NCBI GenBank assembly: GCA_019347575.1
Contig: JAHWKY010000017.1
Coordinates: 1-64,000, forward strand
DNA from: Actinomycetota bacterium
GTDB taxonomy: Bacteria > Actinomycetota > Nitriliruptoria > Nitriliruptorales > Nitriliruptoraceae
Direction of reading: 5' to 3'
DNA length: 64,000 bases
The position numbers and the translations under genes are program-made. Below, piece by piece: positions 1 to 64,000 of the stretch. The notes under the pieces were generated by a model that did not search any database, was not told where the DNA came from, and was given only the letters and a program-made list of their open reading frames with translations. Position 1 is the stretch's first letter. The number at the start of each line of letters is the position of its first letter.

Positions 1-452
1 TGACCGACAACCGCAACCGCACCGCTTCCGACGTCCGGGCGGCGTTCACCAAGGTCGGGGGAACGCTGGCGGACCCGGGCTCGGTCGCCTACCTCTTCAG
101 CCGCCGCGGCCAGGTCGTCGTCGAGGCGAACGGGGCGGACGAGGACGCCATCCTCGAGGCGGGACTTGACGCAGGTCTGTCGGACGTCGACGACAACGGT
201 GGATCGCTGGTCGCGTGGTGCGACGCGACCGACGTCCGTGGGCTCCGGAAGGCGCTGGAGGAAGCGGGCTTCAGGATCCTCGAGGCCGGCTCGACCATGG
301 TCCCGGCTACCAACGTCCCCGTGACCGATCCCGCCGACGCCAAGAGGGTCATCCGGCTGCTCGACCTGCTCGACGAGAGCGACGACGTGCAGGACGTCTA
401 CGCCAACTTCGACATCACCGATGACCTCCTCGAGGCCGCCACCGCCCCGTGA
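1..452 (+). CDS. yebC: YebC/PmpR-family regulator, C-terminal part
   Basis: The window opens inside this gene; 149 residues of the C-terminal part are visible, reading in the frame of position 3, out of about 250 usual for the family. The fragment starts within the TDNRNRT motif and continues with VRAAFTKVGG and VAYLFSRRG, all typical of the YebC/PmpR (TACO1) family. YebC proteins have been described as DNA-binding regulators and, more recently, as factors that help ribosomes through proline-rich stretches. The gene directly precedes ruvCAB, a common bacterial arrangement. The 5' part is outside the window. Confidence 0.93.
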   Translation, partial: TDNRNRTASDVRAAFTKVGGTLADPGSVAYLFSRRGQVVVEANGADEDAILEAGLDAGLSDVDDNGGSLVAWCDATDVRGLRKALEEAGFRILEAGSTMVPATNVPVTDPADAKRVIRLLDLLDESDDVQDVYANFDITDDLLEAATAP

Positions 453-608
453 CCGCTGCATGCGGGGTCGCTCACCGGTGTCGTGCTAGCACTCAGGTGA
501 GGCACATCCTCCAGGCAGGGTGCGGGAGGTGCTCGGCGCGGTCGCGCCCCGCTGTTAGCCTCTGAACACCTGTTCGGACGGAGAGCCGTGGGGCGGAGGA
601 GGTAGGTC

Positions 609-1214
609 GTGTCGCTGCGCGTGCTCGGCGTCGACCCTGGACTTACCCGGTGCGGGATCGCGGTGGTCGAGGGACCGCCCGCGTCGCCTCGTGCCATCAC
701 CGCAGAGGTCCTCCGCACACCAGCCAGCCAGGCCCTCGAGCAGCGGTTGCAGCATGTGCACGTGGCGGTCGCACGGGCGATCGCCGAGCACCATCCCGAC
801 GTGGTTGCCTGCGAGCGCGTGCTCTTCTCCCGCAACGTCCGCACCGCGATGGCGACCGGCCAGGCCGCCGGGGTCGCGCTACTGGCCGCGGCCGAGGCCG
901 GCGTGCCGGTCGTGCACTACTCGCCCAACGACGTGAAGCTGTCGGTGGCCGGGTACGGCGACGCCGACAAGGACGGTGTCGCCAAGATGGTCCGCGCCCA
1001 GCTCGGGCTCGACGAGACCCCGTCGCCCGCGGACCTCGCGGATGCGTACGCGGTGGCGCTCACGCACCTGCTGCGCGCTCGCGGTATCGCGGCGGCCTCC
1101 GCCCCGGCGGGGCGCGCGAAGGGCTGGGAGTCGGTGCTCCAGCGCCCCCACCTCCGCATCGCCGGCGGCACGGCGCCGGGGTCCACCGCGCCGCCGACGG
1201 GAGGTGCGGCGTGA
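609..1214 (+). CDS. ruvC: Holliday junction resolvase RuvC
   Basis: Endonuclease that cuts Holliday junctions symmetrically, working with RuvAB in recombinational repair. The N-terminus has the RNase H-like GVDPGLTRCG signature. The four catalytic acidic residues are visible at D9, E69 (in ACERVLF), D142 and D145 (in ADLADAYA). The length of 201 residues is slightly above the usual 170-180 because of an Ala/Pro/Gly-rich tail. The GTG start is preceded by a GGAGG-type ribosome binding site. A TAGCCT hexamer at 556-561 is a possible -10 box. The stop overlaps the ruvA start by 4 bp. Confidence 0.96.
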   Translation: MSLRVLGVDPGLTRCGIAVVEGPPASPRAITAEVLRTPASQALEQRLQHVHVAVARAIAEHHPDVVACERVLFSRNVRTAMATGQAAGVALLAAAEAGVPVVHYSPNDVKLSVAGYGDADKDGVAKMVRAQLGLDETPSPADLADAYAVALTHLLRARGIAAASAPAGRAKGWESVLQRPHLRIAGGTAPGSTAPPTGGAA

Positions 1215-1807
1215 TCGCGATGCTCCGCGGCCGGGTGGCCGACCGATCCGCGACCTCCGTCGTCGTCGACGTGCAGGGGATCGGCTACCTGGTCCACCTC
1301 ACCGACGCGTCGCGCATCCCGCCTCGCGGCGAGCCCGTCGAGCTGTACACGTCGCTGCAGGTCCGCGAGGACGCCATGACGCTGTACGGCTTCGCTGACC
1401 GCGAGGCGCGCGACCTGTTCGAGGTGCTCCTGTCCGCCTCGGGCGTGGGCCCCAAGCTCGCGCTCGCCGCGCTGGCGACGCATCCGGCCGACGCGCTGCG
1501 CCGCGCGGTCGCGGACGGGGACGTCGACGTCCTGACGCTCATCCCCGGCATCGGACGCAAGTCGGCACAGAAGCTGGTCCTCGAGCTACGCGACAAGCTC
1601 GGCGGCGACGCCACAGCCGAGCTGCCCGGCGCTGACGTCGCACCCACCGCTGTGGGCGAGGTCCGCGAGGCCCTCCAGTCGCTCGGGTACGCCCCCGCCG
1701 AGATCCACGCCGCCGTCGCCGGTCTGGACGCCGAGGGCGACCCCGCCGAGCTGCTGCGCCAGGCGCTGCGGACGGTCGGGGGAACCGGGATCGGCGTGGC
1801 GTCGTGA
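1211..1807 (+). CDS. ruvA: Holliday junction branch migration protein RuvA
   Basis: Junction-binding subunit that loads the RuvB motors. It has 198 residues, the normal family length. The start IAMLRGRV and GIGYLVHL belong to the N-terminal OB-fold domain. Two helix-hairpin-helix motifs follow ([12 protein letters not shown] and [16 protein letters not shown]), then a flexible linker and the small C-terminal domain that contacts RuvB. The GTG start overlaps the ruvC stop, and the stop overlaps the ruvB start (GTGA at both ends), so the three genes are translationally coupled. Confidence 0.96.
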
Positions 1808-2853
1808 GCCCCACCGACGACCGCAACCCGGTCGTGTCGCCGGCGCCTCTCGCCGGCGAGGACGACATCGAGGTGTCGCTGCGCCCGCGGAAGCTGGACG
1901 AGTTCGTCGGTCAGCAACGGGTGCGGCGCCAGCTCGAGCTGATCCTGGCGGGTGCGCTCGGACGCGGTCAGGCGGCCGACCACCTGCTGCTGTCGGGCGC
2001 ACCCGGGTTGGGCAAGACGACGCTTGCCGCGATCGTGGCCGCTGAACTCGGCGCGTCGCTGCGCGCGACCTCCGGGCCCGCGATCGAGCGCCCCGGTGAC
2101 CTCGCGGCGATCCTGACCAACCTCGAGCCCGGCGACGTGCTCTTCGTGGACGAGATACACCGGCTGCCGCGAGCGGTCGAGGAGGTGCTCTACCCGGCGA
2201 TGGAGGACTTCCAGCTCGACATCGTGGTCGGCAAGGGGCCCGGGGCGCGATCGATCCGGCTCGAGCTGCCGAGCTTCACCCTGGTGGGGGCGACGACCAG
2301 GACCGGCCTGCTGACCTCGCCGCTGCGCGACCGCTTCGGCTTCTCGGCGCACCTGGAGTTCTACGCCCCCGACGAGCTCGATGCCATCGTGCACCGCTCG
2401 GCGGGGATCCTCGGGGTCACCGTGACCGACGACGGGGCGCGCGAGATCGCACGACGTGCTCGTGGCACGCCCCGGATCGCCAACCGGCTGCTGCGCCGGG
2501 TGCGCGACTACGCCGAGGTCGAGGCCGAGGGGACGGTCGACCTCGACGTCGCGAAGGCGGCGCTCGCCATCTTCGACGTCGACGAACGCGGTCTCGACCG
2601 GCTCGACCGCCGCGTGCTCGAGGCCATCGCCCTGCGCTTCGCCGGAGGCCCGGTCGGACTCAGCACCCTGGCGACCGCCGTGGGGGAGGAGCCCGACACG
2701 GTCGAGGACGCGGTCGAACCGTTCCTGATCCAGGCGGGCCTGATCCAGCGCACGCCCCGTGGGCGCATCGCCACACCTGGCGCCTTCGCACACCTCGACG
2801 TCCCGATCCCCACGACCGGTGCGCCCGACGCCCCACCGTCGCTGTTCGAGTAG
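1804..2853 (+). CDS. ruvB: Holliday junction DNA helicase RuvB
   Basis: Hexameric AAA+ motor that drives branch migration with RuvA. Walker A is GAPGLGKT at residues 65-72 and Walker B with the DEIH sequence is at about 113-119. The sensor-1 region reads GATTRTGLL and the C-terminal winged helix includes [11 protein letters not shown]. The length (349 residues) is standard. This is the last gene of the ruvCAB operon; about 90 bp separate it from yajC. Confidence 0.97.
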
Positions 2854-2942
2854 CGCGCACCCGGTCGGGTTCGGTTCCGTGCTGCCCGCGTCGGGGCGGT
2901 ACCGTCGGCGTCCACAACCCCGCGTCTGGAGAGGATCTCAGC

Positions 2943-3248
2943 ATGGAGAGCGCCGGGGGACTGATCGTCCTCGCCCTGTTCATGGTGGTCATGTACCTGC
3001 TCATGATCCGACCACAGCAGAAGCGCCAGCGTGAGCACCAGCAGTTGATCTCCGAGCTCGACGTCGGCGCCGACGTCGTGACCATCGGCGGACTGCACGG
3101 CCGCATCGAGGCTGTCGGCGACGACTACTTCGACCTGCTCGTCAACCCCGACGTGGTCCTGCGCTTCCAGAAGTCGGCTATCGCCAGGACGGTGACAGAG
3201 GACGAGACGGCGGACGAGACCGCGGACGAGGACGAGGCGGTCTCGTGA
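2943..3248 (+). CDS. yajC: Sec translocon accessory protein YajC
   Basis: Single-pass inner-membrane protein that associates with SecDF and the SecYEG channel. Residues 6-22 form the membrane segment, followed by the family hallmark RPQQKRQREHQ. The DVVTIGGLHGRIEAV segment is the conserved soluble part. The acidic C-terminal tail (EDETADETADEDE) is typical. It lies upstream of secD and secF, as in most bacteria, but one gene intervenes. A TACCGT hexamer at 2900-2905 could be its -10 box. Confidence 0.93.
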   Translation: MESAGGLIVLALFMVVMYLLMIRPQQKRQREHQQLISELDVGADVVTIGGLHGRIEAVGDDYFDLLVNPDVVLRFQKSAIARTVTEDETADETADEDEAVS

Positions 3249-4282
3249 CCGAGGCGAACGCCGATCCAGCTGGCCCACCGCCCTCCGGGCTACCTGAGAC
3301 CGACGCAGATGGTCTAGCGCCCTCCGGGCTACTTGAGACCGACGCAGATGGTCTACCGCCCTCCGGGCTACTTGAGACCGACGCAGATGGTCTACCGCCC
3401 TCCGGGCTACTTGAGACCGACGCAGATGGACTACCGCCCTCCGGGCTACTTGAGACCGACTCGGACGCGGCGCGAGACGACGCGCCCTCGGCGCTGTCGG
3501 ATCCTGCGAGCATCATCCGTGAGTCGGCGGAGCAGGCGCTCCTCCGCGGCGTCGATGCGGGAGACGCGGTCAAGGAGGGCGAGGTCGTCGCCCTCGACGC
3601 GGAGCGACGGACCGGCGCGAAGGTCGACGTCCTGGAGGAGCTCCAGCGCGACCCGATCGTGTCCGCCTTCATCAAGCTCGCCGATCAGTTCCTGGCCGCG
3701 CAGGGGTTCACCGAGCACGGCTTCCGGCACGCCAACCTCGTCGGCCGCATCGCCTACAACGTGCTGCACCACCTCGGAGCCGAGCCGGAGCTGTGCGAGC
3801 TCGCCGCGCTCGGCGGCTACCTCCACGATGTCGGCAACGTCGTCAGCCGTGGCTACCACGGCCTGTCATCGGCCTGGATCGGCTACGACGCGCTGCGCCG
3901 ACTGGACGTCGACCCCTACCGCATCGGCATCGTGCTCAGCGCGGTGGGCAACCACGAGGAGCAGTACGGATCGAGCATCGGACCCGTCGGGGCGGCGGTC
4001 ATCCTGGCTGACAAGGCCGACGTCCACCGCTCGAGGGTCCGGAAGGGGGCCGACACCGCAGCGGACATCCACGACCGCGTCAACGACGCCGTGACACACT
4101 CGTTCCTGCGGGTGGATGGGGACGCCGCGACCATCACGCTCGAGCTCGAGCTGGACACGAGCCGCAGCACGGTGCTGGAGTACTTCGAGATCTTCCTCGA
4201 CCGGATGATCCTGTGCCGCCGCGCGGCGCGGACCCTCGGTTGCGAGTTCAGGATATCGGCCAACGGCACACCGCTGGCCTGA
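3245..4282 (+). CDS. HD-domain phosphohydrolase with N-terminal tandem repeats
   Basis: Predicted metal-dependent phosphohydrolase of 345 residues; the substrate is unknown. Residues 10-72 are five 13-residue repeats (core PPSGLLETDADGL) encoded by a 39-bp tandem array and are probably disordered. An acidic linker and helical stretch follow, then the HD core: H162 in FRHANL, the HD pair at 194-195 in GYLHDVGNVV, H237 in GNHEEQ, and D256/D259 in ADKADV. The GTG start overlaps the yajC stop by 4 bp, and secD starts 23 bp after its stop, so it is embedded in the Sec operon. That placement suggests co-expression with protein export, but a role in secretion is only inference. Confidence 0.85.
   Translation: MTEANADPAGPPPSGLPETDADGLAPSGLLETDADGLPPSGLLETDADGLPPSGLLETDADGLPPSGLLETDSDAARDDAPSALSDPASIIRESAEQALLRGVDAGDAVKEGEVVALDAERRTGAKVDVLEELQRDPIVSAFIKLADQFLAAQGFTEHGFRHANLVGRIAYNVLHHLGAEPELCELAALGGYLHDVGNVVSRGYHGLSSAWIGYDALRRLDVDPYRIGIVLSAVGNHEEQYGSSIGPVGAAVILADKADVHRSRVRKGADTAADIHDRVNDAVTHSFLRVDGDAATITLELELDTSRSTVLEYFEIFLDRMILCRRAARTLGCEFRISANGTPLA
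3273..3456 (+). repeat. Five-copy 39-bp coding tandem repeat built on a 28-bp inverted repeat
   Basis: Copies begin at 3273, 3312, 3351, 3390 and 3429. Each consists of a 28-bp element followed by an 11-bp spacer (CGACGCAGATG in the first four). Copies 3 and 4 are identical; the outer copies are diverged at their ends. In the best copies the ends are GTCT and AGAC (complementary) and an inner GGGC/GCCC pair surrounds a 3-nt loop. The reverse complement contains CTCAAGTAGC and GCGGTAG, both also found in the repeat at 60489-60548. Because 39 is a multiple of 3, the array stays in frame in the HD protein. Confidence 0.9.
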
Positions 4283-4305
4283 GGCGCCGGACCACTGGAG
4301 GCAGC

Positions 4306-5766
4306 GTGAAGGGCAAGCTCATCGCGTCGCTCGTGGTGGTGCTGGCGATCGCCGGCACGTCCGCGGGCTTCCTGATCGCCGGCGCGACGCCGCAGCTGGG
4401 GCTCGACCTCAGGGGCGGCATCAGCGCGATCCTCTCGCCGGTCACCCAGCCAGGAGACGAGGTCGACAGCGACGTCCTGGACCAGACGATCGATGTCATC
4501 CGGAGCCGGGTCGACAGCCTCGGCGTCGCGGAGCCGGAGATCTCGCGCCAGGGCAACGACGTCCTGGTGCAGCTCCCCGGGCTGCAGGACGAGGAGCGTG
4601 CGCGCGAGGTCATCGGCCGTACCGCGCACCTGACGTTCCGACCGGTCGAGGAGATCATCACCCCCGGCACGCCCGCGTACGACGAGGCCGGCACGTGCGA
4701 TCAGCTGCAGGAGACCGAGCTTCCCGACGACCAGGGAGGCGTCGTCTGCGGCGAGGGGACCGACCCCGCGACCGGCGCGCCGCTGGAGAGCCCGACCAAG
4801 TACCGGGTCGGTGCGGCGGCGCTCGGCGGCTCGCAGATCGACGACGCGATCACGGTGCCCGGGTCCGGAACGCACGTCCAGAGCGGCAACGTGGAGCAGA
4901 ACTGGGACGTGCAGCTCGACCTCAGCGGTCAAGGCGGGTCAGCGTTCGCCGAGATCACGGGCCAGCTCGCGTGCGAACGCGACCAGGGACGGCCGGGACT
5001 GCTGGCGATCGTGCTCGACAACATCGTCGAGAGCGCACCCGCGATGAACCCCGAGGTGGCGTGCAACACCGGCATCACCGGCGGTACCGCGATCATCACG
5101 ACGAACGGCGGTCAGGAGGAAGCCGGCGACCTCGCCCTCGTGCTCAAGACCGGTGCCCTGCCGATCACCCTCGAGCCTTCGACGTTCGAGACGGTCTCAC
5201 CCACGCTCGGTCGCGACTCGCTCGACGCCGGGCTGCTCGCCGGCGCCATCGGCCTGGTCATCGTCGCGATCTACCTCACCTTCTTCTACCGGTGGCTGGG
5301 TCTGGTGGCGATCTCGGCGCTCGCCATCTTCGGGCTGCTGATCACGGGGACGATGACGCTGCTCGGCAAGCTCGGCTTCACGCTCACGCTGGCCGGGATC
5401 GCCGGCGTTGTGGTGTCGATCGGGATCACCGCGGACTCCTCGATCATCTACTTCGAACGGCTACGGGACGAGGTCTCGACCGGTCGGACCATGAGGACAG
5501 CGGTGCAGCGCGCGTTCTCGAGCGCGTTCCGGACCAACCTCGCGGGGAACACCGTCACGCTGGCGGCGGCCATCATCCTGTACTTCCTCGCGGTCGGCCC
5601 GGTGCGAGGGTTCGCGCTCACCCTGGGCCTGTCGACCGTCCTCGACATCGTCATCCTCTACTTCTTCACCCGTCCGACGGTGACGTTGATGGGCCGGACG
5701 CGGGTGCTTTCGGCGTCGTCCGTCCGTGCCGAGCAGGCCGCTCCGGTCGCAGGAGGATCCCGATGA
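4306..5766 (+). CDS. secD: Protein translocase subunit SecD
   Basis: Membrane subunit that uses the proton gradient to pull preproteins through SecYEG on the outer face. It has 486 residues from GTG 4306, chosen because TGGAGG lies just upstream and the first residues form TM1 (LIASLVVVLAIAG). The D1 motif LGLDLRGG follows, then the large P1 extracytoplasmic domain (residues about 40-300). The C-terminal five-helix RND-like bundle carries TADSSIIYFERLRDE and a segment near GNTVTLAAAIILY. The stop overlaps the secF start by 4 bp. Confidence 0.96.
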   Translation: MKGKLIASLVVVLAIAGTSAGFLIAGATPQLGLDLRGGISAILSPVTQPGDEVDSDVLDQTIDVIRSRVDSLGVAEPEISRQGNDVLVQLPGLQDEERAREVIGRTAHLTFRPVEEIITPGTPAYDEAGTCDQLQETELPDDQGGVVCGEGTDPATGAPLESPTKYRVGAAALGGSQIDDAITVPGSGTHVQSGNVEQNWDVQLDLSGQGGSAFAEITGQLACERDQGRPGLLAIVLDNIVESAPAMNPEVACNTGITGGTAIITTNGGQEEAGDLALVLKTGALPITLEPSTFETVSPTLGRDSLDAGLLAGAIGLVIVAIYLTFFYRWLGLVAISALAIFGLLITGTMTLLGKLGFTLTLAGIAGVVVSIGITADSSIIYFERLRDEVSTGRTMRTAVQRAFSSAFRTNLAGNTVTLAAAIILYFLAVGPVRGFALTLGLSTVLDIVILYFFTRPTVTLMGRTRVLSASSVRAEQAAPVAGGSR

Positions 5767-6857
5767 GGCGCCCCAACTTCGACTTCGTCGGCCGCAGCCG
5801 GCTGTGGGTGATCGTCTCAGGGACCCTCCTGGTCGTGAGCGTGTTCGGTCTGGTCGGCCCCAAGCTCGACCTGTCCATCGACTTCCGGGGCGGCACCTCC
5901 TTCGTCCTCGATGGGCTCGGCAACGCCGAGGTCACCGCGGCCGAGCTGCGCGAGACCGCCCAGGAAGCCGGCGCCACCGACGTGAAGGCTCAGGTGACGA
6001 CCGATGGCGACCGCGCCACCGGCGCGCTCGTGCAGATGGAGGAGATGGAGCCGGGGAGCCCCGAGGAGCAGGCGGTGCGCGGGGCGCTCGAGGAGCTGAC
6101 GCGAAGTCAGGAGACCCAGGTCACGTTCGTCGGGCCCACCTGGGGTGATCGGATCTCGCGCAAGGCTCTCCAGGCGCTGATCGTCTTCCTCATCGTCGTC
6201 GTCATCTACATCTCGGTCCGGCTCGAGCCGAAGATGGCCGGCGCGGCGGTGCTCGCCCTGATCCACGACCTCACGCTGACCGCCGGGATCTACGCGCTCG
6301 TCGGGTTCACCGTCAGTCCCGCCACGGTGATCGCCATCCTGACCATCATGGGGTACTCGCTGTACGACACGGTGGTGGTGTTCGACCGCATCGAGGAGGT
6401 CACACCACGGCTCGGGCAGGCGGGCATGAGGACCTACGGCGACCTCGTCAACGGCGCCATGAACGATGTCATGTGGCGTTCGCTGAACACCTCGATGACG
6501 TCCCTGCTCCCCGTGGGTTCACTGCTGTTCCTGGGAGCGCAGCTCCTCGGGGCGGCGACCCTGCAGGACCTCGCGCTCGCGCTGTTCATCGGGATGGCGA
6601 CCGGCACCTACTCGTCGCTGTTCGTGGCCGGGCCGTTCCTGGCGTGGTGGCGTGAGCGGGAGCCCGAGATGGCCAAGCTGCGCACGAAGGCCGAGCGTCG
6701 ACGGGCGGCGGACGAGGCGGAGGCCGAACGGGAAGCGGAGACGGTGAGCGGAACGGCCGCGCCCCGCACCGCCGTGAAGACCGAGGACGGCGAGCTCCCC
6801 GGCTACGTCCGTGGTACCGGTAGGAAGAGCCGGCGGCAGCGCCGCGGAGGCGGGTAG
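5763..6857 (+). CDS. secF: Protein translocase subunit SecF
   Basis: Partner of SecD in the proton-driven export complex. It has 364 residues. TM1 is near residues 14-32, followed by the SIDFRGGTSF motif, a shorter extracytoplasmic domain than SecD, and a five-helix bundle with GYSLYDTVVVFDRI and RSLNTSMTSLLPV, both SecF signatures. The C-terminal 60 residues are charged and cytoplasmic. The start is the ATG in the ATGA overlap with secD. A longer open frame in the same phase runs back into secD but is not coding there. Confidence 0.96.
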   Translation: MRRPNFDFVGRSRLWVIVSGTLLVVSVFGLVGPKLDLSIDFRGGTSFVLDGLGNAEVTAAELRETAQEAGATDVKAQVTTDGDRATGALVQMEEMEPGSPEEQAVRGALEELTRSQETQVTFVGPTWGDRISRKALQALIVFLIVVVIYISVRLEPKMAGAAVLALIHDLTLTAGIYALVGFTVSPATVIAILTIMGYSLYDTVVVFDRIEEVTPRLGQAGMRTYGDLVNGAMNDVMWRSLNTSMTSLLPVGSLLFLGAQLLGAATLQDLALALFIGMATGTYSSLFVAGPFLAWWREREPEMAKLRTKAERRRAADEAEAEREAETVSGTAAPRTAVKTEDGELPGYVRGTGRKSRRQRRGGG

Positions 6858-6859
6858 GC

Positions 6860-7393
6860 GTGCGCATCGATCTCGACGTCGAGGTGCTCCGCGGCCGCAT
6901 CCGCGAGATCCCCGATTTCCCGAAGGCCGGCGTCGCCTTCAAGGACGTGACACCGCTGCTGCTCGACCACGTGGCGTTCTCGACCGCGGTCGATGCGCTC
7001 GTGGTGCACTTCGGCCGCGGGACGGTGGACAAGGTCGTGGGGATCGAGGCGCGCGGGTTCATCCTCGCTGCTCCCGTCGCCTACCACTTCGGGGCAGGGT
7101 TCGTGCCCGTCCGCAAGAAGGGCAAGCTCCCGGCGCCGACGACCTCGATCGACTACGAGCTCGAGTACGGCACCGAGACCCTCGAGATCCACGAGGACGC
7201 CATCGACATCGGCGAGCGGGTCGTGATCGTGGACGACGTCCTCGCGACCGGCGGCACGGCCAACGCTACCGCGGAGCTGGTGAAGCGCCTCGGTGGTGAG
7301 GTCGTGGGGATGGGCTTCCTGCTCGAGTTGGGCTTCCTCGGCGGCGCCGACCGCATCAGCGCCTACGAGCACGTCTCCTTACTGACCTACTGA
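6860..7393 (+). CDS. apt: Adenine phosphoribosyltransferase
   Basis: Purine salvage enzyme making AMP from adenine and PRPP in the cytoplasm. It has 177 residues, standard for the family. The N-terminal segment IPDFPKAGVAFKDVTPLL and the GIEARGFILAAPVAY motif are Apt hallmarks. The PRPP-binding loop is VVIVDDVLATGGTANA, with the acidic pair at D125/D126. It starts 2 bp after the secF stop and precedes the (p)ppGpp synthetase gene, the secD-secF-apt-rel order seen in many Gram-positive bacteria. Confidence 0.96.
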   Translation: MRIDLDVEVLRGRIREIPDFPKAGVAFKDVTPLLLDHVAFSTAVDALVVHFGRGTVDKVVGIEARGFILAAPVAYHFGAGFVPVRKKGKLPAPTTSIDYELEYGTETLEIHEDAIDIGERVVIVDDVLATGGTANATAELVKRLGGEVVGMGFLLELGFLGGADRISAYEHVSLLTY

Positions 7394-7543
7394 AGCACCA
7401 CCACCCTGCGCGGTGCCGGGACCCCGTGTCGGCCCCTCGCTACCCTCGGTGGTAGAGCGGACCGATCGTAGGAGGCGCCACTGTCCACCGAGACGGGGCG
7501 CGAGCAGCGCCAGCTTCCACCCCCGCCCCGACCTCCGTCGGGG

Positions 7544-9754
7544 ATGAAGGGGGTTCTGGCACGGCTGCCCATCGGCACGGTCGGGATCCCCGACGAGCTG
7601 ACCGAGCTGGCGGCCCACGTCCGGGCCTCGAGCCCACGCGTCGATCTGCGTGAGGTCGTGCGCGCGTACGAGTACGCGCAGGTCGCTCACGAGGGACAGC
7701 AGCGCAGCTCTGGCGAGGCCTACATCACCCACCCGATCCAGGTCGCGACCGAGCTCGCCGACCTCGGTCTGGACACCGCCTCGATCATGGCCGCGCTCCT
7801 GCACGACGTCGTCGAGGACACGCCGGCGTCGTTGGAGGAGATCGAGGAGTACTTCGGCTCGGAGGTCGCCCACCTCGTCGACGGGGTCACCAAGCTGGAC
7901 AAGCTGAAGGTCGAGTCGCGCGAACAGCGGCAGGCCGAGACGCTGCGGAAGATGATCCTCGCCATGGCGCAGGACATCCGCGTCCTGCTCGTCAAGCTCG
8001 CGGACCGTCTGCACAACATGGGCACGATCTCCGCCCTGCCACGCGAGAAGCAGAAGCGCATCGCGCAGGAGACGCTCGACATCTACGCCCCGCTCGCTCA
8101 CCGGCTGGGGATGCAGACCTTCAAGCTGCAGCTCGAGGACCTGTCGTTCCAGACCTTGCATCCCAAGCGCTACGACGAGATCGTCGCGATGGTCAGCGAG
8201 CGCAACCCCGAGCGTGAGGCCTACATCGAGGAGGTCGTCGCCGAGGTCCACGAGAAACTGCGCGAGCTACGCGTGAAGGCCGAGGTGACGGGGCGGCCCA
8301 AGCACTACTTCTCGATCTACGAGAAGATGGTGCTGCGGGGACGGGAGTTCGATGAGATCTACGACCTCGTCGGCATCCGCATCATGGTCAACAGCGTGCG
8401 CGACTGCTACGCGGTGCTCGGCCAGATCCATGCGACCTGGCGCCCCGTCCCGGGGCGTTTCAAGGACTACATCGCGATGCCCAAGTTCAACCTCTACCAG
8501 TCGCTGCACACGACCGTCGTCGGTCCCAAGGGTCGTCCGCTGGAGCTGCAGATCCGGACCAAGGCGATGCACCACACGGCGGAGTACGGCGTCGCTGCCC
8601 ACTGGAAGTACAAGGAGGACGAGCGCAGCGGCGGCACCACCGACATGCAGTGGCTCAGCCAGATGCTCGAGTGGCAGCAGGACGTCGAGTCCGACGACTA
8701 CCTCGAGTCGCTGAAGCTCGAGCTGTACCAGGACGAGGTCTTCGTCTTCACGCCAGCGGGCGACGTCAAGGCGCTGCCGGCCGGAGCCACTCCGGTCGAC
8801 TTCGCCTACGCGGTGCACACCGAGGTCGGCCACCGTTGCATCGGGGCCAAGGTCAACGATCGTCTCGTCCCGCTCGATCACACGCTCGTCAACGGCGACC
8901 ACGTCGAGATCCTGACGTCGAAGGCGGAGGACGCGGGTCCGACCCGCGACTGGCTGAAGTTCGTCGCGTCGCAACGCGCGCGCACGAAGATCCGCGCGTA
9001 CTTCAACCGCGAGCGTCGCGAGGACGCGATCGAGCGCGGCCGCGACGCCATCGGTCGGGCGCTGCGGAAGAAGGGCCTGTCGGTCGCGCGCATCATGGCG
9101 GCGGGCGAGCTCGAGACCGTCGTGGACGAGCTGTCCTACAGCGAGCCGGACGCCCTGTTCCGTGCGGTCGGCGACGGCCACGTCGCAGCGACGACGGTCG
9201 TGCAGCACCTCGTCGACCACCTCACGGACTCGACCGACACCTCGACGCAGCCCGCGGACGAGCTACCCGTGCGGCTGGATGGTCCAGCGCCCGCGACCGA
9301 GAGCATCAACGTGGCCGGCGCCGACGGGATGCTGGTGAAGATGGCCCGCTGCTGCACCCCCGTCCCGGGGGACGCGATCCTGGGTTTCGTCACCCGTGGA
9401 CGCGGCGTGAGCGTGCACCGCAAGGACTGTCCCAACGTCGGGGACCTCACGAAGGAGGAGCAGCGCCTGATCCCGGTCAGCTGGAACGACCAGGTCAGTG
9501 CGACGTTCCTCGTCACCGTCCAGGTGGAGGCCATCGACCGCAAGCACCTGCTGCGCGACATCACCGCCGTGCTGGGGGACCTGCACATCAACATCATGAG
9601 CGCTCAGGTCGCCACACGGCGCGACCGCGTCGCGGTTCTACGGTTCACCTTCGAGCTCGGCGACCCGGCCCACCTCGAGTACGTGCTGCGGTCGGTCAGG
9701 AAGGTCGAGGCGGTTTACGACGCGTACCGGGTCGTGCCACAGAAGAAGAAGTAG
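7544..9754 (+). CDS. rel: Bifunctional (p)ppGpp synthetase/hydrolase (RelA/SpoT family)
   Basis: Stringent-response enzyme that makes and degrades (p)ppGpp. Domains in order, numbered from ATG 7544: HD hydrolase (SGEAYITHP near 56-64, HD at 87-88), synthetase (YFSIYEKM, then RFKD at 305-308, the RXKD signature of bifunctional enzymes), TGS (VFVFTPAGDVKALPAG), a cysteine-containing region (ARCCTPVPGD) and a C-terminal ACT domain. ATG 7544 lacks a well-spaced ribosome binding site. The frame is open back to 7472, and an in-frame CTG at 7481 lies 5 bp after AGGAGG; that CTG may be the true start, adding 21 residues. Confidence 0.96.
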   Translation: MKGVLARLPIGTVGIPDELTELAAHVRASSPRVDLREVVRAYEYAQVAHEGQQRSSGEAYITHPIQVATELADLGLDTASIMAALLHDVVEDTPASLEEIEEYFGSEVAHLVDGVTKLDKLKVESREQRQAETLRKMILAMAQDIRVLLVKLADRLHNMGTISALPREKQKRIAQETLDIYAPLAHRLGMQTFKLQLEDLSFQTLHPKRYDEIVAMVSERNPEREAYIEEVVAEVHEKLRELRVKAEVTGRPKHYFSIYEKMVLRGREFDEIYDLVGIRIMVNSVRDCYAVLGQIHATWRPVPGRFKDYIAMPKFNLYQSLHTTVVGPKGRPLELQIRTKAMHHTAEYGVAAHWKYKEDERSGGTTDMQWLSQMLEWQQDVESDDYLESLKLELYQDEVFVFTPAGDVKALPAGATPVDFAYAVHTEVGHRCIGAKVNDRLVPLDHTLVNGDHVEILTSKAEDAGPTRDWLKFVASQRARTKIRAYFNRERREDAIERGRDAIGRALRKKGLSVARIMAAGELETVVDELSYSEPDALFRAVGDGHVAATTVVQHLVDHLTDSTDTSTQPADELPVRLDGPAPATESINVAGADGMLVKMARCCTPVPGDAILGFVTRGRGVSVHRKDCPNVGDLTKEEQRLIPVSWNDQVSATFLVTVQVEAIDRKHLLRDITAVLGDLHINIMSAQVATRRDRVAVLRFTFELGDPAHLEYVLRSVRKVEAVYDAYRVVPQKKK

Positions 9755-9792
9755 CTAGCCTTCTCGTCGCATCGCATCTCCTCGGGAGTCCC

Positions 9793-10542
9793 GTGTCGCG
9801 TGATCGCTTCGTCGTCGGCGTGCCCCTCGGCCGCTGGCAGACCAACTGCTTCGTCGTGGGCGACCGCGCCGTCGGCGCGGCGGTGATCATCGACCCCGGC
9901 GAGACCGGTGCCGACCACGTGCCCGGGATCCTCGAGGCCGAAGGCGTGAGCTGCGAGGCCATCCTGCTAACGCACGGCCACCTCGACCACTTCTGGGCCA
10001 TGCCGGACCTCGCCCGCAGCCTCGACGTGCCCGTCATCATGCACGAGGACGACCGCTGGCTCTGGGACGCCCCGGTCATCGGCTTCAGCGGGGCGCGCTC
10101 GAGTGAGGACGCCAACACCGTCCTCGAGCGCACCTTCGGCCTGCGCTGGGAGCCGCCGACCGAGCGCCTCGAGGCCCTGTCCGGCGACGCCACGCTGACC
10201 TACGCCGGCATCACCTTCGACGCCCGGCACACGCCCGGGCACACCCCCGGTCACCTCACCTTCCTCGGTCGCGGACTCGACGAAGCCGAGGTGCGCTTCG
10301 ACCGCACCACCCGACCCGCAGCGGACGTGCTCTTCAGCGGTGACCTGATCTTCCAGGGGTCCGTTGGCCGCACCGACTTCCCGCGCGGCGACACCGCTGC
10401 GCTGTACCGCTCGATCGTCGACACGGTCCTGCCACTCCAGGACGACACGTTGATCCTGTCCGGCCACGGTCCCGAGACGACGGTCGGTACCGAACGGGTG
10501 CGCAACCCGTTCGTCGACGAGGCCCGCCGCCTCCAGATCTGA
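9793..10542 (+). CDS. Metallo-beta-lactamase-fold hydrolase (glyoxalase II-like)
   Basis: Cytoplasmic zinc hydrolase of 249 residues. The metal-binding HxHxDH motif is at H61, H63, D65 and H66 (THGHLDH). Further ligands are expected in HTPGHTPGH and in FSGDLIFQGSVGRTDFPRGD, a segment typical of the YcbL/glyoxalase II-like subgroup. The last motif histidine is in LSGHGPETTVGTERVRNPF. GTG 9793 is preceded by GGGAGT. The substrate could be a glutathione- or mycothiol-type thioester, which the sequence cannot settle. It sits between rel and hisS, as in many actinobacteria. Confidence 0.88.
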   Translation: MSRDRFVVGVPLGRWQTNCFVVGDRAVGAAVIIDPGETGADHVPGILEAEGVSCEAILLTHGHLDHFWAMPDLARSLDVPVIMHEDDRWLWDAPVIGFSGARSSEDANTVLERTFGLRWEPPTERLEALSGDATLTYAGITFDARHTPGHTPGHLTFLGRGLDEAEVRFDRTTRPAADVLFSGDLIFQGSVGRTDFPRGDTAALYRSIVDTVLPLQDDTLILSGHGPETTVGTERVRNPFVDEARRLQI

Positions 10543-10553
10543 AGGCAGGGACC

Positions 10554-11918
10554 TTGGCCAGCATCGACACCGGTCCTGCCTCCGGGACACGCGATCACCT
10601 CCCGCCCGAGGTGGCACGGCGCGAGCGCGTCTTCGCGCTCATCCGTGAGGTGTTCGAGCGCCACGGGTTCGCCCCCATCGACACCCCGGCCTTCGAGCGT
10701 CTCGAGGTGCTCACCGGCAAGTACGGCGAGGAGGGCGACCAGCTCATCTTCAAGATCCTCCGCCGAGGCGAGCACGGGGAGACCGGCGAGGCCGACCTCG
10801 CCCTGCGCTACGACCTGACCGTCCCGCTGGCGCGCTACATCGCGGCTCACCCCGAACTCGGGACGCCGTTCAAGCGCTACCACCTCGGCACGGTGTGGCG
10901 AGCCGACCGGCCCGGCCACGGCCGCTTCCGTGAGTTCACCCAGTGCGACGCGGACACGGTCGGGGCGGATTCCCTCGTCGCGGACGCCGAGACGCTGCTG
11001 ACGCTCGACGCGGCTCTGACCGCCCTGGGTCTCGATGGCTACACCTTCGAGCTGAACTCCCGCCCCGCCCTGCGAGGGCTGATCGAGGCGTACGCGATCC
11101 CTCCCGAGCTCGAGCAGAGCGCGCTCGTCGCGATCGACAAGCTCGACAAGGTCGGCCCGGAGGGGGTCGCGACCGAGCTGGCCGAGCGCGGCGTGAGTGA
11201 GCAGGCGGCGGCGCGGTTCCGCGCGGATCTCGAGGCCGACGACGCGGCCGATCGTGTCCGCGAGCGGCTCGGGCGGACCGAGCGAGGGAGCGCGGGGCTC
11301 GGTGAGGTCGACACCGTCATCGAACTCGTCGACGGTCACCTGCAGCGGGGGCAGGTGGCGTTCGCGCCCTACCTGGCCCGCGGCCTCGACTACTACACCG
11401 GTCCGATCTTCGAGATCAGGCACGCGGGTCTGGGCTCGAGCATCGGCTCCGGCGGTCGTTACGACGGACTGCTCGGGATGTTCTCGGGACGCGAGATCCC
11501 CGCGACCGGCGGATCGCTGGGTGTCGAGCGCATCCTGCTGCTCCTCGGCGAGGCCGACGTGTCCGAGTCGGCTCCGGACGTCGTCGTCACCGTGATGGAC
11601 GACTCGCTGCGTGGCGATGCCATCGCGCTGGCGACCCGACTCCGGCGCGCCGGGGTGCGGGCCGATCTCTTCGTGGACAGCGCCCGCATGAAGAAGCAGC
11701 TCAGGTACGCGGACCGGCGAGGCGCGCGGTTCGTGATCGTCCGCGGGGCGGACGAGGTGGCGGCGGGTACGGTCGGCGTCAAGGACCTGCGCTCCGGCGA
11801 GCAGGTCGACGTCCCCGTGGAGGCGCTCGAGGAGCGGGTGCAGGTGCTCCTCGCTGGCGACGGCCGGACCGAGCTGGCGACCGACCGATCGATGACCGAC
11901 GGAGGAACCACGCCGTGA
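10554..11918 (+). CDS. hisS: Histidine-tRNA ligase
   Basis: Class II aminoacyl-tRNA synthetase of 454 residues charging tRNA-His. Motif 1 lies in the N-terminal region (GFAPIDTPAFE). Motif 2 is FKRYHLGTVWRAD...FREFTQCDADTVG. The two HisRS signature peptides are LARGLDYYTGPIFEI and SGGRYDGL. Motif 3 is in GGSLGVERILLLL. The C-terminal anticodon-binding domain follows (DVVVTVMDDS onward). The start is TTG 10554, 12 bp after the upstream stop, with a purine-rich AAGGCAGGG ahead. The stop overlaps the aspS start by 4 bp. Confidence 0.95.
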   Translation: MASIDTGPASGTRDHLPPEVARRERVFALIREVFERHGFAPIDTPAFERLEVLTGKYGEEGDQLIFKILRRGEHGETGEADLALRYDLTVPLARYIAAHPELGTPFKRYHLGTVWRADRPGHGRFREFTQCDADTVGADSLVADAETLLTLDAALTALGLDGYTFELNSRPALRGLIEAYAIPPELEQSALVAIDKLDKVGPEGVATELAERGVSEQAAARFRADLEADDAADRVRERLGRTERGSAGLGEVDTVIELVDGHLQRGQVAFAPYLARGLDYYTGPIFEIRHAGLGSSIGSGGRYDGLLGMFSGREIPATGGSLGVERILLLLGEADVSESAPDVVVTVMDDSLRGDAIALATRLRRAGVRADLFVDSARMKKQLRYADRRGARFVIVRGADEVAAGTVGVKDLRSGEQVDVPVEALEERVQVLLAGDGRTELATDRSMTDGGTTP

Positions 11919-13708
11919 CCATCACGCCCTACGGCGCCCTGCGCACCCACGGGGCGGGCACGCTCCGCACAGAGCACGCCGGCGAGAAGGTGACCGTGGC
12001 CGGATGGGTCGACACCCGCCGCGATCACGGCGGCCTCGCCTTCCTCGACCTGCGTGACCGCACCGGGATCGTCCAGGTCGTCGCCGACCCCGAGGCGGGC
12101 GAGGCGCTCGAAGCGGCGCATCGCGTGCGCGGCGAGTGGGTCATCCGCGTCGTGGGTGTCGTCCGCGCACGCCCCGAAGGGATGGCCAACCCCAACCTCG
12201 AGACCGGCGACGTCGAGGTCTACGCCGAGTCGCTCGAGGTGCTGGCCGAGTCCGAGACCGTGCCGTTCCCGATCGAGGACGACGTCGACATCGACGAAGC
12301 GGTGCGCCTGAAGCATCGCTACCTCGACCTGCGGCGCCCGGTGATGGCGCTCGGCCTGGCGCTACGAGCACAGGTCAACTCCGTCATCCGGAGGGTCATG
12401 GAACGCAACGACTTCATCGAGATCGAGACCCCCATCCTCACCCGGGCCACCCCCGAGGGAGCGCGGGACTTCCTCGTCCCCTCGCGCCTGCAGCCGGGAT
12501 CGACGTACGCGTTGCCGCAGTCGCCACAGCTGTTCAAGCAGCTGCTCCAGGTCGCGGGGCTCGAGCGCTACTACCAGATCGCCCGCTGCTTCCGGGACGA
12601 GGACCTGCGCGCCGACCGCCAGCTCGAGTTCACCCAGCTCGACCTCGAGCTGTCTTTCGGCGACGAGGAGGACGTCATCGGCATCACCGAGGAGATCCTC
12701 GCCGAGGTGTGGCGCGAGGTCCTCGGCGTCGAGGTGCCCCTGCCGTTCCCGCGCCTCGATTACTTCGAGGCGTTGCGCCGCTTCGGCACCGACAAGCCCG
12801 ATCTGCGCTTCGACGTCGAGCTCGCCGACCTCGACGGGATCTTCGCCGCGACCGAGGTCGGGGTCTTCCGGGCCGTCCTCGAGTCGGGCGGCTCGGTCGT
12901 GGCCCTGGCGCTTCCGGCTGGCGGCGAGCTCACTCGTCGGGAGTTCGACGAGTGGACCGACTGGGCCAAGGCCCGCGGGGCGAAGGGGCTCGCGTGGGCG
13001 GTCGTCGAGGACGACGGCTCGTTGCGATCACCGCTGGCCAAGTACATGTCGGAGGAGGAGATCGGCGGCGTGCTGCGGGAGACCGGCGCGTCGCCCGGTG
13101 ACGCGTTGTTCTTCGGGGCGGGGGAGACCCGCTTCGCGTACGAACTGATGGGGGCGCTGCGCGTGGCCCTCGCGAAGGCGCGCGGACTGGTGGACGAGTC
13201 GCGGTGGGAGTTCCTCTGGATCTTCCCCATGGCGCTGTTCGAGCCGACCGACGAAGGCGGCTGGACGCCGGCCAACCACCCCTTCACGTCACCGGCACCG
13301 GAGTGGCGCGACCGCTTCGAGGAGTCGCCAGGCGAGGCCCGGGCCCGGGCCTACGACGTGATCCTCAACGGTGTCGAGCTCGGAGGTGGGTCGACCCGTA
13401 TCCACGACCCCGAGCTCCAGCGTCGCGTGTTCCGCTTCCTCGGTATCGACGACGAGCGCGCCGAGGCGAAGTTCGGGTTCCTCCTCCGTGCGCTCGGCTA
13501 CGGCGCTCCGCCGCACGGTGGCATCGCCTTCGGCCTCGACCGCATCGTCATGCTGCTCGCGGGGCGCTCCTCGATACGCGACGTGATCGCCTTCCCCAAG
13601 ACCCAGTCCGGCAGCGACCCCATGACCGACGCCCCGGCCCCCTACGAGCCGCGCGCCCTCGACGAGGTCGGCCTCCGCCTCGAGCCCACCGCCCCACCTC
13701 GACCCTGA
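11915..13708 (+). CDS. aspS: Aspartate-tRNA ligase
   Basis: Bacterial-type class II synthetase of 597 residues. An N-terminal OB-fold anticodon-binding domain (VAGWVDTRRDHGGLAFLDLRDR) is followed by the catalytic core with motif 2 (YYQIARCFRDEDLRADRQLEFTQ region), an inserted GAD domain at roughly residues 280-420, ELGGGSTRIHDP, and motif 3 (GIAFGLDRIVMLLAG). The GTG start is coupled to hisS. Whether it is discriminating or also charges tRNA-Asn cannot be told from sequence alone. A hairpin repeat begins 12 bp after its stop, between it and a convergent gene. Confidence 0.95.
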   Translation: MTITPYGALRTHGAGTLRTEHAGEKVTVAGWVDTRRDHGGLAFLDLRDRTGIVQVVADPEAGEALEAAHRVRGEWVIRVVGVVRARPEGMANPNLETGDVEVYAESLEVLAESETVPFPIEDDVDIDEAVRLKHRYLDLRRPVMALGLALRAQVNSVIRRVMERNDFIEIETPILTRATPEGARDFLVPSRLQPGSTYALPQSPQLFKQLLQVAGLERYYQIARCFRDEDLRADRQLEFTQLDLELSFGDEEDVIGITEEILAEVWREVLGVEVPLPFPRLDYFEALRRFGTDKPDLRFDVELADLDGIFAATEVGVFRAVLESGGSVVALALPAGGELTRREFDEWTDWAKARGAKGLAWAVVEDDGSLRSPLAKYMSEEEIGGVLRETGASPGDALFFGAGETRFAYELMGALRVALAKARGLVDESRWEFLWIFPMALFEPTDEGGWTPANHPFTSPAPEWRDRFEESPGEARARAYDVILNGVELGGGSTRIHDPELQRRVFRFLGIDDERAEAKFGFLLRALGYGAPPHGGIAFGLDRIVMLLAGRSSIRDVIAFPKTQSGSDPMTDAPAPYEPRALDEVGLRLEPTAPPRP

Positions 13709-13720
13709 CCGCACGGGCCG

Positions 13721-13785
13721 ACCTTCACTGCGTGGAGGATGTTGCTCACTGGTGAGGCCAGGTCTCCACGGAGCGGGGCCGCGAG
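13721..13785 (-). repeat. Dispersed palindromic repeat, copy A (inverted orientation)
   Basis: An imperfect inverted repeat centred near 13750. CTGCGTGGAG at 13728 can pair with CTCCACGGAG at 13764-13773, with GCTCACTGGTGAGGC in the middle. On the minus strand it matches the + strand copies at 15583-15736 and 54866-54934 (CCCCGCTCCGTGGAG start, CTCCACGCAG end). It fills the 82-bp gap between the converging aspS and protease genes and could act as a bidirectional terminator, but there is no T-tract. Confidence 0.75.
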
Positions 13786-13790
13786 GGGGA

Positions 13791-15524
13791 TCAGGGGTGG
13801 CTGATGTCGCCGGTGATGGTGCTGCCGGGGGTGGCGATGGCCCGGAGCGTGTAGGTGCCGGGCTCCACCGGGAAGAAGCTGTAGTTGTGCTGGCGGTCGG
13901 CCGTGTTGATGGGCGCGAGCCGCGCCGGCATGCCCGCTGACCCGTCGGGCCTCAGGATCTCCGCGTACAGCAGGGTTCCGTCGGTGAGGATGCTCGCCCC
14001 GATCGGGAAGCCGCCCGCCCCCTCCGGCACCTCGAAGCTGGCGGTGAAGACCTCGGTCCCCATCTCGCCGCTGATGGTGTGCTGCGCCGGCGCGTCCGGT
14101 GGGGTCCCGTCCACCGGTTGGCCCGCGCCCGCGAGCGCCGCGGCCACCGCCTCGTACACCTGGATGCGGCCGTGGCCGAAGTCGTTGTCGGCGCCCTCGG
14201 CACCACGGTCCTCGGCGGTGGCGAACAGCAGCTCACGGACCTCGTCCGGTGCGAGCGACGGATCGGCCGCGACCATCAACGCCGCCGTTCCTGCCGCGAA
14301 CGGAGACGCCATGCTCGTGCCGCTCTTGTTGACGTACCCCGACGTCGTCTCGGCGTTCGCGGCCCTGATGGTGTCGCCCGGCGCGGTGAGGTCGGGCTTG
14401 ATGCGCCCGTCCGAGGTCGGGCCGCGGCTCGAGAACTCGCTGAGCGTGAAACCGTACGAGCCAGCGCCCGCCCCGAACGGGTCGAGCAGACTGCCGATGG
14501 CGAGGATCCCGCGGGCGGCGGCCGGGACGGTCATGGTGCCGTTGCCGGGGCCGCCGTTGCCGTTGGACTTGAACGTCACGATGCCTGCGTCCCAGGTCGC
14601 ATCCACCGCCAGTTCCAGCGCGGTCGTCCCGTCGGTGGCGGTACCGAACCCGAAGCTGATCGTCGCCACCCGGACGTTGAACTCCGCCATGTGGTCGACG
14701 ATCCACTCGTAGCCGGCGATGGCGTTCGACGTCGTGTCGCCGCCTCCGCTGATGCGCACGCCGATCAACGACGCCCCCGGGGCGACGCCGCGGTGCTGGG
14801 GGCTCGCGCCCCAGCCGACCGCGATGTTGGCGACGTGGGTGCCGTGCCCATGGTCGTCGGACGGTTGACTGGCCCCGGTGGCCGCGTCGTACCACGCGAC
14901 CAGCTTGGAGCCGTCGAGTTCCTGATGGCTCGTTTGGAACCCGGTGTCGAGCACGGCCACGCCGACGTCGGTCGCCGAGACGCTGCTCGGCACGCCATCC
15001 AGGTCACCGGAGATCCCGAGCGTGTCGACCGCGGCGTCAGCACCCATCACGTGGGTCGCGGTGCCGAGCTCGGGGGCGCCGACGCGGTCGAGCTCGATCT
15101 GCCGTACCTCGTCAAGCCCCGCGACGGCCACGATCTCCGCAGGTGTCAGCGCCCCGGCCACCGCCGCGATCAGGTGGAACGTGCGAGACAGGCGAGCGTC
15201 GGGAGCGACCGCTCGGACACGCGTCGCGCCCTCCGCCCCCGAGATGCCCGCGCGGAAGACGACGATGACGCCGATGCGCTCGTCGACGCCGGCCGTGGTA
15301 AGGGAAGCATCGAGGTCGTCGAAGATCCCGTCTCCGTCTGCGTCGTTGACCGCGGTCGCACGCGGCAACGCCCGCACGGCAGCGCGGGCCGCGGCGTCGG
15401 CAGCCGTCGGGGCCGTGACCGTCCCGGCGGTCCGGTCCGGGGCGACTGGCACCGCGGCCGGCGCCGGGGTGGTGGCGGCCACCACGCCGGTGGCGAGTGC
15501 GAGCAGTGCGAAGCGGCGCAGCAC
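13791..15524 (-). CDS. Secreted subtilisin-like serine protease (S8)
   Basis: Exported peptidase of 577 residues, the only minus-strand gene here. GTG 15524 was chosen because GAGGGGAT lies upstream and translation begins directly with a signal peptide (LRRFALLALATGVVAA, Ala-rich cleavage region). A propeptide-like region with DADGDGIFDDLDA precedes the catalytic domain. The triad is visible: Asp in GVAVLDTGF, His in DDHGHGTHVANIAVG, Ser in SGTSMASPFAAGTAAL. A C-terminal beta-rich domain of about 100 residues follows. The frame extends upstream to 15578 but without a better ribosome site. Copies of one repeat family lie on both sides. Substrate unknown. Confidence 0.92.
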   Translation of the reverse strand: MLRRFALLALATGVVAATTPAPAAVPVAPDRTAGTVTAPTAADAAARAAVRALPRATAVNDADGDGIFDDLDASLTTAGVDERIGVIVVFRAGISGAEGATRVRAVAPDARLSRTFHLIAAVAGALTPAEIVAVAGLDEVRQIELDRVGAPELGTATHVMGADAAVDTLGISGDLDGVPSSVSATDVGVAVLDTGFQTSHQELDGSKLVAWYDAATGASQPSDDHGHGTHVANIAVGWGASPQHRGVAPGASLIGVRISGGGDTTSNAIAGYEWIVDHMAEFNVRVATISFGFGTATDGTTALELAVDATWDAGIVTFKSNGNGGPGNGTMTVPAAARGILAIGSLLDPFGAGAGSYGFTLSEFSSRGPTSDGRIKPDLTAPGDTIRAANAETTSGYVNKSGTSMASPFAAGTAALMVAADPSLAPDEVRELLFATAEDRGAEGADNDFGHGRIQVYEAVAAALAGAGQPVDGTPPDAPAQHTISGEMGTEVFTASFEVPEGAGGFPIGASILTDGTLLYAEILRPDGSAGMPARLAPINTADRQHNYSFFPVEPGTYTLRAIATPGSTITGDISHP

Positions 15525-15582
15525 GGGCCATCCCCTCGTCGGTCCTCTACGCGTGGGTTCGCCGCCCGACCACCTCATCCCT

Positions 15583-15736
15583 GCGCCCCGACCCTGACCC
15601 CGCTCCGTGGAGGTTCTGCCTCAGTGGTGAGGCCAACTCTCCACGCAGCGCAGCCCGAGGCGCCCCGACCCTGACCCCGCTCCGTGGAGGTTCTGCCTCA
15701 CTGGTGAGGCCAACTCTCCACGCAGCGCAGCCCGAG
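15583..15736 (+). repeat. Tandem pair of a 77-bp palindromic repeat (copies B and C)
   Basis: Two 77-bp units, 15583-15659 and 15660-15736, differ at one base (TCAGTGG versus TCACTGG). Each has CTCCGTGGAG facing CTCCACGCAG around TGCCTCACTGGTGAGGC, giving an imperfect hairpin. The pair fills most of the divergent gap between the protease and rarA. Related single copies are at 13721-13785 (reversed) and 54866-54934. All copies are intergenic, like REP/ERIC-type elements. Confidence 0.9.
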
Positions 15737-15762
15737 CCGCGAGGCGGCTGTAGGTTCGCGGG

Positions 15763-17145
15763 GTGACCGAGAGCCTGTTCGAGCTGCCCGACGAGCCCGC
15801 CGACGCCCCGCCCAGGCCGGGCGCCGGCGCAGGCGGGGCGTCCGACGCGCGGCCGCTGGCCGCCCGGATGCGGCCCCGGACCTTCGACGAGCTCGTCGGT
15901 CACGAGGCGGTGCTCGCGTCGGGACGCCCGATCCGGACGCTGCTCGAGCGGGGCGAGCCGATCAGCCTGATCCTCTGGGGCCCACCTGGCAGCGGCAAGA
16001 CGTCGGTCGCCCACGTCGTCGCGGGCCAGCTCACCGCCGCCTGGGAGCAGCTCTCGGCCGTGACCGCGGGGGTCAAGGACGTGCGCGAGGTCATCCAGCG
16101 TGCTCGCGACCGGCTCCGGGCGAACGGTCGACGCACGGTGCTGTTCCTCGACGAGATCCACCGCTTCAACAAGGCCCAGCAGGACGCGCTGCTGCCAGTC
16201 GTGGAGGACGGCACGTTGGTGCTCATCGGAGCGACGACCGAGAACCCGTTCTTCGAGGTCAACGCCCCGCTGCTCTCGCGCTGCGAGCTGGTCCGACTGG
16301 AGGCACTGACGGACGACGACGTCCGCGCGATCGTGGCGGCTGCGCTGACCGACACCGAGCGCGGCCTCGCGGGCCGGGCCGTGGTCGAGCCCGACGCGAT
16401 GGACCACCTCGTCGCACTCGCCGACGGCGACGCACGGGCCGCGCTCAACACCCTCGAGCTCGGCGTTGCCGCGAGCGAGCAGGATCGTGACGGCGCCGGG
16501 ACCGTCATCTCGCTGGACGCGCTCGAAGCGGCGACCCGCCGCCTGCGCTACGACCGCGCCGCTGACCAGCACTACGACATCGTGTCCGCGTTCATCAAGT
16601 CGATGCGCGGCACCGACCCGGACGCCGCCGTCTACTACCTGCTGCGGATGCTCGAGGCGGGGGAGGACCCGCGCTTCATCGCCCGACGCATGGTCATCTT
16701 CGCCAGCGAGGACGTGGGGCTCGCTGACGACGGTGCACTGCCCACCGCCGTGGCCGCGTTCGAGGCGCTCGACCGGGTCGGCCTGCCCGAGGCGGAGTAC
16801 AACCTCGTCCACGCGGCGATCCGGCTCGCCACCGCCCCGAAGTCCGCCAGCGTCAAGCGCGCCATGAAGGCGGGTCACGCCGCCGTGGAGGAGGCAGGGA
16901 ACGCCCCGGTCCCCGCGCACCTGCGTGACAGCCACTACCCGGGCGCAGCTCGGCTCGGTCACGGCACGGGCTACCTCTATCCTCACGACCACCCCGAGGG
17001 CTACGTGGCACAGCAGTACCTGCCGGACGAGCTCGTCGGACGCAGGTTGTACGACCCGTCGCCCTACGGCGACGAGGGGTCGGTCCAGGAACGGTTGGCA
17101 CGGCTCTGGCAGCGATCCACCGACGAGGGAGGGAGCACGACGTGA
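15763..17145 (+). CDS. rarA: Replication-associated recombination protein RarA (AAA+ ATPase)
   Basis: AAA+ ATPase of the RarA/MgsA/WRNIP1 family that acts at stalled replication forks. It has 460 residues. Walker A is GPPGSGKTSVAH and Walker B with the family extension is LFLDEIHRFNKAQQDALLP. The sensor region IGATTENPFFEVN and the C-terminal tetramerisation region (HYDIVSAFIKSMRGTDPDAA, YPHDHPEGYVAQQYLPDEL) are RarA hallmarks. The GTG start lies 6 bp after TAGGTT (15751-15756), a spacing that fits leaderless transcription. The stop overlaps the next gene by 4 bp. Confidence 0.94.
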   Translation: MTESLFELPDEPADAPPRPGAGAGGASDARPLAARMRPRTFDELVGHEAVLASGRPIRTLLERGEPISLILWGPPGSGKTSVAHVVAGQLTAAWEQLSAVTAGVKDVREVIQRARDRLRANGRRTVLFLDEIHRFNKAQQDALLPVVEDGTLVLIGATTENPFFEVNAPLLSRCELVRLEALTDDDVRAIVAAALTDTERGLAGRAVVEPDAMDHLVALADGDARAALNTLELGVAASEQDRDGAGTVISLDALEAATRRLRYDRAADQHYDIVSAFIKSMRGTDPDAAVYYLLRMLEAGEDPRFIARRMVIFASEDVGLADDGALPTAVAAFEALDRVGLPEAEYNLVHAAIRLATAPKSASVKRAMKAGHAAVEEAGNAPVPAHLRDSHYPGAARLGHGTGYLYPHDHPEGYVAQQYLPDELVGRRLYDPSPYGDEGSVQERLARLWQRSTDEGGSTT

Positions 17146-17492
17146 GCGGCTCGGACTGGGCGTGGATCATCGCAGCGAGCTTCTGGGGGGTGCTCGTCAT
17201 CGCGCTGTCCGCCGTGCTGATGATGCTGCTGCGAGTGCTCGCGAACGTCGCGGACATGGTCAAGGGCATCACCGATCAGACGGTGCCGTTGATCGGCGGG
17301 CTCAACGAGACCGTCAGTGGCATCAACGTCGAGCTCGCTCGGGTCGACGCCATCGTGGCCGGGGTGCAGAACATCACGACGACGGCCGACTCGCTCGTTG
17401 GCGTCGTGCACGCCACGCTGTCGAACCCGCTCATCAAGGGAGCGGCGTACGTGGCCGGGATCACCAAGGCTGCCAAGGCGATGAAGGACTGA
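17142..17492 (+). CDS. DUF948-type membrane protein
   Basis: A 116-residue protein with one N-terminal membrane helix (residues about 8-32) followed by an amphipathic helical region (ANVADMVKGITDQTVPLI and so on). This layout matches the DUF948 family often found between rarA and alaS in actinobacteria. No catalytic motif is visible. The GTG start overlaps the rarA stop by 4 bp, and the next small gene begins one base after its stop. Function unknown; a cell-envelope role is inference. Confidence 0.8.
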   Translation: MSGSDWAWIIAASFWGVLVIALSAVLMMLLRVLANVADMVKGITDQTVPLIGGLNETVSGINVELARVDAIVAGVQNITTTADSLVGVVHATLSNPLIKGAAYVAGITKAAKAMKD

Positions 17493-17493
17493 C

Positions 17494-17757
17494 GTGATCA
17501 AGCGACTCCTGCTGCTGATCTTCGGGCTCGGAGCGGGCCTGGTGGTCGGCGCCATCGTCATGAGGAGGCTCGACTCGGCGGCGAACGCGGTCAAGCCGAC
17601 CAACCTCGTGCGCAGCGGTGGCCGGGCTGCCGGCAGCGCGGCCGGTTCGGTCCGGCGCTTCCTGGAGAACGCGCGGGTCGCTGCCGCCGAGCACGAGGCC
17701 GAGCTGCGTGCCGAGTACCGCGTTCCGACCATGCGCGACATCGCCCGCGGCCGCTGA
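17494..17757 (+). CDS. Small membrane protein of unknown function
   Basis: An 87-residue protein starting at GTG 17494. Residues 3-22 form a glycine-rich membrane helix (LLLLIFGLGAGLVVGAIV). The rest is an Ala/Arg/Glu-rich helical tail ending in EYRVPTMRDIARGR. Similar short proteins occur between DUF948 genes and alaS in other actinobacteria, from memory and not checked. It is in the rarA operon and lies 47 bp before alaS. No function can be assigned. Confidence 0.7.
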   Translation: MIKRLLLLIFGLGAGLVVGAIVMRRLDSAANAVKPTNLVRSGGRAAGSAAGSVRRFLENARVAAAEHEAELRAEYRVPTMRDIARGR

Positions 17758-17804
17758 GCCCGGTACCACGACCCGCCCCGCACGCCGCACCTCCGGAGCA
17801 CCAC

Positions 17805-20444
17805 TTGGACTCGGTCACCGTCCGCGAGACGTTCCTCCGCTTCTTCGAGGAGCGCGACCACCAGCGCTTCCCGTCGTCGTCGCTGATCCCCAACGACCCG
17901 ACGTTGCTACTCACGACCGCCGGGATGGTGCAGTTCAAGCCGTACATGCTCGGCGACGCCGCCCCGCCCCACCCCCGTGCGACCAGCTTCCAGAAGGTCG
18001 CTCGCACCACCGACATCGAGAACGTGGGCAGGACCACCCGCCACCTCACGTTCTTCGAGATGCTGGGCAACTTCAGCTTCGGTGACTACTTCAAGCGTCA
18101 GGCGATCGCGTGGGCGTGGGAGCTGTCGGTCGAGCACTACGAGCTCGACCCTGACCGCATCTGGGCGACGGTGTACGAGGACGACGACGAGTCCGAGCAG
18201 CTGTGGCTCGAGGAGACCGACGTCCCCGCGGAGCGCATCCAACGTCTCGGTGCCGAGGACAACTTCTGGTGGATGCACGTCGCGGGTCCGGGCGGCCCCA
18301 ACACCGAGCTGTACTACGACCGCGGCCCGGAGTTCGGCCAGGAGGGCGGGCCTGCCGTCGACGACGAGCGCTACTTCGAGTTCTACAACCTCGTCTTCAT
18401 GCAGTTCCGACTCGACGATGAGGGCAACATCTTGGGTGACCTGCCGGCGCAGAACGTCGACACCGGCATGGGGCTCGAGCGCATGTCGATGCTGAAGCAG
18501 GGCGTGCCGACGATCTACGACACCGACGTGCTCGCCCCGATGCTCGTGCTCGCCCAGGAACTCACCGGCCACGGCTACGGCGAGGACGACGACGCCGACG
18601 TCAGCCTGCGTGTGATCGCCGAGCACGCGCGCACGTCGGCCTTCCTGATCGCCGACGGGGTCCTGCCCTCGAAGGAGGGCCGCGGTTACGTCCTGCGACG
18701 GTTGCTGCGCCGGGCGGTCCGTCACACGCGCCTCCTCGGCACCGACGAGCCCGTGATGGAGGCCCTGGCCAACCGCGTCATCGACACGATGCGCCCCGGC
18801 TACCCCGAGCTGGAAGGCCAACGCGAGCTGGTGACCCGGGTGGCCGCCGCGGAGGAGATCGAGTTCACCCGCACGCTGCGCCAAGGCCTGGGTCTGCTCG
18901 ACGAGGCCATCGCGGCCGCGGGCGGTCCCGACGGCGCCACCCTCAGCGGCGACACCGCGTTCAAGCTCCACGACACGTTCGGCTTCCCCATCGACCTCAC
19001 CAGCGAGATCGTGGCCGAAGCCGGGCTGACGCTCGACCGCGACCGGTTCGAGGAGCTCATGCAGGAGCAACGAGGGCGCGCTCGCGCGGCGATGAAGCGG
19101 GGCGGTGACGGGGTGCCGGTCGAGGTCTACCGCGACATCGCCGCGACGGTGGGTGCGACCGACTTCCTCGGCTACGAGGCCCTCCGGGCGGAGGCTGACC
19201 TGGGAGCGATCGTCACACCCGGGGGGATCGTCGAGTCGGCGACCGAGGGGGACGAGGTCGAGGTGGTCCTGCCGCGCACCCCCTTCTACGCCGAGGGTGG
19301 TGGCCAGGTAGGGGACCGCGGCATCCTCGAGACCACGACCGGCCGGCTCGAGGTCATCGACACGCAGGAGCCGATCGAGGGTCTGATCGTGCACCGCGCT
19401 CGCGTGGTAGCGGGCGAGGTCTCCGCCGGCCAGCCTCTCGAGGCGCGCGTCGATCCCGGACTGCGTCTGGCCACCGCGCGGTCGCACAGTGCGACGCACG
19501 TGCTCCACGCGAGCATCAAGGACATCCTGGGCTCGCACGCGCAGCAGGCCGGGTCGCTGGTCGAGCCGGGTCGGCTCCGCTTCGACTTCCCGCACTTCGA
19601 GCAGGTCCCGCGCGACCGTCTCGTCGAGATCGAGGAGGCCGTCAACCGCCGCGTGCTCGACGACCCCAGCGTGCGCACCGAGATCCTCCCGATCGACGAG
19701 GCCAAATCGGCGGGCGCGGTCGCCAACTTCGGGGACAAGTACGGCCAGATCGTGCGCGTCGTCACGATCGGCGACTTCTCCAAGGAACTCTGCGGCGGGA
19801 CGCACGTCGGGTCCGGTGCCACCATCGGTACGGTCCACGTCGTCCGGGAGGAGTCCATCGGCGCCAACACGCGGCGTCTCGAGGCCCTCACCGGGCTCGA
19901 TGCGCTGCGGTACGTCTCCCGCGAACGACTCGTCGCCGAGGAGATCAGCCGCCTCCTCGACGTGAAGACCGACGAGGCCGTCGCCCGTGTCGAGGGACTG
20001 CTCGAGCGCCTGAAGAGCGCCGAGCGCGAACTCGCCAAGGTGCGCTCGGCCGGCCTGTCGCAACAGGCGAAGCAGCTGGCGGACGAGGTGGACCGCACAC
20101 CCGACGGACTCGCGGTCGTCACCACCCGCCACGACGGCGTCACGATGGACGAGCTCCGACAGCTCGCACTGGAGATCCGAGGTCACCTCGCGACCAAGGC
20201 GGTGGTGATCGCCGGTGCCGCGCAGGACGACGGCAAGGCCCAACTCGTCGCGGTCGTGTCGGACGATCTCGCCTCCGCCGGCATCGAGGCGCGACCCATC
20301 CTGCAGCCCGCTGCGCAGGTCGTCGGTGGCGGAGCGGGCGGCAAGGGCGATCTCGCGCAGGCCGGTGGCAAGGGTGGTGAGGCGCTCGACCAGGCGCTCG
20401 AGGTGGCGGCGGACCATGCCCGCACCGCCATCCGTGACGCGTGA
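17805..20444 (+). CDS. alaS: Alanine-tRNA ligase
   Basis: Class II synthetase of 879 residues, full length. The catalytic core starts at the N-terminus (RETFLRFFEERDH, TTAGMVQFKPYMLG). The editing domain carries the zinc-type HxxxH and CxxxH motifs (HSATHVLH and CGGTHVG). The C-terminal DHHA1/C-Ala domain ends in GGGAGGKGDLAQAGGK. The start is TTG 17805, preceded by CCGGAGCACCAC. The stop overlaps ruvX by 4 bp. Confidence 0.96.
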   Translation: MDSVTVRETFLRFFEERDHQRFPSSSLIPNDPTLLLTTAGMVQFKPYMLGDAAPPHPRATSFQKVARTTDIENVGRTTRHLTFFEMLGNFSFGDYFKRQAIAWAWELSVEHYELDPDRIWATVYEDDDESEQLWLEETDVPAERIQRLGAEDNFWWMHVAGPGGPNTELYYDRGPEFGQEGGPAVDDERYFEFYNLVFMQFRLDDEGNILGDLPAQNVDTGMGLERMSMLKQGVPTIYDTDVLAPMLVLAQELTGHGYGEDDDADVSLRVIAEHARTSAFLIADGVLPSKEGRGYVLRRLLRRAVRHTRLLGTDEPVMEALANRVIDTMRPGYPELEGQRELVTRVAAAEEIEFTRTLRQGLGLLDEAIAAAGGPDGATLSGDTAFKLHDTFGFPIDLTSEIVAEAGLTLDRDRFEELMQEQRGRARAAMKRGGDGVPVEVYRDIAATVGATDFLGYEALRAEADLGAIVTPGGIVESATEGDEVEVVLPRTPFYAEGGGQVGDRGILETTTGRLEVIDTQEPIEGLIVHRARVVAGEVSAGQPLEARVDPGLRLATARSHSATHVLHASIKDILGSHAQQAGSLVEPGRLRFDFPHFEQVPRDRLVEIEEAVNRRVLDDPSVRTEILPIDEAKSAGAVANFGDKYGQIVRVVTIGDFSKELCGGTHVGSGATIGTVHVVREESIGANTRRLEALTGLDALRYVSRERLVAEEISRLLDVKTDEAVARVEGLLERLKSAERELAKVRSAGLSQQAKQLADEVDRTPDGLAVVTTRHDGVTMDELRQLALEIRGHLATKAVVIAGAAQDDGKAQLVAVVSDDLASAGIEARPILQPAAQVVGGGAGGKGDLAQAGGKGGEALDQALEVAADHARTAIRDA

Positions 20445-20890
20445 GCGGTTCCGTCCCACCTCAGGGCCGCGTCCTCGGCGTCGATCTCGGCGACGTCCGA
20501 ATCGGTCTGGCGCTGACCGACCCGGCCCAGACCGTCGCGACGCCGCTCGACACGCTGTCGGTGGACCCCGACGACAACGCGGCCACCATCGCCGCGAAGC
20601 TGGCCGAGGCCGCGGACGGGCAGCTCGCCGTGGGCATCGTCCTGGGCCTACCGCGTACGCTGGAGGGTCGCGAGGGACCAGCGGCGCACCGGGCCCGCGA
20701 CATCGCCGACCGGCTGCCCGAGCACCTCGCCGTGGACCTGTGGGACGAGCGGTTCAGCACCACCGAGGCGGAGCGCGTGATGATCGAGCAGGGTGCGCGG
20801 CGACGCGAACGGCGGCGTTCCATCGACCGCGTCGCTGCCACGCTGATCCTGCAGACGTGGCTTGACTCGCGCCGGCACGGGAGACGGTGA
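20441..20890 (+). CDS. ruvX: RuvX/YqgF-family RNase H-fold nuclease
   Basis: A 149-residue YqgF protein, annotated in bacteria as a putative Holliday junction resolvase and linked to 16S rRNA 5' end processing. The N-terminal GVDLGDVRIGLALTDP carries the first catalytic Asp, VGIVLGLPRTLEG is the central motif, and LWDERFSTTEAE holds a second acidic residue. The C-terminal IDRVAATLILQTWLD ends with the last conserved Asp. It is coupled to alaS by a GTGA overlap, and mltG begins 2 bp downstream. Confidence 0.93.
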   Translation: MSGSVPPQGRVLGVDLGDVRIGLALTDPAQTVATPLDTLSVDPDDNAATIAAKLAEAADGQLAVGIVLGLPRTLEGREGPAAHRARDIADRLPEHLAVDLWDERFSTTEAERVMIEQGARRRERRRSIDRVAATLILQTWLDSRRHGRR

Positions 20891-20891
20891 G

Positions 20892-21956
20892 GTGGCACTC
20901 AGCCGGGGTTCGAAGATCTTCCTCGTCATCGGCGTCGTCGTCGTGCTCCTCGTGGGGGGCGGCCTGTACTACGTCAGCTGGCTCCTGCGTGGCGAGTCGG
21001 GTCCCGGTGAGCCGGTCGCGGTGCAGGTCAGCTCGGGCGCGACCGCCGCCACCGTGGGGGATCTGCTCCAGGAGGAGGGGGTCGTCCGGTCGGCGCTGGC
21101 GTTCCGCCTCGTGGCGCGCAGCCGTGATCTCGACGACAGCCTCCAGGCCGGGACCTACGACCTCGAGACCGGGATGAGCGTGGACGAGGCCATCGACGCC
21201 CTGCTCGGAGGCCCACTCGCACGGGAGACGTTCCGGTTCACGGTCCAGGAGGGCTTGACGGTGGAGCAGACCCTCGCGCGGCTCGCCGAGCAGTCGCCCT
21301 ACGGCGTCGAGGAGTACCGCGCCGTCCTCGACGAGGGCGCGTTGAGTCTCCCGGACTGGGTACCGCCCCTCGATGACTTCGGTCCCGACGTCCGCGAGCC
21401 CTACGAGGGTCTGCTGTTCCCTGAGACCTACGAGATGTTCGCCGAGGCGACCCCCCAGGACGTCCTCCAGCGGATGATCGACCAGCTCGGCCAGGTGGTC
21501 GACACGATCCCGGAGGAGCAGGTCGAGGCGAAGGCCGCGGCCGGCTACGAGCTCTACGACGGGTTGGTCGCCGCGAGCCTCATCGAGCGCGAGACCCGGA
21601 TCGACGAGGAACGCCCCGTGGTCGCGGGCGTCATCGCGAACCGGCTCGAGGAGGGGATGCCGCTGCAGATCGACGCGACCTGCCTCTACGCGCTGGGCGA
21701 GCATCGGGAACGCGTCCTGCAGGCCGACTGCGAGGTGGAGTCGCCGTACAACACCTACCTGGTCCAGGGTCTGCCTCCGACGCCCATCTCCGGGGTCGGG
21801 GCGGCCTCCATCCGGGCGTTCTTCGCCCCCGAGGAGACCGCGTTCCTCTACTACGTGCTGTCGGCGGACTGCTCGGGGCGGCACGAGTTCTCCCGGACCC
21901 TCGACGAGCACAACCAGAAGGTCGCGGAGTTCCGCGAGAGCGACTGCGCCCCGTGA
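20892..21956 (+). CDS. mltG: Endolytic murein transglycosylase MltG
   Basis: Membrane-anchored enzyme that cleaves nascent glycan strands and sets their length. From GTG 20892 it has 354 residues: one TM helix at residues 9-28, a LysM-like region (GATAATVGDLLQEEGVV), then the YceG catalytic domain. That domain has YEGLLFPETYEMF, ASLIERET with the catalytic Glu, LQIDATCLYALG, SPYNTYLVQGLPPTPISGVG and FLYYV. An in-frame TTG at 20862 lies inside ruvX and is a less likely start. Its position with ruvX and aroE is typical. Confidence 0.94.
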   Translation: MALSRGSKIFLVIGVVVVLLVGGGLYYVSWLLRGESGPGEPVAVQVSSGATAATVGDLLQEEGVVRSALAFRLVARSRDLDDSLQAGTYDLETGMSVDEAIDALLGGPLARETFRFTVQEGLTVEQTLARLAEQSPYGVEEYRAVLDEGALSLPDWVPPLDDFGPDVREPYEGLLFPETYEMFAEATPQDVLQRMIDQLGQVVDTIPEEQVEAKAAAGYELYDGLVAASLIERETRIDEERPVVAGVIANRLEEGMPLQIDATCLYALGEHRERVLQADCEVESPYNTYLVQGLPPTPISGVGAASIRAFFAPEETAFLYYVLSADCSGRHEFSRTLDEHNQKVAEFRESDCAP

Positions 21957-22813
21957 CGTTGCGCGCGACGGCCTCGACGCGCCTCGTCGCACTCCTGGGG
22001 TGGCCCGCGCGTCACTCGGTCAGCCCGGCGATGCACAACGCCGCGTTCGAGGAGCAGGGTCTCGACCTGGTCTACCTGGCCCTGCCGACCCCTCCGGACC
22101 GTCTCCGCACGGTCGTCGACGCGCTCGCGGCGGTGGGCGCGGTGGGTGCCAACGTCACCGTGCCGCACAAGGGCACCGTGCTGCGGCTGTGCGACGAGGT
22201 CACCGACGAGGCGGAGCTGGTCGGGGCGGTCAACACCCTGGTCTGGACCACGGAGGGGCTGCTGGGGGACAACACCGACGCGCGCGGCCTGCACCAGGTC
22301 CTCAGCGAGGAGCTGGGGCTCCGCAGCCGCCTGCGCACGGTGATCCTGGGTACCGGGGGCGGGGCGCGCGCGGTCGCCGTCGCGCTCGGACGCATGGCGG
22401 CGGACGTCACCGTCGCCGGCCGGGACGGCGACGCGGCAGCGGACGTCGCCGCGCTGGCGGGAGAGGCCGGAGCGGACGCCTGGTCGAGCACCGCGCTGGC
22501 CGACAGCACCGAGGTCGAGCGGGTGGTGGCCGCCGCCGACCTGGTCATCAACGCGACCCCGCTCGGGATGCGCTCGGAGCGGCTTCCCGAGCCGTTCCAC
22601 GAGCTGCGCAACCACCAGGTCGCCTACGACCTGGTCTACAACCCGCCCGAGACGCCGTTCCTGGCCGATGCGCGGGCAGCAGGAGCCGAGGCGCACCACG
22701 GGCTCGGCATGCTGATCGCGCAGGCGGCCCTGTCCTACCGGCGGTGGACGGGGCGTGAGGCTCCGGCCGCCACGCTCTCGGCCGCCGCACTGGCTGCCCT
22801 CTCGCCGCGCTAG
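21953..22813 (+). CDS. aroE: Shikimate dehydrogenase
   Basis: NADP-dependent reduction of 3-dehydroshikimate in the aromatic amino acid pathway. It has 286 residues. The substrate-binding motifs are HSVSPAMHNAAF and ANVTVPHKG (catalytic Lys), with the Asp in LLGDNTDARGL. The nucleotide-binding loop is LGTGGGARAVAVAL, and VINATPLGM follows. It is coupled to mltG by a GTGA overlap. It is the last gene before the pilus locus, and the other aro genes resume directly after that locus. Confidence 0.95.
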   Translation: MTLRATASTRLVALLGWPARHSVSPAMHNAAFEEQGLDLVYLALPTPPDRLRTVVDALAAVGAVGANVTVPHKGTVLRLCDEVTDEAELVGAVNTLVWTTEGLLGDNTDARGLHQVLSEELGLRSRLRTVILGTGGGARAVAVALGRMAADVTVAGRDGDAAADVAALAGEAGADAWSSTALADSTEVERVVAAADLVINATPLGMRSERLPEPFHELRNHQVAYDLVYNPPETPFLADARAAGAEAHHGLGMLIAQAALSYRRWTGREAPAATLSAAALAALSPR

Positions 22814-22984
22814 CGCACCAGTACCCTACCTCGCACAGCAGTTCGCTCGTCGTGTGCTCCCGCTCCTCGAGTACTCAAGCGACGTGGGGACGCTGCCGAC
22901 GTTGACAACAGGAGCCGGCTCGGGACGGCCTCCGAGGTGTGCGCAGACGCGGACCCCCGGTAGCGGCACCCCGTAGCCGGCAAG

Positions 22985-23002
22985 GGTCGTGTCGTCACGA
23001 CC
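22985..23002 (+). promoter_or_regulatory. Hairpin adjacent to the ribosome binding site of the roadblock gene
   Basis: A 7-bp perfect stem (GGTCGTG with CACGACC) around a TCGT loop ends one base before the AGAGGAGG ribosome binding site of the next gene. It could tune translation of the pilus control module. The remainder of the 205-bp gap 22814-23018 has an isolated TTGACA at 22902 but no convincing -10 box at the right distance. Confidence 0.4.
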
Positions 23003-23018
23003 AGAGGAGGATCAGGAC

Positions 23019-23459
23019 ATGTCGGACACCAAGGCGCACCGTCTCGCGGCGGCCCTCGACGAGTTCATCCGCAGCTCACCGGACGTCGAGGCTGCGGCGG
23101 TGGTCTCGTTCGACGGTCTTCCGATGGCGAGCGCACTGCCGCCCGAGATGGAGGAGGACCGGCTCGGGGCGATGTCCGCCGCCCTGCTCTCGCTCGGGGA
23201 ACAGGCGGCGATCGGCCTGGGACGCGGTCAGCTGAACCAGGTGTTCGTCGAGGGCGAGCACGGGTTCGTGTTCCTCATGTCGGCCAAGGACGAGGCCGTC
23301 CTCGCGGCGGTGGCGCGCCGGACCGCCAAGATCGGCTTCATGCTCTTCGAGATGCGGCGTGCAGCCGCACGCATCGGAGACCTGCTCATGGAAGGACGCG
23401 GCGACACGGACGTCTACCCGGATGTGCCGGACACCGCCGCGGAAGCTGCCTGGCAGTGA
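23019..23459 (+). CDS. Roadblock/LC7-domain protein (MglB/CvnB-like)
   Basis: A 146-residue protein of the roadblock fold; such proteins act as partners or GTPase-activating proteins of small bacterial GTPases. The motif VEAAAVVSFDGLPMASALP is the fold signature, followed by the helix LGAMSAALLSLGEQAAIGLG and the strand FVFLMSAKDEAVLAAVA. ATG 23019 was chosen for the strong AGAGGAGG ribosome site 8 bp upstream. It heads a cluster with a DUF4388 protein, a Ras-like GTPase and pilus motors. This resembles a Streptomyces conservon (CvnB, CvnD) or the MglAB module, without a histidine kinase or DUF742 gene. Confidence 0.88.
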   Translation: MSDTKAHRLAAALDEFIRSSPDVEAAAVVSFDGLPMASALPPEMEEDRLGAMSAALLSLGEQAAIGLGRGQLNQVFVEGEHGFVFLMSAKDEAVLAAVARRTAKIGFMLFEMRRAAARIGDLLMEGRGDTDVYPDVPDTAAEAAWQ

Positions 23460-23500
23460 CCGAACCACCTCGCATCGACGACCGCAGCAGGGGGTGACGT

Positions 23501-24667
23501 GTGCTCGAGGGGACGCTCGAGAGCTTCACCCTGCCGGACATCTTCCAACTGCTCGCCTTCACGAAGAAGACGGGGTGCCTGCACCTCCAGCGTGACAGCG
23601 CGACGGGAGAGGTCTACTTCCGCGACGGTCAGGTGTACTTCGCGGTCTCCACGACGGGGCGGATGGCCCTCGGGAAGCGGCTCGTCGGGGCGGGGATGGT
23701 CGCGACCGACCAGCTCGAGAGGGCGCTGGAGAAGCAGCAGGACGACGCCTCCCGCGGCCGCGCACTGCGGCTGGGCCAGATCCTCGTCAAGGAGGGCGTG
23801 CTCGACGCCGAGACGCTCGAGACGTTCGTCCGCGAGCAGGTCCAGGATGCCGTCTTCGACCTGATGCGGTGGTCGAACGGCAGCTTCCAGTTCGACACCG
23901 AGGGCGAGGACGCCGTGATCGACGAGCCGACCGAGCTCGCCGCGTCGGTCGAGAACCTCATCATGGAGGGCTCCCGCCGCCTCGAGGAGTGGCACGCCGT
24001 CCGCAAGAAGATCCCGTCGATGGATGCGACCGTGGCCATCGCCCCGTCGCCGACCGAGGCAGGCGTGGAGGTGAGCCTGAAGCCGGAGGAGTGGCGGCTA
24101 CTCACCCTCGTGGACGGGCGGCGCACGGTCCACGATCTCGTCGAGCTCGCCGGGCAGGGCCAGTTCGCGACCTGCAAGCTGCTGTACGGCATGGTCGGTG
24201 CGGGGATGCTCGAGGTGCGCGACGTGGAGACCGAGGGGCCGTCATCGGTCGCTGCCATGCTCCAGCAACAGGATCTGCTGCGCCGCGTCGAGAGCGGTGA
24301 GCCGATCGACAGGGCAGTAGCGCCTCCTCGGGGCACGACAGCGACTGTGGTAGGAACCGAGTCGCCGGACGTCGACGAGGAACCCGAGACCTCCGAGGAG
24401 CCCGAGGTCGCGGACGTCTCCGACGAGGTCGAGGAGGCCCCGGCTACCGGACCCGAAGCTGCCGACGACTCGGATGTGCAGGTGGACGAGCAGCCCACGG
24501 TCGCGACAGCGGACGAACGGCCTGTCACGCCCCAGCCCCTCACCGCGAAGCCCTCCGCTGTGCGCAGCAACGGAGGCGGATCCGAGGAAAGCGAGCGCCT
24601 CGGTACCGACCCCACGATCGACGCCGATCTCGTGCGGCGCCTGATCGAGGGCGTCAGGGGGCTGTGA
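23501..24667 (+). CDS. DUF4388 (PATAN-like) domain protein
   Basis: A 388-residue cytoplasmic protein. Residues 1-55 fit the DUF4388 start ([42 protein letters not shown]). They are followed by two copies of a helical module resembling the GspE/PilB N-terminal domain ([20 protein letters not shown] and [20 protein letters not shown]). A winged-helix-like segment occupies about 185-240 and an acidic, Glu/Asp/Pro-rich disordered tail fills 270-350. DUF4388 proteins occur with GTPases, response regulators and motility genes in several phyla. It sits between roadblock and GTPase genes and overlaps the latter by 4 bp. An adaptor role is inference. Confidence 0.85.
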
Positions 24668-25263
24668 TGACGCGACGCACCAGACGCGGCAACCCCCGGA
24701 CCGTCAAGGTCGTGGTCACCGGGCCGTTCGGGGCGGGCAAGACGACCTTCATCCAGACCATCTCCGAGATCACGGTCCTGTCGACCGAGCGACAGGTCAG
24801 CGATCACACGCGCAAGATGAAGGAGCAGACCACCGTCGCGATGGACTTCGGCCGCATCACCGTGGCGGCGGACCTGTCCATCTACCTGTTCGGCACCCCC
24901 GGCCAGGAACGCTTCGACTTCATGTGGGAGATCCTCGCCGAGGGCATGCTCGGTTTCGTGCTGATGGTGGACGTGCAGCGGGATGAGTCGCTCGACGAGG
25001 CCAGGCGCATCCTCGAGTTCTTCACCGATATCGCCCAGGTGCCCTTCATCGTCGCTGCCAACAAGGTCGAGGGCGACGCCGAAGGGACCGTCGACGAGGT
25101 CCGACGACGCCTCGAGATCCCCGATGGCGTGGAGGTCGTCGCGGTTGACGCGCGTGAGCGCGACGATGTCAAGATGGCCCTCGTGACCCTTCTGCACGCG
25201 GTCCTGCGTCACCTCAGCGGTGAACCGAGCGAAGCCGCGGCTCCGCTGGCGCAGGAGGCCTGA
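24664..25263 (+). CDS. Ras-like small GTPase (MglA/CvnD-type)
   Basis: A 199-residue P-loop GTPase without a membrane segment. G1 is GPFGAGKT at residues 20-27, G3 is FGTPGQERF at 76-84, and G4 reads NKVE at 133-136, with Glu where Asp normally recognises guanine. The [18 protein letters not shown] stretch is typical of the bacterial GTPase group next to roadblock proteins. The start is GTG 24664 (GTGA overlap); ATG 24667 is equally possible. pilB follows after one base. In Myxococcus, MglA with its roadblock partner MglB sets the active pilus pole; an equivalent job here is inference from context. Confidence 0.88.
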
Positions 25264-25264
25264 G

Positions 25265-26932
25265 GTGCGCCAGCTCGGGCAGATCCTGATCGAGGAAGGG
25301 CTGATCAGCGACGAGCAGCTCCGCACCGCGCAGGAGATCCAGCAACAGCACGGTCGGTCGCTGGGGCGGGTGCTCATCGACCGCGGTCACGTCACTGAGC
25401 GCGACCTCGTACGCGCACTGGCGACCCAGATCGGCATGGACTTCGTCGACCTGTCCGACGAAGAGGTCGATGCCACAGCGGTGACCGCGATCAGCGAAAC
25501 CCTCGCTCGGCGCTACAACGCTCTGCCCATCGGCTACGAGAACGGCCGTCTGGTCGTCGCCATGAGCGATCCGGCGAACGTCTTCGCGCTCGACGACATC
25601 CGCGCGATCACTGGCCTCGACGTGAAGTCGGTCGTCGCCACCAAGGAGGACATCGCCGACGCCATCAAGCGCTACCACCGGATGTCGGACGAGATCGAGG
25701 AGATGGCCCAGGACATGGGCGAGGCCGCCGGTGAGCCTCACGAGCTCGCGGACATCAAGACGGTCACGGACGAGGCTCCGATCGTCAAGTTCGTCAACCT
25801 GCTGATCACCCAGGCGGTCAACGACGGGGCGTCGGACATCCATATCGAGCCGGCTGAACGCGATATGCGCGTCCGGTTCCGCATCGACGGCGTCCTGCAC
25901 GAGATCATGCACTCGCCCAAGAGCATCCAGTCGGGCGTCACCTCGCGCCTCAAGATCATGGCCGAGATCGACATCGCCGAGCGTCGCATCCCCCAGGACG
26001 GCCGCATCGGGCTGGTCGTCGGCGGCAAGCAGATCGACCTGCGTGTGTCGACGCTGCCGACGGTGTACGGCGAGAAGCTCGTGATGAGGATCCTGGACAA
26101 GACCTCGATCCTGCTCGAGCTGAAGGACCTGGGCTTCCTCGAGGAGAACTACGCCCGCTTCGAGAGCTCGTTCCGCAAGCCCTACGGCATGATCCTGGTC
26201 ACGGGTCCGACCGGTTCGGGGAAGTCGACCACGCTCTACGCCACCCTGAACGTCATCAACCGTCCCGAGGTCAACATCGTCACGACCGAGGATCCGGTCG
26301 AGTACCGCCTCGCCGGCGTCAACCAGGTCCAGGTCAACGTCAAGGCGGGCCTGACGTTCGCCTCGGCACTGCGCTCGATCCTGCGTCAGGACCCCGACAT
26401 CGTGCTCGTGGGTGAGATGCGTGACCGCGAGACCGCCCACATCGGCATCGAGGCAGCCCTGACGGGCCACCTGGTCCTGTCGACCCTGCACACCAACGAC
26501 GCGCCCTCAGCGGTGACGAGGCTCACCGAGATGGGCATCGAGCCCTTCCTGGTGGGGTCCGCGATCGACGCGGTCCTCGCCCAGCGTCTGGCGCGACGGC
26601 TGTGCAGCAAGTGCAAGGAGCCGTACCGACCCGAGATGGCGACACTCCAGGAAGCCGGTCTGGATGCCGATACCGTCGAACAGAGGCCCGAGGTGTTCCG
26701 CGCCGTCGGGTGCAAGGCGTGCGGGAACACCGGCTACAAGGGCCGACTGGCGCTGCACGAGGTGATGAGCGTCACGGAGGACATCGAGCGGCTGACCGTC
26801 GAGCGGGCGTCGTCGGAGGAGATCAAACGCGTGGCTATCAGTCAGGGTATGCGTACCCTGAGGGAGGACGGTCTCGCGAAGGTCCTGCTCGGGATGACGA
26901 CCATCGAAGAGGTCGCTCGCGTCGTCGTCTGA
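25265..26932 (+). CDS. pilB: Type IV pilus extension ATPase PilB
   Basis: Hexameric secretion-type ATPase that powers pilus assembly. It has 555 residues. The N-terminal MshEN-type domain carries two repeats (RQLGQILIEEGLISDEQL and RSLGRVLIDRGHVTERDL); related domains bind cyclic di-GMP in some homologues. The motor domain has Walker A GPTGSGKS at 314-321, Asp box TTEDPVEYRLAG, Walker B RQDPDIVLVGEMRD, and a four-cysteine zinc site from C447 (CSKC, later GCKACG) that separates PilB from PilT. GTG 25265 was chosen for the AGGAGG site that overlaps the GTPase stop region. Confidence 0.95.
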   Translation: MRQLGQILIEEGLISDEQLRTAQEIQQQHGRSLGRVLIDRGHVTERDLVRALATQIGMDFVDLSDEEVDATAVTAISETLARRYNALPIGYENGRLVVAMSDPANVFALDDIRAITGLDVKSVVATKEDIADAIKRYHRMSDEIEEMAQDMGEAAGEPHELADIKTVTDEAPIVKFVNLLITQAVNDGASDIHIEPAERDMRVRFRIDGVLHEIMHSPKSIQSGVTSRLKIMAEIDIAERRIPQDGRIGLVVGGKQIDLRVSTLPTVYGEKLVMRILDKTSILLELKDLGFLEENYARFESSFRKPYGMILVTGPTGSGKSTTLYATLNVINRPEVNIVTTEDPVEYRLAGVNQVQVNVKAGLTFASALRSILRQDPDIVLVGEMRDRETAHIGIEAALTGHLVLSTLHTNDAPSAVTRLTEMGIEPFLVGSAIDAVLAQRLARRLCSKCKEPYRPEMATLQEAGLDADTVEQRPEVFRAVGCKACGNTGYKGRLALHEVMSVTEDIERLTVERASSEEIKRVAISQGMRTLREDGLAKVLLGMTTIEEVARVVV

Positions 26933-26959
26933 CGGCGAGATGCAGTAGGGAGCGCGAAA

Positions 26960-28555
26960 ATGGCACAGGGACTCGGCGAGATCCTCGTCCAGCAGGGAGT
27001 GATCGACGAGGGACAGCTCGCGACCGCCACCGAGCACCAGCAGAGCAGCGGCGGGACGCTGGCGAAGTCCTTGATCGAGCTCGGGCTGGCCACCGAGATC
27101 GACCTCGTTCGGGCGTTGGCAGCCCGCCTGGGGATGCCCTACGCCGAGGTGTCGGGCGGGGCGGTGGACCCCACAGCGGCCCAGATGGTGTCCCGTGCGC
27201 TGGCGGAGGAGCTCGAGGCGCTCCCCGTCAGGTTCGGCGACGGGGACGAGCTCGTCGTCGCCGTGGCTGACCCCAAGAACACCCGTGCCAAGGAGAAGAT
27301 CGAGGCCGAGACGGGCCTGGCGGTGGTCCTGGCCCTGTCCGCGCGGCGCCAGCTCCACGACGCCATCGCGCACCTCACCATGGACGACGCCGGGCCCCTG
27401 CAGGTCGCCGAGGCGCCCTCACGGGCAGCGACGGAGCCGATGGCGCAGCCCGGCGGCCGGATCACCATGGCCGAGGAGCGCCCGACGATCGACCTCGACG
27501 AGCTGCTCGTCGCCCTGGTCGAGCGGGGCGGATCCGACCTGCACCTCACCAGCGGCATCCCGCCGACGATCCGGGTCCACGGCGACCTGACGCCGCTGGA
27601 CGAGTACCCGATGGTCACGCCGGACGAGCTGCGCAAGATGCTGTACTCGATCATGACCCAGAAGCAGCGCGAGAAGTTCGAGAACGAGCTCGAGCTGGAC
27701 ATGTCCTACGCGGTGCCGGGCATGGCCCGCTACCGCGTCAACGTGTTCATGCAGCGCGACTCGGTCGGATCGGTGATGCGTGTCATCCCGTTCGAGATCA
27801 AGCCGCTCGACGACCTCGGTGTCCCCAGCCAGGTCTCCAACTTCGCCTACATGCCGCGCGGGTTCGTGCTGGTCACGGGTCCGACCGGCTCCGGCAAGTC
27901 GACCACGCTCGCCTCGATGATCGACCTGATCAACACCAACCGCCCGGTGCACATCATGACGGTCGAGGACCCGATCGAGTTCCTCCACCGCCACAAGCGC
28001 TCGGTGGTCAACCAGCGCGAGGTCGGCACCGACACCTACAGCTTCGCCGCGGCGCTCAAGCACGTCCTGCGCCAGGACCCGGACGTGATCCTGGTCGGCG
28101 AGATGCGTGACCTCGAGACCATCCAGATCGCGCTGACCGCGGCCGAGACCGGCCACCTCGTCTTCGGGACGCTGCACACCCAGGATGCCCCGCAGACGAT
28201 CGACCGCGTCATCGACGTGTTCCCTCCCCACCAGCAGGAGCAGATCCGCGTGCAGCTCGCCGGGGCGCTCCAGGGCGTCGTGTGTCAGCAGCTGCTGAAG
28301 ACCTCGGACGGGGCGGGGCGTACGGTCGCCTGCGAGGTCATGGTCGCCACACCCGGTGTCCGCAACCTGATCCGCGAGGGCAAGACCCACCAGATCTACT
28401 CCGCCATCCAGGCGGGGGCGAAGCACGGCATGGTCGCGATGGACCAGTCGCTGGCCACGCTCGTCAAGCGTGGCACGGTGACCTACGACGAGGCCGCCGA
28501 GAACTGTAGCAACATGAACGAGTTCAACCGCCTCGTCGGGCGCGGGACGAGCTAA
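26960..28555 (+). CDS. pilT: PilT retraction ATPase with N-terminal PilB-type (MshEN) domain
   Basis: The C-terminal 350 residues are a PilT: Walker A GPTGSGKS at 307-314, TVEDPIEFLH, RQDPDVILVGEMRD, and GVRNLIREGK at about 466, equivalent to the AIRNLIRE retraction motif. The PilB zinc cysteines are absent. Residues 1-150 are an MshEN-type domain (GLGEILVQQGVIDEGQL, TLAKSLIELGLATEIDL), joined by a Pro/Ala linker. Ordinary PilT has about 350-370 residues and no such domain, so at 531 residues this is a fused architecture. ATG 26960 fits the domain start. pilC follows after 12 bp. Retraction activity is inferred from the motifs. Confidence 0.93.
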   Translation: MAQGLGEILVQQGVIDEGQLATATEHQQSSGGTLAKSLIELGLATEIDLVRALAARLGMPYAEVSGGAVDPTAAQMVSRALAEELEALPVRFGDGDELVVAVADPKNTRAKEKIEAETGLAVVLALSARRQLHDAIAHLTMDDAGPLQVAEAPSRAATEPMAQPGGRITMAEERPTIDLDELLVALVERGGSDLHLTSGIPPTIRVHGDLTPLDEYPMVTPDELRKMLYSIMTQKQREKFENELELDMSYAVPGMARYRVNVFMQRDSVGSVMRVIPFEIKPLDDLGVPSQVSNFAYMPRGFVLVTGPTGSGKSTTLASMIDLINTNRPVHIMTVEDPIEFLHRHKRSVVNQREVGTDTYSFAAALKHVLRQDPDVILVGEMRDLETIQIALTAAETGHLVFGTLHTQDAPQTIDRVIDVFPPHQQEQIRVQLAGALQGVVCQQLLKTSDGAGRTVACEVMVATPGVRNLIREGKTHQIYSAIQAGAKHGMVAMDQSLATLVKRGTVTYDEAAENCSNMNEFNRLVGRGTS

Positions 28556-28567
28556 GGGAGACCAACC

Positions 28568-29791
28568 ATGGCCAGCAAGTTCAGCTACCAGGTCCGCGAC
28601 CGTGCCGGCAAGCTCATCTCGGGTGAGCTCGAGGCCGACTCGCAGGGAGCGGTGGCCCAGAAACTGCGCAGCATGGGCTACTCGCCCGTGCGCATCGACC
28701 AGGTCAGGGAGTCGAGCCTCCAGAAGGAGCTGACGATCCCCGGCTTCGCCCCCAAGGTGAAGCTCAAGGACCTGGCCATCTTCAGCCGCCAGTTCGCCAC
28801 GATGATCAACTCCGGCCTGTCGCTGCTGCGCGCCTTGACGATCCTCGCCGAGCAGACCGAGAACAAGGAGCTCGCGCGCATCGTCGACGAGGTCCGCAAC
28901 CAGGTCGAGGGCGGCCAGTCGCTGTCAGTGGCGATGGCCGAGCACGACGCCTTCCCCAAGCTCTACATCGCCATGGTGCGCGCCGGCGAGACCGCCGGGA
29001 TGCTCGACCAGGTGCTGCTGCGCATCGCCGACACGCTCGAGAAGGACGTCGCACTGCGCGGGAAGATCAAGGCCGCCCTGACCTACCCCGTGATCGTGTT
29101 CATCCTGGCGATCCTGCTGACCGCGGTCATGCTGATCTTCATCGTGCCGGTGTTCGTGGGGATGTTCGAGGACCTCGGCGGTGAGCTGCCGCTGCCGACC
29201 AAGGTCCTGATGGCGGCGTCCGACTTCGTCAGCTCACCGATCGGGCTGGTGACCCTGTTCGTGTTGCCCATCGCGGCGTGGCAGGCGTACAAGCGCATCC
29301 GCGCCACCGAGCGAGGCAGGTACCAACTCGATCGCATCAAGCTGAGTGCGCCCGTCTTCGGACCGCTGTTCCACAAGATCGCGCTGTCGAGGTTCAGCCG
29401 CAACCTCGGGACGCTCCTCAAGGCCGGCGTCCCCATCCTCCAGGCGCTCGAGATCACGGCGGACACGGTCAACAACGGTCCCATCTCCGACGCCGTCAGG
29501 GACGTCCAGGAGTCGGTGCGTGAGGGTGAGTCCATCGCGACCCCCCTCGCCGACCACGAGGTCTTCCCGCCCATGGTCGTGCAGATGATCGCGGTGGGGG
29601 AGGAGACCGGCGCGGTCGACACGATGCTCGAGAAGATCGCCGAGTTCTACGACCAGGAGGTCGAGTCGACCACCGAGTCGCTGACGGCCCTGATGGAGCC
29701 GCTCATGATCGCCGTGCTGGGTGGGATCGTCGGCGCGATGGTCATCGCCCTCTACATGCCGATCTTCAAGGTCATCGACCTGGTCGAGTAG
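28568..29791 (+). CDS. pilC: Type IV pilus platform protein PilC
   Basis: Inner-membrane GspF-family protein of 407 residues on which the motors act. It has two GspF repeats: FSRQFATMINSGLSLLRAL with MVRAGETAGMLDQVL, and FSRNLGTLLKAGVPILQALEI with MIAVGEETGAVDTMLEKIAEFYD. Three membrane segments are visible, at about 178-200, 215-237 and 380-402. The ATG start has AAGGGAG 6 bp upstream. It is the last gene of the first pilus transcription unit before the pilA leader. Confidence 0.95.
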   Translation: MASKFSYQVRDRAGKLISGELEADSQGAVAQKLRSMGYSPVRIDQVRESSLQKELTIPGFAPKVKLKDLAIFSRQFATMINSGLSLLRALTILAEQTENKELARIVDEVRNQVEGGQSLSVAMAEHDAFPKLYIAMVRAGETAGMLDQVLLRIADTLEKDVALRGKIKAALTYPVIVFILAILLTAVMLIFIVPVFVGMFEDLGGELPLPTKVLMAASDFVSSPIGLVTLFVLPIAAWQAYKRIRATERGRYQLDRIKLSAPVFGPLFHKIALSRFSRNLGTLLKAGVPILQALEITADTVNNGPISDAVRDVQESVREGESIATPLADHEVFPPMVVQMIAVGEETGAVDTMLEKIAEFYDQEVESTTESLTALMEPLMIAVLGGIVGAMVIALYMPIFKVIDLVE

Positions 29792-30027
29792 GCCTCTCAG
29801 CCCACCAGCTGGGCTAGTGGGCGGCGGTTCTTCACGCTGCGTGTTCACATCTGCCACAGGAGCGGCTCTACGCCCCGCATCGGTCACGCTGCGTCCACGA
29901 GATTCCTCCGACGGATCTCTAAAGGTGGAGGCCCTCGGCGACGATGGATTGAGGGACAGGCCGCCGGGTACGTGCCCGGAAGAAGTGGCCGGTCACATAC
30001 ATATCCATACGTACCGAAGGGACCAAC
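29792..30027 (+). promoter_or_regulatory. pilA upstream/leader region with repeats and structured segment
   Basis: 236 bp without a gene. Just after pilC two mutually exclusive hairpins overlap: AGCCCA/TGGGCT (29799-29815) and GCCCAC/GTGGGC (29800-29822). An 11-bp direct repeat, TCACGCTGCGT, occurs at 29832-29842 and 29884-29894. Further down, CCCTC/GAGGG and CCGGG/CCCGG stems could fold in RNA (about 29930-29985). An AT-rich stretch (CATACATATCCATAC, 29996-30010) precedes the pilA ribosome site (GAAGGG) and is a candidate -10 region. No known riboswitch core was recognised. These suggest separate control of the major pilin. Confidence 0.5.
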
Positions 30028-30435
30028 ATGCTCCGCAAGCTCCGCGAGAGCCTCGACAAGCGCGAAGAGGGCTTCACGCTGATCGAGCTCCTGGTCGTGG
30101 TCATCATCATCGGCATCCTGGCCGCGATCGCCATCCCCGTGTTCCTCAACCAGCGCGAGAAGGCGTGGGACTCGGCCGCCAAGTCCGACCTACGCAACGC
30201 CGCCGTCATCCAGGAAGGCATCTTCACGGAGACCGGCGCCTACGCAGTGGACCAGGCAGGCCTCGAGTTCCAGGGCTTCAACGTCTCCGACAACATCGTC
30301 TTCTCCGTCGTGTCCGCGGGTACCAGCCCGACGGGCTACTGCATGAGCGCGTCGCACACTTCATCCGCGACGGTCTGGACGTACGACAGCGCCGACGGTA
30401 AGCCGAAGAACACCGCCTGCGTCAACACCTACTGA
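30028..30435 (+). CDS. pilA: Major type IV pilin PilA
   Basis: Prepilin of 135 residues. A 15-residue positively charged leader ends in Gly15; cleavage before Phe16 leaves FTLIELLVVVIIIGILAAIA with the conserved Glu5. The N-terminal helix continues to VFLNQREKAWDSAAKSDLRNA. The small globular head has two cysteines (in GYCMSAS and NTACVNTY) that could form the C-terminal disulfide loop. It is the shortest of the four prepilins, has its own leader and is followed by a strong terminator-like hairpin, all fitting a highly expressed major subunit. PilD for its processing is encoded next. Confidence 0.95.
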   Translation: MLRKLRESLDKREEGFTLIELLVVVIIIGILAAIAIPVFLNQREKAWDSAAKSDLRNAAVIQEGIFTETGAYAVDQAGLEFQGFNVSDNIVFSVVSAGTSPTGYCMSASHTSSATVWTYDSADGKPKNTACVNTY

Positions 30436-30450
30436 TCCGTCTCTCTACCA

Positions 30451-30484
30451 AGTGTGCCGGGTGACCAAGGTCACCCGGCACACT
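30451..30484 (+). terminator. Perfect 16-bp hairpin after pilA
   Basis: AGTGTGCCGGGTGACC at 30451-30466 is exactly complementary to 30469-30484, with only AA between the arms. The hairpin starts 15 bp after the pilA stop. There is no long T-tract (GCTGTTCGTAAC follows), as is common in GC-rich actinobacteria. It probably ends or attenuates pilA transcription ahead of pilD and may stabilise pilA mRNA. Confidence 0.75.
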
Positions 30485-30520
30485 GCTGTTCGTAACAACG
30501 TCTGAGGCAGGGGTTTAGGG

Positions 30521-31327
30521 ATGTCCAACGTTCTGGCCACGGCGCTAGCGGCCGTGATCGGCCTGCTGCTCGGCTCGTTCGCGAACGTCGCCATCCACCG
30601 CTGGCCGCGGGGCGGCTCGGTCGTCACGCCCCGCGAGTCGTACTGTCCGCACTGCCAGCAGCCGATCCGTGCGCGAGACAACATCCCCGTCGTCTCCTGG
30701 CTGCTGCTGCGGCGCCGATGCCGTCACTGCGGTGAGCCCATAGCCGCCCGGTACCCGGCAGTGGAGGGGACCACCGCGCTGCTGTTCACAGCCACGGCGG
30801 CCGTGCACGGCGCCACGTGGCTCCTCCCGGCGCTGCTCGTGTTCGTGTGGGCGTTGGTGGTCGCGACCGCCATCGATCTCGAGCACCGCATCATCCCCAA
30901 CAAGCTCACCTACCGGCTGCCCCTGGCCCTGCTGCCGCTGCTCGTCCTGGCCGCTGCACTCGATGACGCCTGGACCGATCTCCTCCGTGCCCTGGTCGCC
31001 GGGCTGGCGTTGCCGACCGCGATGCTGATGATGTCGGAGCTGTTCCGCCTGCTACGTGGGCAGTCCGGCTTCGGGATGGGGGACGTCAAACTCGCAGCGT
31101 CCATCGGTCTGGTCGTTGGCTACCTCGGGGGATGGGAACTCGTGGTGTTCTTCTACGGCACCATGGCCGCCGGGGTGGTCATCGTCGGTGCCCTCATCGC
31201 GGCGGGGCGGGTCAAACTGGCGTCGCGCATCCCCTTCGGCCCCTACCTCGCGCTGGGGTCACTGGTCGCTGTCCTGGCGGGGGAACCCGCCGCGGGGGTG
31301 CTCGAGCGATGGCTCGGGGTCCCGTAG
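30521..31327 (+). CDS. pilD: Prepilin peptidase PilD
   Basis: Membrane aspartic protease of 268 residues that cleaves prepilin leaders and usually N-methylates the new N-terminus. The cytoplasmic zinc site is complete: C42/C45 (CPHC) and C67/C70 (CRHC). The catalytic aspartates are D119 in AIDLEHRIIPNKLT and D188 in GFGMGDVKLAA. About seven hydrophobic segments are visible. The gene lies 85 bp after pilA, behind the hairpin, and closes the first pilus segment. Confidence 0.95.
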   Translation: MSNVLATALAAVIGLLLGSFANVAIHRWPRGGSVVTPRESYCPHCQQPIRARDNIPVVSWLLLRRRCRHCGEPIAARYPAVEGTTALLFTATAAVHGATWLLPALLVFVWALVVATAIDLEHRIIPNKLTYRLPLALLPLLVLAAALDDAWTDLLRALVAGLALPTAMLMMSELFRLLRGQSGFGMGDVKLAASIGLVVGYLGGWELVVFFYGTMAAGVVIVGALIAAGRVKLASRIPFGPYLALGSLVAVLAGEPAAGVLERWLGVP

Positions 31328-31411
31328 TTGTCCACCACCAGACGTCTCCGAGGTGTGACGGTGCGTGGGACTCAAGTCGACCCGTGTTGTTGCCGACGTA
31401 CGTTGTTGTTG

Positions 31412-31453
31412 CGTGCGTGAAGCTTGACGCACGGTGTGGCAGGTGTTACTAAT
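31412..31453 (+). promoter_or_regulatory. Promoter with operator-like palindrome ahead of the HTH-pilMNO unit
   Basis: TTGACG (31424-31429) and TACTAA (31447-31452) are separated by 17 bp, a good vegetative promoter. Across the -35 box lies a 22-bp palindrome (31412-31433) in which CGTGCGT faces ACGCACG around AAGCTT; 20 of 22 positions are symmetric. A repressor bound there would block RNA polymerase. The first gene downstream encodes a small HTH protein, making autoregulation an obvious possibility. The rest of the 212-bp gap shows GTTGTTGC repeats and no gene. Confidence 0.65.
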
Positions 31454-31539
31454 GTGGTGCCGGGCGTCGGGAACGGCGCCGTCCGGATGGGTCGGCGCCC
31501 CCAACGGGGCGGATCGGCCCGCAGGCGGAGAGGGCAGAC

Positions 31540-31749
31540 GTGGGCGCGGAGCGGCCGGGCGCGGACCGGCTCCTGACGGTCGCCGAGGTGGCCGCCCTCC
31601 TGCGCGTGTCCAACATGACCGTCTACCGGCTGATCAAGGGCGGCACGCTCGCGGCCATCCGGGTGGGCAAGAACTACCGCATCCGCCAGAGCGACCTCGA
31701 CGCGTACCTCGCGGCCGGGTCGGTCCACGCCGAAGAGGATGAGGGCTGA
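31540..31749 (+). CDS. Small excisionase/BldC-like helix-turn-helix protein
   Basis: A 69-residue DNA-binding protein starting at GTG 31540. LLTVAEVAALLRVSNMTVYR is the winged HTH start and IRVGKNYRIRQSDLDAYL the wing and helix of MerR/excisionase-like folds. It resembles actinobacterial proteins such as Rv0500A and BldC. These act as transcription factors, not as phage excisionases, and no integrase is nearby. Its stop overlaps the pilM start by one base (TGATG), so it is co-transcribed with pilMNO. Likely a regulator of pilus genes or of its own promoter; inference from position. Confidence 0.82.
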   Translation: MGAERPGADRLLTVAEVAALLRVSNMTVYRLIKGGTLAAIRVGKNYRIRQSDLDAYLAAGSVHAEEDEG

Positions 31750-32789
31750 TGGCGAAGAGCGCGGTCGGTCTCGATATCGGCAGCAGCGGCGTGCAGGTGA
31801 GCCAGGTCACCGTCACCCGCGGTCAGCCGACCCTCGTCAACTTCGGCGGTGTGGCCCTCCCCGAGGGTGCCGTCCGTGAGGGCGAGATCATCGACGTCTC
31901 CGCGGTCAGCGCCGCCGTCAAGCAGCTCATGAGCGACGCCCGCATCAAGGAGAAGAACGCCTGGCTGGGTGTCGCCAACCAGCGCGTCGTCGTGCGCCAG
32001 ATCGACCTGCCCTACATGGAGGAGCAGGAGCTGCGCGACTCCCTGCGCTTCCAGGTGCAGGAGTACATCCCGATCCCCGTCGAGGACGCCGAACTCGACT
32101 ACCACCGTCTGGATGAGTACACCGAGGGTGACCAGCGCATGCAGCGCCTGCTCCTCGTTGCCGCCCACCGCGACATGGTGCAGTCCCACATCGCGGCCGC
32201 TTCGGACGCCGGGTTGCGTCCCGCCGGTGTCGATCTCAACTCGTTCGCGATCCTCCGAGCGCTGGCCAACGAGCGTTCGGTGTCACAGGGCAGCGAGGTC
32301 CTCATCGATATCGGTGCTGGCGTGACCAACATCGTCGTGCACGAGAACGGCACCCCCCGCTTCGTACGGATCCTGGTGCTCGGAGGGTCGGACATCACCG
32401 AGGCGCTGGCGTCGGGACTCGGCATCGCCCACGCCGACGCGGAAGCGCTGAAGATCCAGACGGGGCTCAGCGGTGCCGGGGACGAGGGTGCCCGTCGCAT
32501 CATCGACGACCGCGCCAACCAGTTCGTCGACGAGGCGCGCGGCTCGCTCGACTACTACCAGGCCCAGACCGGCAGTGCCCGTATCGGACGCGTCGTGCTC
32601 TCGGGCGGCGGCTCGAAGCTTGCCGGACTACCCGAGCGTCTGGCGAACGCGGTGCGGCTGCCGGTCGAGGTCGGTCGGCCGCTAGACCACCTCCCCGTGA
32701 AGGGGACCTCCTACAGCCGCGATGATCTCGCCGACGTCGAACCCATCCTGGCGACCTCCATCGGCCTGGCGCTGGGAGGTGTCGAATGA
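31749..32789 (+). CDS. pilM: Pilus assembly protein PilM (actin-like ATPase)
   Basis: Cytoplasmic actin-fold protein of 346 residues that binds the N-terminal tail of PilN. VGLDIGSSGVQVSQV is the phosphate-1 loop; EVLIDIGAGVTNIVVHENG is phosphate-2; VVLSGGGSKLAGLPERL is the adenosine motif. LRFQVQEYIPIPVEDAELDY is a PilM-specific segment. It is translationally linked to the HTH gene upstream and to pilN downstream (ATGA overlap). Confidence 0.94.
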   Translation: MAKSAVGLDIGSSGVQVSQVTVTRGQPTLVNFGGVALPEGAVREGEIIDVSAVSAAVKQLMSDARIKEKNAWLGVANQRVVVRQIDLPYMEEQELRDSLRFQVQEYIPIPVEDAELDYHRLDEYTEGDQRMQRLLLVAAHRDMVQSHIAAASDAGLRPAGVDLNSFAILRALANERSVSQGSEVLIDIGAGVTNIVVHENGTPRFVRILVLGGSDITEALASGLGIAHADAEALKIQTGLSGAGDEGARRIIDDRANQFVDEARGSLDYYQAQTGSARIGRVVLSGGGSKLAGLPERLANAVRLPVEVGRPLDHLPVKGTSYSRDDLADVEPILATSIGLALGGVE

Positions 32790-33400
32790 GCGTTCGCGTC
32801 AACCTCCTCCCACGCGAGGTCGAGGAACGCAACGTCGCCCGGCGCCAGCGCGGCCTCCTGGCTGTCGTGGGGCTCGTCGTGGTCGTGTTGCTCGGGCTCC
32901 TCTACTGGATGCAGATAGGGCGCGTGAACGACAAGCGGGACGAGCTGGCGCAGGCGGAGCAGTCCCGTGACCAGCTCCAGGCCGAGGTCCAGGCCCTCCA
33001 AGCGTTCGCGGACCTCGAGACCGAACTCGCCGCGAAGAACGAACTCATCGCATCCGCGATGGCGCTGGAGATCTCGGTCGCGGGGTTGCTCCAGGATGCA
33101 GCGGCCGTCACGCCCTCGGACATGGCGTTCCTCACGCTCTCCGCGACGCTCCAACCGGCCGAGGAGGAGGGGACGAGCTTCGGTCAGGTCACGGCCTCCG
33201 CCGAGACGCTGCTCGGCCACGCCCCTGGCGTCGAGCGCGTGCTGCTGTCCTTCGACAAGGTCGCTGCCTTCCGGGAGGTCTTCTTCTCCTCCTCGAGTCT
33301 CGATGAGGTCGACATCACGACGTTCACGTTCGACTTCTTCCTCGGACCCGAAGCGCTCACTGGGCGGTACCTGGCGGGACTCCCGGAGGAACTGCGATGA
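32786..33400 (+). CDS. pilN: Pilus assembly protein PilN
   Basis: Bitopic membrane protein of 204 residues. The cytoplasmic tail RVNLLPREVEERN (residues 4-16) is the conserved PilM-binding motif. One membrane helix spans about 28-48, followed by a coiled-coil region and a small alpha/beta domain on the outer face. It forms a platform heterodimer with PilO in characterised systems. ATGA overlaps on both sides couple it to pilM and pilO. Confidence 0.92.
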   Translation: MSVRVNLLPREVEERNVARRQRGLLAVVGLVVVVLLGLLYWMQIGRVNDKRDELAQAEQSRDQLQAEVQALQAFADLETELAAKNELIASAMALEISVAGLLQDAAAVTPSDMAFLTLSATLQPAEEEGTSFGQVTASAETLLGHAPGVERVLLSFDKVAAFREVFFSSSSLDEVDITTFTFDFFLGPEALTGRYLAGLPEELR

Positions 33401-34050
33401 ACCGTCAGGCCGTCCTCGTCGCCGTGCTCGTGACCGCCCTCGTCGTTGTCGCGTACTACCTGTTCCTGCTCAAGCCGAAGATGGATGAGGTCGGCGAGGT
33501 GGAGGAGGAGATCGCCACGGTCCAGCAGCAAGAAGCGCAGCTGCGCTCCCGTCTGGCCAGTCTCGAAGAGGTCCGCGCACGCGCTCCGGAGATCGAGGCC
33601 GCCATCGCCGCGACCACAGCCGTGCTACCGACCGAACCCAACCTGCCCGCTGCGCTCCGACAGTTGCAGCTCGCCGCTGACGAGGCAGGCGCCCGGCTCA
33701 TCACGGTCGCTCCGGCCCGTCCGGCTCAGGTTGAAGGAGCCGACTTCGGTGTGATCAACGTCAGCGTGAGCGTCGAGGGTGGCTACTTCCAGATCGTGGA
33801 CTTCTTCCGGAGGGTCGAGGACCCCTCGATCTCGCCCCGCGCGATCCGGTGGCAAACGGTGGCGTTGGCCGTGGCTGAGTACCCGACGCTGACGTTGAGT
33901 GCCACTGGTCAGATGTTCGTCGTTGGACCTCCCACGACTGCCGATGACGCCGCCACCGAACCTGCCCCCGGGGCTTCCCCCGGCGTGGTGGAAGAGGGGC
34001 AAGCGGAGCTGGAGGGTGACATCGACGCTGAGGTGGAGGACGCCGCATGA
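33397..34050 (+). CDS. pilO: Pilus assembly protein PilO
   Basis: A 217-residue bitopic protein, the partner of PilN. The membrane helix lies at residues 5-25, followed by a coiled coil (EVEEEIATVQQQEAQLRSRL) and a ferredoxin-like domain with VEGGYFQIVDFFRRVED, typical of PilO. The acidic Ala/Glu/Pro-rich tail after residue 180 (about 37 residues) is longer than in Gram-negative PilO. It overlaps pilN and the following gene by 4 bp. Confidence 0.92.
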   Translation: MNRQAVLVAVLVTALVVVAYYLFLLKPKMDEVGEVEEEIATVQQQEAQLRSRLASLEEVRARAPEIEAAIAATTAVLPTEPNLPAALRQLQLAADEAGARLITVAPARPAQVEGADFGVINVSVSVEGGYFQIVDFFRRVEDPSISPRAIRWQTVALAVAEYPTLTLSATGQMFVVGPPTTADDAATEPAPGASPGVVEEGQAELEGDIDAEVEDAA

Positions 34051-34712
34051 GCCGCTTCCACGTCGCCTCGTACCCACTGCGGAGGGCCGCGGTCACCGCC
34101 TCGGTGCTCGCTCTCCTCGCCGCTGCGGCCCTGTTCCTCGCACGGCCACTGGTGGGAGGGCCTGACCGCGCCCCGACCTCCTCGCACGCTTCGCCCGTCC
34201 TGACGGATGTCGCCGAGGATCGGCTTCAGACCTCCACGTTGGTGGCCCAGGAGGAAGCGCTCCCGATCGAGACGTACGAGATCTTCCTCGTCCGCGACCC
34301 CTTCAGCCCCGTGCGTCCCGCCGAGCCGACGACAGGTGGCACCACCGGCGGCGAGACCACGACGACTACTGGGGCCGACACGACCACGACCGGCGACGAC
34401 ACCACGACCGGGGACGACACCACGACCACCGGCGATGACACGACTGGTGACGACACGACGACGGGTGATGGCTGCACGCAGAACGGCGAGGTCGTCTGCG
34501 ACGGTCGGGTCGTGAGCCTGGTGGACGTGTTCGTCGACGACAGCGGTCGGGCGGTCGCACGGGTACAGGTGGACAACGAACTGTTCGACGTCACCGACGG
34601 TGCCGTCTTCGCCACTAACTTCGAGGTCCTCGGCATCGACCCGCCCTGTGTGACCTTGCTCTTCGGCGACGACGCCTTCACGCTCTGCGAGGGCGATCGC
34701 GTCCTCAAGTAG
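34047..34712 (+). CDS. PilP/GspC-like pilus protein with Thr-rich linker
   Basis: A 221-residue protein in the position of pilP. A membrane helix (14-32) is followed by a segment ending in the RDPFSP motif (83-88), characteristic of PilP/GspC-like proteins. Residues 95-141 are a low-complexity linker of TTTTGDD-type repeats. The C-terminal domain (GEVVCDGRVVSLVDVFVDD to FTLCEGDRVLK) looks like a small beta domain, with four cysteines. PilP normally docks to the PilQ secretin, which is not encoded here. In a monoderm the linker may instead carry the end domain into or through the wall. Assignment rests on position and motif. Confidence 0.7.
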   Translation: MSRFHVASYPLRRAAVTASVLALLAAAALFLARPLVGGPDRAPTSSHASPVLTDVAEDRLQTSTLVAQEEALPIETYEIFLVRDPFSPVRPAEPTTGGTTGGETTTTTGADTTTTGDDTTTGDDTTTTGDDTTGDDTTTGDGCTQNGEVVCDGRVVSLVDVFVDDSGRAVARVQVDNELFDVTDGAVFATNFEVLGIDPPCVTLLFGDDAFTLCEGDRVLK

Positions 34713-34773
34713 CAGTTCGGGCGGGGTAGGCAGCGCCGTGCAATCCTCTGTCGGCGACCCGCTGGTCAACTTC

Positions 34774-34793
34774 GGGGTTAAGTCGTGAACCCC
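34774..34793 (+). promoter_or_regulatory. Short hairpin between the pilP-like gene and the minor pilins
   Basis: GGGGTT and AACCCC form a 6-bp stem around an 8-nt loop, 61 bp after the pilP-like stop and 63 bp before the next start. It could be a weak terminator or processing site. The rest of the 34713-34856 gap is AT-richer than its surroundings (GATAACGGTTAAG near 34801) but no clear promoter was found. Confidence 0.35.
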
Positions 34794-34856
34794 ACGGTCC
34801 GATAACGGTTAAGAGCGCGCTGGCGCATGCCTGCACGCGCGTTACAGGAGGCAAGG

Positions 34857-36470
34857 GTGCTGAGCCGCTTTCGAGTCGCTCGCTTGTGGCGGGAGCGTGA
34901 CGCCGAGGATGGTCTCTCCCTCATCGAGATGATGATGGCGATCCTCATCCTGTCGGTGGCCATCATGGCCCTGGCGTCCGCGGCTCTCGCGAGCCTCCAG
35001 TCCCTGCGGGTCTCACGGGATCGTCAGAACGCAACCCAGCTGGCGTCCTCGGTCATCGAGGATGCGCGGTCGCTCTCGTGGTCGACGATCGCGCTAGACG
35101 CAGCCTCCTACACGGGACCGGCGGACTTCGAGGGCGAGCCTGTCCTGACGAGCGCCAGTGGAGGGGTGCCACCGGTGGTCGTGGAGGGACCCCTGACCGC
35201 GACGACGTACGTGACCTGGGTCCTGGCACCGGACGGCAGTAACCCCATGAGCGAGAAGCGCGTCACGACCATCGTCACGTGGGATGACCCCGCGGCGGGA
35301 GCGCGAACGGTACGCGAAGCCACTCTCGTGGCTGAGGCACGTCGAGGCCTCCCCTTGCCGGCGTTCGCGCTGGATCCGGCGACGCTGTCCGAGACCGGCG
35401 CCGAGGGCGAGGTTGTCTGCTTCGACCACTTCCTGACCAACATCGGCGAGAAGGACAGCTACAGCTGGCAGCTCTACGTCACCAACCTCACGGGTGACCT
35501 GGTTGCGGGTTCGTTCACCACCCGGTCGGTCGATGAGCCGGGCACCGGCGTCGTGAGCCGGCAAGGCTTCAGCGTTCCGGGCGGACTCCCCGGTGCGAGC
35601 TGGTTCGGCTGGGCGCGGATCGGAGACCCGCTCGAGCCGATGACCGATGTCACCGCGGACCTTCGCCCCGATAGCCCCGCCCCTGTGGCGCGTCGAGAGT
35701 CGGTGCCACTGACGCTGTGCTACACGCCGCAGGACTCCCTCGGCAACCTGATCGCCCTCGATCCCGAGCCCACCTTCACGGTCAGGGTCCACTCGGCGTT
35801 CGACGAGAACGTCCTGCACGACGTCGAGAACTCCATCGTCGCGGCCGGGACCGCCAGCGGCACCTCGCTGTTCCTCCACCATCCGGAGAAGAACGGCGAA
35901 CCGAACCGGAACCTCTCGCCCCGCCTCTACACGATGAGCACAGCCGGACCGCAGTACACCAACGTCTTGTTGACCTACGACCGCTGTGGCAGCGGTCCCG
36001 CGGCCGACCAGGACTGCAACCCGGGCCTGCGTCTGCGACCCGGCAACACGGCCGACGTCGCGATGTGGGATCACCAGTTCACGGCGGCGTCGCAGGTCTC
36101 CGACACCGCGAACCTCACCCTCTACGTCACCACCGAGGCCGCGGTGACCGGAAGTCCAGGGCCGGCGACGCTCGTCTTCGACGTGCTGCTCGAGCGCCTC
36201 GACGCCTCGCGGAACTTCATCGACACGGTGGCCAGCGGCTCCCTCAGCGTGCCGTTCGACGGCACTTCCCCGGATTGGACCCGCGCGACCGTCTCGCTCC
36301 CGGTGACCGCCGGCAGCGTCACCTTCGCGCCGAACGACTTCCTGCGTCTCAGGCTGGCCTGTGCGAGCTCGAGCACGACCAACTGCCACGTGCATTACGA
36401 CGTCGACGATCCGTCGGACGCTGCCGACCGGCTGATGTCGAACCTGAACATCTCGGTGAGCACGTCGTGA
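34857..36470 (+). CDS. Minor prepilin with large C-terminal domain (PilV-like)
   Basis: A 537-residue prepilin-like protein. GTG 34857 was preferred over the in-frame ATG 34827 because CAGGAGG lies 5 bp before it. The leader ends at Gly19 and cleavage would leave LSLIEMMMAILILSVAIMAL with Glu5 conserved. After the pilin helix there is a very large, beta-rich, cysteine-containing extracellular region of about 480 residues with no recognised catalytic motif. Its size suggests a tip or adhesive role, as proposed for other large minor pilins. It is coupled to the next prepilin gene. Confidence 0.85.
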   Translation: MLSRFRVARLWRERDAEDGLSLIEMMMAILILSVAIMALASAALASLQSLRVSRDRQNATQLASSVIEDARSLSWSTIALDAASYTGPADFEGEPVLTSASGGVPPVVVEGPLTATTYVTWVLAPDGSNPMSEKRVTTIVTWDDPAAGARTVREATLVAEARRGLPLPAFALDPATLSETGAEGEVVCFDHFLTNIGEKDSYSWQLYVTNLTGDLVAGSFTTRSVDEPGTGVVSRQGFSVPGGLPGASWFGWARIGDPLEPMTDVTADLRPDSPAPVARRESVPLTLCYTPQDSLGNLIALDPEPTFTVRVHSAFDENVLHDVENSIVAAGTASGTSLFLHHPEKNGEPNRNLSPRLYTMSTAGPQYTNVLLTYDRCGSGPAADQDCNPGLRLRPGNTADVAMWDHQFTAASQVSDTANLTLYVTTEAAVTGSPGPATLVFDVLLERLDASRNFIDTVASGSLSVPFDGTSPDWTRATVSLPVTAGSVTFAPNDFLRLRLACASSSTTNCHVHYDVDDPSDAADRLMSNLNISVSTS

Positions 36471-37042
36471 GCGCGGTCCCGGCCCGATACCACGATCAAC
36501 GCGGGTTCACGCTCGTGGAACTGCTGGTGGTCATGGTGATCCTGGGCGTCGTAGCCGCCGCGACCACGTCCGTGATCATCGCGACACAGCGCTCGAACCA
36601 GTTCGGCGACGAACTACGCACGGTGATGGACGATGGCCGGATCTCGCTCGATCGCGTCCGTAAGGAGCTGCGTGCCGGTCGTCGGGTACTCGAGGGTTCG
36701 ACGCCGTGGATGCTGCGGTGGTGGACCGATCAGAACCAGGACGGGTTGCGTCAGACCTCCGAGACCATCAACTACTGCGTCGCGCCGCTCGGTTCGACGA
36801 GCTGCGTCACCAGCGCCGCGACCGGCGAGTTCCAGTTGATCCGGTGGACGGACGCCCAGACCGCCTCCGAGGCCCGCGTGATCGCCCGGACGCTGACCAC
36901 GACCGAGGTGTTCGGCGGTCTCGAGGCGCCTGTGACCGCCACGCGCGTGGTGACCGTGACGTTCGTCCTCGATGTACAGGACGCTTCTGGCCCGGAGGAT
37001 CTCACGATGGACGCGACGATAAGGCTGCGCAATGTGGCGTAA
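36467..37042 (+). CDS. Minor prepilin (PilW-like)
   Basis: A 191-residue prepilin starting at GTG 36467 in a GTGA overlap. The leader ends at Gly13 and the mature start is FTLVELLVVMVILGVVAAAT, with Glu5. The head domain carries WTDQNQDGLRQTSETINYCV and two cysteines, similar to the PilW/PilJ type of minor pilin. It overlaps the following gene by 11 bp. It is probably part of the minor-pilin complex that primes fibre assembly. Confidence 0.87.
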   Translation: MSAVPARYHDQRGFTLVELLVVMVILGVVAAATTSVIIATQRSNQFGDELRTVMDDGRISLDRVRKELRAGRRVLEGSTPWMLRWWTDQNQDGLRQTSETINYCVAPLGSTSCVTSAATGEFQLIRWTDAQTASEARVIARTLTTTEVFGGLEAPVTATRVVTVTFVLDVQDASGPEDLTMDATIRLRNVA

Positions 37043-38537
37043 CTACCACGAGAACGAGGACGGCGTCGCCCTCTTCATGGCACTCCTGGGCGTGATCGTG
37101 CTCTCCGGGCTGGCGATCCTGTTCACCTCCCGCGCCATCACTGAGTCCCGCCAGACGGGCAGCGAGCGCGATTTCGAGAACGCGATCCACGTCGCCGAGG
37201 CTGGCGTCGACCACGTGATCGTCGACCTGAACGACGACGATGAGCTGGTCACGTCCTTCGGCGGATCACCGCACCACTACGACGCCGACGGCGACGGCGA
37301 CGCCGACAGCGCTGACCTGACCGCGACACAGGACCAGGAAACGCAGTGGGCTGTCGACGTCGCCCGGACCTCGTGCACGCTCGTGTCAACCCAGTCGGAC
37401 GGTGAGGCCTGCGGCATTCGGCCGCAGCTGGATGACGGTACGGCCCTCCCGTGGGTCTTCGGGGTCGGCTTCGTCCCCGACCGGGCTAACCCGGTCAAGA
37501 CGCGGGTGATCAAGATCGAGTGGGACAAGGGCTTCTTCTCGCCCCAACAGGCGATCCTCACCAACGGCAACCTCAACTTCGGCGGCGACATCTGCGGGGT
37601 GTCGGCAGACGTGCACTCCAACGGCACCGTGACGCTCTCGGGTGGTGCAGACACCACGTCGTGCGCCGATCCGGACGGCAACGTGACGGGATCGGATGGC
37701 TACGTACCCGCCGGTGGCTCCGCCACGGGGCCGGACTCAGGCCACACCCCCGATACGGTCTTCACGCTGCCGCCCATCAGCGCACGCAGCGTCCGTGACG
37801 ACGAGGTCACGACGCACCAGGACGAGTGGTACGAGCTCTGCTACGACGCATCAGGGGTGGGGACGGTCCGCCGTCCCTACACCGAGGACGGGGCGGGTAC
37901 CCGCACGATCGTCGCGCCGTGTCAGGGCGACATCCTGTGGACGGAAGGTCAGAGCGCGCACTTCCGGGGTTGGCGGCTCGAAGCCGACAGCGGTAACCCG
38001 CCGCGTGGGGCTCCGGAACACTGGCGAGCGGGTGGCGGCGCGTTCACGCTTGAGGACGGCGTCTACTACGTCCACGAACTCAACGCGTCGGTCGAGGGGA
38101 ACATCTCGGGGACCCCGCAGCTCACCGTTCTGGCCGACGGGAAGGGCGACATCAACCCGGGCGAGCGCCCAGACACGGGCAGCGGCTGCACCTTGAACGG
38201 ACGCGACGACGGGAACATCTTCGTGACCGGTCTGGGGGGTGGGGACCTCAACCCGCTGCTCAAGGACCTGATGTACCTGGCGGACCGCGATATCGTCATC
38301 GCGGGTAACTCGTCCTCGGAGATCAACGGCGTCCTCGCGGCTCACGAGCAGATCGATGCCGGCGGTACCGCCGCGTACACCGGCGCGCTACTGGCCGAGG
38401 ACGCCTGCAACACCTCGAGCTTCGGCTCACCGGTCGACGTCAACTCGGTGGGGGGCAACTTCCAGCTGACGCACAATGGCGACCTGCTGCTGCCGCTCGA
38501 TTCGGTCGTCCGGATCACCGCCTGGAACGAGATCTGA
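37032..38537 (+). CDS. Minor pilin-like protein (PilX-like, no Glu5)
   Basis: A 501-residue protein with a short leader ending at Gly11, then VALFMALLGVIVLSGLAILF. Position 5 of the mature form is Met, not Glu, as in PilX/GspK-type tip subunits. The remaining 450 residues are Gly/Asp/Asn-rich and beta-repeat-like (NGNLNFGGDICGVSADVHSN, ISGTPQLTVLADGKGDI), which suggests a right-handed beta-helix. There is a charged acidic segment DADGDGDADSADL. It is the last pilus gene; aroC follows after 79 bp. Confidence 0.82.
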   Translation: MWRNYHENEDGVALFMALLGVIVLSGLAILFTSRAITESRQTGSERDFENAIHVAEAGVDHVIVDLNDDDELVTSFGGSPHHYDADGDGDADSADLTATQDQETQWAVDVARTSCTLVSTQSDGEACGIRPQLDDGTALPWVFGVGFVPDRANPVKTRVIKIEWDKGFFSPQQAILTNGNLNFGGDICGVSADVHSNGTVTLSGGADTTSCADPDGNVTGSDGYVPAGGSATGPDSGHTPDTVFTLPPISARSVRDDEVTTHQDEWYELCYDASGVGTVRRPYTEDGAGTRTIVAPCQGDILWTEGQSAHFRGWRLEADSGNPPRGAPEHWRAGGGAFTLEDGVYYVHELNASVEGNISGTPQLTVLADGKGDINPGERPDTGSGCTLNGRDDGNIFVTGLGGGDLNPLLKDLMYLADRDIVIAGNSSSEINGVLAAHEQIDAGGTAAYTGALLAEDACNTSSFGSPVDVNSVGGNFQLTHNGDLLLPLDSVVRITAWNEI

Positions 38538-38616
38538 GCCTCCGTAGACCGTAGGTGGTAGGCGGTGCGCGTGGCCGCGTCGGTAGGCTCGTCGGCCGAC
38601 CGCGGCGAGGACATGT

Positions 38617-39804
38617 GTGGGCCGACTCCGGTACCTGACGGCGGGTGAATCGCACGGTCCGGCGCTGACGGCTGTCTGCGAGGGTCTACCCGCCGGGCTG
38701 GCGGTCTCCACCGACGAGCTCGCTCGTCAGCTCGCGCGGCGCCGGATGGGCTACGGGCGCAGCCCGCGGATGGACTTCGAGGTCGACCGGCTCGAGGTGC
38801 TGGGCGGTGTGCGACACGGTCGGACGCTGGGTTCGCCGGTCAGCATCGTCATCCACAACACCGAGTGGCCCAAGTGGGAGCAGGCGATGGCGCCGGAGGC
38901 TCCCGACGATCCCGACGCGGTGCTCGCGACCGGTCGCGGCGCCCCGCTGACCCGCCCGCGCCCCGGCCACGCCGACCTCGCAGCCTCGCTCAAGTACGGC
39001 TACGACGACGTCCGCGATGCGCTGGAGCGCGCGAGTGCGAGGGAGACCGCGGCCCGGGTCGTCGTCGGGACGCTCGCGCGAACGTTGCTGGCCGAGGTCG
39101 GGATCGCGATCGTCAGCCACGTCATCTCGATCGGCGACGCGACGGTCACCGACGAGCACCGCGTCCCGGGACCGGATGAGCTGGACGCCGTCGACGAGAG
39201 TCCGGTCCGCACCCTCGACCGCGGGGGCGAGGAGCGCATGATCGCCGCGATCGACGCGGCGGTCGCGGACCGCGACACCCTGGGCGGGGTCATCGAGGTC
39301 ATCGCCTACGGCGCCCCACCGGGTCTCGGCAGCCACGTCCACTGGGACCGTAAGCTCGACACGCGCCTCGCCGCCGCCTGCATGAGCGTGCAGGCGATGA
39401 AGGGCGTCGAGATCGGCGACGGGTTCCGCACCGCCGCGCGCCCCGGCTCGCGAGCGCACGACGAGATCGAGTACCGCGACGGCGGGTTCACGCGCACGAC
39501 CAACCGCGCTGGGGGAACGGAGGCCGGCATCACCACCGGCGAGGCGATCGTCGTACGGGTGGCGATGAAGCCGCTGTCGTCGCTCCCACGCCCGCTGAAG
39601 ACGGTCGACATCTCCACCAAGGAACCGGCCGAGGCCATCACCCAACGCTCCGACGCCTGCGCCGTCCCGCGCGCAGGGGTCGTGCTCGAGGCCGTCGTCG
39701 CGTACGAGCTGGCGGATGCGCTGCTGGAGAAGACCGGCGGCGACACCGTCGCCGAGGTCACGCGCAACCTCGCGTCGTTCCTCGAGGAAGTCGCGGCCCG
39801 GTGA
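38617..39804 (+). CDS. aroC: Chorismate synthase
   Basis: FMN-dependent last step of the shikimate pathway, 395 residues. The N-terminal GESHGPALTAVCEGLPAG, the GRSPRMDFEVDRLEVLGGV region and RASARETAARV (as ERASARETAARV) are signature motifs; PLSSLPRPLKTVDI and ERSD-like QRSDACAVPRAGVV lie near the C-terminus. GTG 38617 was chosen over nearby alternatives because it gives the normal MGRLRYLTAGESHG start. A TAGGCT hexamer at 38584-38589 may be the -10 box of a new aro operon. Confidence 0.96.
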   Translation: MGRLRYLTAGESHGPALTAVCEGLPAGLAVSTDELARQLARRRMGYGRSPRMDFEVDRLEVLGGVRHGRTLGSPVSIVIHNTEWPKWEQAMAPEAPDDPDAVLATGRGAPLTRPRPGHADLAASLKYGYDDVRDALERASARETAARVVVGTLARTLLAEVGIAIVSHVISIGDATVTDEHRVPGPDELDAVDESPVRTLDRGGEERMIAAIDAAVADRDTLGGVIEVIAYGAPPGLGSHVHWDRKLDTRLAAACMSVQAMKGVEIGDGFRTAARPGSRAHDEIEYRDGGFTRTTNRAGGTEAGITTGEAIVVRVAMKPLSSLPRPLKTVDISTKEPAEAITQRSDACAVPRAGVVLEAVVAYELADALLEKTGGDTVAEVTRNLASFLEEVAAR

Positions 39805-40340
39805 CACGGAACATCGCGTTGACGGGGATGATGGGCAGCGGGAAGACGACAGTGGCCGACCTCGTGGCGTCTCGGATCGGACGCGAGGTGATCGACACCG
39901 ATGCGGAGGTCGAGGCAGCGGCGGGGCGCAGCATCAGCGAGATCTTCGCGACGGAGGGCGAGTCGAGGTTCCGCGAGCTCGAGCGTGACCTGGTCGCCGA
40001 GGCGTGCATCCGAACCGACGTGGTGATCGCGCTCGGCGGGGGCGCCGTGCTCGATGACCGCAACGTCGAGATGCTGCGCAAGAGCGCCTGGATCGTGCTG
40101 CTCGACGCCCCGGTCGAGGTGCTCGCCGAGCGCGTCGCCAACGCGACAGGTCGGCCGCTGCTGCATGCCGGCGCGGCGCTCGCGGACATCTGGGAGGAGC
40201 GCGAGGCGCGTTACCGCTCGACCGCTGATGCGACGGTCGATGCCACCGCCCCGCCCCCCGAGGTCGCGATGGCGGTGCTCGACGCGGCCGTCGCCGCCGG
40301 CGACGTGCTGTCGGACGCCGAGCGCGCGGCACTACCCTGA
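39801..40340 (+). CDS. aroK: Shikimate kinase
   Basis: ATP-dependent phosphorylation of shikimate, 179 residues. The Walker A loop is GMMGSGKTT near the N-terminus. The shikimate-binding DTDAEVEAAAGRSISEIFA and EGESRFRELE segments follow, then IALGGGAVL. It is coupled to aroC by a GTGA overlap. Coding stops 37 bp before the aroB start. Confidence 0.95.
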   Translation: MTRNIALTGMMGSGKTTVADLVASRIGREVIDTDAEVEAAAGRSISEIFATEGESRFRELERDLVAEACIRTDVVIALGGGAVLDDRNVEMLRKSAWIVLLDAPVEVLAERVANATGRPLLHAGAALADIWEEREARYRSTADATVDATAPPPEVAMAVLDAAVAAGDVLSDAERAALP

Positions 40341-40377
40341 GGGCCGCCCCGTCCGTTCCCGAGCAGGCGTCGCGTCC

Positions 40378-41463
40378 GTGAGCATCGTCCGGGTCGAGCT
40401 CGGGGAGCGCTCCTACCAGGTCCTGGTGGGACGCGACCTGCTGGCGGGACTGGACGAGCTCGCGATCCTGCCGGCTTCGGCACGCCGGGCGGCGATCGTC
40501 ACCCAGGAGCCGAGCGCGGAGCACCACCTCGAACCGGTGCTCGGGAGCCTGGTCAGAGCGGGTCTGGAGGTCCGCACGCACCAGGTTCCGGACGGCGAGG
40601 GGGCCAAGACCCCCGACATCTGCGTTGGCCTGTGGCTGGCGCTGGCCGAGTGGCCCCTCGGCCGTGACGACGTCATCGTCGCGCTGGGGGGCGGCGTCGT
40701 CGGGGATCTCGCCGGGTTCATCGCCGCGACGTGGCACCGTGGCATCGCCCTCGTGCACCTCCCCACGACGCTGCTCGCCCAGGTCGACGCCGCCATCGGA
40801 GGCAAGGCCGCGATCAACCTCGCGCTGGGCAAGAACCTCGTGGGCGCCTTCCACCAGCCGATCGCGGTCGTCGCGGACGTCTCGACCCTCCAGACCCTCG
40901 CGCCCCGCACCCTCATCGAGGGCTTGGGTGAGGTCGTCAAGTACGGGCTCATCCGGGACCCCTCCATCCTCGACACGTGCGAGCAGCAGGCCGACGCGGT
41001 CACCGCCGGCGAACCTCACGTGCTCCAGGACCTCGTCGAGCGTTCCGCGGCCGTCAAGGCCGCCGTCGTCGCCGCGGATGAGCGCGAGTCGGGCGAGCGT
41101 GCCCACCTCAACCTCGGCCACACGTACGGGCACGCCCTCGAGGCGGTGACCGAGTACCACGGGCTGCTGCACGGTGAGGCCGTGTCCATCGGGACGGTGT
41201 TGGCTCTCCGGCTCGGTGTCCGGCTCGGCATCACGCCGCCCGAGATCGCGCAGCGGGGGGAGGCTCTGCTCGAGCGGCTCGGGCTACCGGTCCGCGCCCC
41301 GGCCCTCGACCGTGCCGACATCTGGGCGGCGATGCTCCGTGACAAGAAGGCGGACGAGGACGTGCGCTTCGTGCTGCTCGCGGACGTCGCGCAGCCGGTG
41401 CTCGTGACACCCCCGGTCGACGCGGTCGACGCCGTCCTGGACGAGGTGGAGATGACGCTGTGA
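40378..41463 (+). CDS. aroB: 3-Dehydroquinate synthase
   Basis: NAD- and metal-dependent second step of the shikimate pathway, 361 residues. GGGVVGDLAGFIAATWHRG is the nucleotide loop, LPTTLLAQVDAAIGGKAAIN the substrate segment, and the metal ligands fall in GLGEVVKYGLI, LNLGHTYGHALE and GLLHGEAVSIG. GTG 40378 is the only sensible start, since the frame is otherwise closed shortly upstream. The stop overlaps aroQ by 4 bp. Confidence 0.95.
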   Translation: MSIVRVELGERSYQVLVGRDLLAGLDELAILPASARRAAIVTQEPSAEHHLEPVLGSLVRAGLEVRTHQVPDGEGAKTPDICVGLWLALAEWPLGRDDVIVALGGGVVGDLAGFIAATWHRGIALVHLPTTLLAQVDAAIGGKAAINLALGKNLVGAFHQPIAVVADVSTLQTLAPRTLIEGLGEVVKYGLIRDPSILDTCEQQADAVTAGEPHVLQDLVERSAAVKAAVVAADERESGERAHLNLGHTYGHALEAVTEYHGLLHGEAVSIGTVLALRLGVRLGITPPEIAQRGEALLERLGLPVRAPALDRADIWAAMLRDKKADEDVRFVLLADVAQPVLVTPPVDAVDAVLDEVEMTL

Positions 41464-41897
41464 AGATCCTGCTCCTGCACGGCCCCAACCTCAGCCAGCT
41501 CGGCAGCCGCGATCCCGAGCAGTACGGCAGGCTGACGTTGGACGAGCTGGTGGCGACCGCGACCGACGAGGCTGCGAGCGTCGACGCCGAGCTCGAGCAC
41601 GCCGCGTTCGAGTCCGAGGGCGACCTCGTCACCCGGGTCCACGCTGCGCGGTCCGACGGCAGCGAGGCCGTGATCATCAACCCGGGTGCGCTGACCCACT
41701 ACAGCTATGCGCTGCGCGACGCGATCGACGTGCTCGACGTGCCGTGCATCGAGGTGCACCTGTCGAACGTCCACGCGCGCGAGGACTTCCGCCGCCGGTC
41801 CGTCGTCGCGGCGGCGTGCGCCGGATCGGTCGCGGGGTTCGGGGCGCTGGGCTACCGGTTGGCCGTGAGAGCGGCGGCTGACCTGGCACGCGCATGA
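41460..41897 (+). CDS. aroQ: Type II 3-dehydroquinate dehydratase
   Basis: A 145-residue dodecameric-type dehydratase. The N-terminal HGPNLSQLGSRDPEQYG contains the catalytic Tyr and Arg; INPGALTHYSYALRDA and EVHLSNVHAREDFRRRSV hold the remaining active-site residues. With aroC, aroK and aroB it supplies four consecutive shikimate steps or partners in one operon, aroE lying on the other side of the pilus genes. It is coupled to the next gene by an ATGA overlap. Confidence 0.95.
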   Translation: MKILLLHGPNLSQLGSRDPEQYGRLTLDELVATATDEAASVDAELEHAAFESEGDLVTRVHAARSDGSEAVIINPGALTHYSYALRDAIDVLDVPCIEVHLSNVHAREDFRRRSVVAAACAGSVAGFGALGYRLAVRAAADLARA

Positions 41898-42988
41898 GGG
41901 GAGCACGCCGCGACCGCCTGCGGGCGCGCTTCGAGGACGTGGAGGTGGACGCGCTCGTCGTCACCGATCTCGTCAACGTGCGCTACCTGACCGGGTTCAC
42001 CGGCTCCAACGGTCGACTGGTCGTCGGACCCAGCGCCGACGCTGACGTGCTGATCACCGACGGCCGCTACGAGACCCAGGCCGCCGCCGAGGTAGGTGAG
42101 CTCCGTGTCGTCGTCGTTAGCTCTCGTGGCGTGGTCGACGAGACGGTCGAAGCGGTGCAGAGCGTGCAGCGGTGTGGGTTCGAGGCGGGGACCTTGCCCT
42201 GGCAGGCGGCCGAGGACCTGCGCGAGTCGTTGGCCGAGGAAGAGGTCGAGGCGGTCGCGGTCGAGGACGAGGTCGAGGAGCTGCGTCAGGTCAAGGACGA
42301 GGCCGAGATCGCCACCCTCCGGGCAGCGTGTGCCGTCACGGTGGACGCGCTGACGGCGACCCTCGAGCGCGTCGACGTCGGCATCACCGAGCGCCGCTTC
42401 GCCTTGTGGCTCGAGGCGGCCATGCTCGAACGTGGCGCGGAGGACCGGGCGTTCCACACCATCGTCGCGTCTGGCCCCAACTCCGCCATCCCGCACCACC
42501 GCGCTGGCGAGCGTCCCTTCGCGAAAGGGGACCTGGTGAAGGTGGACTTCGGGGCGCGGCTGGACGGCTACCACGCGGACTGCACGCGCACGTTCGCGCT
42601 CGGCGATCCGCTACCCGAGCTGGTCGACGTCCACGCGATCGTCGTCCGCGCCCAAGCGGCGGCCGTGGCCGCCGTCGTTGACGGCGTCGAGTCCAAGGCG
42701 GTCGACGCCGCCTGCCGCGACATCATCGAGGAGGCGGGCTACGGCGAACGCTTCGTCCACGGCACCGGGCACGGTGTGGGCCTAGCTATCCACGAGGCCC
42801 CGCTCCTGGGCTCCGAGGCGACTGGTACGCTCAGGCGTGGCATGACGATCACCGTCGAGCCGGGCATCTACCTCCCCGGTCTCGGCGGGGTCCGGATCGA
42901 GGACACGGTCGTCGTCGCCGACGACGGACCGCCCGAGGTCCTCACCGCGACCCCACCCGATCTGCCGCGCGACCTGCTCGTCCTCTGA
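41894..42988 (+). CDS. pepP: M24-family Xaa-Pro peptidase
   Basis: Metallopeptidase of 364 residues with a creatinase-like N-terminal domain (VTDLVNVRYLTGFTGSNG) and a pita-bread catalytic domain. The metal ligands are visible in VKVDFGARLDGYHADCTRTF (two Asp), GTGHGVGLAIHE (His), TVEPGIYLPG (Glu) and RIEDTVVV (Glu). The position between aroQ and efp is conserved in many Gram-positive bacteria. Specificity for X-Pro bonds is inferred from the family. Confidence 0.92.
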   Translation: MRGARRDRLRARFEDVEVDALVVTDLVNVRYLTGFTGSNGRLVVGPSADADVLITDGRYETQAAAEVGELRVVVVSSRGVVDETVEAVQSVQRCGFEAGTLPWQAAEDLRESLAEEEVEAVAVEDEVEELRQVKDEAEIATLRAACAVTVDALTATLERVDVGITERRFALWLEAAMLERGAEDRAFHTIVASGPNSAIPHHRAGERPFAKGDLVKVDFGARLDGYHADCTRTFALGDPLPELVDVHAIVVRAQAAAVAAVVDGVESKAVDAACRDIIEEAGYGERFVHGTGHGVGLAIHEAPLLGSEATGTLRRGMTITVEPGIYLPGLGGVRIEDTVVVADDGPPEVLTATPPDLPRDLLVL

Positions 42989-43019
42989 CGCGTCGCGCCG
43001 ATGCCCTGAAGGGACACCG

Positions 43020-43577
43020 ATGGTCTCGACCAACAACCTCAAGAACGGCATGACCCTGATCGTCGACGACAACCTGATGCAGGTGGTCGAGTTCCAGCAC
43101 GTCAAGCCGGGCAAGGGCGGGGCGTTCGTGCGCACCAAGCTACGCAACGTCGAGAGCGGCAAGGTCCTCGACAAGACCTTCCGCGCGGGCGAGGACGTGC
43201 CTCAGGCGATCATCCAGAAGAAGGAACTGCAGTACCTGTACAACGACGGGCAGCACCTCGTCTTCATGGACACCACCACGTACGAGCAGACCCACGTCGC
43301 GGCGGATGCCATCGGGGACAGCGCGCGGTGGATCAAGGAGTCCGACACCATCGAGGTGCTCGACTACGAAGGCCGGATCGTCGGGGTCGAGTTACCGGCG
43401 TCGGTGACCCTCGAGGTGACCCAGACCGAACCCGGCGTCGCCGGCAACACGGTGCAGAACGCCACGAAACCGGCGACGCTCGAGACCGGCGTGGTCGTGC
43501 AGGTACCGCTGTTCATCAACGAGGGCGAGCGCATCAGGGTCGACACCCGCAGCGGCGAGTACCAGTCGCGGGCGTGA
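43020..43577 (+). CDS. efp: Translation elongation factor P
   Basis: A three-domain, tRNA-shaped factor of 185 residues that relieves ribosome stalling at proline stretches. The KOW-like N-terminal domain carries VKPGKGGAFVRTKL, the loop whose tip residue is modified in some species; here the tip is PGKGG with Lys. The C-terminal OB-fold ends in INEGERIRVDTRSGEYQSRA. ATG 43020 has CTGAAGGG upstream. It overlaps nusB by 4 bp. Confidence 0.96.
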   Translation: MVSTNNLKNGMTLIVDDNLMQVVEFQHVKPGKGGAFVRTKLRNVESGKVLDKTFRAGEDVPQAIIQKKELQYLYNDGQHLVFMDTTTYEQTHVAADAIGDSARWIKESDTIEVLDYEGRIVGVELPASVTLEVTQTEPGVAGNTVQNATKPATLETGVVVQVPLFINEGERIRVDTRSGEYQSRA

Positions 43578-44008
43578 CCGACACCCCCGGGCAGCGACCT
43601 CACACGTTCCAACCAGCGGTCGCCCGTCGGCGCGCGCTCGACGTGCTGTTCGAGGCAGACGTCCGGCGCGAGCACCCCGTCGACACGCTCCAGCGGTTCC
43701 GAAGTGATGAGGATCCTGCGCTCGACCCGTTCGGTCGCGACCTCGTGCGGGGCGTCGGTGAGCACCTCGCCGAGCTCGACGAGATCATCGGCCGGCACTC
43801 GCGAAGCTGGAAGGTCCCGCGCATGCCAGCGGTCGACCGCACCATCCTGCGCATCGCCACCTACGAGCTCATCCACCACGCGGGTACACCGGCCGCGGTG
43901 GTCATCGACGAGGCCATCGAGGCGGCCAAGGCGCTGTCGACCGACGACTCGCCACGGTTCATCAACGGTGTCCTGGAGGCGATCCGGGGCGAGGTTCGGG
44001 GCGGCTGA
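43574..44008 (+). CDS. nusB: Transcription antitermination factor NusB
   Basis: A 144-residue all-helical protein that joins S10 and NusA/G in rRNA antitermination. The start is GTG 43574, in the GTGA overlap with efp; the first conserved helix is ARRRALDVLFEADVR. AVDRTILRIATYELIHH and VVIDEAIEAAKALSTDDSPRF (partial motif VIDEAIEAAK) with FINGVLEAI are NusB signatures. It ends the aro-efp-nusB operon. Confidence 0.94.
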   Translation: MTDTPGQRPHTFQPAVARRRALDVLFEADVRREHPVDTLQRFRSDEDPALDPFGRDLVRGVGEHLAELDEIIGRHSRSWKVPRMPAVDRTILRIATYELIHHAGTPAAVVIDEAIEAAKALSTDDSPRFINGVLEAIRGEVRGG

Positions 44009-44072
44009 CGGAAACGCGCGTGGAGGCGTGTTGTCGTCGCGATGAGGTGGCGGCCGGGCGGGGCGGCGGTGG

Positions 44073-44101
44073 TCGACGGGGGTGGGGGCACGGGGTACGC
44101 T
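44073..44101 (+). promoter_or_regulatory. Candidate pyr operon promoter
   Basis: TCGACG (44073-44078) and TACGCT (44096-44101) are separated by 17 bp. Transcription would start near 44108 and produce a leader of about 45 nt before the short ORF at 44154, which contains the PyrR-binding motif. The assignment is by pattern only. Confidence 0.5.
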
Positions 44102-44122
44102 GGCGCGACCTTCCCTTTAACG

Positions 44123-44150
44123 ACCGGTCCCGTGAGGCCGGGAAGGGAGC
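44123..44150 (+). promoter_or_regulatory. PyrR-binding RNA element
   Basis: In the transcript, CCGG at 44124-44127 pairs with CCGG at 44138-44141 and exposes UCCCGUGAGG, matching the PyrR-binding loop consensus seen in pyr leaders. It is followed immediately by the AAGGGAG ribosome site of the leader ORF (44143-44149). PyrR-dependent translational repression with such a loop is established in Mycobacterium smegmatis. Here UMP-bound PyrR would be expected to hide the ribosome site. Confidence 0.8.
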
Positions 44151-44153
44151 TAG

Positions 44154-44213
44154 ATGCAGCGGCTGCTGCGCCAGTACGCCCGTCCGCGCCGACCGAGCCA
44201 GGTCCGGCAGTGA
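44154..44213 (+). CDS. pyr leader peptide coupled to pyrR
   Basis: A 19-codon [22 protein letters not shown], beginning at ATG 44154, 4 bp after the GGGAG ribosome site inside the PyrR element. Its TGA stop (44211-44213) overlaps the GTG start of pyrR (44210-44212). It is Arg/Gln-rich with no membrane segment. Its likely role is translational coupling, so that repression at the PyrR loop reaches the operon. It has not been shown to be translated; the alternative is a pyrR start further upstream in another frame, which lacks support. Confidence 0.6.
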   Translation: MQRLLRQYARPRRPSQVRQ

Positions 44214-44764
44214 CGGGCGTTCGTGCTCCGGGCCGCGAGGTGCTCAGCGGCGACGACGTGGCTCGCGCCCTGCGCCGGCTCGCCCACGAGCTCATCGAGC
44301 GCCACCCCCAGCTCGACGATCTCGTCCTTATGGGCATCCGCACCCGGGGCGTGCACCTGTCGGAGCGACTCGCGCTCCTCCTCGAGGAGATCTCGGGGAC
44401 CGAGGTCCCGCGCGGCGAGCTCGACGTGACGCTCTACCGCGACGACATCGGACACCGCGGCCCGCTCCCGCTGGGCCGGACCCACTTCCCGGTCGACATC
44501 GACGGCCGCACCGTGGTGCTCGTCGACGACGTGCTCTACACCGGTCGCACCATCCGCGCCGCGATGGAGGCGGTCTTCGAGGTCGGACGCCCCGCCGCGA
44601 TCCGGCTCGTCGCGCTGGTGGATCGCGGCCACCGCGAGCTGCCGATCCGGGCCGACCACGTCGGCAAGAACCTGCCGACCGCGGAGGACGAGGAGATCCG
44701 CGTCCTCGTCGACGAGGTCGACGATCGCGACGGTGTCATCATCGTCGAGGAGGGTGACGAGTGA
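44210..44764 (+). CDS. pyrR: Pyrimidine operon regulator PyrR / uracil phosphoribosyltransferase
   Basis: RNA-binding regulator of the operon and a PRTase-fold protein, 184 residues from GTG 44210. That start gives normal PyrR length, beginning before [44 protein letters not shown] and the PRPP loop [17 protein letters not shown] are visible. [18 protein letters not shown] is a PyrR-specific RNA-binding segment. A longer frame from 44042 exists but would cover the PyrR element. It overlaps pyrB by 4 bp. Confidence 0.95.
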
Positions 44765-45726
44765 CCGCGACGACCGCCCCGCCGTCCCCGACGCTGGACC
44801 ACCTGCTCAGCATCGAGGATCTCGACGCTGACGCGATCGAGCTCATCCTCGAGACCGCCGAGTCGCTGCGCGAGATCGCCGAGCGGCCGATCAAGAAGGT
44901 GCCCACCCTGCGCGGCCGGACGGTCTGCAACCTCTTCCTCGAGGACTCCACCCGGACACGGATCAGCTTCGAGGTCGCGTCCAAGCGCCTCAGCGCGGAC
45001 GTCATCAACTTCACGGCCAAAGGCTCGAGCGTCAGCAAGGGCGAGTCGTTCAAGGACACCGCGCTGACGCTGCAGGCGATGGGCGTGGACGCGGTGGTGG
45101 TGCGCAGCGCCGCCGCCGGCGCCCCGCTGCAGCTGACGCGCTGGGTCGACGCGCACGTCATCAACGCCGGGGACGGCTGGCACCAGCACCCCACCCAGGC
45201 GCTGCTGGATCTGTTCACGATGCGACGCGCGCACGGCCGTCTCGAGGGCCTGAAGGTCGCGGTCGTCGGCGACGTCCTGCACAGCCGTGTGGCCCGCTCC
45301 GAGGTCCAGGCCCTGCGGATGGTGGGGGCGGACGTGACGGTGGTCGCGCCACCGACGCTGATGCCTCCCGACCCCAGCGCGTGGGACGTGCCGTTCACGA
45401 GCACTCTCGACCCGGTGCTGGCGGACCTCGACGTGCTCTACGTGCTGCGGGTGCAGCGCGAGCGGATGCACCGCCAGTTCTTTCCCAGCGTCCGCGAGTA
45501 CCGCCGTCACTGGGGCATCGACGCCGAGCGGCTGGCCCGTCTGCCCGACCACGCCATCGTCATGCACCCCGGCCCCATGAACCGCGGGGTCGAGATCGCC
45601 GCCGACGTGGCCGACGAGCACGAGGCCATCATCACCGACCAAGTCACCAACGGCATCGCCGTGCGTATGGCCGTGCTGTACCTGCTGCTGGGGCGCGACG
45701 GGGCGAAGGAGACCACCGATGCCTGA
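44761..45726 (+). CDS. pyrB: Aspartate carbamoyltransferase, catalytic chain
   Basis: Second step of UMP synthesis, 321 residues. The carbamoyl-phosphate motif is [32 protein letters not shown] holds the active-site His-Pro-Thr-Gln, and [13 protein letters not shown] the aspartate-loop residues. There is no regulatory pyrI gene nearby, as usual outside enterobacteria. It overlaps pyrR by 4 bp and pyrC by 8 bp. Confidence 0.96.
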
Positions 45727-47022
45727 GCTGCTGCTCAAGGGCGGGCGGGTCCTCGATCCCGCGTCGAGGCACGACGCGGTCACGGACGTGCGCATCGTGG
45801 ACGGGGCCATCGCCGAGATCGCATCCCACCTCACCGCTGACGCGCCGGACGCCGAGGTCGTCGACTGCGCCGCTCTGTGGGTCACGCCCGGGTTCGTCGA
45901 CCTGCACACCCACCTGCGCGAACCCGGCTTCGAGGACGCCGAGGACATCGCCAGCGGGACCGCAGCGGCCGCAGCGGGCGGCTACACCGCCGTCTGCGCG
46001 ATGGCCAACACCGATCCCGTGACCGACACCGCCGCCGTGGCTCACTCGGTGCGTCGCATCGGCAACGAGATCGGCCGCGCAGATGTCTTCCCCGTCGGGT
46101 CCATCACGCGCGGTCTGGCAGGGGAGACCCTCACCGAGTTCGGCGATCTCCTCCGCGTCGCCGGCGTGGACTTCTTCAGCGATGACGGCAAGCCGGTCGC
46201 CGACCCGCTCGTCATGCGCCGGGCGCTGCAGTACGCCACCGCCTTCGACGTCGTGATCTGCAACCACGCCGAGGACCCCAGCCTCACCGAGGACGCCCAG
46301 ATGAACGAGGGCGCGATGTCCTCCCTCCTCGGCCTCGCTGGGTGGCCCCACGAAGCCGAGGAGATCATGATCGCGCGTGACCTCATCTTGGCGGCCGGGG
46401 TCGGGGCGAGGCTGCACGTGCCGCACGTGAGCACCTACGGCGCGGTCGACCTCATCCGGCGGGCCAAGGCGCAGGGCGTCACCGTCACAGCCGAGGTGAC
46501 CCCCCACCACCTCACCCTCGACGACAGCCTCCTGGGCTCCTACGACGCCAACCTCAAGGTCAACCCGCCCCTGCGTACCTCGCGGGATGTGGCCGCGCTC
46601 CGGGGAGCGCTCGTCGACGGGACGATCGACGCGGTCGCGACCGATCACGCCCCCCACCCCCCCGAGCAGAAGGACCAGGAGTGGCACCACGCCCCCTGCG
46701 GGATGCTGGGCCTCGAGACTGCCTTCGCGGTGGTGCTCACCGAGCTGATCGAACCGGGCGTCATCGACGCCCTGACCGCCGTGGCGCGATTCACGACCGG
46801 TCCCGCACGGGTGCGTGACGTGGGTGAGCACGGCGCCGGAGTCGCCGTGGGGGCCGCCGCTAACCTCGCCGTCATCGACCCGGAAGCCCGCTGGACCGTC
46901 GAGGGGCGCAGACTGCACTCGCGCGCACGCAACACGCCGTTCGAAGGGCGCAAGCTCGTCGGCCGTCCCGTGCACACCCTGCTCCGTGGCCGGTTCACAC
47001 TGCGCGACGGTGAGGTGGTCGC

Positions 47023-47026
<4 letters not shown>
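45719..47026 (+). CDS. pyrC: Dihydroorotase (class I)
   Basis: Zinc amidohydrolase for the third step of UMP synthesis, 435 residues. [13 protein letters not shown] contains the two His metal ligands, CNHAED and LHVPHVST further His residues, and [12 protein letters not shown] the catalytic Asp. The C-terminal [18 protein letters not shown] and [13 protein letters not shown] match class I bacterial enzymes. The ATG start lies within the end of pyrB, and the stop overlaps carA. Confidence 0.95.
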
Positions 47027-48148
<1,122 letters not shown>

Positions 48149-48156
<8 letters not shown>

Positions 48157-48460
48157 CGAAGCGGTTGTACGGACGCGACCGGTGCGCGTGAAGATCTACG
48201 CGCGCAACGGGGCGGTGATCGACGGGCTCGCCCACATCAAGCCGGGCGCCTACCAGCGCCGGATCTCCGATGTGCTCAACCTCGGCCAGGTCAAGTACAT
48301 GGCCGTGACCGACTGCACCTACACCCTCCCGGGGGTCGAGGCGCGCGAGTCGGGCTGCATCCTCGTCAACACCGAGGACATCGTGATGCTCGACGCGGCG
48401 CCGCCGCGTCCCGGTGACGAGGACAAGTCCGAGCCGCTGCTGCCCGGCTCGTCGATGTGA
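48149..48460 (+). CDS. Conserved small protein between carA and carB (unknown function)
   Basis: A 103-residue soluble protein from GTG 48149, with GGGGAG 8 bp upstream and an 8-bp overlap with carA. The core VRVKIYARNGAVIDGLAHIKP, then YQRRISDVLNLG, YMAVTDCTY and CILVNTEDIVML, suggests a compact beta-rich fold. The tail is acidic and Pro-rich. It resembles uncharacterised actinobacterial proteins of the DUF6812 kind, recalled and not checked. carA and carB are normally adjacent, so a gene wedged between them and co-translated may serve carbamoyl-phosphate synthase, but nothing in the sequence proves this. Confidence 0.8.
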
Positions 48461-48472
48461 CCTAGGGAGTAC

Positions 48473-51400
48473 ATGCCCAAGCGCACCGACCTCTCCTCCG
48501 TCCTGGTCCTCGGATCCGGGCCGATCGTCATCGGTCAGGCCTGCGAGTTCGACTACTCGGGCACCCAGGCGCTCAAGGTCCTCCGCGAGGAGGGCCTCCG
48601 CGTGGTGCTCGTCAACTCCAACCCGGCCACGATCATGACCGACCCGGCGTTCGCCGACGCCACCTACATCGAGCCCCTGACCGTCGACACCGTGCGCGAG
48701 GTCATCGCCCAGGAGCGCCCCGACGCGCTGCTGCCGACACTGGGCGGCCAGACCGGTCTCAACCTCGCCGTGAACCTGGCCGAGGCCGGCGTGCTCGAGG
48801 AGTTCGGGGTCGAGATGCTCGGGGCCAGCCTCGACGCCATCCAGACCGCCGAGGACCGCCAACGCTTCAAGGACGCGATGACCGAGATCGGGCTCGAGAG
48901 CCCCGGGTCGGTCTACGTGCGCTCGGTGGACGGGGCGCTCGAGGCGGCGGAGCGGTTCGGCTACCCCCTGGTGCTGCGGCCGTCCTACACCCTGGGAGGC
49001 AAGGGCGGCGGCATCGCCTACGACGAGACCGAACTGATCGACAAGGTCCGTCAGGGGCTCGCGGAGTCGCCGGTCCACGAGATCCTCGTCGAGGAGTCGG
49101 TGGTCGGGTGGAAGGAATACGAGCTCGAGGTGATGCGCGACCGCGCGGACAACTGCGTGGTGATCTGTTCCATCGAGAACCTCGACGCGATGGGTGTCCA
49201 CACCGGCGACTCGATCACGGTCGCACCCGCGATGACGCTGTCCGACCGCGAGTACCAGCAGATGCGTGACGCCGCGTTCGCGTGCCTGCGCCGCATCGGG
49301 GTCGAGACCGGTGGCAGCAACGTGCAGTTCGCGGTCGATCCCGCCACCGGGCGCCAGCTCATCATCGAGATGAACCCGCGCGTGTCACGGTCATCGGCGC
49401 TGGCGTCGAAGGCGACCGGGTTCCCGATCGCCAAGATCGCGGCGAAGCTCGCGCTCGGTTACACGCTCGACGAGATCCCCAACGACATCACGCGGGAGAC
49501 CTACGCCGCCTTCGAGCCCACGATCGACTACGTCGTCGTAAAGCTCCCGCGCTTCGCCTTCGAGAAGTTCCGCGGCGTCGACGACACGCTCACGACGCGG
49601 ATGCACTCGGTCGGCGAGGCGATGGCGATCGGCCGGACGTTCAAGGAGGCGCTCAACAAGGGGCTGCGCTCGCTCGAGGACGGGCGTGTCGGCTTCGGGG
49701 CGGATGCCGCGCTCGACATCGACGACGAGGCGCTCCAAGCGTGGCTCACGCGGCCTCACGTCGCGCGACTCCGCGGTGTCGACGAGGCCCTGACCCGAGG
49801 GTGGTCGGTCGAGACCGTCGCCGAGCTCACCGCGTACGACCCGTGGTTCGTCGACCAGTTGCGCCAGCTCATCGAGCGCCGCAAGGAGGTGCGCGCCGCC
49901 GAGCACCTCAACGCTATGCCCGTCGAGCTGCTGCGAGCGGCCAAGCGGGACGGCTTCAGCGACGCCCACCTCGCGCACCTGCTCGAGACGACCGAGCAGG
50001 CGGTCCGCCGCCGGCGCCTCGAGGCGGGGGTCACCCCGGTGTTCAAGACCGTCGATACCTGCGGGGCGGAGTTCGAGGCCCACACCCCCTACCACTACTC
50101 GACCTACGAGGACGAGGACGAGGTCACCGGCTCCGACCGACCCAAGGTGATGGTCCTCGGCAGCGGCCCCAACCGCATCGGGCAGGGGGTCGAGTTCGAC
50201 TACTGCTGCGTCCACGCGGTCTACGCGCTCGCGGAGGCCGGCTACGAGACCATCATGGTCAACTGCAACCCCGAGACGGTCTCGACCGACTACGACACCG
50301 CGGACCGTCTCTACTTCGAGCCGCTCACGTTCGAGGACGTGATCGCGATCTGCGACCGGGAGCAGCCCGTCGGCGTGCTCGTGCAGTTCGGGGGCCAGAC
50401 CCCGCTCAAGCTCGCGCATGCGCTCGAGCGGGCGGGCGTCACGGTGCTGGGTACGTCGCCCGACGCGATCGACGCCGCCGAGGACCGGGGGCGCTTCGGG
50501 GCGCTGCTGGAACGGCTGGACATCCCCTCGCCCCCAGGCGGCATCGCACGCAGCTTCGAGGAGGCCCGAGCCATCGCGGGGCGCATCGGCTACCCGGTCC
50601 TGGTCCGGCCCTCCTACGTGCTCGGCGGACGGGCGATGGAGATCGTCTACGACGAGCACATGCTCGGCGGCTACCTCGCCAGCGCCCTCGAGGCCGCTCC
50701 GGACCAGCCGATCCTGGTCGACCGGTTCCTGGAAGGGGCCATCGAGATCGACGTCGACGCGGTCTACGACGGCGACGAGGTCTTCGTCGGCGGCGTCCTC
50801 GAGCACATCGAGGAGGCCGGGATCCACTCGGGCGATTCAGCGTGCACGGTCCCGCCCATCACGCTCAGCCGCAGCCAGATCGGGGCCGTCCGCGACCACA
50901 CCCAGGCCATCGCCGCGGGCCTCGGTGTCGTGGGGCTCGTCAACATCCAGTTCGCGCTCAAGGACGACCTGCTCTACGTCATCGAGGCCAACCCTCGGGC
51001 GTCGCGGACGGTCCCGTTCGTGTCGAAGGCCACCGGGGTCGCCCTGGCGAAGATCGCTGCCCGGGTCATGGTGGGGGAGAAGCTCGCCGAACTCCGCGAA
51101 GCTGGTCTGCTCCCTGCCGGTGACGCCGTGACCGGTCCGCGCCCCGAGCACATCGCGGTCAAGGAGGCCGTGCTGCCCTTCGACCGCTTCCCGGGCGTCG
51201 ATGCGCTGCTCGGTCCGGAGATGCGCTCGACCGGCGAGGTCATGGGCATCGACCTCGACTTCGGCGCCGCGTTCGCCAAGTCGCAGGCCGGGACCGGCTC
51301 GATGGTCCTTCCCACCTCCGGCACGGTCTTCGTCTCGGTCGCCAACCGCGACAAGCGCAACATCGTCTTCCCGGTCAAGCGTCTGATCGACCTCGGGTTC

Positions 51401-51730
51401 GACATCGTCGCCACCGAGGGCACGGCCGAGGTGCTCAACCGCGCCGGGGTCCCGGCGAAGGTCGTCGGCAAGGTCAGCGAAGGCTCGCCCCACGTGGGCG
51501 AGCTGATCCAGGACGGCCACGTCCAGCTCGTGCTGAACACCCCGTTCGGCATCGGGGCGCGCAGCGACGGCTACGAGATCCGCCAGTACGCGGTCCAGAA
51601 CGGCATCCCCTGCATCACGACGATGGCGGGGATCCTCGCGGCGATCCAGGGCATCGAGTCGCTCGGTGGTCGTCGCACGGTCAGATCGCTCCAGGAGTAC
51701 CAGTACCGCTACCAGTCGGGCACGGCGTGA
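48473..51730 (+). CDS. carB: Carbamoyl-phosphate synthase large subunit
   Basis: ATP-dependent synthesis of carbamoyl phosphate, 1085 residues, full length. The two homologous halves each have an ATP-grasp domain: [21 protein letters not shown] with [17 protein letters not shown], and [20 protein letters not shown] with [37 protein letters not shown] and [18 protein letters not shown] mark the metal sites. A C-terminal MGS-like allosteric domain ([13 protein letters not shown] onward) follows. ATG 48473 has TAGGGAG upstream. It overlaps pyrK by 4 bp. Confidence 0.97.
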
Positions 51731-52662
51731 CCACCTACCTGCGCAGCCGCGACCCCAACGTCTTCGGGCGTCCGGGTGACGGGCCGTTGAAGGTCCTCGC
51801 CGAGGTGATCCAGCGACGTCGCGACGGCGCCTACCACACGATCACCGTCGCGGCGCCCGACATCGCTGAACGCGCGAAGCCGGGTCAGTTCGTCAACGTC
51901 GCGGTCGAGGGCCCCGGCACCATCCTGCGCCGCCCCTTCTCGATCCACCGCGTGTCGAGCCAGGGACCGATCGCCGGCACCATCGACTTCGTCCTCGACG
52001 CGCACGGGCCGGGCACGGCGTGGCTAGCCGAGCGGCAGACCCACGACATCGTCGACGTCGTCGGGCCTCTGGGGAGCGCGTTCCCGATCCCGCAACAGAA
52101 CGTGCCGTGCCTCCTGGTCGGCGGGGGGTACGGCGTCGCCCCGCTGTTCTTCCTGTCCGAGGTCCTCACCCGGGCGGGGCTGCGCGTGGACATGATCGTC
52201 GGGGCGGCGAACGCGGAGCGCATCTACAACGCCATCGAGGCCAAGCGCATGACGGCCAGCGTGACCTTCACGACCGAGGATGGCTCGCTGGGCGTCGAAG
52301 GACTCGTGACCGACGCGATGGACGACGTGATCGCGGCCACCGGAACGCGGGTTATCTACGGCTGCGGACCGATGCCCATGCTCCGTGCCGTCAGCCTCCG
52401 CGCCAAGGAACGCGGCATCCCCTGCCAGATCGCGGTCGAGGAGCACATGGCCTGTGGCGTTGGCGTGTGCTGGACGTGCGTCATCCCGATCCGCTCGGCG
52501 AAGACGGGCCAGCTCCGCATGAAGCGGGCGTGCATCGACGGCCCGGTGTTCAGCGGAACACGCGTCGGATGGGACGTCTCGCGGTGGCACGTGCCCGACG
52601 GTGACGCCGTCGAGGACGTGGCTGAGCCCGGCACGCCCATCGAGGAAGGCGCGGACGAGTGA
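51727..52662 (+). CDS. pyrK: Dihydroorotate dehydrogenase electron transfer subunit
   Basis: FAD and 2Fe-2S protein of 311 residues passing electrons from dihydroorotate to NAD with class 1B PyrD. The FAD motif is [10 protein letters not shown], the NAD domain has [15 protein letters not shown] and YGCGPMPML, and the iron-sulfur cysteines are in [14 protein letters not shown] and [10 protein letters not shown]. It is longer than typical PyrK (about 250) because of an N-terminal extension and an acidic tail. It overlaps carB and pyrD by 4 bp each. Confidence 0.93.
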
Positions 52663-53591
52663 CCGTCGACGTGCGTGCCGATCTGGGGGCGCTGTCCCTG
52701 GACAACCCCATCGTCACCGCGTCGGGCTGCTTCGCGAGCGGTGCCGAGATCGACCGCTTCTACGACGTTGCGACGCTGGGTGCGGTGGTGGTGAAGTCGA
52801 TCACGCTCGAACCGCGCGAGGGACTGCCCCCGCCGCGCATGGCCGAGACCCCCTCGGGGATGCTCAACGCGATCGGCTTGCAGAACCCCGGCATCGACGG
52901 GTGGCTCGCCAAGGACCTGCCGTGGCTGCAGGGCAAGGGCGTTCCGGTGATCGTCTCCATCGCCGGCACGAGCGTCGACGAGTTCGCCGAGGTGGCCCGC
53001 CGGCTCCGTGGTCGCGCCGGTGTCGTCGGGGTCGAGGTCAACCTCAGCTGCCCGAACGTCGACCACCGGGGCCTGGTCTTTGCCTGCCACCCCGAGCCGT
53101 CCGCCGACGTGATCACCGCCGTCACGCGGGCCGTGGACGTCCCCGTCTTCGGCAAGCTCACCGCCGACGTGACCGACATCGTCTCAGTGGCGCGTGCCGT
53201 CATCGACGCCGGTGCCACCGGCCTGTCACTCATCAACACCCTCCTCGGGATGGCCATCGACGTCGAGTCCCGGCGCCCCACCCTCGCCAACGTCCTCGGT
53301 GGGCTATCGGGGCCAGCCATCCGCCCCGTCGCGGTGCGCAACGTTTTCCAGGTCCACCAGGCGATGCCGGACATCCCGATCATCGGGATGGGTGGCGTGC
53401 GCACCGTTCGCGACGTCGTCGAGTTCCTGCTCGCCGGTGCCAGTGCCGTCGCCGTCGGCACCGCGAACTTCGCTGATCCGTTCGCGGCCCACGATCTGCT
53501 GGCGGGCCTGCGCACGTGGATGGCCGACCACGGCGTGGCCAAGCTGTCCGAGCTGCGGGGCGCGGTGCAGATGCCGGACCGCGAGGCGTGA
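52659..53591 (+). CDS. pyrD: Dihydroorotate dehydrogenase, class 1B catalytic subunit
   Basis: FMN enzyme of 310 residues. NPIVTASGCFASG is the N-terminal FMN segment, VEVNLSCPNVDHRG carries the catalytic Cys of class 1 enzymes, and GLSLINTLLGMAID and GMGGVRTVRDVVEFLLAGA bind FMN. The pyrK partner next door supports class 1B (NAD-linked). The GTG start overlaps the pyrK stop. Confidence 0.95.
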   Translation: MTVDVRADLGALSLDNPIVTASGCFASGAEIDRFYDVATLGAVVVKSITLEPREGLPPPRMAETPSGMLNAIGLQNPGIDGWLAKDLPWLQGKGVPVIVSIAGTSVDEFAEVARRLRGRAGVVGVEVNLSCPNVDHRGLVFACHPEPSADVITAVTRAVDVPVFGKLTADVTDIVSVARAVIDAGATGLSLINTLLGMAIDVESRRPTLANVLGGLSGPAIRPVAVRNVFQVHQAMPDIPIIGMGGVRTVRDVVEFLLAGASAVAVGTANFADPFAAHDLLAGLRTWMADHGVAKLSELRGAVQMPDREA

Positions 53592-54286
53592 ACCCGCTGA
53601 TCGTCGCGCTCGATGTCCACGAGCTGGACGAGGCGGTGGACCTCGCGCGCCGGCTCGAAGGCGAGGTCGGGGCGTTCAAGGTGGGGCTCGAGCTGTACGG
53701 GGCGCACGGCCCCGACGCGGTGACCGAGGTCGGGCGGTTCGGTGACGTGTTCCTCGATCTGAAGCTGCACGACATCCCCACCACCGTGCGTCGTGCGGCG
53801 AGCGTTCTGGGACGCCTCGGGGTCCGCATGCTGACCGTGCACGCCAGTGGGGGGACCGCCATGGTCGAGGCTGCGGTCGAGGGCTTGACCGCGGGGGCCT
53901 CAGTGGGCAACGGCATGTCCCCGCTCGTTCTGGCTGTGACGGCACTGACGAGCATGAGCGACCGCGACCTCGACGACGTCGGACAACCCGCCGCCGAGGA
54001 CCAAGTGCCCCGCCTCGCCCGCCTCGCGGTCGCGGCACGAGCGCACGGGGTCGTGTGCGCACCCCGCGACCTTGCCGTGGTCCGTGCCGTCCTCGGTGAC
54101 GGACCCCTCGTCGTGACGCCGGGCATCCGCCCGAGCGGCAGCGCGAACGACGACCACGCGCGCGGGGCGACACCTGCCGAGGCCATCGCCGCCGGCGCCG
54201 ACCACCTGGTGATCGGCCGGCCGATCGTCCGAGCCGACGACCCCGTGGCCGCCGTGCGCTCCATCCTCGCGGAGATCGCCGCGTGA
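53588..54286 (+). CDS. pyrF: Orotidine 5'-phosphate decarboxylase
   Basis: Final step to UMP, 232 residues. From GTG 53588 the protein begins NPLIVALDVHELDEAVDLA. VFLDLKLHDIPTTV carries the catalytic Asp-Lys-Asp cluster, VVTPGIRPSG the phosphate loop, and ADHLVIGRPIVRADDP the C-terminal motif. This is the short bacterial type 1 enzyme, unlike the longer type 2 enzyme of mycobacteria. It is coupled to pyrD and pyrE. Confidence 0.94.
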   Translation: MNPLIVALDVHELDEAVDLARRLEGEVGAFKVGLELYGAHGPDAVTEVGRFGDVFLDLKLHDIPTTVRRAASVLGRLGVRMLTVHASGGTAMVEAAVEGLTAGASVGNGMSPLVLAVTALTSMSDRDLDDVGQPAAEDQVPRLARLAVAARAHGVVCAPRDLAVVRAVLGDGPLVVTPGIRPSGSANDDHARGATPAEAIAAGADHLVIGRPIVRADDPVAAVRSILAEIAA

Positions 54287-54855
54287 ACGTCGCCGAGGAG
54301 TTCCGCCGGCTGCAGGTCCACCGCACCGGCCACTTCGAGCTGTCGAGCGGCAGGCACAGCGACACCTACCTGCAGTGTGCGCTGGCGCTGCAGGACCCCG
54401 ATCTCGCCCTCCGGCTCGGGGAGATGCTGGCGGACCGCCTCCGCGAGGATCGCCCCGATCTCGCGGTCGGCGTTGTGGCATCACCGGCGCTCGGTGGAGT
54501 GCTCGCGGGGTTCGTGGTCGCGCGGGCGCTCGGAACGCGCTTCGTGTTCACCGAGCGCCGCGATGGCCGCATGACCCTGCGCCGGGGCCAGCACGTCGCC
54601 GTCGGTGAGCGCGTGCTGGTCGTGGAGGACGTCGTGACCACCGGCGGCTCCGCCCAGGAAGCGGCCGTCGTCGTCGAAGCAGAGGGCGGCGAGGTGGTCG
54701 GCTACGCCGCCATCGTCGACCGCAGCGAGGACTTCCCCCTCACCGCCCTGCTCCGCGTCGAGGCGCAGACCTGGGACCCCGACGGCTGCCCGCTCTGCGC
54801 CGAGGGCCAGCCTCTCGACCGCCCCGGCTCCCGTCCATCGCCTGACCGAGCGTAG
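54283..54855 (+). CDS. pyrE: Orotate phosphoribosyltransferase
   Basis: Makes OMP from orotate and PRPP, 190 residues. FELSSGRHSDTYLQC is the orotate-binding segment and VLVVEDVVTTGGSAQEA the PRPP loop, with the acidic pair E115/D116. The C-terminal extension ends in DGCPLCAEGQPLDRPGS. It closes the pyr operon; a palindromic repeat lies just downstream. Confidence 0.95.
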   Translation: MNVAEEFRRLQVHRTGHFELSSGRHSDTYLQCALALQDPDLALRLGEMLADRLREDRPDLAVGVVASPALGGVLAGFVVARALGTRFVFTERRDGRMTLRRGQHVAVGERVLVVEDVVTTGGSAQEAAVVVEAEGGEVVGYAAIVDRSEDFPLTALLRVEAQTWDPDGCPLCAEGQPLDRPGSRPSPDRA

Positions 54856-54865
54856 GCGCGATCCA

Positions 54866-54934
54866 CCCCCGCTCCGTGGAGACCTGGCCTCGCCGGTGAG
54901 GCAGAACCTCCACGCAGCGGAGGTCGGGGCGCGA
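54866..54934 (+). repeat. Dispersed palindromic repeat, copy D
   Basis: CCCCGCTCCGTGGAGACC and a matching GGTGAGGCAGAACCTCCACG arm form an imperfect hairpin between pyrE and mihF. It has the same orientation as the tandem pair at 15583-15736 and the opposite orientation to 13721-13785. It could end pyr transcription, though no T-tract follows. Confidence 0.8.
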
Positions 54935-54987
54935 GCCGGACTGCGCGCTCCCGTCCAGGGATCGACGAGGCGCTAGGGTCGGTGATC

Positions 54988-55302
54988 GTGCCCGTCCCAC
55001 GACTCGATCCCGAACAGCGCCGTGCGGCTCTGCAGAAGGCCGCGGAGGCGCGCCGCATCCGTGCCGAGCTCAAGCAGATGCTCAAGACGGGCGAGGTGTC
55101 CTTCCGCGAGGTCATCGAGCGGGCCGACTCCACGGACGCGCTGGCGAAGATGAAGGTGGTGGAGCTGCTCGAGGCCATGCCGAACATCGGCAAGACCCGC
55201 GCCCGCCAGCTGATGGAGCAGCTGCGGATCGCCTCCAACCGCCGCGTCCAGGGGCTCGGCGCCAACCAACGGGAAGCGCTCCTCGAGGCGTTCGACACGT
55301 GA
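54988..55302 (+). CDS. mihF: Actinobacterial integration host factor MihF
   Basis: Small DNA-binding, DNA-bending protein characteristic of actinobacteria, 104 residues. The protein begins PVPRLDPEQRRAALQKAAEA, aligning with known mihF N-termini; the H2TH region is LLEAMPNIGKTRARQLMEQL, and IASNRRVQGLGANQREALLE ends the fold. GTG 54988 was preferred over GTG 54982 because TAGGGT (54974-54979) lies 8 bp before it, the spacing of a leaderless transcript. It overlaps gmk by 4 bp. Confidence 0.93.
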   Translation: MPVPRLDPEQRRAALQKAAEARRIRAELKQMLKTGEVSFREVIERADSTDALAKMKVVELLEAMPNIGKTRARQLMEQLRIASNRRVQGLGANQREALLEAFDT

Positions 55303-55868
55303 CCGACGGCGGGCGGACCGGTCGTCTCGTCGTGCTGTCCGGACCCAGCGGGGTGGGCAAGGGCACGGTCCTGCGTCGCGTCGTCGAACGTCTCGAGCAC
55401 GCGATCCCGTCCGTGTCGGTCACGACACGCGCCCCGCGCCCGGGGGAGACCGACGGTGTCCACTACCACTTCGTCGACGACGCCGAGTTCGATGCACTCG
55501 TGGCCTCGGACGCGCTGCTCGAGTGGGCGCCCTACGCCGGGGCGCGGTACGGCACCCCCGCCCAGCCGGTGGCCGACGCGCGTGCTGCCGGGCTCGACGT
55601 CCTGCTCGAGATCGAGGTCCAGGGAGCGCTGCAGGTCAGGGCGGCGAGCGCCGAGGCGATCCTCGTCTTCATCGCCCCGCCCAGCTTCGAGGAGCTCGAG
55701 CGGCGCCTGCGACACCGGGGGACCGAGGCGGACGAGGCCATCGCCGCTCGTCTCGCGACCGCACGCGAGGAGCTCGAGGCCCAGGGGCACTTCGACCACG
55801 TGGTCGAGAACGACGACCTCGACACGTGCGTGGACGATGTGGTGACGGCTATCGAGTCGGGCCGTTAG
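55299..55868 (+). CDS. gmk: Guanylate kinase
   Basis: ATP-dependent phosphorylation of GMP, 189 residues. The P-loop is LSGPSGVGKGTVLRR, SVTTRAPRPGETDGVHYHFV is the GMP-binding region, and LEIEVQGALQVR the lid-proximal motif. The mihF-gmk-rpoZ-coaBC-metK-priA order is classic for actinobacteria. Confidence 0.96.
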   Translation: MTDGGRTGRLVVLSGPSGVGKGTVLRRVVERLEHAIPSVSVTTRAPRPGETDGVHYHFVDDAEFDALVASDALLEWAPYAGARYGTPAQPVADARAAGLDVLLEIEVQGALQVRAASAEAILVFIAPPSFEELERRLRHRGTEADEAIAARLATAREELEAQGHFDHVVENDDLDTCVDDVVTAIESGR

Positions 55869-55879
55869 CCCGGTACCCT

Positions 55880-56191
55880 GTGCGCAAGTCCCTTCTCTCT
55901 CCTCCTGGAGGTCGCACCATCGCACGCATCGACGACCTGATGGACAAGGTCGACAGCCGCTTCACGCTCGTCCACCTCGCCGCCAAGCGCGCCCGCGAGA
56001 TCAACGAGTACTACGCCCAGCTCGGGGAGGGCCTGGCCCAGCACGTCCCGCCCCTGGTGACGACGGAGTCGAACAAGCCGCTGTCGATCGCGCTCGAGGA
56101 GATCGGTCAGGCCAAGATCGTCCCGTCGGAGCCCGCGGAGACGGTCGAGGACCCGCTCGCCTTCATCGGCGGCGAGGACGACGAGGCGTAG
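55880..56191 (+). CDS. rpoZ: RNA polymerase omega subunit
   Basis: Small subunit that assists RNA polymerase assembly, 103 residues from GTG 55880. FTLVHLAAKRAREINEYYAQLGEG and KPLSIALEEIGQAKI are omega signatures. The start is uncertain: GTG 55880 has no ribosome site and directly follows a possible -10 box (TACCCT, 55874-55879). An in-frame ATC at 55919, 7 bp after GGAGG, would begin at the family-conserved ARIDDLMDKVDSRF. The acidic tail is GGEDDEA. Confidence 0.9.
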   Translation: MRKSLLSPPGGRTIARIDDLMDKVDSRFTLVHLAAKRAREINEYYAQLGEGLAQHVPPLVTTESNKPLSIALEEIGQAKIVPSEPAETVEDPLAFIGGEDDEA

Positions 56192-56198
56192 GCCGACC

Positions 56199-57401
56199 GT
56201 GTCGACGCTGACAGGTGCCCGGGTCGTCCTGGGGGTCAGCGGCGGCATCGCGGCCTACAAGGCGGCGATCCTCGCGCGCTTGTTCGTCAAGGCCGGCGCG
56301 ACCGTCGACACCATCCTCACCCGCGGCGCGACCCACTTCGTGGGTGCCGCGACGTTCGAGGGGATCACGGGGCGCCCCGTCCGCACCGAGGTGTGGGACG
56401 ACGTCGACCAGGCGCCGCACGTTCACCTCGGCCAGGACGCCGATGTGATCGTGGTGATGCCGGCTACGGCGCACGTGATCGGCAAGCTCGCTCACGGCCT
56501 CGCGGATGACCTCCTCACGAACGTGGTTCTCGTCGCGCGTTGCCCCGTCGTCGTCGCACCGGCCATGCACACCGAGATGTGGGACCACCCCGCCACCCGA
56601 GCGAACGCGAAGACACTGCGCGAACGCGGGCTAGTGCTCGTCGGTCCGGCCGAGGGCGAGCTAATGGGCGGGGATGTCGGCGCCGGGAGGGTCGTCGAAC
56701 CCGAGCACCTGTTAGAGGTCATCGTCACCGAGCTCGGACGCCGCTCCGACCTCGCTGGACGCCGGGTCGTGGTGACCGCCGGCGGAACGCGGGAACCGCT
56801 GGACCCGGTGAGGTTCCTGGGCAACCGCAGCAGCGGCAAGATGGGCTTCGCGATCGCGGCCGAGGCCGCCCGGCGAGGCGCCGAGGTCCACCTGGTCGCG
56901 GGCCCCACCCACCTCGCGACGCCATCCGGGGTCCAGCGTCACGACGTCGTGACGGCCGTCGAGATGCAGAAGGCGGTCATCGACCTCGCCCCCACCGCCG
57001 ACGTCATCGTCAAAGCCGCCGCGGTCGCGGACTTCCGGCCCTCGGAGACGAGCGCGACGAAGCTGAAGAAGGACAGCGGCCCGCCAGCGCTCGAACTGGT
57101 CCGCAACCCCGACATCCTCGCCGAACTGGGGGCGGACCACGTGGCGGGCCGGCCACCGCTCCTGGTGGGCTTCGCCGCCGAGACCCACGACGTCGAGGCA
57201 CACGCTCGCGCCAAGCTCGAACGCAAGAACGCGGATCTGCTCGTCGTCAACGATGTCAGCCGCCGCGATGCCGGGTTCGAGGTGGACACAAACGAGGTGT
57301 TCGTCCTCGACCGCGACGGGGGTCGCCACGACCTCGCCCGCGCCTCGAAGTCCGCGGTCGCCGGCCAGCTCTGGGACCTCGTCGTCACACGCCTGGGTTA
57401 A
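56199..57401 (+). CDS. coaBC: Bifunctional phosphopantothenoylcysteine decarboxylase/synthetase
   Basis: Two steps of coenzyme A synthesis in one protein of 400 residues. The N-terminal CoaC half has GVSGGIAAYKAA and APAMHTEMW (His where many bacteria have Asn, as in mycobacteria). The loop that carries a catalytic Cys in Escherichia coli reads ELMGGDVGAGR without Cys. The CoaB half has VTAGGTREPLDPVRFLGNRS and SSGKMGFAIA, and KKDSGPPALELVRNPDIL binds CTP/substrate. GTG 56199 lies 7 bp after rpoZ. Confidence 0.94.
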   Translation: MSTLTGARVVLGVSGGIAAYKAAILARLFVKAGATVDTILTRGATHFVGAATFEGITGRPVRTEVWDDVDQAPHVHLGQDADVIVVMPATAHVIGKLAHGLADDLLTNVVLVARCPVVVAPAMHTEMWDHPATRANAKTLRERGLVLVGPAEGELMGGDVGAGRVVEPEHLLEVIVTELGRRSDLAGRRVVVTAGGTREPLDPVRFLGNRSSGKMGFAIAAEAARRGAEVHLVAGPTHLATPSGVQRHDVVTAVEMQKAVIDLAPTADVIVKAAAVADFRPSETSATKLKKDSGPPALELVRNPDILAELGADHVAGRPPLLVGFAAETHDVEAHARAKLERKNADLLVVNDVSRRDAGFEVDTNEVFVLDRDGGRHDLARASKSAVAGQLWDLVVTRLG

Positions 57402-57434
57402 CCTCCTCCTCCACGTCGCCCCCAGGAAGCTCAC

Positions 57435-58619
57435 GTGCCCCGTCGAACGCTGTTCACGTCCGAATCCGTCACCGAGGGCCACCCGGACAAGATGGCCGAC
57501 CAGGTGTCGGATGCCGTGCTCGATGCCATCATCGCCGAGGACCCCCAAGCCAGGGTCGCCTGCGAGACGCTCGTGACGACCGGCCAGGTCATCGTCGTGG
57601 GCGAGATCACGACGGACACCTACGTCGACATCCCCAGCATCGTGCGCGAGACCGTCAAGGGCATCGGCTACGACCGGCCCGAGGCGGGCTTCGACGGCAA
57701 CACGTGCGGGGTCAGCATCTCGATCGATCCACAGTCGCCGGACATCGCGATGGGCGTCGACAAGGCCCTCGAGGTCCGTATGGGCGGGGCTATCGACCCC
57801 TACGACGAGCTCGGGGCCGGCGACCAGGGGATGATGTTCGGCTACGCCACCGACGAGACCGAAGCGCTCATGCCCCTGTCCATCCACCTCGCCCACCGCA
57901 TCGCGGAGCGGCTCAGCGAGGTGCGCCGCAGCGGCGAGGTGCCCTACCTGCGCCCCGACGGCAAGACCCAGGTGACGGTCGTGTATGACGACGGCCAGCC
58001 GGTCGCCCTCGACACGGTCCTCGTCTCCACCCAGCATAAGGCCGAGATCGATCTCGAGTCCCTGCTGCGACCCGACATCGAGGAGCACGTGATCCGCCCG
58101 CTGTTGCCCGAGGATGTCGACGGCAGCGATCTGCGCATCCTCGTCAACCCCACCGGCAGGTTCGAGCTCGGCGGACCGGCGGCCGACGCGGGATTGACGG
58201 GGCGCAAGATCATCGTCGACACCTACGGCGGGGCAGCACGTCACGGCGGCGGCGCGTTCAGTGGCAAGGATCCCTCGAAGGTCGACCGCTCAGCGGCGTA
58301 CGCAGCGCGGTGGGTGGCCAAGAACATCGTGGCTGCCGGCCTCGCATCCCGGGCCGAGATCCAGGTCGCGTACGCCATCGGCGTCGCCAACCCCGTGTCG
58401 ATGATGGTGGACACGTTCGGGACCGAGCAGGCCGACCCCGACGCGATCCTGAAGGCGGTGAAGGAGGTCTTCGACCTGCGCCCCGCTGCCATCATCGCTG
58501 CCCTCGACCTTCGGCGCCCGATCTTCAAGGCAACCGCTGCCTACGGCCACTTCGGCCGCCCGGGCTTCCCGTGGGAGAACACCGACCGCGCGGACGCGTT
58601 GCGCTCCATCGTGGGCTGA
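57435..58619 (+). CDS. metK: S-adenosylmethionine synthetase
   Basis: Makes SAM from methionine and ATP, 394 residues. [37 protein letters not shown] and [20 protein letters not shown] are the three signature motifs. GTG 57435 is preceded by CAGGAAG. The gap to coaBC is only 33 bp and holds no riboswitch. Confidence 0.97.
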
Positions 58620-58628
58620 CGGCCCACC

Positions 58629-60482
58629 GTGCCCTACGGACGGGTCCTCGTCGAGGTCGAACCCGACCACCTCGACCGTCCGTTCGACTACGAGATCGCC
58701 GAGAGCACGCCCGTCGGGGCGCGTGTCGAGGTCACCTTCGGAGGTCGTCGCACACGGGGGATCGTCACCGACATCAGCGCAACCACCGATGTCGAGCAGG
58801 TCCGCCCGGTACGCAAGGTCCTCGGTGAGCACACCTGGCTGACCGCCGACGAGCTCGAGGTCGTGCGCTGGGCAGCCGACCGCTACGCGGCTCCCGCTGC
58901 CGATGTGATCCGCCACGCGCTACCCAACCGGGTGGTCGACGTCGAACGTCGTGCCGCGGCGCAGGGCTGGTACCCAGCCGCGCCCCGACCTCCCTACACG
59001 GGCGCTCGCCCCGACCCGAACTGGGGGGCCTACGGGGCGGGCGACCTCGCGGACGTCGCCGCACACGGCTCCGGCGCCTACTACCTGCGGCCACTGCCAA
59101 GCGAGGACCTGCCGACGCGGCTGGTCGAACTGGTCACCCACGTGCTCGCCCACGACCGCGACGTGCTGCTGGTCGTCCCCGGCCCGAGGTCGTCATCGGC
59201 TGACGCGGTCGCCGCCGTGGTCGGTGACCTGGCGGTGGACGTGCGGGGCGGGGCGAAGGAGCGCCGGACCTACCGCGCGTGGCTCGCCGCACGGACGGGT
59301 AAGGCGCGCGTCGTCATCGGCGAACGTGGCGTCGCGTTCTGGCCGCTGACGCGACTCGGACTGGCCATCGTGCTGGACGAGGCCAGTCCAGCGCTCAAGG
59401 AGCGCCGCTCGCCCTACCACAACGCTCGCGAGGTCGTGCTCGAGCGCGCGCGGCGAGTCGGCGCGGTGTGCCTCCTCGTTGGCTACCTCCCCAGCGCGTT
59501 GGCCTGGCGGCTCCTGGTCGATCGCCGCGTCACGCCGCTCGTCGCGCCCCGACGACGCGAGCGCGCCGCCGCGCCGACCGTGCACGTCGATACCCAACCC
59601 GGCACACGTCTGGGGCGGCGAGCTACCGAGGCGGTGCGACGAGCCACCCGCGAGGGTGAACTCGCGGTCGTCCTGTCGTCCCGACGAGGCGAGGGGCACG
59701 CGCTCGCGTGCAGCGCCTGTGGGTTGCGCCTGACCTGCCGCATCTGCGAGGCGTCGGTACGGCGCGCCTCCCCAGGGACGTTCTGCCCCTCGTGCGGGGA
59801 CCACAACCGCAGCCGACCGGTGTGCGAACGGTGTCAGGGTCAGCGCTTCGCGCCCCTCGCCGCAGGGGCCGAACGTCTCGGTGAGGAGCTGACACGTAGC
59901 TTCCCCGAGGTGTCTGTCGCGGTGCTCGAGGGCTACGGACACGACGTTCCGCAGCCACCCGCGATCGTCGTGACCACGCGAGGTTCGGTAACGCTCGAGC
60001 GCCCCGCCGACGTCGGCGTGGTCGTCGTACCCCACCTCGACGCCCTCGTTCGCCGTCCGGGTCTCGACGCCTCAGAGGATGCGCTGCGCCTCGCGCTGAC
60101 CGCGGGAGCTTGGACCAACGAGGTCATCGTGCAGACCGGCGAGCCCACCCATCCCGTGGTCCAGGCTCTGATCCGGTGGGATCCAGGTGGCTTCTGGAAG
60201 ACCGAGGCCGCGACGCGCGCCGAGCTGCGCTTCCCTCCCGCGGCCTCGTCGGTGCGGATCGACACGGGTGAGGGTGGGACCACGACCGAACGCGAGCTGA
60301 GGCAGGCGCTGCCCAGTTCCGACGAGCTCCTCGGCCCACTGCCCGTTGATGGTCGCTCGGTGTGGCTGATCAAGACCGACGACCGCGTCACGACGGTCGC
60401 GGCGCTGCGACCGCTCCGGCATGCCTGGAGCCGCGCCAGTCGCGATGTCCGGATCGAGGTCGATCCCATCGAGGTCCCGTAA
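58629..60482 (+). CDS. priA: PriA-like primosomal protein lacking ATPase motifs
   Basis: Replication restart protein of 617 residues, shorter than the roughly 730 of helicase-active PriA. The N-terminal DNA-binding domain (RVLVEVEPDHLDRPFDYEI) is present and the zinc site is intact, with eight cysteines (CSACGLRLTCRIC, CPSCGD, CERCQG). The Walker A loop is missing: the expected region reads GAYYLRPLPSEDLP. The DEAH-equivalent reads VLDEASP. Loss of helicase motifs is known for actinobacterial PriA, so this is probably a structural loader. A hairpin repeat follows. Confidence 0.93.
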   Translation: MPYGRVLVEVEPDHLDRPFDYEIAESTPVGARVEVTFGGRRTRGIVTDISATTDVEQVRPVRKVLGEHTWLTADELEVVRWAADRYAAPAADVIRHALPNRVVDVERRAAAQGWYPAAPRPPYTGARPDPNWGAYGAGDLADVAAHGSGAYYLRPLPSEDLPTRLVELVTHVLAHDRDVLLVVPGPRSSSADAVAAVVGDLAVDVRGGAKERRTYRAWLAARTGKARVVIGERGVAFWPLTRLGLAIVLDEASPALKERRSPYHNAREVVLERARRVGAVCLLVGYLPSALAWRLLVDRRVTPLVAPRRRERAAAPTVHVDTQPGTRLGRRATEAVRRATREGELAVVLSSRRGEGHALACSACGLRLTCRICEASVRRASPGTFCPSCGDHNRSRPVCERCQGQRFAPLAAGAERLGEELTRSFPEVSVAVLEGYGHDVPQPPAIVVTTRGSVTLERPADVGVVVVPHLDALVRRPGLDASEDALRLALTAGAWTNEVIVQTGEPTHPVVQALIRWDPGGFWKTEAATRAELRFPPAASSVRIDTGEGGTTTERELRQALPSSDELLGPLPVDGRSVWLIKTDDRVTTVAALRPLRHAWSRASRDVRIEVDPIEVP

Positions 60483-60488
60483 GCTTCA

Positions 60489-60548
60489 GTACTCAAGTAG
60501 CGAAGCGGTAGTACAGCCGTCAGTACTCAAGTAGCGAAGCGGTAGTAC
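60489..60548 (+). repeat. Two 26-bp hairpin repeats between priA and def
   Basis: Two identical 26-bp units (60489-60514 and 60523-60548) are separated by 8 bp. Each starts GTACTCAAGTAGCGAAGC and ends GGTAGTAC; the ends GTACT and AGTAC are complementary, and GCGAAGC is an unusually stable mini-hairpin sequence in DNA. CTCAAGTAGC and GCGGTAG also occur on the minus strand of the coding repeat at 3273-3456. Confidence 0.9.
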
Positions 60549-60576
60549 GAACTGCCTTGCCGAACCCGGAGCCGCC

Positions 60577-61140
60577 GTGACCATCCTCGAGATCCGACTG
60601 TTCGGTGATCCCGTGCTGCGCCAGACCGCACGCGAGGTCACCGACTTCGACGAGCGCCTCCGCAAGCTCGAGTCGGACATGCTCGACACGATGCGCGACG
60701 CCCCCGGCGTCGGACTCGCCGCCCCGCAGGTCGGCGTGCTCAAGCGCGTGTTCGTGTGGGAGCTCGAGCAGGAGGAGGCCCCCGCCCTCGGCGGCGCGGC
60801 GGTGGTCAACCCCGTGCTCGAGGACGCGTCGGACGACACCATCGTGAGCGACGAGGGCTGCCTCTCCTTCCCGGGGCTGTTCTACGAGGTCGAACGACCC
60901 CTCGTCGTGCGCATCCGTCACCGCGACGTCCACGGGGAGGAGCACGTGCGTGAGCTGTCGGACCTGCCGGCGCGGATCTGGCTGCACGAGATGGACCACC
61001 TGAACGGGATCCTGTTCATCGATCACCTCGCGGCCCACGACCGCAAGGAGGTGCTCAAGCACATGCGCGAGTACCGCCTCGAGCAGGGCCTGGATCTCGA
61101 TCCTCCGGCTGGTGGGAACCTGCTGCTCGGCAGGCGGTGA
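60577..61140 (+). CDS. def: Peptide deformylase
   Basis: Metalloenzyme removing the formyl group from new proteins, 187 residues. The three PDF motifs are GVGLAAPQVG, EGCLSFPG (metal Cys) and HEMDHLNGILFID (metal His pair and catalytic Glu). GTG 60577 follows CCGGAGCC. It overlaps fmt at the stop, so the formylation and deformylation genes are coupled. Confidence 0.96.
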   Translation: MTILEIRLFGDPVLRQTAREVTDFDERLRKLESDMLDTMRDAPGVGLAAPQVGVLKRVFVWELEQEEAPALGGAAVVNPVLEDASDDTIVSDEGCLSFPGLFYEVERPLVVRIRHRDVHGEEHVRELSDLPARIWLHEMDHLNGILFIDHLAAHDRKEVLKHMREYRLEQGLDLDPPAGGNLLLGRR

Positions 61141-62057
61141 TGCGACTCGGGTTCTTCGGGACCCCCGACGTGGCGGTCCCCTCGCTGACCGCGCTGGCCG
61201 CGGACGACCGCTTCGAGCTGGGCGTCGTGGTCACCAACCCTGACCGACCCCGCGGGCGCTCAAAGCGTGAGGTCGCGCCCCCGGTGAAGGAGGCCGCGAT
61301 CGACCACGGCCTCGAGGTGTGGCAGCCGCACAAGCCGCGCGAGATCCAGGACGCGCTCGCGGCGCTGCGCCTCGACGCCTGCGCGGTCGTGGCCTACGGG
61401 TCCATCCTGCCTCGTTCGGTGCTCGACGCCGGCGGCCGCGGGTTCGTCAACCTGCACTTCTCGCTGCTTCCGAGGTGGCGTGGCGCGGCGCCCGTCCAGC
61501 ACGCGCTGCGTCAGGGCGACGACGTCACCGGACTGACGACCTTCGTGCTCGACGAGGGCATGGACACGGGCCCGATCCTGCGACAGGAGCGGACCGACAT
61601 CGGTAGCGACGAGACCGCCGGCGAGCTGCTCGATCGTCTCGCCGTCGAGGGCGCCGCACTGCTCGCCGACAGCCTCCACGACTGGCTGAGCGGGGCGCTG
61701 ACCCCGACGCCCCAACCCGACGAGGGCGCCACGATCGCGCCTCGCATCCGTCCCGACGATTGCGTGATCGACTGGACCGGCGACGCGGCATCGATCGATC
61801 GGCTCGTACGTGCCTCGAACCCCGCCCCAGGTGCCCACACGAGCTTCGACGGCAGACGCCTCAAGGTGTGGCGGTCGCGGCCCGTCGCCGGTCCGACCGG
61901 TGACCCCGGCGAGGTTGTGGACCGGGACGACGACGGCCCGATCGTTGCCACGGCCGGGGGCGCGCTCGTGCTGATCGAGGTACAGCCGGAGGGCAAGTCG
62001 CGGATGTCCGGCAGCGCCTTCGAGAACGGCTACCAGCCCACGTCGTTCGGGGCGTGA
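61140..62057 (+). CDS. fmt: Methionyl-tRNA formyltransferase
   Basis: Formylates initiator Met-tRNA, about 305 residues. MRLGFFGTPDVAVPSL is the normal N-terminus, so ATG 61140 was chosen; the GTG at 61137 one codon upstream is also possible. TNPDRPRGRSKR, NLHFSLLPRWRGAAPVQHAL and LDEGMDTGPIL are catalytic-domain motifs. The C-terminal OB-like domain follows (LVRASNPAPGAHTSFDGRRL). The stop overlaps rsmB by 4 bp. Confidence 0.95.
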   Translation: MRLGFFGTPDVAVPSLTALAADDRFELGVVVTNPDRPRGRSKREVAPPVKEAAIDHGLEVWQPHKPREIQDALAALRLDACAVVAYGSILPRSVLDAGGRGFVNLHFSLLPRWRGAAPVQHALRQGDDVTGLTTFVLDEGMDTGPILRQERTDIGSDETAGELLDRLAVEGAALLADSLHDWLSGALTPTPQPDEGATIAPRIRPDDCVIDWTGDAASIDRLVRASNPAPGAHTSFDGRRLKVWRSRPVAGPTGDPGEVVDRDDDGPIVATAGGALVLIEVQPEGKSRMSGSAFENGYQPTSFGA

Positions 62058-63310
62058 GCGGCCTGGCCGCGAGGCGAGCGGCGCTCACCGCGCTCCGGGC
62101 GGTCGAGGACGATGGGGCGTACTCCAACCTCGTCGTGCCCGATGCCGTCGGCGTCCTCCCCGAGGTGCGCGACCGCGCCTTCGCCAGCCACCTCGCCTAC
62201 GACACGCTGCGGTGGCACGGGACGCTCGTGTGGGCGCTGGAGCTGGTCCTCGACCGGCCGCTCGACGCGGTGGAGGCGCCGCTGGCACGGGTTTTACGAC
62301 TCGGCGCGCTCCAGCTGCTCCGTTCCGCGGTGCCGGCACACGCGGCGATCTCGACGTCGGTCGACCTCGCCCGGACCGCCGTCCCTAGGAGCCGGTCGGA
62401 GGGGGCGGCACGGTTCGCCAACGGGGTCCTGCGAGCCCTGGCGCGGACCGAGCTGTCGTACCCCGACGATCCTGCGGAGCGGCTCGCGCTCGAGACCGCC
62501 CACCCGGTGTGGCAGATCGCGGAGGTCCGTGACCAGCTCGGGGACGAGGCGGAGTCGGCTCTCCACGCCGACAACGATCCGCCCGGTCTCACGCTCCGCG
62601 CTCTGGGCGACCGGGACGGGCTCGTCACCGAGCTCCAGGCCCAGGGCCACGAAGCCGATGCCGGCACCTGGGCTCCGGAAGCGATCCGGGTCCCGGGTGC
62701 CGACCCGCGCGCACTGGCCGCCGTGTCCGAAGGACGCGCCGTGCCCCAGGACGAGGCCTCGATGTTCGTCGTGCACTCGATGGGGGTACGTCCGGGGGAC
62801 CGCACGCTGGATCTGTGCGCGGGTCCGGGAGGCAAGAGCACACACCTCGCCCAGCTCGGCGCCGACGTCGTCTCGATCGAGCTGCACCCCCACCGTGCCG
62901 AGCTCATCCGTTCCCTGGCCGAGCGTCTCGGCGTGCGGGTCGACGTGGTCCTCGGCGACGCCCGCGACGTGGACGTGGGTGACGGCTACGACCAGGTGCT
63001 GGTAGACGCCCCCTGCACCGATCTGGGCACGGGACGTCGACGGCCCGAGGTGCGCTGGCGCCGTACCCCAACGGATGTCGCCGCGCTCTCCGAGCTGCAG
63101 CGCGAGCTGCTCCTCGCGGGAGCCTCACGGGTGGCGCCCGGTGGCCGGTTGACGTACTCGGTGTGCACGTGGACGGGCCCCGAGACCGATGGGGTCGTCG
63201 AGGTCATCGCCGACAGACCTGGCTGGACGCAGCGGTCACGCCGACAGCTGTGGCCACACCGAGACGCAACCGACGGGATGTTCGTCGCCTCCTTCCAGCG
63301 GGACGAGTGA
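62054..63310 (+). CDS. rsmB: 16S rRNA (cytosine-967-C5)-methyltransferase RsmB
   Basis: SAM-dependent rRNA methyltransferase, 418 residues. An N-terminal NusB-like RNA-binding domain (ALTALRAVEDDGAYSNLVVP, HAAISTSVDLARTAVP) precedes the Rossmann domain. DLCAGPGGKSTHLAQLGADV binds SAM, VDAPCTDLGTGRRRPEVRW and YSVCTW carry the two conserved Cys. It is coupled to fmt, as in most bacteria. Confidence 0.94.
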   Translation: MSGLAARRAALTALRAVEDDGAYSNLVVPDAVGVLPEVRDRAFASHLAYDTLRWHGTLVWALELVLDRPLDAVEAPLARVLRLGALQLLRSAVPAHAAISTSVDLARTAVPRSRSEGAARFANGVLRALARTELSYPDDPAERLALETAHPVWQIAEVRDQLGDEAESALHADNDPPGLTLRALGDRDGLVTELQAQGHEADAGTWAPEAIRVPGADPRALAAVSEGRAVPQDEASMFVVHSMGVRPGDRTLDLCAGPGGKSTHLAQLGADVVSIELHPHRAELIRSLAERLGVRVDVVLGDARDVDVGDGYDQVLVDAPCTDLGTGRRRPEVRWRRTPTDVAALSELQRELLLAGASRVAPGGRLTYSVCTWTGPETDGVVEVIADRPGWTQRSRRQLWPHRDATDGMFVASFQRDE

Positions 63311-63363
63311 GCGGTCGCGGAACCGCCGTTCGCTACCCTCTGCAGCAACACGGGAGCAGGTGC

Positions 63364-64000
63364 TTGGACGCGTCCTTCACGACCGATCTTCGGCTCGCGC
63401 CATCCATCCTCTCCGCCGACTTCGCCCGACTGGCCAGCGAGATCGAGGACGTCGCCGGGTCCTGCGACATGCTCCACGTCGACATCATGGATGGGCACTA
63501 CGTCCCCAACCTCACGATCGGCCCGGATGTCGTCCGCTCCCTGCGGGCGGTGACCGACCTGCCCTTCGACACCCACCTGATGATCACCGACCCACGCACC
63601 TTCGGCCCGCAGTTCGTGAAGGCTGGCTCGACCTCAATCACCTTCCATCCCACCGAGGACGACGACCCCCGCGGACTCATCCAGCTGCTGCACGACCAGG
63701 GCGCCGAGGTCGGCATCGCGATCCGGCCCAGCGAGCCGCTCGAACGGTTCACCGACCTCCTGGGCGACATCGACCTGCTCCTGTGCATGACGGTCGAGCC
63801 GGGTTTCGGGGGGCAGGCGTTCATGCCCGAGGTCCTACCGAAGATCGAACTCGCCCGTTCTCTCCGCGAGGAGCAGGGTCACCACTACCGCATCGAGGTA
63901 GACGGGGGGATCGATCCCGACACCGCGCCGCGCACCGTGTCGGCGGGGGCGGACACGCTCGTCGCTGGGTCTGCCATCTTCCGCAAGTCGGATCGCGCAG
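63364..64000 (+). CDS. rpe: Ribulose-phosphate 3-epimerase, truncated by the window end
   Basis: The first 212 residues are visible; the gene runs past the window edge. LAPSILSADFARLASEI, LHVDIMDGHYVPNLTIGPDV, FDTHLMI, TVEPGFGGQAFMPEVLPKI and IEVDGGI are the metal-binding and phosphate-binding motifs of this TIM-barrel enzyme of the pentose phosphate pathway. TTG 63364 is preceded by CGGGAGCAGG. A TACCCT at 63334-63339 may be its -10 box. Confidence 0.94.
   Translation, partial: MDASFTTDLRLAPSILSADFARLASEIEDVAGSCDMLHVDIMDGHYVPNLTIGPDVVRSLRAVTDLPFDTHLMITDPRTFGPQFVKAGSTSITFHPTEDDDPRGLIQLLHDQGAEVGIAIRPSEPLERFTDLLGDIDLLLCMTVEPGFGGQAFMPEVLPKIELARSLREEQGHHYRIEVDGGIDPDTAPRTVSAGADTLVAGSAIFRKSDRA

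Follow-up and report, generated by a model that had tools for sequence, protein, structure and literature searches.

Introduction

The closest described counterparts of the locus analysed here are the conservons (CvnA-D, and MfpE-D-C-B of mycobacteria), the MglA-MglB pair of Myxococcus and the PATAN response regulators of cyanobacteria. In the mfp conservon, the Roadblock protein MfpD acts as a GAP for the GTPase MfpB (PMC9769811), while the DUF742 protein MfpC has been reported as a GEF (Commun Biol 2024, as cited in PMC13343842) and CvnC9 has been described to bind CvnD9 (Komatsu et al., as cited in PMC8510531). Synechocystis PilB is a binding partner of PATAN regulators (Han et al. 2022, as cited in PMC10519157), and binding of PixE to PilB1 is documented (PMC7690835). 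An association of Roadblock, PATAN and GTPase genes has been noticed as occasional for MglA Group 1/5 genes (Wuichet and Sogaard-Andersen 2014; Makarova 2006), and MglB genes near PATAN genes were remarked upon in 2006 and 2014 (PMC4316618); the accessible portions of these accounts describe no placement in actinobacterial pil loci, no tail and no coupled decay. The control of pilus extension in monoderm bacteria is little known, and the signal output of conservons is open.

Here we analysed the window, a stretch of 64,000 nucleotides (contig JAHWKY010000017.1, assembly GCA_019347575.1) from an actinobacterium of the family Nitriliruptoraceae, in which genes for a Roadblock protein, a DUF4388 protein and a small GTPase stand at the head of a type IV pilus (T4P) locus. 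The DUF4388 domain we take to be the PATAN domain, in line with the InterPro equivalence. With the conservons this three-gene block shares the order Roadblock-middle protein-GTPase, a Roadblock homolog of CvnB, a middle protein with a winged helix and a common C-terminal helix, and a GTPase of the GTPGQ type. It differs in having neither a histidine kinase (CvnA; aroE stands upstream) nor a separate DUF742 protein (CvnC), in its PATAN-led middle protein, in a GTPase of a separate clade without NxFD, and in its location in a pil locus. With no kinase, no DUF742 and a separate GTPase clade, three of the four defining features tested are absent, and conservon membership was rejected; the block would function in the manner of a conservon without belonging to that class.

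The Myxococcus system likewise joins a small GTPase to a Roadblock protein and has a link to PilB, whereas its MglA belongs to Group 1 (TVPGQ, intrinsic Arg) and the GTPase of the block carries GTPGQ; no RomR, RomX or SgmX was seen at the block, where the partner is the PATAN protein. The cyanobacterial regulators (PixE, PixG, PilG, TaxP2) share with the block protein a PATAN domain with a helical insertion, PilB binding being known from the literature for the former only, but the block protein has no receiver domain, and its input would be the GTPase and not phosphorylation. Our literature search found no paper on an actinobacterial pil-linked block; within the limits of that search, three points are new: its phylum-wide association with the pil locus, the coupled decay of two of its members, and the tail common to DUF742.

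Layout of the locus and its host genome

The gene order in the window is Roadblock-DUF4388-GTPase-pilB-T-C-A-D-M-N-O (Table 1). The stop codon of the DUF4388 gene overlaps the GTG start of the GTPase gene (24664) by 4 bp, an alternative GTPase start being the ATG at 24667, and the GTG start of pilB lies 1 bp past the GTPase stop. Pfam and TIGR matches and the coordinates thus bear out the initial annotation, which had described a Roadblock-DUF4388-GTPase run into pilB with a 4-bp overlap and a 1-bp gap. All parts of a type IVa pilus looked for were found (PilB, PilT, PilC, pilin, PilD, PilM and PilO), and the protein in the pilN position gave no Pfam match.

Table 1. Features of the G-protein block and the pilus genes that follow it (positions in the window)
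Feature	Position	Strand	Basis
Roadblock/LC7 protein (MglB/CvnB-like)	23019..23459	+	Pfam PF03259 (Robl_LC7) 7e-17
DUF4388 (PATAN) adaptor protein, 388 aa	23501..24667	+	Pfam PF14332 1e-35, residues 3-165
Helical insertion in PATAN (residues 56-113), MshEN/PilB N-terminal c-di-GMP-motif-like	23666..23839	+	NF053729 37.8 bits (cut-off 38)
Winged-helix-like segment (residues about 195-240), comparable to conservon DUF742	24083..24220	+	AF2 secondary structure; hhalign
Acidic disordered linker (residues about 276-372)	24326..24616	+	pLDDT < 50 over most of 276-372
Conserved C-terminal helix, putative GTPase-docking tail common to DUF742	24614..24664	+	DUF742-tail matrix
Ras-like small GTPase, GTPGQ type	24664..25263	+	Pfam Ras/ATP_bind_1-type match; AF2 pLDDT 87, small-GTPase fold
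P-loop GPFGAGKTT of GTPase	24721..24747	+	Sequence motif
G3/switch region of GTPase	24892..24915	+	Degenerate in every Roadblock-less locus
PilB extension ATPase, N-terminal MshEN motif	25265..26932	+	TIGR02538 681 bits (> equivalog cut-off); NF053729 65 bits
PilT-family ATPase, N-terminal MshEN module	26960..28555	+	TIGR01420 490 bits; NF053729 48 bits (cut-off 38)
PilC platform protein	28568..29791	+	T2SSF
Type IV pilin (PilA)	30028..30435	+	N_methyl, TIGR02532
Prepilin peptidase (PilD)	30521..31327	+	Peptidase_A24
pilM, pilN, pilO	31749..34050	+	PilM_2 1e-49; PilO 8e-8; pilN by position only
Minor-pilin-like protein	34827..36470	+	N_methyl 1e-4

Upstream of the block lie alaS, ruvX, mltG (YceG) and aroE, the last directly preceding the Roadblock gene, and the pil set is followed by aroC, aroB, aroQ, a prolidase gene and efp. 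The pil set is therefore housed in a neighbourhood of shikimate genes (20441-43577, between aroE and aroC-aroB-aroQ-pepQ-efp), of which the alaS-mltG-aroE flank is kept across the phylum. The host genome encodes one Roadblock protein, one T4P-type GTPase, two DUF4388 proteins and 15 GGDEF matches. It holds no DUF742 protein (PF05331) and hence no conservon. The second DUF4388 protein, encoded on another contig (L074:7923-9428, minus strand), has MshEN-like motifs and no conserved C-terminal tail; no T4P or block gene was recognised in 19 kb around it.

Distribution of the block

In the class Nitriliruptoria the GTPase was searched in 66 genomes and the neighbourhoods of the matches were then read. 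All T4P-type GTPases (22/22, including the window's own and four degenerate ones) lie in an alaS-mltG-aroE-block-pil locus, with pilB on the same contig for 21 of the 22. The lower-scoring GTPases (L054-L072) lie outside the pil locus and are of the conservon type, since a Roadblock gene adjoins 18 of 19 and the middle protein was DUF742 in all nine tested. PilB was detected in 36 of the 66 genomes; upstream of pilB, these have the full block (15), DUF4388 and GTPase on a truncated contig (1), Roadblock and DUF4388 (2), DUF4388 with a degenerate GTPase (4), DUF4388 alone (4), none of the three (4) or a contig end (6). The block is dispensable, several pilB loci of the class being devoid of part or all of it. 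In one family (f3) minor-pilin genes intervene between the GTPase gene and pilB.

Across the phylum, a strong PilB match was obtained in 204 of 396 genomes sampled. Among 40 pilB loci from many families, 11 carry the full block, three DUF4388 with a degenerate GTPase and four a weak DUF4388 alone. Loci retrieved with the Roadblock profile alone place the block in Nitriliruptoraceae, Coriobacteriia, Solincola/Geothermincola, Acidothermus and Frankiales-type MAGs. Its internal order is constant, whereas its position takes three forms: it stands ahead of pilB, ahead of aroE-pilB or flanked by two pilB genes. In three Frankiales-type MAGs (L149, L154, L155) no pilB was present within 8 kb of the block, pilB-like genes being found elsewhere in these genomes. 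The block is widespread in Actinomycetota, and because identical order and strand recur there, it is not a chance arrangement.

Beyond the phylum, no GTPase or pil genes were recognised beside the Roadblock gene in 27 loci retrieved with the Roadblock profile (Chloroflexota, archaea and others). DUF4388 and GTPase genes are adjacent in all 13 Chloroflexota loci in which the GTPase was found, away from pil genes and with Roadblock elsewhere, and no PilB was detected in those genomes by a search that lacked a positive control within that set. Hence the DUF4388-GTPase pair is not pilus-specific everywhere and is older or broader than its link to pili, its partner in Chloroflexota being something else. 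Of the earlier proposal of a switch dedicated to pili, what stands is that the block belongs to the T4P locus in Actinomycetota; the dedication does not extend to the Chloroflexota pairs.

The GTPase and its coupled decay with Roadblock

The G3 motif of the window GTPase is GTPGQ, its switch I region reads TTVAMDFG with no Arg beside the G2 Thr, and its G4 is NKVE, so that NxFD is absent. As judged from these motifs, it is a GTPase of the GTPGQ kind (MglA Groups 2-5, as this motif is defined in PMC4316618), coupled to an MglB/Roadblock gene. MglA Group 1, the Myxococcus type, requires TVPGQ and an Arg next to the G2 Thr and was ruled out, the window protein having neither. Membership of the conservon Group 2 was ruled out likewise by the missing NxFD and by the GTPase tree, in which the T4P GTPases fall outside a single conservon-type clade with support 100; L072, on a long branch, is the one outlier. 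The Roadblock profile matches the solved structures of CvnB5 (3leq) and Rv3364c/MfpD (9hef) and, weakly, MglB (6h5b); by analogy with MfpD, the Roadblock protein is likely the GAP of the GTPase.

At T4P loci with a Roadblock gene, P-loop, switch I Thr and GTPGQ are intact in 54 of 55 GTPases, the exception (L105) reading GTPGLKRF. At those that have no Roadblock gene, the switch regions of the GTPase are degenerate in eight of eight cases (one of which, L222, is cut by a contig end), with forms such as GTPTRDRF, GTAGHPRL, GVSNAIAY, GTQGMEGF or GLPGDESF, or with the P-loop lost. In three of these cases Roadblock is absent genome-wide. We call these regions degenerate and not catalytically dead because MfpB Q89A shows unaltered GTP hydrolysis (PMC9769811), so that loss of the Gln alone is no proof of inactivity. 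The PilB tree points to three independent losses of Roadblock, all in the same direction; a sign test on them gives p 0.25 and cannot reach significance with three events, and the Fisher value of 2e-9 takes no account of shared ancestry. Since the switch regions degenerate where Roadblock is missing, the two proteins probably work together.

The degenerate GTPase of two close genomes has a dN/dS of 0.11; two control pairs with intact GTPases gave 0.03-0.06, and the value for L117/L222, largely saturated, was left out. This ratio indicates purifying selection, which suggests that the degenerate protein is retained for some function independent of switching. Such pseudo-GTPases, found where Roadblock is missing, amount to naturally occurring mutants of the switch.

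Domains and tail of the DUF4388 protein

AlphaFold2, run on 13 orthologs, places a confidently modelled PATAN domain, which bears a helical insertion, ahead of a winged-helix-like segment; a disordered linker then leads to a C-terminal helix (375-387) of low confidence. In the window protein, pLDDT is mostly 80-96 over the PATAN part. Foldseek returned no match at E <= 0.001 for the whole model, with GATOR/KICSTOR among the hits, and a convincing match for the insertion only. The insertion profile matches N-terminal structures of PilF, PilB and MshE, and the insertion superposes on c-di-GMP-bound Thermus PilF-GSPIIB with an rmsd of 1.2 over 60 columns, at an E of merely 0.78. Its second motif fits the published relaxed MshEN pattern (two 24-residue RLGxx... 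motifs), and its first has Ala in place of Arg and a longer spacer. The MshEN motif is lost in many Nitriliruptoria orthologs, and c-di-GMP binding as the main function of the insertion was dropped on this ground.

Pfam found nothing in the winged-helix half of the window protein. Profiles of the corresponding segment of DUF4388 orthologs and of DUF742 align in hhalign with a probability of 85% and an E of 6e-6, a moderate match that could partly reflect general helix-turn-helix similarity. The last 17 residues of the DUF4388 protein form a conserved stretch whose distance to the C-terminus is constant, and the DUF742 proteins in the middle of conservons bear a C-terminal peptide of the same kind. 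With a matrix built from 16 DUF742 tails only, the window tail scores 12.8, and none of 922 other C-termini taken from these loci exceeds 1.7. The 99th percentile of these C-termini was exceeded by 45 of the 53 DUF4388 tails that neighbour an intact GTPase, by 11 of 13 Chloroflexota tails and by three of 14 where no GTPase was seen (all counts uncorrected for phylogeny). Two loci (L075, L184) keep the tail although no GTPase was found there.

From these sequence comparisons, the C-terminal helix is probably a GTPase-docking tail common to the DUF4388 protein and DUF742, which suggests one docking rule for two families. A role of the tail as a PilB-binding peptide, considered first, is less likely, as Chloroflexota in which PilB was undetected keep the tail and GTPase-less loci mostly lose it. 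The initial annotation had the DUF4388 protein replace both the kinase and DUF742 parts of a conservon; it does take the place of the DUF742 protein, and this view is refined by its own DUF742-like winged helix and tail. A middle protein that combines the conservon DUF742 tail with a domain of the PilB-binding type offers a concrete output to test.

Proposed role and alternative explanations

We consider it reasonably probable that the three genes encode a G-protein switch resembling a conservon and coupled to the type IV pilus motor. Directly observed are gene order and its conservation, the coupled decay and the sharing of the DUF742 tail. As in the mfp conservon, Roadblock would act as a GAP and turn the GTPase off, and the DUF4388 protein would be a second partner of the GTPase, probably as GEF or effector, and would hold it via its own winged-helix segment and the C-terminal helix on the flexible linker. 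The PATAN domain with its PilB/MshE-like insertion would serve as the output, touching PilB or the pilus base as its cyanobacterial relatives suggest, and pilus extension might be licensed or blocked in step with the state of the GTPase. C-di-GMP may be a second input, since the MshEN motifs of both PilB and PilT score above the curated NF053729 cut-off and the genome has its 15 GGDEF matches. The sign of the effect, and spatial as opposed to on/off control, are not readable from sequence. As a tentative extension, which we hold as conceivable but not probable, PATAN-headed and DUF742 proteins would be two forms of one class of GTPase partner docking by the same C-terminal helix, the PATAN form passing the GTPase state straight to PilB in actinobacterial pili and Roadblock-less lineages keeping a frozen pseudo-GTPase as a fixed motor scaffold.

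A spatial switch in the Myxococcus sense, which would recruit PilB to one pole or site and set direction, has precedents in MglA, SgmX and SopA, which bring PilB to the pole in Myxococcus (PMC11580455), and in cyanobacterial PATAN regulators, which steer PilB localisation (PMC10519157). However, the GTPase belongs to a different MglA group, the operon genes read include no recognisable polarity factor such as RomR or SgmX, and gene content cannot separate spatial from plain on/off control, so that this form of the switch appears rather doubtful. Less likely is a general signalling module merely housed in the pil locus, serving envelope sensing or, via the winged helix, transcription control, with a target other than the pilus motor. 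The winged-helix-like segment of the adaptor would suit such a module, Streptomyces conservons, which have related proteins, regulate gene expression (PMC8510531), and the Chloroflexota keep their DUF4388-GTPase pair where PilB went undetected. Against this, binding of PATAN to PilB is documented, the block remains part of the pil locus across Actinomycetota though its exact position varies, and even the three Frankiales-type MAGs with no pilB within 8 kb of the block have pilB-like genes in the genome.

It is also quite improbable that c-di-GMP reception for the pilus is the chief task of the DUF4388 protein, with the GTPase in a secondary part. The persistence of DUF4388 at loci that have no GTPase or Roadblock, the resemblance of the insertion to the c-di-GMP-bound PilF domain, the fit of its second motif and the 15 GGDEF matches of the genome would all accord with such a receptor, but the window protein carries only part of the motif, and many orthologs of the class have lost it. 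The G-protein switch acting on the pilus motor is the reading we prefer.

Further observations on related loci

One uninterrupted frame (L041:10147-12237, minus strand) joins Roadblock and DUF4388 and is possibly a natural fusion; it was set aside as evidence, being seen in one genome only, where a missing stop codon is possible. The PilT frames of coriobacterial-type loci are shorter (about 370 aa), and the MshEN module on PilT therefore seems to be lineage-specific. Two pilB genes flank the G-protein block in L113, L122, L123, L126, L152, L153 and others. A second, divergent set of Roadblock, GTPase and DUF4388 genes adjoins the block on the opposite strand in L147 and L157. Three tandem Roadblock genes precede DUF4388 in the T4P loci L100, L130, L164 and L215-L220, the last of the three alone closely matching the usual Roadblock.
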